A stretch of DNA of 32,163 bases from Actinomycetes bacterium. Lineage in GTDB: Bacteria; Actinomycetota; Actinomycetes; JACCUZ01. Made by a program: the position numbers and the translations under genes. Under the pieces are notes generated by a model. That model made no database searches. It saw nothing but the letters and a program-made list of their open reading frames with translations, and was not told the DNA's origin. Positions 1 through 32,163 of the stretch are shown piece by piece. The DNA is taken from assembly GCA_035489715.1 (NCBI GenBank), contig DATHAP010000067.1, positions 1 through 32,163 on the forward strand, given 5' to 3'. Positions within the stretch are counted from its first letter, which is position 1. Every line of letters starts with the position of its first letter.

Positions 1-873
1 CTCGCCGACGATGTCGGTGCCGCCCGCGATGTCGTAGCCGTCGACGGCGAGGATGCGGTACGGCGCGGCGCTCACCCAGACCCGCGCCGCCCCGCTGTCG
101 GTGTTGACCACCCGGACCCGCGTGGTCGACCCGCCCGGCACCTGGACCCTCGACACCTCGGTGCGGCCGTTGACCGTCCGGCGGCCGTCATAGGTGTGGA
201 CCACCGCCAGCACGTCGGCGTCGGCTGCCGTGGCCGACTCCTCCGGGTGCACCACCAGGGTGCCGAACAGGCCGCCGCGCACCTGCTCGTGCGAGACCTG
301 GTGCGAGTGGTACCAGTAGGTGCCGGCGTCGGGGACCACGAAGCGGTAGACGTGCGACCCGCCCACCGGCACGGCGTCCTGGGTGACGCCGGCGACACCG
401 TCCTCGGCGTTGGGCACGTCGACACCGTGCCAGTGCAGGGTGACGCCGTGGCCGACGTCATCGTTGCGCAGCCGCACCTCCACCAGGTCGCCCTGGGTCG
501 CCTCCAGCCGGGGGCCGGGCGTGCGGCCGTTGAGGGTGTAGCCGCTGACCCGCTCCCCACTGGCCAGCCGCACCTCGCCCTGCCGGGCGGTCAGCGAGAC
601 GGTCAGGTCCGGCTTCCCGTCGGCGGGGCCGGTGAGGTCGGCGACGCTGACCCCGGACATGTCGTGGCCGGCGTGGCCGCCCCCACCCGCGCCGGCCATG
701 CCGGACATGCCCACCGGGCCGCCGCCGTAGTCCGCGTAGCCCATGTCCATGACGGAGTAGGTGGACGGCACCCGGCTCGAGTACCAGAACCACCCGACCG
801 TGCCGAGCAGCACGACTCCGACGACGGCGGCGGTGGCGCTCAGCCACCGCCGCCAGCTGGCGCGCTCAGACAG
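1..873 (-). CDS. Multicopper oxidase, N-terminal part (C-terminus beyond window)
   Basis: The leftward frame gives a cupredoxin-type oxidase that uses copper to oxidise a substrate and reduce O2. Numbered from a CTG at 871-873, it has a basic N-terminus and one hydrophobic segment (about residues 11-31), so it is probably membrane-anchored or exported. A Met/His/Gly-rich stretch follows (about 53-73), then the first copper motifs: HWHG (147-150) and YHSH (188-191), which are type 2/type 3 ligands of the first cupredoxin domain. The remaining domains and the type 1 site lie outside the window. The start is unclear. No ATG precedes the conserved part, a TGA closes the frame upstream, and the options are CTG 871-873 (GGGAG upstream, overlapping the previous stop) or GTG 811-813, which cuts into the hydrophobic helix. 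It overlaps the upstream membrane-protein gene by a few bases, so the two are probably coupled. Copper tolerance or metal oxidation is likely; the true substrate is unknown. Confidence 0.88.
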   Translation of the reverse strand, partial: MSERASWRRWLSATAAVVGVVLLGTVGWFWYSSRVPSTYSVMDMGYADYGGGPVGMSGMAGAGGGGHAGHDMSGVSVADLTGPADGKPDLTVSLTARQGEVRLASGERVSGYTLNGRTPGPRLEATQGDLVEVRLRNDDVGHGVTLHWHGVDVPNAEDGVAGVTQDAVPVGGSHVYRFVVPDAGTYWYHSHQVSHEQVRGGLFGTLVVHPEESATAADADVLAVVHTYDGRRTVNGRTEVSRVQVPGGSTTRVRVVNTDSGAARVWVSAAPYRILAVDGYDIAGGTDIVGE

Positions 874-1315
874 GAGCCGGAGCTCCCGGCGCAGCAGCGG
901 TCGTGTCGGCGACCTTCGTCGTCGTGGCCCTTCGCACGCACATCAGGGCGAGGCCGAAGACCACGAACGCGTTCACCCCGTGCAGGATGCCGATCACCGG
1001 CACGCCGAACGCGATGAATGCGAGCACGATCTGCACCACGATCGCCAGGAAGGTGAACCCGGCAAGCTTGACCGCTCCCGGGATGGACTTGGCGAAGAAC
1101 GAGAGCACGAAGAGGAACAGGCCCAGCAGCGGCATGATCATCATGCCGTTCGTGCCGTGCACGGCATGCCCGAGGTTGCCCTCGTAGTCCTCGTTGATGG
1201 TCGCCCCGTCGTCGATCTCGTTGATGGTGCCGAACCAGCCACCGGCGATGGCGGCCGCTTGCACCAGGACTCCCAGCGCGATCAGGCCGGCCAAAGCCCT
1301 GTAGGCGCCACGCAT
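866..1315 (-). CDS. Small four-helix membrane protein (DUF6220-like)
   Basis: A 149-residue protein with about four hydrophobic segments: near residues 5-25, 48-66, 72-95 and 100-120. There is a short polar loop after helix 1 (NEIDDGATINEDYEGN) and conserved-looking HxxN patterns (HGTNG, HGVNAF) in or near the later helices. The layout resembles the DUF6220 family of actinobacterial membrane proteins, a tentative assignment made from memory of the family. The ATG at 1313-1315 has a good AAGGGGG ribosome site. Its TGA (866-868) overlaps the probable start of the multicopper oxidase, so the two genes look translationally coupled. The histidines in membrane segments could mean haem or copper handling in support of the oxidase, but that is inference. 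Confidence 0.8.
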   Translation of the reverse strand: MRGAYRALAGLIALGVLVQAAAIAGGWFGTINEIDDGATINEDYEGNLGHAVHGTNGMMIMPLLGLFLFVLSFFAKSIPGAVKLAGFTFLAIVVQIVLAFIAFGVPVIGILHGVNAFVVFGLALMCVRRATTTKVADTTAAAPGAPAPV

Positions 1316-1428
1316 GTCTGCCCCCTTGCGTCCTTCCCCGTCCCAGCGCCGGTCGGCGCCGAGCCAAAGGTAGCCTCGCCCTGCGTGGCGCGGGACGGAT
1401 TTCTGGCCGTGGCGCGCGGATTGTGGTG

Positions 1429-2436
1429 CTAGCCCTCCCGCTGCTCCTCGTGCTGGTGCGCAGGGTGACCGCGCAGCGACCCGGCGTGCGCGACGGCGTC
1501 CGGGTCCCGGCGCACCTTGAGCAGGCTGAGCACCGTCGTGACCGCCAGAACCACGACGATCACGACGAGCGAGACATTCGTGCTGATCTCGGGCACCGAG
1601 TCGTCGATCGTGTGCCCCCAGTGCAGGACCAGCTTCACGCCGATGAACGCGAGGATCACTGCGAGGCCGGTCGAGAGGTAGACCAGCCGGTCCAGCAGCC
1701 CCTTGACCAGGAAGTAGAGCGCACGCAGCCCGAGCAGCGCGAAGGCGTTGGCTGCGAAGACGATGAAGGGCTCCTCGGTCACCCCGAAGACGGCCGGGAT
1801 GCTGTCGAGGGCGAACAGGATGTCGGTGCCACCGATGGCGACCAGCACCACGAAGAGCGGCGTCACCACCCGACGACCGTCGACCTTGCTCAGCAGGCGG
1901 CCGCCGTCGTACTCCGTGCTCACCGGCAGGACGCGCTGGGTCAGCCGGACCAGCCCGTTGTCCTCCACGTCCGGGTCCTCGTCGCGGTGCCGGTAGAGCT
2001 GCACCGCCGTGTAGATGAGCAGCAGCCCGAAGACGAGGAACATGAACGAGAAGAGGCTCAGCAGGGTGGCGCCGAGCGCGATGAAGACCGCGCGCAGCAG
2101 GAGCGCCATGATGATGCCGAAGGTCAGGACCTTGTGCTGGTGCTGCTCGGGCACCGCGAAGGTCGTCATGATGATGACGAAGACGAAGAGGTTGTCGACC
2201 GACAGGCTCTTCTCGACGATGTAGCCGGCGAAGTACTGCGTCCCGAAGTCGCTGCCGGACTGTGCCGTCAGGACCAGTCCGAAGGCCACGGCCACCGCGA
2301 TGTAGAAGACCGACCAGGCGACGGCCTCCTTGAAGCCGACGGTGTGCGGGCGGGCCGCGGCGAGGACCAGGTCCAGCGCGAGCAGACCGACCACCAGCCC
2401 GACCGTGACCACCCACATGGTCGTGGTGACCTCCAC
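1429..2436 (-). CDS. TerC family integral membrane protein
   Basis: A 335-residue polytopic membrane protein of the TerC/Alx family, whose members have been linked to tellurite resistance and to manganese and other metal-ion export. About eight to nine hydrophobic segments are visible. The family signatures carry acidic residues within helices: EKSLSVDNLFVF near residue 74 and GGTDILFALDSIPAVFGVT near 200, both typical of TerC/Alx. The GTG start (2434-2436) has a strong GAGGAGG site 7 bases upstream. A charged C-terminal tail (PAHQHEEQREG) ends at TAG 1429-1431. It stands alone, divergent from the CapA gene across about 70 bp. Close neighbours include a copper oxidase, so a role in metal balance is plausible, but no specific ion can be assigned. 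Confidence 0.93.
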   Translation of the reverse strand: MEVTTTMWVVTVGLVVGLLALDLVLAAARPHTVGFKEAVAWSVFYIAVAVAFGLVLTAQSGSDFGTQYFAGYIVEKSLSVDNLFVFVIIMTTFAVPEQHQHKVLTFGIIMALLLRAVFIALGATLLSLFSFMFLVFGLLLIYTAVQLYRHRDEDPDVEDNGLVRLTQRVLPVSTEYDGGRLLSKVDGRRVVTPLFVVLVAIGGTDILFALDSIPAVFGVTEEPFIVFAANAFALLGLRALYFLVKGLLDRLVYLSTGLAVILAFIGVKLVLHWGHTIDDSVPEISTNVSLVVIVVVLAVTTVLSLLKVRRDPDAVAHAGSLRGHPAHQHEEQREG

Positions 2437-2507
2437 CAGTGCCCCTCCTCGGTCTCGTCCCTCCCCTCCCGACGACCCACTGAGCTACGAGGTTCCGGGA
2501 ACGGCGG

Positions 2508-3698
2508 GTGACACCACCCACGTTGACCCGGTTGATGCCCCCAGCCCGTGCGCTCGCCGCCGTGGCGGCCGCTGCCGTGCTGCTGCCGGTGGCCGGGTGC
2601 TCGCCGTCCACGGACGAATCGCAGCCGTCGAGCCCACCGACCGCTGGCTCGGCCACGGCGAGCGCGGCGGGGACGCCGAGCGGCGCGCCCGCGTCGAAGA
2701 CCCCGGTCACGGAACCGCCGCAGGTGACGACCGTGCTGGTGACCGGCGACGTCATGCTCGGCCGCCGGGTCGGCGACCGGCTCGCGGACGTCGACGACCC
2801 AGCCGCTGCGCTGCGCCCGATGGCCGACCTGCTCTCTGCGGCCGACCTGACGATCGGCAACCTCGAGAGCACGCTGTCGAGGGCCGGTGCCCCTAGGCAG
2901 GGCGGCGACTCGTTCGGCGCGGTTTCCTCCGTGCGGCAGGGACTCCGGCTGGCCGGCTTCGACGTGCTGTCCCTGGCCAACAACCACACCGGCGACTACG
3001 GGCCACGGGCGCTGGTGCAGACGGTTGACCGCGCCAGGTCCGGCGGGTTCCGCACCGTCGGGGCTGGGCGTGACCTCGCCGCAGCGGCCCGACCCGTCGT
3101 CGTCCGCCGCAACGGCACGACGTTCGGCATCGTCGCCTTCGACGCGATCGGCGAGACCCCCGCCGCCGCACCGGACGCGCCGGGAGCGCTGCGGCTGCGC
3201 ATGCAGCCGCGCACCGGCCCGCTCGACCAAGACGACCTGGCCAGGGTCACGGGCATCGTCCGCGAGCTCGCCCACCGGGCCGACGTGGTGCTCGTGCTCC
3301 CGCACTGGGGCACCCAGTACACCCACGACACGGTCGGGGACCAGCGCGTCGTGGCCCGTCGCCTGGTCCGGGCCGGGGCCGACGTCGTCGTCGGCGGCCA
3401 CCCGCACTGGGTGCAGGGCGTCGAGTCGGTCGATGCCGCCGAGGGTGCGCTGGTCGCCTACTCGCTGGGCAACTTCGTGTTCGACATGGACTTCATGCAG
3501 CAGACCCAGGAGGGGGTGCTGCTCGCGCTGCGGTTCCGCGGCGACCGGCTCGAAGGGGCCCGCCTGAGGCCGTACGTCGTCGGGCCGGACTTCGCGCCGC
3601 GCCTGGCGCCCGGTCCGCGCGGCGACGCGATCCTGGCCGACGTGCGGCGGGCCAGCGGACCGCCGCTGCGCGGCACCACGGTCGAGCTCCGCCGCTAG
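2508..3698 (+). CDS. CapA family lipoprotein (metallophosphatase-like)
   Basis: A 396-residue exported lipoprotein. The hydrophobic leader ends in the lipobox PVAGC (Cys31), followed by a Ser/Thr/Pro-rich linker to about residue 72. The CapA/PgsA domain follows. It shows TGDVMLGR (D81), IGNLE (about 117-120), SLANNHTGDYG (about 158), GGHPHWVQGVE (near 297) and YSLGNFVFD (near 320), the metal-site motifs of this metallophosphatase-like fold. The family was named from poly-gamma-glutamate capsule synthesis, but solitary actinobacterial members have no proven substrate. The GTG at 2508 is weakly supported; ATG 2535 would also leave a functional signal peptide. Its stop shares the CTAG at 3695-3698 with the stop of the convergent peptidase gene. 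No other capsule genes are nearby. Confidence 0.93.
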   Translation: MTPPTLTRLMPPARALAAVAAAAVLLPVAGCSPSTDESQPSSPPTAGSATASAAGTPSGAPASKTPVTEPPQVTTVLVTGDVMLGRRVGDRLADVDDPAAALRPMADLLSAADLTIGNLESTLSRAGAPRQGGDSFGAVSSVRQGLRLAGFDVLSLANNHTGDYGPRALVQTVDRARSGGFRTVGAGRDLAAAARPVVVRRNGTTFGIVAFDAIGETPAAAPDAPGALRLRMQPRTGPLDQDDLARVTGIVRELAHRADVVLVLPHWGTQYTHDTVGDQRVVARRLVRAGADVVVGGHPHWVQGVESVDAAEGALVAYSLGNFVFDMDFMQQTQEGVLLALRFRGDRLEGARLRPYVVGPDFAPRLAPGPRGDAILADVRRASGPPLRGTTVELRR

Positions 3699-4708
3699 CT
3701 CGTGGCCATCAGCCACTCCGCCAGCACGGCACCCACCCGGTCGAGCTGGCGAGGACTGACCGTCGAGGGCCGGTCGCGCGGCGAGTGGTAGCCGGGGGAG
3801 TCGTTGCCCCCGACCCGGGCGACCGTCTCCCCTGCCTTCTCGAACGGCCAGTGGTCGCTCGTCCGGTTGTCGCACGCCCGCGCCGGCACTCCGGCCCGGT
3901 CGGCAGCGGCGAGCAGCTCGCGGCGCACCCGGACCGGCGAGAGGCCGCCGGTGCACACCGGCACCCTGCCGCGGCCTCCGACCCGGTCCAGCGAGACCAT
4001 GCCCCGCAGCGCGGCCTGCTGCGTGCCGTCGAGCCGCGCGACGTACTCCTGCGACCCGAAGTGGTGCTCGTCGTCCGCCGGCCCGCGCGGCTCCTCCGCA
4101 CCGAACGCCACCCACACCACCGGCAGCCGGGTCCCCACCTCGGCGGCCGTCCGCGCCAGCTCGAGCAGCACGGCGACGCCACTCCCGTTGTCCTCGGCAC
4201 CCGGCGACTGCGGCACGGTGTCGAGGTGGGCGCCGACCACCAGGTGCGGCCGTTCGGGGGCGAAGCCGGCCGGCACGGCCACCACGTTGGACGTCCGGCC
4301 GGACCCGACCGCCACCCCCCAGGACTCCCCCGCCGGGACCCGGAACGCCTGCCGCCGGGTGGTGTAGCCAAAGTCGGCGAGCCGCTGCTGCACCCGGTCG
4401 GCGGCTCGCCGATAGGCGGCAGAGGTGGCCTCCCGCGGCCCGCCACGGGCCAGCGAGCGGACGGTGCCCATCGCCGCCGCGCTGTCGAAGGCGGGCGCCT
4501 CGGTGCGTTCGAGCGGCGCGGTCGTCGACGTCCCCGTAGGCGTCGCGGCCGGCGTCGAGGCGGCGGACGAGGCAGCTGTGGTCGGAGGGCGAGGGCCGGT
4601 CCCGTCGGTCTCGCCACCGCCGTCTCTGGCGCAGCCGGCCAGCAGGGCAGCTGTGACGGCGATCACGACCAGCTGGTGCGGCACCCGGCCAACGCTGCCA
4701 CGGCGCAT
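3695..4708 (-). CDS. M28 family zinc aminopeptidase, lipoprotein
   Basis: A 337-residue secreted lipoprotein peptidase that probably removes N-terminal residues from peptides outside the membrane. Counting from ATG 4706-4708, an arginine-containing n-region and hydrophobic core end in lipobox LLAGC (Cys26), followed by a Thr/Ala/Pro linker to about residue 70. The M28 zinc-site set is complete: H161 (GAHLDT), D173 (EDNGSG), E205-E206 (GAEEPRG), D241 (SLDRVGG) and H308 (GYHSPRD). A TTG at 4751-4753 would add 15 residues and has a GGGTGAG-like site, but it places an odd hydrophobic stretch before the signal peptide, so the ATG is preferred. The gene is convergent with the CapA gene, sharing its final CTAG, and divergent from the hemerythrin gene. 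Confidence 0.9.
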   Translation of the reverse strand: MRRGSVGRVPHQLVVIAVTAALLAGCARDGGGETDGTGPRPPTTAASSAASTPAATPTGTSTTAPLERTEAPAFDSAAAMGTVRSLARGGPREATSAAYRRAADRVQQRLADFGYTTRRQAFRVPAGESWGVAVGSGRTSNVVAVPAGFAPERPHLVVGAHLDTVPQSPGAEDNGSGVAVLLELARTAAEVGTRLPVVWVAFGAEEPRGPADDEHHFGSQEYVARLDGTQQAALRGMVSLDRVGGRGRVPVCTGGLSPVRVRRELLAAADRAGVPARACDNRTSDHWPFEKAGETVARVGGNDSPGYHSPRDRPSTVSPRQLDRVGAVLAEWLMATS

Positions 4709-4773
4709 GACCGCCGCGCGAGCGGGCAGCAGGGCGAGGTACCGGCTGACCAACTCACCCTGGGGAGACCCGC

Positions 4774-5274
4774 ATGCCCACCGACGCCATCGTGCTGCTG
4801 AAGAAGGACCACCAGGAGGTGCGCAAGCTCTTCCGGGACTTCCAGAAGGCCGGTGAGGACGCCACGGCCACCAAGAGCCGGCTCGCCGACCAGATCATCG
4901 AGGCCCTGACCGTGCACACCTACATCGAGAACGAGGTCATGTACCCACGGGTCCGCGAGCTGCTTCCGGAGGTGGAGGACGACGTCCTCGAGTCCTACGA
5001 GGAGCATCACGTCGCCGACGTGCTGGTGATGGAGCTCGCCGGCATGACGCCGGATGACGAGCGGTTCGTGCCCAAGATGACGGTGCTGATCGAGAACGTG
5101 AAGCACCACATGGAGGAGGAGGAGCAGGAGTGGTTCCCCAAGGTTCGCGAGGGCCTCGGGCGCAAGCAGCTCCAGCAGCTGGGTGACGAGATGGTGGAGA
5201 AGAAGAAGAAGGCACCGCGCCGACCGACCGCTCCCAGCGCGCTGAAGAAGACCGTCGACGCCGTCATCGCCTGA
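4774..5274 (+). CDS. Hemerythrin domain-containing protein
   Basis: A 166-residue cytosolic four-helix protein of the hemerythrin/HHE family, which binds a di-iron centre and reacts with O2, NO or peroxide. Likely ligands are visible: H13 (KKDHQEV), H48 and E52 (VHTYIENEVMYP), H78 or H79 (EEHHVAD), and H111/H112 with the following acidic run (HHMEEEEQEWFP). The C-terminal tail after residue 140 is Lys/Arg/Pro-rich and may be disordered or bind nucleic acid. The ATG has a GGGGAG site 6 bases upstream. Short proteins of this kind in actinobacteria are usually annotated only as HHE-domain proteins; a role in iron or oxidative/nitrosative stress is inferred from the fold alone. Confidence 0.95.
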   Translation: MPTDAIVLLKKDHQEVRKLFRDFQKAGEDATATKSRLADQIIEALTVHTYIENEVMYPRVRELLPEVEDDVLESYEEHHVADVLVMELAGMTPDDERFVPKMTVLIENVKHHMEEEEQEWFPKVREGLGRKQLQQLGDEMVEKKKKAPRRPTAPSALKKTVDAVIA

Positions 5275-5281
5275 CCGCGGC

Positions 5282-5896
5282 TCAGCCGTCCGGCGCCCCC
5301 GCGACCGACCCCACGACGCCGAGGCGTTCCAGCAGCACGAGGAACGTCTCGGCGTAGGCGCTGCCGGCGGTCGCGCCGCGCACGGTCGGCCAGTCGACCT
5401 GCTCGCGCAGCGCCCGGGCCACCGGCAGCAGCCGGCCGTAGTCGCACTCGTGCTCGTCCAGCGCGCGCAGCTTCTCCGACATCAGCTCGGTGGCGCTCAG
5501 GACCGGCATGAGGACCGAGAGCACCTCCATCTCCACCGCCTCGTGCAGGACCTCGTGGGTCACCGGAGCGCCGTTGATCCGGTGGATCAGGTCGACCATC
5601 GCCTCGCCGTCCCAGACCTTGAAGAGCCAGTCCTCGGGCGGGTGCTCGACCTTCAGGCCGGCCGCCCTGAGGGCCTCCTCGGCCCGTGCCGCGTCCTCGG
5701 GTGCCACGACGAAGTCGACGTCGTGCTCGGGCTCGGGGCCGCCGCGCGCCCACGCGGCGTAGCCGCCGCCGAGGGCGAACGGCACGCCGGCGCCCTTGAG
5801 GGCCACGGCAGCCCGCTTGAGCGCGGTGCGCAGGGGGTCCTCGCCCCCGGTGTCGTGCGACGCGTGCGTGCTCACCTGACCGAGGTACCCACCCAT
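5282..5896 (-). CDS. Nucleotidyltransferase-fold protein
   Basis: About 204 residues. The core motif GGGYAAWARGG-x4-HDVDF (residues 43-62, with D59 and D61) matches the metal-binding motif of small polymerase-beta-type nucleotidyltransferases, as in AbiEii-like and MNT-like proteins. A helical C-terminal half carries EKLRALDEHECDYGRLLPVAR. The substrate is unknown. Some relatives are toxin or antitoxin enzymes, but no HEPN or other partner gene lies beside it: the neighbours are a hemerythrin gene (convergent, 7 bases apart) and a divergent phosphatase-fold gene. The start is ATG 5894-5896 or, equally possible, GTG 5873-5875; neither has a strong ribosome site. Confidence 0.82.
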   Translation of the reverse strand: MGGYLGQVSTHASHDTGGEDPLRTALKRAAVALKGAGVPFALGGGYAAWARGGPEPEHDVDFVVAPEDAARAEEALRAAGLKVEHPPEDWLFKVWDGEAMVDLIHRINGAPVTHEVLHEAVEMEVLSVLMPVLSATELMSEKLRALDEHECDYGRLLPVARALREQVDWPTVRGATAGSAYAETFLVLLERLGVVGSVAGAPDG

Positions 5897-5917
5897 CGGC
5901 CCGGGTAGGCAACCGGG

Positions 5918-6694
5918 GTGCGCCTCGTGACGTTCAACATCCTGGGGGGCCGGTCGCCCGGCGAGGACCGGGTCGACGTGGCACGGTTCGCCGCTGCCGT
6001 GCGGGCGCTCCAGCCCGACGTGCTCGCCCTGCAGGAGGTGGACCGCGGCCAGGACCGGACCCAGCATGCGGACCTGACAGCGGTCGCGGCGTCGGCGATG
6101 GATGCGGTCGACCACCGCTTCGTGGCAGCCCTCACGGGCACGCCGGGGGCGACCTGGACCGCGGCGACCGGGGACGAGCACCCCGACAGCGCGGCCTACG
6201 GCATCGCCCTGCTGTCCCGGCGCCAGGTGCGCGCGTGGGAGGTGGTGCGGCTGCCCGCCCTGCCCGGGCGGGCGCCGTGGGTCTGGCACGGCCGCAAGGT
6301 GCCGAGCCTGGTGCGCGACGAGCCGCGGGTGGCCGTGGGCGCCGAGCTCGACGGCCCGACGGGCCCGGTCACGCTGGCCACGACCCACCTGTCGTTCCTG
6401 CCGGGCTGGAACGTCGTCCAGCTCCGTCGCGCGGTGCGCGCGCTGCGGTCCACGGCGGGGCCGCTGGTGCTGATGGGCGACCTGAACATGTCGCCCGGCA
6501 CGGCCCGCCGGGTCAGCGGCCTGGTCCCGGTCGTGGCGGGGCCGACGTTTCCCGTAGCCCACCCGGCGCGGCAGATCGACCACGTGCTCCTCGACCCGCT
6601 CGAGGAGCCACGCTGGCGTGGCGTCGCCGGTCGCACGGTGCCGACCGGCCTCTCCGACCACCTTGCGCTGGTGGTGGACCTGCCGGTCTGCTAG
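5918..6694 (+). CDS. Endonuclease/exonuclease/phosphatase family protein
   Basis: A 258-residue protein of the EEP superfamily, the DNase I/exonuclease III/sphingomyelinase fold, which hydrolyses phosphoester bonds with Mg2+. Motifs appear in order: TFNILGG (N7), LALQEVDR (E40), TTHLSFLPGWN, LMGDLNM (D and N of the catalytic centre) and SDHLALVVDL near the C-terminus, the conserved Asp-His pair. No signal peptide is seen, so it is probably cytosolic. The GTG start opens 21 bases from the divergent nucleotidyltransferase gene and lacks a clear ribosome site. Its TAG overlaps that of the TetR gene in a shared CTAG (6691-6694). The substrate cannot be told from the sequence. Confidence 0.92.
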   Translation: MRLVTFNILGGRSPGEDRVDVARFAAAVRALQPDVLALQEVDRGQDRTQHADLTAVAASAMDAVDHRFVAALTGTPGATWTAATGDEHPDSAAYGIALLSRRQVRAWEVVRLPALPGRAPWVWHGRKVPSLVRDEPRVAVGAELDGPTGPVTLATTHLSFLPGWNVVQLRRAVRALRSTAGPLVLMGDLNMSPGTARRVSGLVPVVAGPTFPVAHPARQIDHVLLDPLEEPRWRGVAGRTVPTGLSDHLALVVDLPVC

Positions 6695-7413
6695 GCCGGC
6701 GGCGCCGGGATGCCGGCTGCCATGGCGATCACCCGCACATGGCTGCGGAACAGCGCGTCGCGGTCGACGTCGGTCATCCAGTCGAAGTGGCCGTACGCCT
6801 CCAGGCTGACGAAGCCGTGCAACGACGCCCAGGCGTGCAGCATCGCCTGGAAGCTCTCCGGCGGGACCAGTCCCTCGATCTCGGGATGCTTCTCGGCCTC
6901 GCACGCCGCGATGCCGGCCGACACCTCGCGGACCAGCGGCGCCCGCAGCTCGCCCATCTCGGCGGCCGCCACGAACAGGCTGGCCAGCTGCGACATCGCC
7001 CGCTTGGCGGCCTCCGTCGTGGGCCCTTCGTCGGGGGCGACGTAGCCCGGCACCGGCATGCCCAGGACCAGCGCGAACTGCTGCGGCTCGCGGCGAGCCC
7101 ACTCGCGGTAGACCTCGGCGGCGGCCAGCCAGCGGCCGCCGATGTCACGCGGGTCGATCGCGCCGAGGGCGTCGCCGAGGGCGGTGCCCAGGTCGGCGTA
7201 GGCGTCGGTGATCAGGTCGGTCAGCAGCTCGTCGCGGTCGCCGTAGTAGCGGTAGAGCGCCGGCGCGGTCATGCCCATCAACCGGGCGATGTCGGTGAAC
7301 CGGCAGTCGGTGGTGCCCTGCTCGCGCATGACCGACAAGGCGGTGGTCTTGATCTCCTCGATCGTGGCGGCCCGAGCCCGCTCACGACGGCTCACCACGG
7401 GCGTGCCGACCAT
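6691..7413 (-). CDS. TetR/AcrR family transcriptional regulator
   Basis: A 240-residue one-component repressor. The N-terminal helix-turn-helix (about residues 15-60) includes FTDIARLMGMTAPALYRYYGDRDEL, typical of TetR recognition helices. The C-terminal half, with HAWASLHGFVSLEAYGHF, resembles the WHG-type ligand domain. ATG 7411-7413 is chosen because GGAG lies 5 bases upstream; further in-frame ATGs at 7434 and 7509 lack ribosome sites and add an implausible Cys/Arg-rich leader. It is divergent from the MMPL exporter across 185 bp holding inverted-repeat half-sites. The usual arrangement would be repression of the exporter and itself, relieved by an exported hydrophobic compound; this is inferred from layout. 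Confidence 0.93.
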   Translation of the reverse strand: MVGTPVVSRRERARAATIEEIKTTALSVMREQGTTDCRFTDIARLMGMTAPALYRYYGDRDELLTDLITDAYADLGTALGDALGAIDPRDIGGRWLAAAEVYREWARREPQQFALVLGMPVPGYVAPDEGPTTEAAKRAMSQLASLFVAAAEMGELRAPLVREVSAGIAACEAEKHPEIEGLVPPESFQAMLHAWASLHGFVSLEAYGHFDWMTDVDRDALFRSHVRVIAMAAGIPAPPA

Positions 7414-7445
7414 CCGGACTCCAACCGCAGACATAGATGACACGA

Positions 7446-7468
7446 GACGACACAGACGACACAGACGA
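7446..7468. repeat. Short tandem repeat (GACGACACA) in TetR leader
   Basis: Two exact 9-bp copies of GACGACACA (7446-7454 and 7455-7463) are followed by a partial third. A diverged copy just before them starts at 7436. It lies in the untranslated leader between the TetR start and the presumed operator. It may be spacer noise or a set of weak half-sites. Confidence 0.5.
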
Positions 7469-7472
7469 TTGC

Positions 7473-7496
7473 GTGACGCAGCATCACACAGGTGAT
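7473..7496. promoter_or_regulatory. Candidate TetR operator between the regulator and MMPL genes
   Basis: Three alternating half-sites: GTGA (7473-7476), ATCAC (7483-7487) and GTGAT (7492-7496). ATCAC-ACAG-GTGAT is a perfect 5-4-5 inverted repeat, and GTGA-N7-TCAC overlaps it. The cluster sits just upstream of a TTGACA box for the exporter, a good place for a repressor controlling both directions. Confidence 0.5.
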
Positions 7497-7502
7497 ATCC
7501 CC

Positions 7503-7532
7503 TTGACAAGTGACGAGACCTCGGCTTTGTTA
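7503..7532 (+). promoter_or_regulatory. Candidate promoter of the MMPL gene
   Basis: A consensus TTGACA (7503-7508) is followed 18 bases later by TTGTTA (7527-7532), an acceptable housekeeping -10 in an otherwise GC-rich stretch. The MMPL start codon is 67 bases further on. Confidence 0.45.
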
Positions 7533-7598
7533 TGAGGCGTAACGCAGCGCCCGGTCGGGCGCTGCTCCGTTCCCGCTCCGTCTCGCGAGGTCTGCCCC

Positions 7599-9911
7599 AT
7601 GTCCCGTACCGTCCCTGCCGCCGAGCGTGCGCCGCAGCCCACCGGCGCCGACGCGGCCACCGAGCGCCCCGGCGCCCTCGGCCGCCTGGCCGACGTCTCC
7701 TTCCGCCGCCGCCGCTGGGTCGTGCTCGGCTGGGTCGCGACTCTCGCGCTGGCCGCCGGCCTGGTCTCCGCGTTCGGCGGCGACTACAACGCCGACTACT
7801 CCGCCCCCGGATCCGACTCCAGCCAGGCCCAGGACCTGCTCGAGTCGCGCTTCCCGTCCCAGGCCGGCGACACCGTCGACGTCGTGGTGCGGGCGCCGGA
7901 CGGCGTCGACACCCCGGAGGTACGCGGCGAGGTCGCCCGACTGCTCGACCAGATCGGTGCGGTCGCCCACGTCGAGTCGGTCGAGGACCCCTACCGGACG
8001 CCGGGCGCGATCTCGCGGGACGGGACCACGCTGCGGGCCACCGCCCGCCTCGACGTGGTCAACCCGGTCGACATGCCGGTCCCGGCCAGCGAGCGGATGA
8101 TCGAGATCGCCGAGGACGCCGCGCGACCCGGGCTCGACGTCGCCCTCGGCGGGCAGACCGTCACCCAGGGCGAGGCCGCGGACATCGGGTCCGAGGCGAT
8201 CGGCCTGGCCGCTGCCGCGCTCATCCTGCTCATCACCTTCGGCTCGGTCGTCGCGGCCGGGCTGCCGCTGCTCGTCGCCATCGCCGGCCTCGCGGTCAGC
8301 AGCACCCTCACCGGGCTGCTCATCACGGTCATCGACGCCCCCGACTGGTCGACGTCGCTGGCCACCATGATGGGCATCGGCATCGGGGTCGACTACACGC
8401 TGCTGATGGTCACCCGGTTCCGGGAGTGGCGGGCCGCCGGCCTGGACGAGCGTGCCGCGACCGTGGCCACGCTCGACACCGCCGGTCGTGCAGTGATGGT
8501 CGCCGGCACCACCGTGGTCATCAGCATGCTCGGACTCTTCGCCATGGGCCTGTCGTTCATGCGCGGCGCCGCCCTGGTCACCATCCTGGCGGTCCTCGTC
8601 GTGATGGTGGCCAGCGTCACGCTGTTCCCGGCGCTGCTCGGCTTCCTCGGCAAGCACGTCGACCGGCTGCGCCTCCCGCTGGGCCGGCGCCGCCCGGTCG
8701 AGGTGGCCGTCGGCGGCCACGTCGAGCCGTCCCGACGCTGGATGGCCTGGAGCCGGCTGATCGACCGCCACCGCTGGCTGGCCGCGACCCTGGGTGTCGT
8801 CGCCCTGCTGACACTGGCCGCGCCGTACCTCGACGTCCGCTACGGCTTCCCGGACGCCGGCAACAACCAGGAGTCGACCCAGACGCGGCAGGCCTACGAC
8901 ATGCTCGCCGAGGGCTTCGGCCCCGGCATGAACGGCCCGTTGCTGCTGGTGACCGAGCTGCCCGACGGCACCGACGCGGAGGCGCTCGAGCCGGTCACCG
9001 CTGCAGTGGCCGACACCGAGGGCGTGGTCGCCGTGACCGACCCGGTGGTCAACCCGGCCGGTGACACCGCGGTGATCACCGTGGTCCCGGCTGCCGGTCC
9101 ACAGGCAACGGCGACCGAGGACCTGGTGGCGGCGCTGCGCGACAGCACGCTGCCCGCCGCGACCGAGAGCAGCGGGCTCGACGTCCACGTGGGCGGTGTC
9201 ACCGCCACCTCGATCGACAGCACCGACAACATCGCGAAGCGGATCCCGCTGCTCATCGGCGGTGTCGTGCTGCTGTCGATGTTCGTGCTCGTGCTGTCCT
9301 TCCGGTCGCTGACGGTGGCGATCAAGGCGGCGGTCATGAACCTGCTGTCCGTCGCCGCGGCCTACGGGGTCGTCGCCCTCGTGCTGCAGGGCGGCTGGGC
9401 CGGCCAGCTGATCGGCATCGACACCGAGACGCCGCTGCCGGCGTTCGTCCCGGTGCTGATGTTCGCGGTGCTCTTCGGGCTGTCGATGGACTACGAGGTG
9501 TTCCTCGTCAGCCGGATGCGCGAGGCATGGCTGCGCACCGGCGACAACGAGCGCGCCGTCCTCGAGGGGCTCGCCTCGACCGGTCGAGTCATCACCGCGG
9601 CCGCGGCGATCATGATCGCCGTCTTCGCGGCCTTCATCCCCAGCGCGGACGTGGTGCTCAAGGTGATCGGCGTGGGCATGGCGTCGGCGATCCTGATCGA
9701 CGCCACGATCGTCCGGCTGCTGCTGGTGCCGGCCGTGATGCACCTGCTCGGGCGGGCCAACTGGTGGTTGCCCGAGTGGCTCGGCCGGCGGCTCCCCCAG
9801 CTGCACGTCGAGGGCCGGCCGGAGATCCACCTGCCCGGCCAGCGGCAGCACGCCTCGTCCGTCGGCAGCACGGTGGACGTCACGGCGTCGACGTCGGTGC
9901 CCACCGGCTGA
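7599..9911 (+). CDS. MMPL/RND family exporter
   Basis: A 770-residue inner-membrane transporter of the MMPL branch of the RND superfamily, which uses the proton gradient to export lipids or hydrophobic compounds. It has the expected duplicated plan. A first helix (about 45-63) is followed by an extracellular domain (FGGDYNADYSAPGSDSSQAQ onward), then helices near 200-330 with GIGIGVDYTLLMVTRFREW. After a second extracellular domain (about 410-545) comes a second helix bundle with FGLSMDYEVFLVSRMREAW near 630. Asp-Tyr pairs in both bundles match the proton relay of MMPL proteins. The ATG has GCGAGG 8 bases upstream. It is divergent from a TetR gene, and its last 32 bases overlap the convergent LuxR-type gene. 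The substrate is unknown. Confidence 0.95.
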   Translation: MSRTVPAAERAPQPTGADAATERPGALGRLADVSFRRRRWVVLGWVATLALAAGLVSAFGGDYNADYSAPGSDSSQAQDLLESRFPSQAGDTVDVVVRAPDGVDTPEVRGEVARLLDQIGAVAHVESVEDPYRTPGAISRDGTTLRATARLDVVNPVDMPVPASERMIEIAEDAARPGLDVALGGQTVTQGEAADIGSEAIGLAAAALILLITFGSVVAAGLPLLVAIAGLAVSSTLTGLLITVIDAPDWSTSLATMMGIGIGVDYTLLMVTRFREWRAAGLDERAATVATLDTAGRAVMVAGTTVVISMLGLFAMGLSFMRGAALVTILAVLVVMVASVTLFPALLGFLGKHVDRLRLPLGRRRPVEVAVGGHVEPSRRWMAWSRLIDRHRWLAATLGVVALLTLAAPYLDVRYGFPDAGNNQESTQTRQAYDMLAEGFGPGMNGPLLLVTELPDGTDAEALEPVTAAVADTEGVVAVTDPVVNPAGDTAVITVVPAAGPQATATEDLVAALRDSTLPAATESSGLDVHVGGVTATSIDSTDNIAKRIPLLIGGVVLLSMFVLVLSFRSLTVAIKAAVMNLLSVAAAYGVVALVLQGGWAGQLIGIDTETPLPAFVPVLMFAVLFGLSMDYEVFLVSRMREAWLRTGDNERAVLEGLASTGRVITAAAAIMIAVFAAFIPSADVVLKVIGVGMASAILIDATIVRLLLVPAVMHLLGRANWWLPEWLGRRLPQLHVEGRPEIHLPGQRQHASSVGSTVDVTASTSVPTG

Positions 9912-12777
9912 GCCCGGCCCGGTTGGCTGCACCGGTCTTCGCCAGCAGGTTGGCCACATGGTGGTCGACCGTGCGGACGGACAGGTGCAGCCGCCGGGCC
10001 ACCTCGGCGTTGGTCATCCCGTCCACGACCATCCCGAGGACCTCGGCCTCGCGGGCGGTGACGCCCAGCGCCCGCAGCTGCGGCGGGACCGGCGTCGAGG
10101 AGCGGCCGCGCCGCACGGTGACGCCGGCCCCACGCAGCAGGTCGCGGCACGCCCTCGCCAGCGCCTCCTCTCCGGCGGTGAGGCGGTCGCCGGCGGCCGC
10201 CGCCTCGTGGCCGGACAGGTCGGCCCGCAGGCCGGCGACCGGGTCGCCCCAGCCGTCGGCCAGCGCGGCCCGCCAGACCAGGAGCCGGAGCAGGCGCCGC
10301 CACCAGGGCTGCTCCGCGAGCAGCACCTCGCCCTCGGCGCGCAGCCGCTCGGCCGCCGCCGGGTCGCCCGCCCGGCCGGCCGACACCGCCTCCGCCAGGA
10401 GCAGCCCGGCCCGGTTGGTGCCCGAGATCGACGCGTGGGAGTCACGCAAGGTCTGCTGCCTGCGCTCGGCGTCGTCCGGGTCGGCGAGCACCGTGCCCAG
10501 GAGCACCCACAGCCCCCAGGCCGAGACCGGGGCCCCGGCCCGGTTGCGCGCGAGCACGTCCATGGCCGGGTCGAGCCGGTCCAGCGCGCCCTCCAGGTCA
10601 CCGGCGAGCAGCGGGTGCACCGCCCGCACCACGTGGGTCATCGCGGCCACGTCGGGCACCAGGGCGGCGAGGGGGGCGACCACCTCCAGGTCACGCTCGG
10701 CGCCGACCCGGTCACCTCCCAGCGCCAGCGCCCAGGCCCGCATCAGGGCCGAGCCGGCACCCACGTCCTGCAGACCGAGCCGGGTCGCCAGTGCCACGGC
10801 GCGGGTGGCCGCGGTCGCGCCGGCTGACGGACCCTCGGCGAGCAGCGTCGCCTCGGCGAGCACCAGGTCGGCGGCTGCGACGGTCGCGAGCAGGCCGGCC
10901 GACTCGGCGAGGTTCCGTGCCTCGGCCAGGGCGACCGACGCCCCGGTCCGGGCGAGCTGCACCGTGCCCAGGCTGTGCAGTGCGCGGACCCGGGCGGCGA
11001 CCAGGCCGTGCTCGGCTGCGACCTGCGCGGCGGCGGCGAACTGCTCCTCCGCAGCCGCCAGGTCGGTCACCCGGGTGCACCGCCCCAGCACCTCCCAGGC
11101 CTCGCACCGGACGACCGCGTCGGCGGCCGGGTGTGCCAGCACCGCGCGGGCCAGCCGCTCCGCCTCGGCCACGTCGCCGGCGCCGAAGGCCGCGTCGGCG
11201 GCGACCGCGTCGGCGTCCGGGTCGCCGGCGCGCCCGGACCGGTCGACCAGCTCGCGTGCGTCGTCCCAGCGGTCGGCGGTGACCGCCGCGCGCGCGAGCG
11301 CCAGGCAGAGCCGGGCGTGCTCCTCGCCGGCGGCCGCGGCCAGGGCCGGCTGCCCGGCCACCAGCGCGTCAGCCGCGCGGCCGACCGTGGTCAGCGCCAC
11401 GACCAGGGTGCGGACCACCGGCGGCGCCGGGTCGAGGTCGCGGGCCCGCTCGAGGAGGGTCACCGCCGCCAAGGCCTCCCCCCTGCGCAGCGCGTGCTCC
11501 CCCTCGGTCAGCAGTGCGGCGGCGGCCGCAGCCGGCTCCCCGGCGGCCAGCCGCAGCTCGGCGACCAGGGACCACCGCCCGCCCGCCTCCCCCGCACCGA
11601 CGAGCGCGTCGGCCAGCGCACCGGCCAGCCGTTGCCGCTCGGGCGGCAGCACCAGCGCCAGCACCGCCTCGCGGGTCAGGTCGTGCCGCCACGCGAGCCC
11701 GCCCGACTCGTCGACGTCGGTGGCCGGGCCGGTGACCCGGTCGGACGCCGTGAGCAGGTGCACGTCGAGCGCCGCCCGCATCGCGGCCACCACCGCGGCC
11801 TCCTCGAGGCCGAGCGCCGCGGCGACGACCCGCCAGCCGACGTCCGGCCCGCCGACCGCGAGCGCCTCGACGACGGTCCGTGCAACGGGGTCGAGCCGGT
11901 CCAGCCGGGTCTGCACCAGGTGCCGCAGGCCGGCCGGCACCGCCGCGACCAGCTCACCGGCCCGGGTCCACTCGGCGCCGGTCACCAGCGCCCCGGTCTC
12001 GACCAGGCCGGCCAGGACCTCCTCGACGAGCAGCGGCAGGCCGTCGGCCTTGGCGACGACGAACTCCACGACGTCCGCCGGCAGGGGGTGCCCGTGCGCG
12101 CAGTCCAGCGCGACCGCGGCGGCCGCGGCCGGTGGCAACCGCGCGAGCGAGAGCCGGCGGGCCCCGGCCAGCGGGCGCGGCCCGAGGGCGGAGCCCGGCT
12201 CGTCGGCGCGGGCGGTCGCGACCACGAGCAGCGGGCCGGCCCCGGCTGCCACGGCGAGGTGGTCCAGGACTGACAGCGTGTCCGGGTCGGCCCGGTGCAG
12301 GTCCTCGAGCGTGAGCACCGTCCCGGCCGAGGGGCCGGTCACCGCGACCAGCTCGAGCATTGCCTCCCCCAACACCACCGGCGCGTCCACGCCGTGGTCC
12401 GCAAGGTCGGTGCCGGCGGTGCCGGGCGTGCCGTCGGTCGGTGCCCACGCCGGGAGCAGCCGGCCCAGCGCGGCGCGGAACGGGCGCAGCGTCGCGGCCT
12501 CGGGCACCGGCCGGCCGCGGTAGCCGGCCAGCAGCGCCTCGCTGAGCGGGCGCAGCGGTGCCGAGCCCGGCACGGCACGCCCTGGCAGGACGGCCGCACC
12601 GGCCTCGGCGGCGTACGACCGCACCTCGGCCAGCAGGCGTGACTTCCCGACGCCGGCCTCGCCGGTGACCAGGAGCAGACCGCCCTGCCCCCGCCCGAGC
12701 GCCTCGAGGGCGGCCCGGACCTCGGCAAGCTCCTCGTCACGGCCGACGAGGGCCCGCGCCCGCAGCTCTCCCGGCAC
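9880..12777 (-). CDS. Large LuxR-type ATPase regulator (LAL/MalT-like)
   Basis: A 965-residue regulator. The N-terminal ATPase domain has Walker A GEAGVGKS (39-46) and Walker B VLTLEDLHRAD (about 154-164). A long Ala/Leu-rich helical middle (about 350-880) looks like TPR-type repeats. A C-terminal LuxR helix-turn-helix (about 895-957) has LTAREAEVL-like and NAEVARRLHLSVRTVDHHVANLL patterns. LAL proteins use ATP and a ligand to control transcription of metabolic or secondary-metabolite genes. The GTG start is 4 bases after the glycosyltransferase stop with no ribosome site, so translation is probably coupled. The 3' end overlaps the convergent MMPL gene. The target is unknown; the co-transcribed glycosyltransferase and adjacent exporter are the first candidates. 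Confidence 0.94.
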   Translation of the reverse strand: MPGELRARALVGRDEELAEVRAALEALGRGQGGLLLVTGEAGVGKSRLLAEVRSYAAEAGAAVLPGRAVPGSAPLRPLSEALLAGYRGRPVPEAATLRPFRAALGRLLPAWAPTDGTPGTAGTDLADHGVDAPVVLGEAMLELVAVTGPSAGTVLTLEDLHRADPDTLSVLDHLAVAAGAGPLLVVATARADEPGSALGPRPLAGARRLSLARLPPAAAAAVALDCAHGHPLPADVVEFVVAKADGLPLLVEEVLAGLVETGALVTGAEWTRAGELVAAVPAGLRHLVQTRLDRLDPVARTVVEALAVGGPDVGWRVVAAALGLEEAAVVAAMRAALDVHLLTASDRVTGPATDVDESGGLAWRHDLTREAVLALVLPPERQRLAGALADALVGAGEAGGRWSLVAELRLAAGEPAAAAAALLTEGEHALRRGEALAAVTLLERARDLDPAPPVVRTLVVALTTVGRAADALVAGQPALAAAAGEEHARLCLALARAAVTADRWDDARELVDRSGRAGDPDADAVAADAAFGAGDVAEAERLARAVLAHPAADAVVRCEAWEVLGRCTRVTDLAAAEEQFAAAAQVAAEHGLVAARVRALHSLGTVQLARTGASVALAEARNLAESAGLLATVAAADLVLAEATLLAEGPSAGATAATRAVALATRLGLQDVGAGSALMRAWALALGGDRVGAERDLEVVAPLAALVPDVAAMTHVVRAVHPLLAGDLEGALDRLDPAMDVLARNRAGAPVSAWGLWVLLGTVLADPDDAERRQQTLRDSHASISGTNRAGLLLAEAVSAGRAGDPAAAERLRAEGEVLLAEQPWWRRLLRLLVWRAALADGWGDPVAGLRADLSGHEAAAAGDRLTAGEEALARACRDLLRGAGVTVRRGRSSTPVPPQLRALGVTAREAEVLGMVVDGMTNAEVARRLHLSVRTVDHHVANLLAKTGAANRAGLSRWAPTSTP

Positions 12778-12781
12778 CCGG

Positions 12782-13936
12782 TCAGTGAACCGCGACCGGG
12801 ATCAGGTCCGCCAGCACGTCGGCCGGCGTGGGCAGGGCGGCGAGGTCGCAGGCGACCCGGCCGGCTGCCCGGTGGTACGACACGTCGCCGAGCACCCTCT
12901 CGACCGCGGGGGCGAGCGTCTCGGCAGCCGAGCGCACGTCCACCGCCTCGCCGATCCCCGCTGCCGCGATGCGGGCCGCGTTGTGCGGCTGGTCGGCGAA
13001 GAGCGGGACGACCACCTGCGGGATTCCCCGCGTCAGCGCCGCGATCGTGGTACCGCTGCCGCCGTGACTCACCACGACGTCGCAGGCCATCGCGACCGAC
13101 TGGGCGACGTACGACTCGACCCGGACGTTGGCCGGCACCGGGCCGACAGCGCTCAGGTCGAACGAGCCGACGGTGAAGAGCACGTCAGCGTCGAGCCGGC
13201 CGAGGCCGGCGAGCACGGCGGCGTAGGCGTCCGCCGCCGACGCGAAGCCCGGTGCCGCGCTGCCCAGCGTGGCGTAGACGGTCGGCCGGCGACCGGGCTC
13301 CCGCGGCGCGGGGACCTCGACGTGCACCGGGCCCTCGGGGTCCTCGTGGCGGACCAGCCGGGTGCCGGCCGGCACCTCGTCGGGCGAGCCCCAGAGCACC
13401 TGCGGGACGGCCGTGACGTAGGTGGTGGTCGCCCGGTCCCAGGGCACCTCGTCGGTCTCGGGCAGGCCGAGCATCCGGCGGGCGGTGTTGACCTCGGCCA
13501 CCAGCACCGCGGAGACGTAGCCGGGGCCGGCCAGGGCGGTGCAGCCCACCGTCACGTGCGGGATGCCGGCCAGCTCGGCGCACAGCGGGCCGGCGACCTC
13601 CGCCGCCTCGCTGACGACGAGGTCGGGCGCCCACGCCTCGACCTCCGCGTGGACGGCGGGCAGCGCGGCCCGGGTGCACAGGCCGCCGAACCAGCGGCCG
13701 ATGACGTAGCTGTCCTGGTCGGCCTGCTCGAAGAGGGCCGCCCAGAAGGGTCCGGCCTCGGCCGGGACAGGGACGCCGGTCGGCACGAGCGGGACGCCGA
13801 AGCCGGCCGCCGCCGGCTGGGCGCCGGTCGGGATGGCAAGCCGGACGTCGTCGCCACGAGCCTGCGCGGCGCGGACGAACGGCAGCAGCGGGTGGACGTG
13901 GCCCAGCCCTGCGGTGGAGGTGAACAGGATGCGCAC
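12782..13936 (-). CDS. UGT/MGT-type glycosyltransferase
   Basis: A 384-residue GT1-family, GT-B-fold enzyme resembling macrolide and other natural-product glycosyltransferases, which move a sugar from a nucleotide donor to a lipophilic acceptor. The N-terminus RILFTSTAGLGHVHPLLPF (H13, the usual catalytic-base position) and the C-terminal donor-site motif VSHGGSGTTIAALTRGIPQVVVPLFADQPHNA are both intact. The GTG start (13934-13936) has a strong GAGGAG about 6 bases upstream. It is followed within 4 bases by the LuxR-type regulator gene. Macrolide inactivation, or glycosylation of a secondary metabolite, fits the family; no biosynthetic core genes are in the window. Confidence 0.94.
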   Translation of the reverse strand: MRILFTSTAGLGHVHPLLPFVRAAQARGDDVRLAIPTGAQPAAAGFGVPLVPTGVPVPAEAGPFWAALFEQADQDSYVIGRWFGGLCTRAALPAVHAEVEAWAPDLVVSEAAEVAGPLCAELAGIPHVTVGCTALAGPGYVSAVLVAEVNTARRMLGLPETDEVPWDRATTTYVTAVPQVLWGSPDEVPAGTRLVRHEDPEGPVHVEVPAPREPGRRPTVYATLGSAAPGFASAADAYAAVLAGLGRLDADVLFTVGSFDLSAVGPVPANVRVESYVAQSVAMACDVVVSHGGSGTTIAALTRGIPQVVVPLFADQPHNAARIAAAGIGEAVDVRSAAETLAPAVERVLGDVSYHRAAGRVACDLAALPTPADVLADLIPVAVH

Positions 13937-13953
13937 GGGATCTCCTCGGTCGT

Positions 13954-13968
13954 GGTGTGCGTGACACC
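13954..13968. promoter_or_regulatory. Inverted repeat upstream of the glycosyltransferase
   Basis: GGTGT-N5-ACACC, a perfect 5-bp inverted repeat, lies 18 bases before the glycosyltransferase start in the 95-bp gap after azlD. It could be an operator; nothing else in the gap is clear apart from a TTAACT-like -10 near 14017-14022 on the minus strand. Confidence 0.3.
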
Positions 13969-14031
13969 CCGACGGTCGTCGCGTGCGGCCGGCGCCGGAT
14001 CGGTGACGGCTACCCAGTTAAGGGCCGGCGG

Positions 14032-14355
14032 TCAGCCCCCGTAGGCGACGAGCGCGACGCCTGCCCAGAGCGTCACCATGCCGGTGGCGACGGCCCAGGA
14101 GGTCGAGCGGGTACGTCGCGCGACGACCCCGGCCACCGCCACCGCGGCGAGCAGCGGGACCAGCTCGGCCGGCCCGCCGGCCGCCGCGCCGGTGATCGAG
14201 GAGGCGCCGAGCGCGGCGAACGCCACCGGCGCGGTCAGGGGGCCGACCCGCTCCAGCCAGGCCGGCGCCGGGCGGGTCGACAGCACGGCCACCGGCACCA
14301 GCCGGATCGCGAGGGTGGCCAGGCCGGCCAGCAGGACGACGGTCCAGGTGCTCAT
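14032..14355 (-). CDS. azlD: AzlD family branched-chain amino acid transport subunit
   Basis: A 107-residue protein with about four hydrophobic segments covering nearly its whole length; it includes ATLAIRLVPVAVL and FAALGASSI, typical of AzlD. AzlD is the small partner of AzlC in a branched-chain amino acid exporter (and azaleucine resistance). ATG 14353-14355 overlaps the azlC stop in an ATGA, so the two are translationally coupled. Confidence 0.93.
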   Translation of the reverse strand: MSTWTVVLLAGLATLAIRLVPVAVLSTRPAPAWLERVGPLTAPVAFAALGASSITGAAAGGPAELVPLLAAVAVAGVVARRTRSTSWAVATGMVTLWAGVALVAYGG

Positions 14356-15119
14356 GCGGTCCTCCTCAGGACGATCGAGCCGGCGAGCAGGCCGGCCATC
14401 ATGCCGACGGCCGGGCCCAGGTGCAGGGGCAGCAGCGAGGCGCCGACCGCGGTGACTGTCGCGACGCTGACGGCGACCCAGGTCGCCTTCGTCCGGACGC
14501 TGAGCACGACCAGCGCCACGATGTAGAGCGGGCCGATCGACTCCAGGTGCAGGGCCGACGGCAGGACGGCGCCGACGGTCACCCCGAGACCGGTGACGGT
14601 CAGCCAGCCGGCCCAGAGCACGAGCGCGCCGCCGAGATAGTGCCGGTGCGCGAGCCGGGCCGACCGCGAGCCGTCGTAGGACTGGCTGCCGACGGCGAAC
14701 GACGGGTCGATCAGCAGGTAGCCGGCGAGCACCCGCCACCACCAGCTGGTGCCCCGCCAGTGCGGGGCGAGCGCGGCGCCGTAGAGGCCGACCCGCAGGT
14801 TGATCACGGCCACGCTGGCCACGACGACCGCCGCCGACGCGCTGCCGCCGAGCAGCCCGACCGCCGCCAGCTGCGCGCTACCGGCGTAGACCAGCCAGGA
14901 CAGCGACCAACCGGCCAGGTGCGGGACGCCGGCCTCGGCGACGGTCACCCCGATGACCAGACCGAACGGCGCCACGCCGGCTAGCAGCGGCAGCATCGCC
15001 CGCACCCCGTCGAGGAAGGCGCGGCGGCCGGCCGCTCGGTCGACGCCCTCGGCAGGCGTGGACCGGGGAGCGGTCGAGGCGTGGCCCGGGGCCGCGGGGG
15101 CGAGCGCAGTGGTGGTCAT
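14352..15119 (-). CDS. azlC: AzlC family branched-chain amino acid transporter
   Basis: A 255-residue membrane protein. After an Ala/Pro-rich polar N-terminus of about 35 residues come roughly seven to eight hydrophobic segments. These include the AzlC signatures LAGVAPFGLVIGVTVAEAG, LSWLVYAGSAQLAAVGLLGG and INLRVGLYGAALAPHWRG. With AzlD it forms an exporter of branched-chain amino acids. ATG 15117-15119 is the only good start. The gene lies 84 bases downstream of the sigma-factor gene on the same strand, so read-through is possible, but no functional link is evident. Confidence 0.95.
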   Translation of the reverse strand: MTTTALAPAAPGHASTAPRSTPAEGVDRAAGRRAFLDGVRAMLPLLAGVAPFGLVIGVTVAEAGVPHLAGWSLSWLVYAGSAQLAAVGLLGGSASAAVVVASVAVINLRVGLYGAALAPHWRGTSWWWRVLAGYLLIDPSFAVGSQSYDGSRSARLAHRHYLGGALVLWAGWLTVTGLGVTVGAVLPSALHLESIGPLYIVALVVLSVRTKATWVAVSVATVTAVGASLLPLHLGPAVGMMAGLLAGSIVLRRTA

Positions 15120-15203
15120 GCTGAGAACTGTGCGACGTACCGCCGGGTGAGGCTTGGCGAGGGCGTGGGGATCGACTGGTGATCCCGTGGAGACTCCGCC
15201 CGG

Positions 15204-15821
15204 TCAGGAGCCGCAGTTGCAGCCGTCCCCCGGCGCTCGGTAGCCGATGACCGCGCCGGAACGGTCCAGCTCGACCGGGCAGCAGCCGGTGACCTGGTCC
15301 TTGAGTCGGCGACGGGCTCGTTGGACGCGCGACTTCATACCGGACACCGAGATGTCGAGCTGGTCAGCGGCCTGCTGGTGGGTCTGCCCCTCCAGGTCCA
15401 CCCGGGTCAGCGCGTCGCGCGACTCCGGCGGCAGCCGATCCAGCAGCGGCTGCAGGCAGCGGGCGAGCTCCCGGGTCGCCTCGTTGGGCAGGTCCGTGGA
15501 CGTCTCAGGGTCCGGCCACAGGTCCAGGTCGGGCAGCTCACCGTGCGGCCGGCGGGTGCGGTAGTGGTCGATCAGGGCGTTGCGGGCCGAGCGGTAGAGC
15601 CATGCGGTGACGTCGTCGACCCGGTCCAGCGCCCCGGAGGCGATGCTGCGGACGACGACGTCCTGGGTGATGTCGGCCGCGAGCTCGGGATCGCCTGTCC
15701 GACTGGTCACGAATGCCCGGATCCGGCGCAGGGTCTCGGCCCACTGGACGTCCTGGTGGGAGACGGTCTCGACGGTGCCTGGGCCCATGTCGATCCTGAC
15801 CGGTCGTGCCTCCACGGGCAT
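15204..15821 (-). CDS. sigZ: SigZ-like ECF sigma factor with Cys-rich C-terminal tail
   Basis: A 205-residue ECF sigma factor that directs RNA polymerase to specific promoters. Region 2 covers about residues 28-92 (DPELAADITQDVVVRSI, VTAWLYRSARNALIDHYRTRR). Region 4 covers about 120-175 (LPPESRDALTRVDLEG, then the helix-turn-helix HQQAADQLDISVSGMKSRVQRARRRL). Beyond region 4 is a 30-residue tail with C180-C181 and C201-x-C203, framed by ELDRSGAVIGY, like the tail of SigZ-type factors. No anti-sigma gene is adjacent, so the tail may sense a thiophilic metal directly (inference). The ATG has a strong GAGGAGG site. It is divergent from cadI, and both genes carry the same promoter motif, so the sigma factor probably drives itself and cadI. 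Confidence 0.93.
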   Translation of the reverse strand: MPVEARPVRIDMGPGTVETVSHQDVQWAETLRRIRAFVTSRTGDPELAADITQDVVVRSIASGALDRVDDVTAWLYRSARNALIDHYRTRRPHGELPDLDLWPDPETSTDLPNEATRELARCLQPLLDRLPPESRDALTRVDLEGQTHQQAADQLDISVSGMKSRVQRARRRLKDQVTGCCPVELDRSGAVIGYRAPGDGCNCGS

Positions 15822-15849
15822 GGGCTCCTCCTCGTGCTCTCACCATATA

Positions 15850-15875
15850 GACGAAGCGAACGCCTGGGGGACGCA
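15850..15875 (-). promoter_or_regulatory. ECF-type promoter of the sigma-factor gene
   Basis: On the minus strand, TGCGTCCC (15868-15875) is followed after 9 bases by CGCTTCGTC (15850-15858), then TATA. The -10 end is 28 bases before the sigma ATG. The same composite motif with identical spacing occurs on the other strand before cadI. Confidence 0.7.
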
Positions 15876-15900
15876 CCGACCAAAGGCGGCCGGGACCACC

Positions 15901-15926
15901 TGCGTCCCTCGGTCGGGCGCTTCGTC
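15901..15926 (+). promoter_or_regulatory. ECF-type promoter of cadI
   Basis: TGCGTCCC (15901-15908), 9 bases, then CGCTTCGTC (15918-15926), facing cadI. By direct comparison it matches the minus-strand copy at 21 of 26 positions. The two -35 elements are back to back, 25 bp apart. The motif ends 48 bases before the cadI ATG. Confidence 0.7.
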
Positions 15927-15974
15927 CTCCTTCCTGCCATCCGCCGACCGGCGGGACCAGTGAAGGAGCCCCCG

Positions 15975-16424
15975 ATGACCTCCAGCCGCCTGCAGCTCGC
16001 GCTCAACGTCTCGGACCTCGGCGTTGCCGTCGAGCGCTACACGGCCGTGTTCGGACAGGGTCCGAGCAAGGAGCGACCCGGCTATGCCAACTTCCTGCTG
16101 AGCGACCCACCGCTCAAGCTCGTGCTCTTCGAGAATCCGCACGGGACGTCTGCGCTCAACCACCTGGGTGTCGAGCTCGGTTCTGCCGACGACGTCCGGG
16201 CCGCCGCGGAGCAGTTCGCCGCCCGCGGGCTGGCCCACTCGGTGGCCGAGTCGGACGTGTGCTGCCACGCCAGGCAGGACAAGGTCTGGGTGGACGTGCC
16301 GGACGTCCCCCTCGGAGCCTGGGAGTTCTACACCGTCCTCGACGACGACCCGGCGCCGGACGTCCGCTCGGACAGCCTGTGCTGCGCCACCCCGGACTCG
16401 GCAGCTGGGCCTTGTTGTGAGTGA
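15975..16424 (+). CDS. cadI: CadI/ArsI-type VOC-fold metal-response protein
   Basis: A 149-residue single-domain VOC protein closely resembling mycobacterial CadI (cadmium-inducible) and related to the ArsI C-As lyase. The family core is visible: LQLALNVSDL, RPGYANFLLSDPPLKLVLFENP, LNHLGVE (H63), the vicinal pair C96-C97 in SDVCCHARQDKVWV, and E117 in AWEFYTVL. ArsI has His at the first metal-ligand position; here it is Q7, as I recall for CadI, so thiol-based metal binding rather than lyase activity is favoured. The C-terminus adds two more Cys pairs, C136-C137 and C147-C148. The ATG has AAGGAG 6 bases upstream. It sits opposite a Cys-tailed ECF sigma gene with a matching promoter, so a cadmium, arsenic or similar metal response is likely. 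Confidence 0.92.
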   Translation: MTSSRLQLALNVSDLGVAVERYTAVFGQGPSKERPGYANFLLSDPPLKLVLFENPHGTSALNHLGVELGSADDVRAAAEQFAARGLAHSVAESDVCCHARQDKVWVDVPDVPLGAWEFYTVLDDDPAPDVRSDSLCCATPDSAAGPCCE

Positions 16425-16435
16425 CCGTCAGCCCA

Positions 16436-16466
16436 TCTCCACACCGTCTCCACATCGTCCCCAAGC
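16436..16466 (+). repeat. 11-bp direct repeats upstream of the FAD oxidoreductase gene
   Basis: TCTCCACACCG (16436-16446) is followed directly by TCTCCACATCG (16447-16457) and a weaker third copy beginning TCCCCAAGC (16458-16466). An 11-bp period puts each copy on the same DNA face, as in OmpR/PhoB-type binding sites. It lies in the 75-bp gap before the oxidoreductase gene. Confidence 0.5.
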
Positions 16467-16499
16467 ACTCACCGGGCCGCGGCGCGCAGGCTCTGCAGC

Positions 16500-17741
16500 G
16501 TGAACAGCCGAGCAAGCACGATCCAGCGCCACCAGGTCGTCGTCGTCGGTGCCCGCGTCGCCGGGGCCGCCACGGCGATGCTGCTGGCCCGCGCCGGGCA
16601 CGACGTCGTGCTCCTCGACCGGTCGCCTTTCCCGAGCGACACGGTCTCGACCCATGGCATCGCCCGCGGCGGCGTCGTCCAGCTGTCCCGCTGGGGCCTG
16701 CTCGACGAGGTGCACGCGACCGGCGCGCCCGCCGTCCGCGAGGTCCTGTTCCGGCTCGGCCAGCGGCAGGACGTGCGCCGGATCAAGCACCGGGCCGGGG
16801 TCAACCATCTCGTCGCGCCCCGCCGGCACGCCCTCGACTCCGTCCTGCAGGCCGCCGCGGTCCGGGCCGGCGCCACGATGCGCACCGGCGTGACCGTCAC
16901 TGGCGTTCGCCGCCGGGCCGACGGCCGGGTGGTCGGTGTCGACGGGCGCGGGCCCGGAGGGGAGCCCGTGACCGTCGAGGCCGACCTGGTCATCGGCGCC
17001 GACGGCGTGCGCTCGCGGATGGCCGGCTGGCTGGGCGCCGAGATGCTGCACTCGTCACCGTCCAGCACCGGCACCTTCTACACCTACGTGGCCGACGTGC
17101 CTCTCGAGACCGACGGGGTCGCGTACGAGTTCCACGTCGCCCGGGACGCCTTCGCCGGCATCTTCCCGACCAACGACGGCCACGCCTGCGTCTGGCTCGG
17201 TGCGCCCACCCGGACGCTGGGGATGCTGCACTCCCCCGGCCCGGAGCGGGTCGGCGGCCTGCTCGCAGCGATCTCCGCGGCCTCCCCGTCGCTCGGCGCC
17301 CGGGTGCGCGCCGGCCGGGTGCTGGCTCCGGTCCGTGGCCGGGCCGACCTGCCCAACGTCGTACGTCGCCCGGTCGGCCGCCCGCTTCCCCGCGGGGCCG
17401 GACGGTCCTCGGGTGGCTGGGCACTGGTCGGCGACGCCGGCTACCACCGCGACCCGGTCACCGGGCACGGCATCACCGACGCCTTCCGCGACGCCGAGCT
17501 CCTCGCCGGCGCCGTCGACACCGCGCTGCGCAACCCCGAGTGCGAGCAGGACGCCCTCACCGGCTACCACGTCCGGCGCGACGCGGCCCTGCGTGAGGTC
17601 TTCTCCATCACGAGGGACCTGAGCGCGTTCCCGGCCCCCGAGCGCTTCGTCGAGCTGCAGATCCAGCTCTCCGACGCGCTCGAGCGCGAGGCGGAGGACC
17701 TCGCAGCACTGCCCTTTCCGGCGGCGGCCGTCGCCGCCTGA
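16500..17741 (+). CDS. FAD-dependent oxidoreductase/monooxygenase
   Basis: A 413-residue flavoprotein of the PHBH-like group (aromatic hydroxylases, geranylgeranyl reductases). Motifs are VVVVGARVAGAATAMLLARAG (15-35, Rossmann-type FAD site), DLVIGADGVRSRM near 160 (DG motif), and GDAGYHRDPVTGHGI (311-325, GD motif contacting the FAD ribityl chain). STHGIARGGVVQLSRWGLLDEV near 49-70 is typical of actinobacterial members. No membrane segment is seen. The substrate is unknown. The GTG at 16500 lacks a good ribosome site but is the last start before the FAD motif. It is followed after 31 bases by the OsmC gene; the pair is likely one transcript, possibly reading through from cadI 75 bases upstream. 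Confidence 0.9.
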   Translation: MNSRASTIQRHQVVVVGARVAGAATAMLLARAGHDVVLLDRSPFPSDTVSTHGIARGGVVQLSRWGLLDEVHATGAPAVREVLFRLGQRQDVRRIKHRAGVNHLVAPRRHALDSVLQAAAVRAGATMRTGVTVTGVRRRADGRVVGVDGRGPGGEPVTVEADLVIGADGVRSRMAGWLGAEMLHSSPSSTGTFYTYVADVPLETDGVAYEFHVARDAFAGIFPTNDGHACVWLGAPTRTLGMLHSPGPERVGGLLAAISAASPSLGARVRAGRVLAPVRGRADLPNVVRRPVGRPLPRGAGRSSGGWALVGDAGYHRDPVTGHGITDAFRDAELLAGAVDTALRNPECEQDALTGYHVRRDAALREVFSITRDLSAFPAPERFVELQIQLSDALEREAEDLAALPFPAAAVAA

Positions 17742-17772
17742 GACCCACCACAACAAGTACGGAGGACCATCC

Positions 17773-18345
17773 ATGTCTCTCACCGAGACCACCGCACCAC
17801 GCCGCAACGGCGTCGACGTCGAGACGCTCTTCGCCACCATCGGCGTCGTGAAGAACCAGCCCGAGCTGGCCCGCTTCCAGTTCCGCTCGTCGCACGAGTG
17901 GGTCAGCGGGACCCACAACAAGGGCACCATCACCGGCTTCTACGGCGCCGGTCAGGAGCACCAGCACGCGGCCCCGACCACCATCGAGGCCGACCACCCG
18001 GCCGTCCTCGTCGGTGCCGACCACGCGCCGACGCCGGCCGAGCTGCTGCTCAACGCGCTCGGCGCCTGCCTGATGAGCGGCCTGGCCAACATCGCGGCCG
18101 CCCGCGGCATCGACCTCAACGGCGTCACCGCGACCGTCGAGGGCGACATCGACCTGCGCGGCATCCTCGGCATCGACCCCGAGGTGCGCAACGGCTACGA
18201 GGGCATCCGCGTCGTCTTCCACGTCGACGGCGAGGCGGCGGCCGAGCAGCTGGCCAAGCTGGTCGACCAGTCGCGGGCCCGGTCGGCGGTGTTCGACGTC
18301 ATCACCAACGGCGTGCCGGTCACCGTCGACGTGGCGGCTGCCTGA
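17773..18345 (+). CDS. OsmC family protein
   Basis: A 190-residue protein of the OsmC/Ohr fold, whose members reduce organic hydroperoxides with a pair of cysteines. It has the conserved LLLNALGACLMSGL segment, giving the first, peroxidatic Cys (about residue 100). The position of the second Cys reads SRARSAVFDVITNGVPVTV with no Cys, so a standard two-cysteine Ohr cycle is unlikely; many general OsmC-family proteins share this pattern. The ATG has GGAGG 7 bases upstream. It is probably co-transcribed with the flavoprotein gene, and a strong hairpin follows 16 bases after the stop. Confidence 0.93.
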   Translation: MSLTETTAPRRNGVDVETLFATIGVVKNQPELARFQFRSSHEWVSGTHNKGTITGFYGAGQEHQHAAPTTIEADHPAVLVGADHAPTPAELLLNALGACLMSGLANIAAARGIDLNGVTATVEGDIDLRGILGIDPEVRNGYEGIRVVFHVDGEAAAEQLAKLVDQSRARSAVFDVITNGVPVTVDVAAA

Positions 18346-18361
18346 CGGTCCCCGTCCGCGG

Positions 18362-18396
18362 AGGCCCGCCTCGCCCTGATCGGGCGTGGCGGGCCT
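18362..18396. terminator. Bidirectional hairpin terminator
   Basis: A 9-bp stem, AGGCCCGCC (18362-18370) with GGCGGGCCT (18388-18396), is followed inward by one mismatch and a second 5-bp stem, CGCCC/GGGCG, around the loop TGATC. There is no T-run, as is common in GC-rich actinobacteria. It lies between the convergent OsmC gene and the fusion-regulator gene and can serve both. Confidence 0.75.
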
Positions 18397-18475
18397 TGGC
18401 GTTGGTGGGGCTGCAGCCGGAAGGGCCGTGCTGCGGCCGATCCCGTGTGCCGGGCCTTCCCCTTGTTCTGCGCGC

Positions 18476-20071
18476 TCAGGCGGGGCGGAGGACGGGCTGG
18501 TCGACGCCGAGCTGGGGTGCCCTGCCGGCCGGCTCCACCGCGACGTCGGAGCCGGCCAGCAGCGCGCCGACGGTGGCCGAGAGCCACACCTCGCCGGCCG
18601 GTGCCGCGTCGGCGATGTCCAGAGCTGCCTGGACGCCGTACGCCGCGACGACCTCCGCGTCCCGCTCGACCTCGGCGACCGCGACGCCGATCGCGGTGTC
18701 CGGGCGGCGGGCGCCGAGCGTGGCCCGGACCGCTGTGGCGGGCCCGTCGAAGACGACGACCGGCCGGCCGTCGGGCGTGCGTCGAGCACGCCCTCGGGCG
18801 CGCACCAGGTCGGCAACCACCGCGTCGCCACCGGCGCCGGACACGGCGACCAGCGCGGCCAGGGCCAGCTCGGGCTCGGGCGGTGCCTGGGTCTCGGCGA
18901 CGAAGGGCTCGATCGCATCGAGGATCTGGTCCGGGTCGCCGGACACGAAGTGGTCGACCCCGTCGAGCACCTCCAGCCGCGCGCCGGGAATCCGGTCGGC
19001 GATGTACTCGGCCTCCGCTACCTGGAACAGGGCGTCCCTGGTGCGGTGCAGCACCAGGGTCGGCACCCGGACGGCGGACAGCGTGTGGCGGACGTCGACG
19101 CGGGAGTTCATGTCCATGAGCGCCCGCACGGTCGTCGGGGTCGCGGCCGCTCGCATCCGCTGGCCCCACCACCGCTGCACCGACTCGTCACCGGACGGGA
19201 TGCGCTTCCGGGCGTCCGCCTCCCAGTCCCACCGGGACACCAGCTCGTCGGTGTAGGCGATCCGCGCCTCCTGCTCCTGCCCCCAGGGGTAGTCCGGCGA
19301 CCAGGTGCGCTTGGCGTAGGACGCGTAGAGCACCAGCGACTGCACGCACTCCGGGTGGGTCGCAGCCATCAGGATCGACAGCGGCCCGCCCTCGGAGTAG
19401 CCGACGAGCACGGCCCGGTCCGACCCGGCCGCGTCCATCACGGCGAGCACGTCATGCATCCGCGTCTCGAGGTCGGGCACCCCGGGCGGCCGGTCCGACA
19501 TGCCGGTGCCGCGCTTGTCGTAGCGGACCAGCCGGCCCATCGTCCCGAGCCGGTGCAGGAAGTGCGCGTGCGCCGGGTCGGCCCAGTCCAGCTCGAGGTG
19601 GGACACGAACCCTGAGCTCAGGACGATGTCCGGGCCGCTGCCGTCGGTGCGTCCACTCAGCTGGAAGGCGATGTGCAGCCCGTCGCTGGTCGTGTAGCGC
19701 ACCGGGCTGACCCAGCCGCCGTCATCGGCCGGCACCGGGTCCGTTGCCGTCGCGGTCACGGCGTCGTCGAGGGGCGCGACGAAGCGGTATCCGCGACCAT
19801 GGACGGTGCGGATCACCCGCTGCGCCTGCCCGTCGTCGCCGACCGCGCGACGGGCCTGCTTGATCCGGCTGGTGACCGCGGCCTCGGAAACGAACCGGCC
19901 GCCCCACACCGCGTCCATCAGCTCTTCCTTGGGCACGACCCGGTCGCGGTGGGCCACCAGGTAGGCCAGGACGTCGAACGCCTGCGGCTCCAGCGGCACC
20001 GCCTGCCCACCCCGACGCAGCTCGAATAGCGCGGTGTCGAGCTCGAGTCCGTCGGCGAAGGCGAGCACCAC
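18476..20071 (-). CDS. Winged-helix / alpha-beta hydrolase / decayed cyclase fusion regulator
   Basis: A 531-residue three-part protein. Residues 1-100 form an OmpR/CadC-type winged helix (LEPQAFDVLAYLVAHRDRVVPKEEL, VHGRGYRFVAPL). Residues about 122-392 form an alpha/beta hydrolase with an apparently complete triad: S226 in GYSEGG, D346 and H374. Residues about 402-515 resemble the class III adenylate cyclase domain found behind hydrolases such as mycobacterial LipJ (Rv1900c). Here the metal-binding Asp motif at its start is replaced (LVAVSGAGGD), while VFDGPATAVRA and GEVWLSATVGALLAGSD remain, so it is probably a non-catalytic sensor module. Transcription control by a small ester or lactone ligand is plausible (inference). 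GTG start at 20071, weakly supported; GTG also at the next codon. Confidence 0.9.
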   Translation of the reverse strand: MVLAFADGLELDTALFELRRGGQAVPLEPQAFDVLAYLVAHRDRVVPKEELMDAVWGGRFVSEAAVTSRIKQARRAVGDDGQAQRVIRTVHGRGYRFVAPLDDAVTATATDPVPADDGGWVSPVRYTTSDGLHIAFQLSGRTDGSGPDIVLSSGFVSHLELDWADPAHAHFLHRLGTMGRLVRYDKRGTGMSDRPPGVPDLETRMHDVLAVMDAAGSDRAVLVGYSEGGPLSILMAATHPECVQSLVLYASYAKRTWSPDYPWGQEQEARIAYTDELVSRWDWEADARKRIPSGDESVQRWWGQRMRAAATPTTVRALMDMNSRVDVRHTLSAVRVPTLVLHRTRDALFQVAEAEYIADRIPGARLEVLDGVDHFVSGDPDQILDAIEPFVAETQAPPEPELALAALVAVSGAGGDAVVADLVRARGRARRTPDGRPVVVFDGPATAVRATLGARRPDTAIGVAVAEVERDAEVVAAYGVQAALDIADAAPAGEVWLSATVGALLAGSDVAVEPAGRAPQLGVDQPVLRPA

Positions 20072-20197
20072 GGCGACGAATCTGCCACACCTCGGGCCGT
20101 CAGCGACGAGTGAGCGCCGACAAGGTCGTGGACGTGGTCATAGCGGGTCCCTCCGGCCGTGCGCCCGACGGCCGGGCGCGCGACACCCACGGTGCGC

Positions 20198-20211
20198 CGG
20201 TCCACGGACCG
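20198..20211. promoter_or_regulatory. Short perfect palindrome upstream of the fusion regulator
   Basis: CGGTCC-AC-GGACCG lies in the 181-bp gap between the histidine kinase stop and the fusion-regulator start. It could be an operator, perhaps for the winged-helix protein itself, or a weak terminator for the kinase gene. Nothing else was recognised in the gap. Confidence 0.35.
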
Positions 20212-20252
20212 CGACGACCGTGCAGGCACGAGGACCCGACACCGGTCGCGCC

Positions 20253-22328
20253 TCAGGTCAGCGGCACCCGGCCGCGCACCGTCGTGCCTCCGCCGGGCCG
20301 GGGCGCGACGTCGAGCGTGCCGCCGACGGCGCCGAGCCGGTCGGCCATCCCGACCAGGCCGCTGCCTGCTCCGTCGAGCGAGCCCGGGTCGAAGCCCGGA
20401 CCGTCGTCGGTCACCGCGAAGCGCAGCTCGCTGTCGTCGGCGTCGATCGACACGTCGACCAGGGCGTCGGGCGCGTGCTTGGCGGTGTTCTGCAGCGCCT
20501 CGAGCGCAGTGAAGTAGACCGCCGTCTCGACCGCGGTGGGCAGCCGGCGACCGTCGAGCCCCGGCCCGACGACGACCCGCACGTCGTTCCCGCCGGCTCG
20601 CGCGCGCGCCTTCAGGGCGGGGCCGAGCCCACGCGCAGTGAGGACCGGCGGGTAGATGCCGCGGGCCAGCTCGCGCAAGTCGTCGATGCAGCGGTCGAGG
20701 TCGGCCCGCGCCCCACGGAGCTGCTCGGCGGCTTCCGCGACGTCACCGCTGGCCGCGGCGGTCTCGGCTTCCTGCAGCCGCACGGCGAGGCCGACAAGCT
20801 GCTGCTGGGCGCCGTCGTGGATGTCGCGCTCGAGCCGGCGGCGCTCCTCGACCTGCGCCGCAGCCAGGCGCTCCCGGCTGGCTGCGAGTAGCGCCGACTG
20901 CTCGGTGATCTGCTCCAGCCGGCGCTCCAGCTCGGCCGACAGCGCCACCGAGCGCAGCAACGGGCCGGCCTGTGCAGCCAGGTCATGCAGCAGCCGGCGG
21001 TCGGCCACGCCGAGCAGCCGCTCCCCTACCGCCTGGACCGCGATCTCGCCGACGTCATGGCCGAGGTGGCGCACTGGGACCACGACCAGGTCCGGCTCGC
21101 CGCCCTTGGGCGGCCCGGGCGCCCAGGCGACCAGCTCGGCGCCGCCGGCGTCAGCGGTCACTCGTGCCCGCGGCACGCCGAGGCCGGTGACAAGCGCGTC
21201 GGCGATACGCGGCAGCACGTCGTCGGGCGCCGGGGCGTGCGCGAGCCGACGCGGCAGGCGGGCCAGCAGCTCGTACGGCGTGGCTCGCCCCCCGTACACC
21301 AACCGTCGAGCGGCGTGCTCGACCCCGCGGCGCAGGGGGCCGAGCAGCAGGGCGACGAGGAACACCGCGACCAGCGCCGGGCCAAGATCAGGTGCCGGCG
21401 CGCCAGCCACCGACGCGGTAACCGTGACGACGACGGCATACGCGCTGGCCACCACCAGGGCGAGGCCGCCGTACACCAGGGCGGACACCAGGAAGGGGTC
21501 GATGTCCCAGACCCGGTAGCGCAGCGCGCCGACCACCAGCGCGAGCGGCAGCAGCAGAGCCACCGAGGTGACGAGCAGCACGACCCCGACACCGTGCAGC
21601 CCGGGGACCGGCTGCAGCAGCAGTCCGGCGACGGCCGCGAGGCCGATCACCGCGAGCGGCTTGAGCCGCTGGCGGTCCTCGCCCGCAGACCTGCTGTAGC
21701 GGATGGCCACTGACACCACCGCGAGCAGGAGGACGAGGAGCGACACCGGCAGCAGGATCGAGTCGAGCGTCCGCAGAGCGTCGGCCACCTCGCCGCTGAC
21801 GAGGCCGTGCCAGCGCAGGTGCCAGCCGTAGCTGTCGATCGGGAGCGGCCCGGGGGCGACCGCTGCGACGGCCATCCGGGCCGCGGTGACCACGGCAGCG
21901 GCCCAGACGACCGGTCGCCATCGGGACGACGGGGGGTTGCCGTCCGGGAAGAGCAGCAGGGCCAGGGCGATCGGGACCGGGAAGAACAGCGGGTCCACCA
22001 CGAGCCCCGCCCAGACCAGCGTCCTGGCCCACATCGGCGCGGTGCCGGGTGCCTCGATCGCCGAGAACGCCATCTCGCGTCCGACGAACTCGGCGAGAAG
22101 GGCCACACCAGCGACGGCGAGGATCGGTCCCAGCACGTTGCCGGGCCGCTCGCTGACGAGCACGAGGCCGACGGCACCGAAAGCCAGCCCGGCCACGACG
22201 CTGACGATCACGAAACCGACCGACACGCGGGGGTCGCTGCGGTGACCGATGGCGGCGACGACGAGCACGACCGCGACTGCGGTCAGCGCAAGGACCGCCG
22301 CCGCGAGGACCCGGTGCCGGAGGCTCAC
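20253..22328 (-). CDS. NarL-type membrane sensor histidine kinase
   Basis: A 691-residue sensor kinase. The N-terminal 320 residues or so hold many hydrophobic helices in two groups (about 8-155 and 190-315) and no obvious large extracellular domain, so the signal is probably sensed in or near the membrane. A GAF-like linker (about 335-460) precedes a coiled segment and the HisKA_3 dimerisation domain, ERRRLERDIHDGAQQQL, with phospho-acceptor H504. The HATPase domain has its N box at ALQNTAKHA (about N614), DDGPG (641-645) and GSGLVGMADRL. The GTG start (22326-22328) faces the response regulator gene across 110 bp. The divergent layout strongly suggests the two are a pair. The signal is unknown. 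Confidence 0.94.
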   Translation of the reverse strand: MSLRHRVLAAAVLALTAVAVVLVVAAIGHRSDPRVSVGFVIVSVVAGLAFGAVGLVLVSERPGNVLGPILAVAGVALLAEFVGREMAFSAIEAPGTAPMWARTLVWAGLVVDPLFFPVPIALALLLFPDGNPPSSRWRPVVWAAAVVTAARMAVAAVAPGPLPIDSYGWHLRWHGLVSGEVADALRTLDSILLPVSLLVLLLAVVSVAIRYSRSAGEDRQRLKPLAVIGLAAVAGLLLQPVPGLHGVGVVLLVTSVALLLPLALVVGALRYRVWDIDPFLVSALVYGGLALVVASAYAVVVTVTASVAGAPAPDLGPALVAVFLVALLLGPLRRGVEHAARRLVYGGRATPYELLARLPRRLAHAPAPDDVLPRIADALVTGLGVPRARVTADAGGAELVAWAPGPPKGGEPDLVVVPVRHLGHDVGEIAVQAVGERLLGVADRRLLHDLAAQAGPLLRSVALSAELERRLEQITEQSALLAASRERLAAAQVEERRRLERDIHDGAQQQLVGLAVRLQEAETAAASGDVAEAAEQLRGARADLDRCIDDLRELARGIYPPVLTARGLGPALKARARAGGNDVRVVVGPGLDGRRLPTAVETAVYFTALEALQNTAKHAPDALVDVSIDADDSELRFAVTDDGPGFDPGSLDGAGSGLVGMADRLGAVGGTLDVAPRPGGGTTVRGRVPLT

Positions 22329-22426
22329 GTTCGCCAGTGTGGACCGGCCGAGGGCGGTGCGACTGTGGTGCGGGCACCACGGTCGGGCGACCTGCCGGCC
22401 TTCCGGACAGGGCGCCTCCTCCTGCC

Positions 22427-22438
22427 TACTGTCGGGCC
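22427..22438 (+). promoter_or_regulatory. TANNNT box for leaderless start of the response regulator
   Basis: TACTGT (22427-22432) ends 6 bases before the ATG, and there is no ribosome site. This is the spacing expected when transcription starts at the A of the start codon, as is common in actinobacteria. Confidence 0.55.
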
Positions 22439-23131
22439 ATGACTCTTGTCGAGGAGCCTGTCGACCATGCGACGCCGCTGCGCGTCGTCATCGCGGAGGA
22501 CAACCTGCTGGTCCGCGAGGGATTGCGCAGCATGCTCGCGAGCGACCCGACGGTCGACGTCGTCGCGGTCTGCGAGCGGTACGAGGACCTGATGATGGCG
22601 GTCGCCGAGCAACAGCCGGACGCGGTGCTGACGGACATCCGGATGCCGCCGACCCTGACCGACGAGGGCGTCCGAGCGGCGGCCGAGATCCGGGCCTCGC
22701 AGCCGTCGATCGGCGTCGTGGTGCTCAGCCAGTACGACGACCCGGAGTTCGCGCTGGCGCTGCTCGGCGACGGGTCCCGCGGTCGGGCGTACCTGCTGAA
22801 GGAGCGGATGTCGGACCCTGGCCAACTGGTCGCAGCGCTGCACGAGGTGTCCCGCGGCGGGTCGGTGGTCGACCCGAAGGTGGTCGACGCGCTGGTCCGG
22901 GCCCGCAGCGGCCGGTCCGTGACCGCCGTCCTCACCCCGCGGGAGAAGGACGTGCTGGCCGAGATGGCCAGCGGCAAGGACAACTCGGCGATCGCGGCCA
23001 CCCTGGTGCTCTCGGTTCGGGCCGTCGAGAAGAACATCAACGCGATCTTCTCCAAGCTGGGGCTGGCCCAGGAGACAGAGGTGCACAAACGGGTCAAAGC
23101 CGTTCTGCTCCACCTCGCCGAGAACGGCTGA
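22439..23131 (+). CDS. NarL/LuxR family response regulator
   Basis: A 230-residue response regulator. The receiver domain covers about residues 13-130 with acidic pocket AEDN (19-22), phospho-acceptor D66 (LTDIRMP), conserved Ser/Thr region VVVLSQYDD and Lys in YLLKERM. The LuxR helix-turn-helix (about 162-220) has LTPREKDVLAEMASGKDNSAIAATLVLSVRAVEKNINAIFSKLGL. ATG 22439 is chosen because it is followed at once by the receiver domain and preceded by a TANNNT box; an upstream GTG would add an unlikely Cys-rich leader. It is the presumed partner of the divergent histidine kinase. Its targets may include the PP2C gene just downstream. Confidence 0.94.
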   Translation: MTLVEEPVDHATPLRVVIAEDNLLVREGLRSMLASDPTVDVVAVCERYEDLMMAVAEQQPDAVLTDIRMPPTLTDEGVRAAAEIRASQPSIGVVVLSQYDDPEFALALLGDGSRGRAYLLKERMSDPGQLVAALHEVSRGGSVVDPKVVDALVRARSGRSVTAVLTPREKDVLAEMASGKDNSAIAATLVLSVRAVEKNINAIFSKLGLAQETEVHKRVKAVLLHLAENG

Positions 23132-23193
23132 TCAGTCCCGGCGAGTACCTCTGCGGCCCGAAATTGGCGGGTGAGAACTTGGTGACCCGTGGG

Positions 23194-23199
23194 TAACGT
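23194..23199 (+). promoter_or_regulatory. Candidate -10 box for the PP2C gene
   Basis: TAACGT (23194-23199) is a TANNNT match in the 103-bp gap after the response-regulator stop. It would start a transcript near 23206 and a leader of about 30 bases that includes the SD hairpin. No convincing -35 was found. Confidence 0.35.
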
Positions 23200-23219
23200 C
23201 GAGACGGACAGCCCCTGCC

Positions 23220-23234
23220 GGAGGAACGTCCTCC
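23220..23234 (+). promoter_or_regulatory. Hairpin enclosing the ribosome site of the PP2C gene
   Basis: GGAGGA (23220-23225), ACG, TCCTCC (23229-23234): a perfect 6-bp stem that pairs the Shine-Dalgarno sequence and ends directly against the GTG at 23235. It could limit translation from that start and favour the TTG at 23268, which has its own GGAGAGG site. Confidence 0.5.
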
Positions 23235-25040
23235 GTGTCCGGCTGCCCGGCAGCGGAGAGGACGGCCTTGCGCGAGGACGAGTCCGAGGTGGTCGGCAAC
23301 CTGTCGCCCGGCCCGGCAGGCCTGCGCCTGGGGCTGCGCGCAGCCGGCGGTGACTCGCTGCCCGCGCGCTGGTTCCACGCCATCTTCGAGACTCCCCTCG
23401 TGTTCTCGGGGCTCCTCGACGCCACGGGTCGCGTCCTCGACGCCAACCGGCTCTCCATCGAAGGCTGCGGCTTCGACCGCGAGAGCACGATCGGGAGCCC
23501 GTTCTGGGAGTGCGGGTGGTGGCGCCTCGATGACGAGGTCGCCGACCAGGTGCGGCGGTGGTGCGACCAGGTCGTCTCGTCCGGCCAGCCCTTGCGCAAG
23601 TCCAGCAGGTACTTCGTCGCCTCCGGCGAGGAGCGGATCGTCGACCTCTCGCTGACTCCCGTGCGCGACCAGCAGGGGGGAGATTTCATCGTCGCGACCG
23701 GCCGCGACATCACCGACGGGGCTCAGGACGCGGATGTCCTCGCCCGGCGCGAGCTCGCCGCTGCCGAGTCCGGACGACGCCGGGCCGCGTCGCAGATCGC
23801 GGAACTGTCCCGAGTCGCCCTCGACCTGGTGCGAGCCGAGTCGGTGCGCGACCTGGAGCAGGCCGTGATCGGCAGCGGCCTGCCGGTCCTCGGCGCCCAG
23901 GGCGGCGCGATCGCGATCCGGGACGACGACCGTGGCGTGGTGTCAGTCGCCAGCAGCACGCGCCTGGTGCCCCAGCTGCAGATCGAGCACCGGGAGCTGC
24001 CGCTCGACAGCCCGCTGCCGGTCGCGTCTGCCGCCCGGACCGGCACCCGGGTCCTGCTGCCGACAGTGCGCAGCGCGCTGGAGTGGTCGCCGGTGATGGG
24101 CGAGGTGTACGTCGTCAGCGGCCGCGCCGCCTGGGCGGCGCTGCCCCTCCACGCGGGTGAACGACTCATCGGCGCCCTGGACGTGTCGTGGATCGACGAA
24201 CGGACCTTCACTCCCGAGGAGGTCGCCCTCCTCGACGTGTTCGCGGCCTTGTGCGGACAAGCACTGGACCGGGTTCAGCACCTCGAGGCGGAGCGTGCGG
24301 CCGCGGACGCGGTCCAGCAGATGTCGGAGACCCTGCAACGCTCGCTGTTGACCCAGCCGCCGACCCCGGACGCCCTCGACATCGCCGTCCGCTACCAGCC
24401 TGCGTCAGAAGCGGCCCAGATCGGCGGCGACTGGTACGACGCCTTCGTCAACGCGTCGGGGGCGACCATGCTCGTCGTCGGTGACGTGAGCGGGCACGAC
24501 CGGGCGGCAGCCGCCACCATGGGTCAGGTCCGCAACCTGCTGCGCGGTCTGGCCTTCGACTCCGACGACGGGCCGGCCAGGCTGCTCGAGCGGCTCGACA
24601 CCGCCTTGAACGGGCTCGAGCTCGAGACCCTCGCCACTGCCGTGCTCGCCCGAGTCGAGTCCCTGCCGTCGGCGCCCGACGGGGTGCGTCAGCTGCGTTG
24701 GAGCAACGCCGGGCACCTGCCGCCGCTGCTGCGGACCGCCGAGGGCTCGGTCGAGCGGCTCGAGGCCCGGCCCAACCTGCTGCTCGGCGTGGATCAGGGC
24801 AGCGAGCGGGTGGACCAGGTCGTCGACCTGCCGCCCGGCTGCACACTGCTGCTCTACACCGACGGGCTGGTGGAGCGGCGCGAGGAGATGCTCGAGGACA
24901 GCATCGGCACCCTGGCCGACGCCTTCGCCGCCGTGGGCGGCGCCACGCCGGACGAGGTCTGTGACGCCCTCCTCGACGCCGGCCGGGCCGAGACCGGCGA
25001 CGACGACATCGCCCTGCTCGTCCTCCGCTGCAACGACTGA
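23235..25040 (+). CDS. PAS-GAF-PP2C (SpoIIE/RsbU-type) phosphatase
   Basis: A 601-residue signalling phosphatase. A PAS domain (about 43-160, FHAIFETPLVFSGLLDATGRVLDANR, ending TGRDITD) and a short coiled linker precede a GAF domain (about 195-350). A second helix leads to the PP2C/SpoIIE domain (about 375-600) with IGGDWYDAF, VVGDVSGHDRAAAATM, NAGHLPPLLR, YTDGLVERRE and TGDDDIALLVL, all metal-binding Asp positions kept. Such enzymes dephosphorylate anti-sigma-factor antagonists to switch on stress sigma factors; no such target gene is in the window. Start GTG 23235 or TTG 23268, see the hairpin entry. It lies 103 bases after the response-regulator gene on the same strand and may share its signal pathway. 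Confidence 0.94.
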   Translation: MSGCPAAERTALREDESEVVGNLSPGPAGLRLGLRAAGGDSLPARWFHAIFETPLVFSGLLDATGRVLDANRLSIEGCGFDRESTIGSPFWECGWWRLDDEVADQVRRWCDQVVSSGQPLRKSSRYFVASGEERIVDLSLTPVRDQQGGDFIVATGRDITDGAQDADVLARRELAAAESGRRRAASQIAELSRVALDLVRAESVRDLEQAVIGSGLPVLGAQGGAIAIRDDDRGVVSVASSTRLVPQLQIEHRELPLDSPLPVASAARTGTRVLLPTVRSALEWSPVMGEVYVVSGRAAWAALPLHAGERLIGALDVSWIDERTFTPEEVALLDVFAALCGQALDRVQHLEAERAAADAVQQMSETLQRSLLTQPPTPDALDIAVRYQPASEAAQIGGDWYDAFVNASGATMLVVGDVSGHDRAAAATMGQVRNLLRGLAFDSDDGPARLLERLDTALNGLELETLATAVLARVESLPSAPDGVRQLRWSNAGHLPPLLRTAEGSVERLEARPNLLLGVDQGSERVDQVVDLPPGCTLLLYTDGLVERREEMLEDSIGTLADAFAAVGGATPDEVCDALLDAGRAETGDDDIALLVLRCND

Positions 25041-25181
25041 GCCGTTCTGCGACCCTCGGCGTCGGTGTGGATGCGACGTTTTCGCGGAAGCGCCTTGGGC
25101 CCTACTCACCTGCGAGTCGGCAGGACATGGACTTGAGTTTGTCGCACTATTGGCCGATCACGTGCTCATGAACGGGGGATC

Positions 25182-25907
25182 ATGAGGCAACGGCGTCCAC
25201 GCGCAGGCCGGTCCGCACAGGCCCGGTACAAGCTGTTGCGCCGCCGATGGCGCCGTCGTGTCCTTCCCAGATTCCGCGTGGTGCTCTGGTCGGTCATGGC
25301 CGTGGCCCTCTTCGGAGCGGCCTTACCGGCACCTTGGGCCTGGTTCGCAGGTTGCATCTTCGGGGTGGCCTTCAGCATGTGGCTCTGGGTGCGCGATGCG
25401 GTTCCGCGTCATATCGAGCAGTGGCAGGACGGCGCGGAGGGCGAGCGGATGACCGAGAAGGCACTGCGCCCGCTTGAGCGAGAGGGCTGGCTCGTCGAGC
25501 ACGACCTGGCGGGCCTCTACGGGAATGTCGACCACCTCGTGGTGAGCGAGGCAGGCGTATTCGTGCTCGACTCGAAACGGTGGTTTGGAGAGGTCACTGT
25601 CGAAGGCGGGACGCCGACGATCACTCCTCGCGACAACCCGGACGCCGCGTGGTCCCCCACCGGACTGGCGCGCCGAATGAGAGGTCTCGGGTTCCGGCAG
25701 AAGGATGCGATCGAGCGGTTGACTGGCGTTCGAACCTGGGTGCAAAGCGTGGTCGTCATCTGGGCGCCCTTCGAGCAGCAGGTCGTCGAAAGCGACCGGG
25801 TTGTCTACATTCACGGCGACTGCCTGTCCGGTTGGCTCAGGGCACGCCGGCGGCTCCTGGACCCGTCGACCGTCGACCGGATCCGACAGAAGGTGCGCGC
25901 CGGCTGA
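25182..25907 (+). CDS. Membrane-anchored NERD-domain protein
   Basis: A 241-residue protein. A very basic N-terminus (Arg-rich, residues 1-32) precedes two hydrophobic helices (about 33-49 and 52-70), then a NERD (nuclease-related) domain. Visible NERD/PD-(D/E)xK-like residues are GAEGERMTEKAL (84-95), NVDHLVVSEAGVFVLDSKRWFGEV with D117, D130 and K132, and VVVIWAP later. The active-site pattern looks complete, but nuclease activity of NERD proteins is generally unproven. ATG 25182 follows GGGGGA closely. Codons are visibly less GC-biased than in the neighbours, and an inverted-repeat element follows the gene, so recent acquisition is possible. Stretch 25041-25181 holds nothing clear. Confidence 0.87.
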   Translation: MRQRRPRAGRSAQARYKLLRRRWRRRVLPRFRVVLWSVMAVALFGAALPAPWAWFAGCIFGVAFSMWLWVRDAVPRHIEQWQDGAEGERMTEKALRPLEREGWLVEHDLAGLYGNVDHLVVSEAGVFVLDSKRWFGEVTVEGGTPTITPRDNPDAAWSPTGLARRMRGLGFRQKDAIERLTGVRTWVQSVVVIWAPFEQQVVESDRVVYIHGDCLSGWLRARRRLLDPSTVDRIRQKVRAG

Positions 25908-25987
25908 TCAGGTCCCGGCAGCGGTCCACCCAGTCGCCGCCTGGCTCGTGAGGTGCCGCCACCGCAACTTTCGCAGGCGACCTCACC

Positions 25988-26082
25988 CGAGCCGCGGTGC
26001 GTCCCTTCCGGATCGGCGCGAGTAGGAGCCCTACGGCAGGCGTTGCAGCCACACGGATCCGGAAGGGACGCACCGCCGAGCC
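25988..26082. repeat. MITE-like element: 21-bp inverted ends, 6-bp flanking direct repeats
   Basis: Perfect 21-bp inverted repeats at 25994-26014 and 26056-26076 enclose 41 bp that contain a nested hairpin (GTAGG 26022-26026, CCTAC 26030-26034). The 83-bp unit is flanked exactly by CGAGCC on both sides (25988-25993 and 26077-26082), as a target-site duplication would be. No coding sequence is inside. It lies between the convergent NERD and M50 genes. Alternative: a large bidirectional terminator or a structured RNA. Confidence 0.7.
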
Positions 26083-26102
26083 CGCGTGCGGCACCTGGCC
26101 GG

Positions 26103-27407
26103 TCAGGGGCCGGGCGGCGGGGTGTCGGCCTGCGCGAGCGCCCGCTTTCGGATGACGCCGCGGGCCTCGTCGAAGCCCGGCATCGGACGCAGCGGGGCCA
26201 TCTCGGGGTCGCTGTCAACGGTCGTCAGGTCGGCGAAGCCGAGCTCTGCCGCTCGCTGGAAGGCGGCCAGGCCCCGCTCGAGCTCACCGACGGCCGCCCA
26301 GCCGCACGCCGTGTTGTAGGCGATGTGCGCCGGGTGCCCCGGGCCGTCGAACTCCGGCCGGCCGGTCCGGTCGAGGTAGGCCTGCCCGATCTCGGCGCTC
26401 GGGCGGTCCCCGCCTTCGGCGTGCGCGGCGTTCTGGACGGCCACGACTGCGGCCGAGCCCAGCGCCGGCGCGGAACGCACGGTCTCCGCGACCGACGACC
26501 AGTCCCGGCGGGCCCGGTCTGCCAGCAGCAGCAGGGTCGAGCCGATCGGGTCGGAGGGGTGCTGGGCCGCCGACCGCAACCGCGCCATCGCCGCCCCATC
26601 CTCGTCACCCGGTCCGACCACGGCCAGGACGTCCAGCATCCGCTGCTCGAGCTCACCCGAGCGCTCGCCGGCCAGGTGGCGTGCGTCGTCGACCCGCCCG
26701 GCCCACAGCAGCCGGGAGACCTGCTGGCTGACGTCGAGCTGCTTGACCTCGCGGGCCTGCCGGATCGTCATCACGTTGGCCGCGATGAGGAAGAGCGCCA
26801 TCAAGGCCCCGAAGACGTAGCCAAGGCGTACCGCCACCACCGCGATGACAACGGCGGTGACGACCGACACCACCGCGGCCCGCACCTCACGCTGCGCAGG
26901 GCTGCCCGGCAGCAGCTCGCGCATCGTCTGCCCACCGTCCAGCGGCAGGATCGGCAGCAGGTTGAGCACGCTCCAGGCCAAGGTGATGAAGATGCCGAGC
27001 GACAGGACGGAGGACCACAGGTCGGAGCGCACGTCGACGGCCACGTCGACCGCGACCAGCGCGAGGCCGATGACGATGCCGACGGCAGGACCGGCGACCG
27101 AGATGGCGACCGAGCGGGCCCTTGACACCGGCACGGGCGGGACGTACGACGTCAGACCGCCGAGGCCGGCCAGCGTGATCACTGGCGAGGCGCCGGTGCT
27201 GCGCGCGACGACCGCATGGCCCAGCTCGTGCACCAGCACCGAGACCGTGGCGAGGACGACCCAGATGACCACGTCGCGGACGTCGACGCCGGGGTACCAC
27301 CCGAGGATCCCGATGACGATGAGGAACGAGATGTCCACGGTCACCGGGAAGCCGAGCACGTGGAACCGCGCGATCGGGCGCCCGCCCTCGACCAGGGGCA
27401 TCGTCAC
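26103..27407 (-). CDS. M50 family site-2 protease with helical C-terminal domain
   Basis: A 434-residue intramembrane metalloprotease. The N-terminal half has about six hydrophobic segments with the zinc motif HELGH (H60, E61, H64) in a helix and the third ligand D157 in NLLPILPLDGG. After the last membrane helix (about residue 217) comes a soluble, mostly helical domain of some 210 residues (NTACGWAAVGELERGLAAFQRAAELGF near 375-405) that looks TPR-like and may bind a substrate or partner. Such proteases cut membrane-bound regulators or clear membrane proteins. The GTG start (27405-27407) has a TAGGTT box 6 bases upstream, so the mRNA is probably leaderless. It is divergent from the WYL pair across 84 bp. 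Confidence 0.94.
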   Translation of the reverse strand: MTMPLVEGGRPIARFHVLGFPVTVDISFLIVIGILGWYPGVDVRDVVIWVVLATVSVLVHELGHAVVARSTGASPVITLAGLGGLTSYVPPVPVSRARSVAISVAGPAVGIVIGLALVAVDVAVDVRSDLWSSVLSLGIFITLAWSVLNLLPILPLDGGQTMRELLPGSPAQREVRAAVVSVVTAVVIAVVAVRLGYVFGALMALFLIAANVMTIRQAREVKQLDVSQQVSRLLWAGRVDDARHLAGERSGELEQRMLDVLAVVGPGDEDGAAMARLRSAAQHPSDPIGSTLLLLADRARRDWSSVAETVRSAPALGSAAVVAVQNAAHAEGGDRPSAEIGQAYLDRTGRPEFDGPGHPAHIAYNTACGWAAVGELERGLAAFQRAAELGFADLTTVDSDPEMAPLRPMPGFDEARGVIRKRALAQADTPPPGP

Positions 27408-27419
27408 GACACGAACCTA
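27408..27419 (-). promoter_or_regulatory. TANNNT box for leaderless start of the M50 protease
   Basis: On the minus strand TAGGTT (27414-27419) ends 6 bases before the GTG start, with no ribosome site between. Confidence 0.5.
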
Positions 27420-27491
27420 TGTCGTCCGGCGCCACCAAGCCGCCGTGAGAGGTTGGGACACGCAGGCCCACACGTTCGAGGGGAGACGCCG

Positions 27492-28394
27492 ATGCCCGCG
27501 CCCGGCCGTGATCAGTCGGCGCCGATGGAGCGCCTGGTCCGGTTGATCGGCGCGCTGACCCAGCATCCCCAGGGCGCACCGCTGCCGGTCATGCTCACAG
27601 CCCTCGGGTCGGCCGACGCGGCGCCCGAGGCCCGTCGCCGGATGCTCAGCCGCGACATCGACCAGCTCAACCTCCTCGGCTACGACGTGCGCAACGTCGC
27701 GGAAGCCGGCGCCGACGGGGTCTACGTCATGCGGGCCCGTGACAACCGGCTGCAGGTCCTGCTTACCCCCGAGCAGCGGGGGGAGCTGCTCCGCGCCGCG
27801 CTCGCCGCCGGCCTCGACGACCTGGGCGGCCATCTCGGCGCCACCGACCTGCCGACTGCGCCGAGCGCCGCGAACCCGTCGCCGCCGACCCTCGACCTCG
27901 TCCAGCGCGGCACCACCCGGCACTGCCTCGTCCGCTTCACCTACAAGGGCGAGCCGCGCGTCGTGCACCCCGGCCAGGTGCACAGCGGCCCGTCCGGCTG
28001 GTACCTCCGCGCCCGCGAGGAGGGCAGCGGGATCGTCAAGGAGTACGTCGTCTCGCGGATGAGCGACGTCGCCCTCGGCGACCCCGGCTCGGCCGACGTG
28101 CTGGACGAGGTGAGCCGGCCGACCCTCGACCCGCTCAGCTGGGGCGAGGACCCGCCGACCGAGGTGGTGCTCGCGGTCGAGCCGGACCAGCTGGTGCTGG
28201 TGGAGAACCTGCTCGGACCACCGACCCGCACGGAAGACGGCGCAGGCGAGTCCCTGACGACGTACGTCGTCACGAACCGTGCTGTCTTCCGCTGGCGGCT
28301 CTACGAGCTGAGCACACGGGTGCGCGTCGTGGCCCCCGACGACGTACGCGACGAGATGCTGGCCGAGCTGCGCGCGATGGTGGGGACGCGATGA
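27492..28394 (+). CDS. WYL domain transcriptional regulator (first of pair)
   Basis: A 300-residue regulator. The N-terminal winged helix (about 12-70: MERLVRLIGALTQHPQGAPLPVMLTALG, RRMLSRDIDQLNLLGYDV) is followed by a linker. A WYL domain (about 140-220: RHCLVRFTYKGEPRVVHPGQVHSGPSGWYLRARE) is next, then a C-terminal WCX-like part. WYL domains bind nucleic-acid or nucleotide ligands in several bacterial regulators. ATG 27492 has GGGGAG about 6 bases upstream. Its end overlaps the second WYL gene (ATGA), a layout seen in PafB-PafC, where two WYL proteins act as a heterodimer in DNA damage response. Here there are no proteasome genes, so the name PafB is not used. Confidence 0.92.
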   Translation: MPAPGRDQSAPMERLVRLIGALTQHPQGAPLPVMLTALGSADAAPEARRRMLSRDIDQLNLLGYDVRNVAEAGADGVYVMRARDNRLQVLLTPEQRGELLRAALAAGLDDLGGHLGATDLPTAPSAANPSPPTLDLVQRGTTRHCLVRFTYKGEPRVVHPGQVHSGPSGWYLRAREEGSGIVKEYVVSRMSDVALGDPGSADVLDEVSRPTLDPLSWGEDPPTEVVLAVEPDQLVLVENLLGPPTRTEDGAGESLTTYVVTNRAVFRWRLYELSTRVRVVAPDDVRDEMLAELRAMVGTR

Positions 28395-29383
28395 GCCAGC
28401 TGGCCGGCTACGCGAAGCGGCTGGCGGCCCTGCCGCGAGCGCTCGGCATCCTCGAGCTGCATCCCGACGGGCTGCCGGTCGCCGACCTCGCGGCGGACCT
28501 CGGGGTCGACCCGGACGACCTGCGCGAGGTGGTGCTCGCCTACTACCGGGCCGACCTGGTGGAGCTCGGCAGCTTCGGACAGCCGGTCGTCGAGTTCTAC
28601 GCACCCGGCGCCGAGGACGACGAGGTCGACCCGCGCACGGCGCAGTGGGTGCGCGTGGTGTCGCCCGACCCGGAGCAGGAGCTCGGTGTCGACCACCTCG
28701 GCGCCGAGCAGCTGGGGCGGCTCTTCGCCGCGGGCAACGACCTGCTCGCGCTCGAGCCTGACAACGACGTGCTGCGGTCGGCGCTGGACGCCTTCCGCGA
28801 CGCGCTGCTCCCTGCCGACGGCGACTCGGCGCCCGAGTGGCGCGCGGCCACGGCTCAGTCGCTCTACCGGGCCGCGCAGCAACACCGGCGGGTGCGCATC
28901 ACCTATGCGCGGCAGTGGCGACCGGGCGCCGGCGAGCGGGTCATCGAGCCCTACCGGGTCGTGCGGACCCGGCGCGGCTGGGAGGTGGACGCCGGCCCGG
29001 CCGACGACGTGGCGCGGGTCCGGACCTACCTCGTCTCGGGGATCTCCTCGTGCGACCTGCTGGAGCAGACGTTCGAGCCACCGGCCGACCTCGACGACCT
29101 GCTGGTCGTGCAGCGCGCTCCGGTGAGCGTCGAGCTGGTCGTGCCGCAGGACCGCCGGTGGGCCGTCGACCGCTACGCCGAGGCGGTCGTGGTGGTCGAC
29201 GACGACGAGGAGTCGGTCAAGCTGCGCGCGGACCTGCTGCCGCCCGTGGGGCAGCGGCTCGGCCTGCTCCTGCTGTGCTGCGGGCCGGACGCGTTCGTGA
29301 TGGAGCCAGCAGCGCTCATGGCGGCCGGCGAGTCGATGGCGCGGCTGCTGCTCGAGCACCACCAGGGCAGCCGCCCGACCTGA
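28391..29383 (+). CDS. WYL domain transcriptional regulator (second of pair)
   Basis: A 330-residue partner of the preceding regulator. It has an N-terminal winged helix (about 8-65: ALPRALGILELHPDGLPVADLAADLGVDPDDLREVV), a long acidic linker, a WYL domain (about 150-225: YRAAQQHRRVRITYARQWRPGAGERVIEPYRVVRTRRGWEVDAG) and a C-terminal WCX-like domain to about 325. ATG 28391 overlaps the upstream TGA, so synthesis is coupled and a heterodimer is likely. A strong hairpin begins 3 bases after its stop. The next gene, yjjI, is on the same strand but has its own start signal. Confidence 0.92.
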   Translation: MSQLAGYAKRLAALPRALGILELHPDGLPVADLAADLGVDPDDLREVVLAYYRADLVELGSFGQPVVEFYAPGAEDDEVDPRTAQWVRVVSPDPEQELGVDHLGAEQLGRLFAAGNDLLALEPDNDVLRSALDAFRDALLPADGDSAPEWRAATAQSLYRAAQQHRRVRITYARQWRPGAGERVIEPYRVVRTRRGWEVDAGPADDVARVRTYLVSGISSCDLLEQTFEPPADLDDLLVVQRAPVSVELVVPQDRRWAVDRYAEAVVVVDDDEESVKLRADLLPPVGQRLGLLLLCCGPDAFVMEPAALMAAGESMARLLLEHHQGSRPT

Positions 29384-29385
29384 CC

Positions 29386-29432
29386 GACTGTCGGGGAATC
29401 CGCACGATGACTGTGCTGATTCCCCGACAGTC
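29386..29432. terminator. Long perfect hairpin after the WYL genes
   Basis: A 15-bp perfect stem (29386-29400 with 29418-29432), one C/T mismatch, then GCAC/GTGC around the 7-base loop GATGACT. It starts 3 bases after the WYL stop and ends 55 bases before the yjjI -10 box. There is no T-run. Terminator for the WYL operon is the simplest reading; an operator before yjjI is possible. Confidence 0.65.
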
Positions 29433-29487
29433 CACTGCGGTGCCGGACTCGGGACCTTGGGCCCTGCCCGGACGCGCCGCGGCTGCC

Positions 29488-29500
29488 TACCGTCACGGCC
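29488..29500 (+). promoter_or_regulatory. TANNNT box for leaderless start of yjjI
   Basis: TACCGT (29488-29493) ends 7 bases before ATG 29501 and no ribosome site is present, as expected for a leaderless transcript. No clear -35 element was found. Confidence 0.5.
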
Positions 29501-31051
29501 ATGAGGCTCGAGGAGCTGCAGCACGCCGTCCGCGGGGCGGTCGAGGACCCCGCGTTGACCTATCGGCAGCGCGTGCAGCTCCTCGCCTCGCTCGCCGAGA
29601 ACGTCATGGACCCGCCGCCGCTCAGCCCGGCCGCCCAGCACGCGCTGGACAAACGCGTCATCTGCGACATGTACGAGGGCAACGCCCCCTACCGGCCGCG
29701 GTACGTGCTGCCTGACTACGGCAAGGCGCTGCGCCAGGGGTCGACGTTCCTCGAGCTGCCGCCGCCGGCCGGCCTGGACGAGGCGATCGCCTTCCTGCTG
29801 GCGATGTACGCCAATGTTCCCTCGATCACCGGCTACCCGGTGTACCTGGGGAACTTCGACGAGCTCCTCGCGCCGTACGTCGGCGAGCTCGACGACGACA
29901 CGGTCTACCGCGTGCTGCGCAGCCTGTGGGTGGTGCTCGACCGCATCATGCCCGATGCCTTCACCCACACCAACATCGGTCCGGAGGACTCCCGCTTGAC
30001 GCGCGCCGTGCTGCGGGTGGCGGCCGAGCTCCAGCAGGTCGTCCCCAACCTCACCCTGCGGGTCGACCCGGAGCGCACGCCTGACGACCTGGTCCTCGAG
30101 GCGGTCCGCACGGTGTTCGCCTGCGGCGGCCCACACTTCGTCAACCACCCGATGATGACCAGCGACCTCGGCGACCGCTACGGCGTCGTCAGCTGCTACA
30201 ACTCGCTGCTCGTCGGCGGCGGCGCCCACACCCTGGTGCGGCTCAACCTCAAGGAGGTCGTGCTGCGCACCGACGGCGGAGCGGCGGCGTTCCTCGACGA
30301 GACGCTGCCCGAGTACGTCGCACTCGCCGGTGAGCTGGCGGCTGCGCGGATCCGTCACCTGGTCGAGCAGGCCAGGTTCTACGAGCACTCCTGGCTGGTC
30401 GACGAAGGCCTCGTCGACCCCACGCGATTCACCGCAATGTTCGGAGTGGTCGGCCTGGCGGAGGCAGTTGACATGCTGCAGGAGCGCGAGGGTCGCACGG
30501 GGACGTACGGCCATGACGACGAGGCCAACGCGCTGGCACAGAGGGCGGTCGAGCGCGTCGCCCGTCTGGTGGCCGAGCACGAGCTGCCGCACTGCGAGGC
30601 GACCGGCGGGCGGGCCCTGCTGCACAGTCAGGCCGGTCTCGACTCGGACGACGGGTTCACCGCCGGCACCCGCATCCCGGTCGGCACCGAGCCGCCGCTC
30701 CTCCAGCACCTGCTGACCGTGGCGCCCCTGCACCGGTGGTTCCCGTCCGGGGTCAGTGACGTGCTCGCGTTCGACGAGACCGCGGTGCGCAACCCGCAGG
30801 CCTGCGTCGACGTCATCCGTGGTGCGTTCGCCGAGGGGATGCGAGACGTGACGTTCAACCTCGACAGCAACGACTTCGTGCGCATCACCGGCTACCTGGT
30901 GCGCAAGTCCGACCTGGCCAAGCTGTCCGAAGAGGGCGCCCGGCACAGCAGCACCTTCCTCGGCGCGGGGTCGATGCAGCGGTCCCACCTCGGCGACCGG
31001 GTGGCGAAGCGGGTGATCAGCGGTGAGTCCGGGGCTGGGCCTGGTCGCTGA
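29501..31051 (+). CDS. yjjI: YjjI family glycyl radical enzyme
   Basis: A 516-residue glycyl radical enzyme of the YjjI type, related in pattern to anaerobic ribonucleotide reductase; its reaction is unknown. The radical motif VRITGYLVRKSDL holds G464, the residue activated to a radical. GVVSCYNSLLVGGG holds C232, the expected thiyl cysteine. MFGVVGLAEAVDML (313-326), VPNLTLRVDP and NLDSNDF (453-459) also fit. The C-terminal tail beyond about 485 is polar. It is probably leaderless (TACCGT 7 bases before ATG). Its end overlaps the activase gene by 29 bases, the usual enzyme-activase pairing. Glycyl radicals are destroyed by O2, so use under oxygen limitation is expected. Confidence 0.93.
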   Translation: MRLEELQHAVRGAVEDPALTYRQRVQLLASLAENVMDPPPLSPAAQHALDKRVICDMYEGNAPYRPRYVLPDYGKALRQGSTFLELPPPAGLDEAIAFLLAMYANVPSITGYPVYLGNFDELLAPYVGELDDDTVYRVLRSLWVVLDRIMPDAFTHTNIGPEDSRLTRAVLRVAAELQQVVPNLTLRVDPERTPDDLVLEAVRTVFACGGPHFVNHPMMTSDLGDRYGVVSCYNSLLVGGGAHTLVRLNLKEVVLRTDGGAAAFLDETLPEYVALAGELAAARIRHLVEQARFYEHSWLVDEGLVDPTRFTAMFGVVGLAEAVDMLQEREGRTGTYGHDDEANALAQRAVERVARLVAEHELPHCEATGGRALLHSQAGLDSDDGFTAGTRIPVGTEPPLLQHLLTVAPLHRWFPSGVSDVLAFDETAVRNPQACVDVIRGAFAEGMRDVTFNLDSNDFVRITGYLVRKSDLAKLSEEGARHSSTFLGAGSMQRSHLGDRVAKRVISGESGAGPGR

Positions 31052-31748
31052 CGTCGTCCCCTTCAGCTGGGTCGACGGACCGGGCAACCGCTACGTGCTG
31101 TTCCTGCAGGGCTGCAACTTCGCCTGCTCGGCCTGCCACAATCCGCACACGATCCCGCTCGCGACCTCGCGCGCCAGGATGGTGACGGTCGAGCAGGTCA
31201 TGGACGAGATCCGCCGCACGCACCGGTTCCTGTCCGGCGTCACCGTCTCGGGCGGTGAGGCGACGCTGCAGCCGAGATTTGTGTTCGACCTCTTCGCCGC
31301 GATGAAGACCGAACCTGAGCTCGCGCACCTCACCTCGTTCGTCGACACCAACGGCTCGGCGCCGCGCGACGTGTGGGACCGACTGTTGCCGGTCACCGAC
31401 GCCGCGATGGTCGACCTCAAGGCCTTCGACCCCGAGGTGCACCTCCGGCTGACCGGCACAACGAACACCAACGTCGTGTCGTCGATCCGGCACCTGGCCG
31501 GCCGCGGCAAGCTCTACGAGGTGCGGCTGCTCCTGGTGCCCGGCACGAACGACTCCGCCGAGCAGCTGCGAGACACCGCCGACTGGCTGCTGTCCGTCGA
31601 TCCCCTGGTGCGGGTCAAGGTCATCGCCTTCCGTCGGCACGGTGTGCGGGCCTCTGCCCGGGCCTGGCCGGAGGCCACGCGGAAGCAGCGGGACGACTGG
31701 TGCGGCGTGCTCCGGGAGGCCGGCGTGCAGGACCTCGTCCTGGTCTGA
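31023..31748 (+). CDS. yjjW: YjjW family glycyl radical enzyme activase (radical SAM)
   Basis: A 241-residue radical SAM enzyme that would use a [4Fe-4S] cluster and S-adenosylmethionine to abstract hydrogen from Gly464 of YjjI. It has the activase motif CxxxCxxC (C31, C35, C38, in QGCNFACSACHNP), the SAM-contact GGE (77-79 in VTVSGGEATLQ), and later strands VDTNGSAP, MVDLKAFD and EVRLLLVPGTND typical of PFL-activase-like proteins. It is short and lacks the inserted ferredoxin-like cluster domain of many activases. The GTG start at 31023 lies inside the end of yjjI, giving a 29-base overlap and coupled synthesis. Confidence 0.93.
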   Translation: MSPGLGLVADVVPFSWVDGPGNRYVLFLQGCNFACSACHNPHTIPLATSRARMVTVEQVMDEIRRTHRFLSGVTVSGGEATLQPRFVFDLFAAMKTEPELAHLTSFVDTNGSAPRDVWDRLLPVTDAAMVDLKAFDPEVHLRLTGTTNTNVVSSIRHLAGRGKLYEVRLLLVPGTNDSAEQLRDTADWLLSVDPLVRVKVIAFRRHGVRASARAWPEATRKQRDDWCGVLREAGVQDLVLV

Positions 31749-31759
31749 CCGGGGCACGG

Positions 31760-32020
31760 TCAGGCCGAGTGCCGGCCCGTGGTCCAGGCGTGCTCGCAGC
31801 TGCGGCAGCGCGAGGTGGGGCGGGCGCCGTCGGTCGGCGCGGCCGGGTCGCCGAGCTCGAGCACCCCGCGGGTCACCAGCGCCTGTGTTGTCGGGTTGCT
31901 GACGCCGTACAGGATCGGGATCACCGACCCGGACCCGCACCGCGGGCACACCTGGCGCCACGCCAGCGCCGCCGTCGACTCACGCCCGCCGTCCTCGCCG
32001 CTCGCCATGACCCCGAGCAT
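31760..32020 (-). CDS. Small zinc-ribbon protein, function unknown
   Basis: An 86-residue protein with two CxxC knuckles: CPRCGSG (about residues 25-31) and CRSCEHAW (about 72-79). They frame about 45 residues (VIPILYGVSNPTTQALVTRGVLELGD), giving a single zinc-ribbon fold. ATG 32018-32020 is chosen for GGAG 5 bases upstream; ATG 32006-32008 is also possible. It is convergent with yjjW, 11 bases apart. The repeated phrase about a value and a ribbon ending in HAW is familiar from small uncharacterised actinobacterial proteins, but no function is known to me. Confidence 0.82.
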   Translation of the reverse strand: MLGVMASGEDGGRESTAALAWRQVCPRCGSGSVIPILYGVSNPTTQALVTRGVLELGDPAAPTDGARPTSRCRSCEHAWTTGRHSA

Positions 32021-32093
32021 GACCGCTCCGGCCGACCCGCCACGTGCGTGGTCCACAAGCACACCCCCGCTGCCGTACGTCGTCCCCGCTGTC

Positions 32094-32163
32094 CTACTCG
32101 ACGAACTCGACCGGGTTGCCCCAGGCGTCCGTGATCTGGGGCAGCGGCGCGAGCACGTTGAGC
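32094..32163 (-). CDS. C-terminal end of an unidentified gene (VOC-like tail)
   Basis: The last 22 codons of a leftward gene, ending in TAG 32094-32096. The tail ITDAWGNPVEFVE resembles the end of glyoxalase/VOC proteins (D-x-x-GN-x-x-E), but too little is present to be sure. The rest lies beyond the window. Confidence 0.45.
   Translation of the reverse strand, partial: LNVLAPLPQITDAWGNPVEFVE

Follow-up and report, generated by a model that had tools for sequence, protein, structure and literature searches.

Bacterial responses to arsenic are generally viewed as ArsR-type repression, and the usual control of cadI/arsI genes in actinobacteria is exerted by a divergent ArsR-ArsI pair. Among metal-sensing ECF sigma factors, two from Myxococcus xanthus end in a Cys-rich tail and are not known to have an anti-sigma factor, namely CorE, which is activated by Cu, and CorE2, which is activated by Cd and Zn (PMC3107203, PMC8999054). 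Both belong to ECF238, the former ECF44, and control metal-resistance genes. ECF287 and ECF288 possess Cys-rich C-terminal extensions as well and have been suggested to work like CorE (PMC8999054). The concept of a Cys-tailed ECF sigma factor that is free of an anti-sigma partner is therefore already known, and an earlier sequence-only reading of the DNA discussed here, which had taken such a sigma/effector module to be new, has to be corrected on this point. For SigZ of B. subtilis, a 2023 review of the sigma factors of this organism gives no function (PMC10141391). Our full-text search for SigZ together with arsenic yielded no paper linking the two, and a literature search for ArsM or ArsI together with ECF yielded no report of a link either. 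Within this literature, which is distinct from the main ECF classification (Casas-Pastor, 2021), the linking of SigZ to an arsenic regulon appears to be new, as does the promoter of this regulon.

The window, i.e., the whole stretch of 32,163 nucleotides from an Actinomycetes bacterium that was analyzed, encodes a SigZ-like ECF sigma factor of 205 amino acids (15204..15821, minus strand) and, divergently, an ArsI/CadI-family C-As lyase with VOC fold of 149 amino acids (15975..16424, plus strand). Exact matches to TGCGTCCC-N9-CGCTTCGTC occur twice in the window, at 15850-15875 on the minus strand, reading TGCGTCCCCCAGGCGTTCGCTTCGTC, and at 15901-15926 on the plus strand, reading TGCGTCCCTCGGTCGGGCGCTTCGTC. 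As had been claimed from the sequence, the two copies are equally spaced, lie one on each strand and are identical in 21 of 26 positions; after dinucleotide shuffling, even a search tolerating three mismatches finds only 0.57 matches on average. The copy ahead of the sigma gene can be read as a -35 element TGCGTCC (15869-15875), a 15-base spacer and a -10 element CGTC (15850-15853), and the copy ahead of cadI/arsI as TGCGTCC (15901-15907), a 15-base spacer and CGTC (15923-15926). A -10 element CGTC is typical of ECF promoters. The distance between the end of CGTC and the ATG, judged sensible in the earlier reading, amounts to 28 bases for the sigma gene and 48 bases for cadI, with a good ribosome-binding site at each gene (that of the sigma gene, GAGGAGGAG, was assigned from sequence at 15825..15833, minus strand). 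The assignment of both copies as twin ECF promoters is strongly supported, and very probably they are the promoters of the adjacent sigma factor, which would thus control its own synthesis and that of CadI.

In the complete genome of 3.53 Mb, these two are the only exact copies of TGCGTCCC-N9-CGCTTCGTC. The looser core TGCGTCC-N15-CGTC is found at five sites as compared to six for a reversed-pattern control, and the three additional sites, situated in coding frames and at the level of this control, were treated as chance occurrences. One of these three is a near-copy on contig C210; there the exact core motif (5218-5243 of the contig, L003:1501-1526) overlaps the start codon of a gene for an MshC-like mycothiol ligase, which is probably fortuitous, and genes for thiol synthesis are found among the motif targets of relatives. 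A plasmid search with the intergenic DNA of the window gave no match. In sigma-bearing actinobacteria, motif sites concentrate at the sigma locus and the remainder are scattered, so that the regulon in the window's genome probably consists of just two promoters. The notion of one effector holds for this genome, with its two ECF-type promoters, but does not extend to relatives, which run up to six promoters and have ArsM, ArsP, GshA, PIG-L, and Cys-rich peptides among their targets.

The sigma factor contains the sigma-2 (r2) and sigma-4 (r4) Pfam domains, its AlphaFold model shows an ECF fold, and the best Foldseek matches are SigE, SigL, and SigH of M. tuberculosis. It scores 151 bits with NF007215 and 149.1 bits with the SigZ model TIGR02959, of which it matches positions 1-167 of 170 including the C-terminal tail region. 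With the SigZ family, to which B. subtilis SigZ belongs, it shares the fold and the tail region, and Bacillota members that exceed the cut-off have both the promoter and the Cys tail in common with it. Since its score lies below the curated equivalog cut-off of 168.65, the window's sigma factor is, by homology, best described as a divergent branch of SigZ; its closest relatives show 43-45% identity. The tail carries CC at residues 180-181, just after sigma-4 (codons 15279..15284, minus strand), and CxC at residues 201-203 (15213..15221, minus strand), in line with a family pattern of a conserved CC followed by C-x(1-3)-C. C181 is invariant and C180 is conserved in more than 90% of the aligned sequences, and 63 of 73 family members have at least one further tail Cys. 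C122 at the end of the sigma-2/sigma-4 linker (15456..15458, minus strand) is also kept in 63 of 73. By analogy to CorE, the five cysteines C122, C180, C181, C201, and C203 are the probable sensor. Like CorE and CorE2, the window's sigma factor is a Cys-tailed ECF factor without a linked anti-sigma factor. However, the sigma-2/sigma-4 linker of CorE contains a CxC where the window's protein has the single C122, and arsenic, the presumptive signal of the window's protein, differs from the Cu or Cd/Zn to which CorE and CorE2 respond. With ECF287 and ECF288, compared by their description alone, the Cys-rich tail is shared. Among the genes downstream of the sigma genes, no member of an anti-sigma family and no zinc anti-sigma motif was found, in agreement with the earlier suggestion that a linked partner is missing. 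In the window, the sigma gene is followed by genes for an AzlC-like permease subunit (14352..15119, minus strand; PF03591), which is not an anti-sigma factor, and for AzlD (14032-14352; PF05437); AzlC as a conserved partner was discarded, as it is not seen at other sigma loci.

The effector scores 144.8 bits with NF041414, above the curated cut-off of 116, and aligns to PDB entries 5dfg and 5c4p, which we take to be ArsI of T. curvata, with values of 1e-27 to 1e-28. Residues Q7, H63, C96-C97, and E117 align to 5dfg, and a Cys-rich tail is also present. From their roles in ArsI, C96-C97 presumably form the vicinal Cys pair and Q7, H63, and E117 presumably are the VOC metal ligands. The window's CadI is therefore predicted to be an ArsI-type C-As lyase. 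On the same strand follow genes for an FAD-dependent oxidoreductase (16500..17741; PF01494), 75 bases after cadI/arsI, and for an OsmC-like protein (17773..18345; PF02566). Judged by spacing, it is possible, if uncertain, that both belong to the cadI/arsI operon, and the two genes of the region 16500-18345 could be transcribed together with cadI/arsI and have functions related to arsenicals or thiols.

An alignment of five sigma members, run against 84,980 bacterial and archaeal genomes, led to 80 loci, to which further sigma loci from whole-genome and plasmid searches were added. The resulting 94 loci (856 kb, window included) contain TGCGTC[C/T]-N15-CGTC 94 times, while other spacings from 3 to 35 give 0-15 matches each, mostly 0-3; the 15 matches at spacing 12 are probably due to -10 elements reading CGTCGTC. 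The expectation that the motif recurs at related sigma/cadI loci was borne out, as 55 of the 73 relatives that possess the C-terminal Cys pair carry it within 1.5 kb. None of 20 ECF factors without Cys tail has it within this distance, and such a site is missing from 28 loci where cadI, mostly paired with arsR, occurs without the sigma gene. In 18 of the 73 family members, the exact motif is absent nearby, some of these showing a variant spacing and some having short flanks. The motif is spread over nine phyla, i.e., Actinomycetota, Nitrospirota, Gemmatimonadota, Pseudomonadota, Myxococcota, Chloroflexota, Poribacteria, Bacillota, and Bacteroidota. Back-to-back pairs as in the window also occur in Actinomycetospora, Rhodococcus, Nocardia, Skermania, and one further genome (G504); the separation of the paired copies differs between loci, whereas the internal spacing of 15 bases is constant. 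In Nitrospira, Gemmatimonadota, Myxococcota, and Bacillota, a single copy in one orientation is situated upstream of an operon at promoter distance. As an out-of-sample set, four Bacillota genomes were picked by the SigZ HMM alone, all of them over the cut-off (207-218 bits), and in all three that were new to our collection, one of the four being already included, TGCGTC[CT]-N15-CGTC lies immediately beside sigZ. The genomes of Cohnella and Photobacterium each have a single site for the stricter TGCGTCTTT-N13-CGTC, located at the sigma locus.

The genes downstream of the 94 sites point to arsenic. They code for CadI/ArsI (24 in total, the window's included), the sigma factors themselves (20; the element and its spacing are the same ahead of about 20 of the family's sigma genes), ArsM (11), PIG-L deacetylases (5), ABC ATPases (4), DUF2703 proteins (3), a second methyltransferase family (3), GshA (2), an ArsP-type permease (1), and a flavin monooxygenase (1). 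Another 20 sites precede genes without family assignment, several of which encode small Cys-rich peptides, and none of the 94 is located inside an assigned gene. The ArsM proteins, arsenite methyltransferases, score 326-336 bits as compared to a curated cut-off of 263. Within 2.5 kb of the sigma gene, cadI/arsI is found at 27 of 73 loci and arsM at 14 more, some arsenic-type neighbor being present at 51 of 73; arsR, arsD, and arsH are recurring neighbors. In Nitrospira, Gemmatimonadota, and Proteobacteria, cadI precedes the sigma gene in one operon, and in other actinobacteria the two genes are convergent, as opposed to divergent in the window. In three genomes from the same family as the window, both the sigma gene and the motif are missing and cadI is paired with arsR, so that, judged by gene order, the window's sigma factor occupies the place where its kin have the ArsR repressor. 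Effector and divergent layout are those of the usual ArsR-ArsI pair, and an activating sigma factor with its own promoter would replace the repressor. As close orthologs from the same family lack the sigma gene, they could not serve for direct footprinting.

Because the effector is of the ArsI type and relatives of the sigma factor reside in arsenic gene clusters, the cadmium theme of the sequence-only reading is not supported, and trivalent arsenic is the likely signal. One might still suppose that the sigma factor answers Cd(II)/Zn(II) or general thiol stress, as CorE2 does, with arsenic genes being just some of its targets. ArsI/CadI proteins of mycobacteria are induced by Cd(II) too, which would leave room for other thiophilic metals. 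The targets of relatives include GshA, PIG-L/BshB-like deacetylases, and Cys-rich peptides, which would also fit a general response to thiol or metal stress, and in CorE2 it is the Cys-rich C-terminus that mediates the response to Cd and Zn (PMC8999054). However, ArsI, ArsM, and ArsP are dedicated arsenic functions, arsenic genes such as arsR, arsD, and arsH recur beside the sigma relatives, and no cadmium exporter of the CadA/CzcD type was identified behind the motif in the loci examined, which makes a broader metal or thiol signal unlikely, if worth keeping in mind.

Other explanations concern the element itself. Arranged as an inverted repeat between divergent genes, the two copies have a layout that is common for the operator of a dimeric repressor such as ArsR; this reading is hard to reconcile with lone copies at promoter distance in four phyla, with arms whose separation varies around a fixed internal spacing, with an ECF-type -10 sequence and with the complete absence of the element from cadI-arsR loci, and we consider it very improbable. 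About equally implausible is that another ECF factor serves these promoters and that the adjacent sigma gene is merely one of its targets. The genome does encode many other ECF factors (32 matches to the SigZ model), but the motif tracks this sigma subfamily over nine phyla, is lacking near the ECF factors without Cys tail, and is missing ahead of cadI in same-family genomes devoid of the sigma gene. That the likeness of the two copies is a coincidence might be argued from the high GC content of the genome and its five loose core sites, yet the spacing statistics and the conservation across phyla contradict this so clearly that it can hardly be entertained.

We thus favor, with good confidence, a self-contained arsenic-response module in which the sigma factor senses a trivalent arsenical and drives its own gene and arsI/cadI. 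In this model, the sigma factor, having no anti-sigma partner, would be kept inactive or unstable before an arsenical arrives. As(III) or methyl-As(III) would bind to C122 in the linker and to C180-C181 and C201-x-C203 in the tail, and the arsenical-bound sigma factor would become active and bring RNA polymerase to TGCGTCC-N15-CGTC promoters. In the window's genome, the targets would be limited to the sigma gene itself and the divergent arsI/cadI, resulting in positive autoregulation and induction of the C-As lyase, and ArsI would demethylate, and thereby remove, MAs(III). Sequence comparison establishes the twin promoters and their conservation alongside the sigma factor in several phyla, the ArsI nature of the effector, the arsenic gene neighborhood, the conserved cysteines, and the lack of a linked anti-sigma gene, whereas recognition of these promoters by this sigma factor, arsenic as its signal, and the cysteines as its sensor are inferred.

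The long-orphan SigZ family looks like an arsenic sensor. We lean, with some reserve, toward a wider reading in which all members of the SigZ-type family are one-component sigma factors, activated by arsenicals and distributed across phyla, that sense As(III)/MAs(III) by their own linker and tail cysteines and run an organoarsenical cycle, comprising ArsM, ArsI, ArsP, thiol synthesis, and Cys-rich peptides, from a near-universal TGCGTC[C/T]TT-N13-CGTC promoter. If so, the family would be among sigma factors what ArsR is among repressors and would provide a function for the orphan SigZ of B. subtilis, and signal, promoter, and regulon could be assigned to the family. A sigma factor that senses arsenic directly would represent a second, activating logic for methylation and demethylation genes in nine phyla, nitrifying Nitrospira among them, and might be used as a compact biosensor component consisting of one protein. 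Conservation of the promoter is high enough for regulons to be deduced from sequence.

Several relatives display additional features. Small Cys-rich peptides, mostly of 53-77 amino acids and of 30 in L074, are encoded directly behind the motif (L010:5932, L011:5928, L023:5963, L037:5949, and L019:5899, minus strand; L056:5566 and L074:5588, plus strand), with patterns such as ..TCC..TCC..TCCGP..GGCGC, and are possibly arsenic-binding thiol peptides. In Rhodococcus, Nocardia, and Skermania, a conserved 30-residue peptide of the MLTTHLLSDLTDEEVDLIVAEELHLLDAIP type lies behind the divergent promoter opposite the sigma gene (L010:4829, L023:4880, L037:4826, and L019:4842, minus strand). Actinomycetospora chibensis has sigma/cadI/PIG-L twice, along with a third motif that stands as an orphan (L165 and L166 of G755). 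On a conjugative plasmid of Klebsiella (L012:3920-5948), the sigma gene forms part of an ars cluster arsR-arsH-sigZ-arsD; as the motif is missing there and the sigma factor has a degenerate tail, its gene may be under ArsR control, and about 980 Klebsiella plasmid records contain a sigma relative. In Photobacterium (L029/L039:5683-5708), the motif is located ahead of gshA, coding for glutamate-cysteine ligase, which adjoins the sigma gene.
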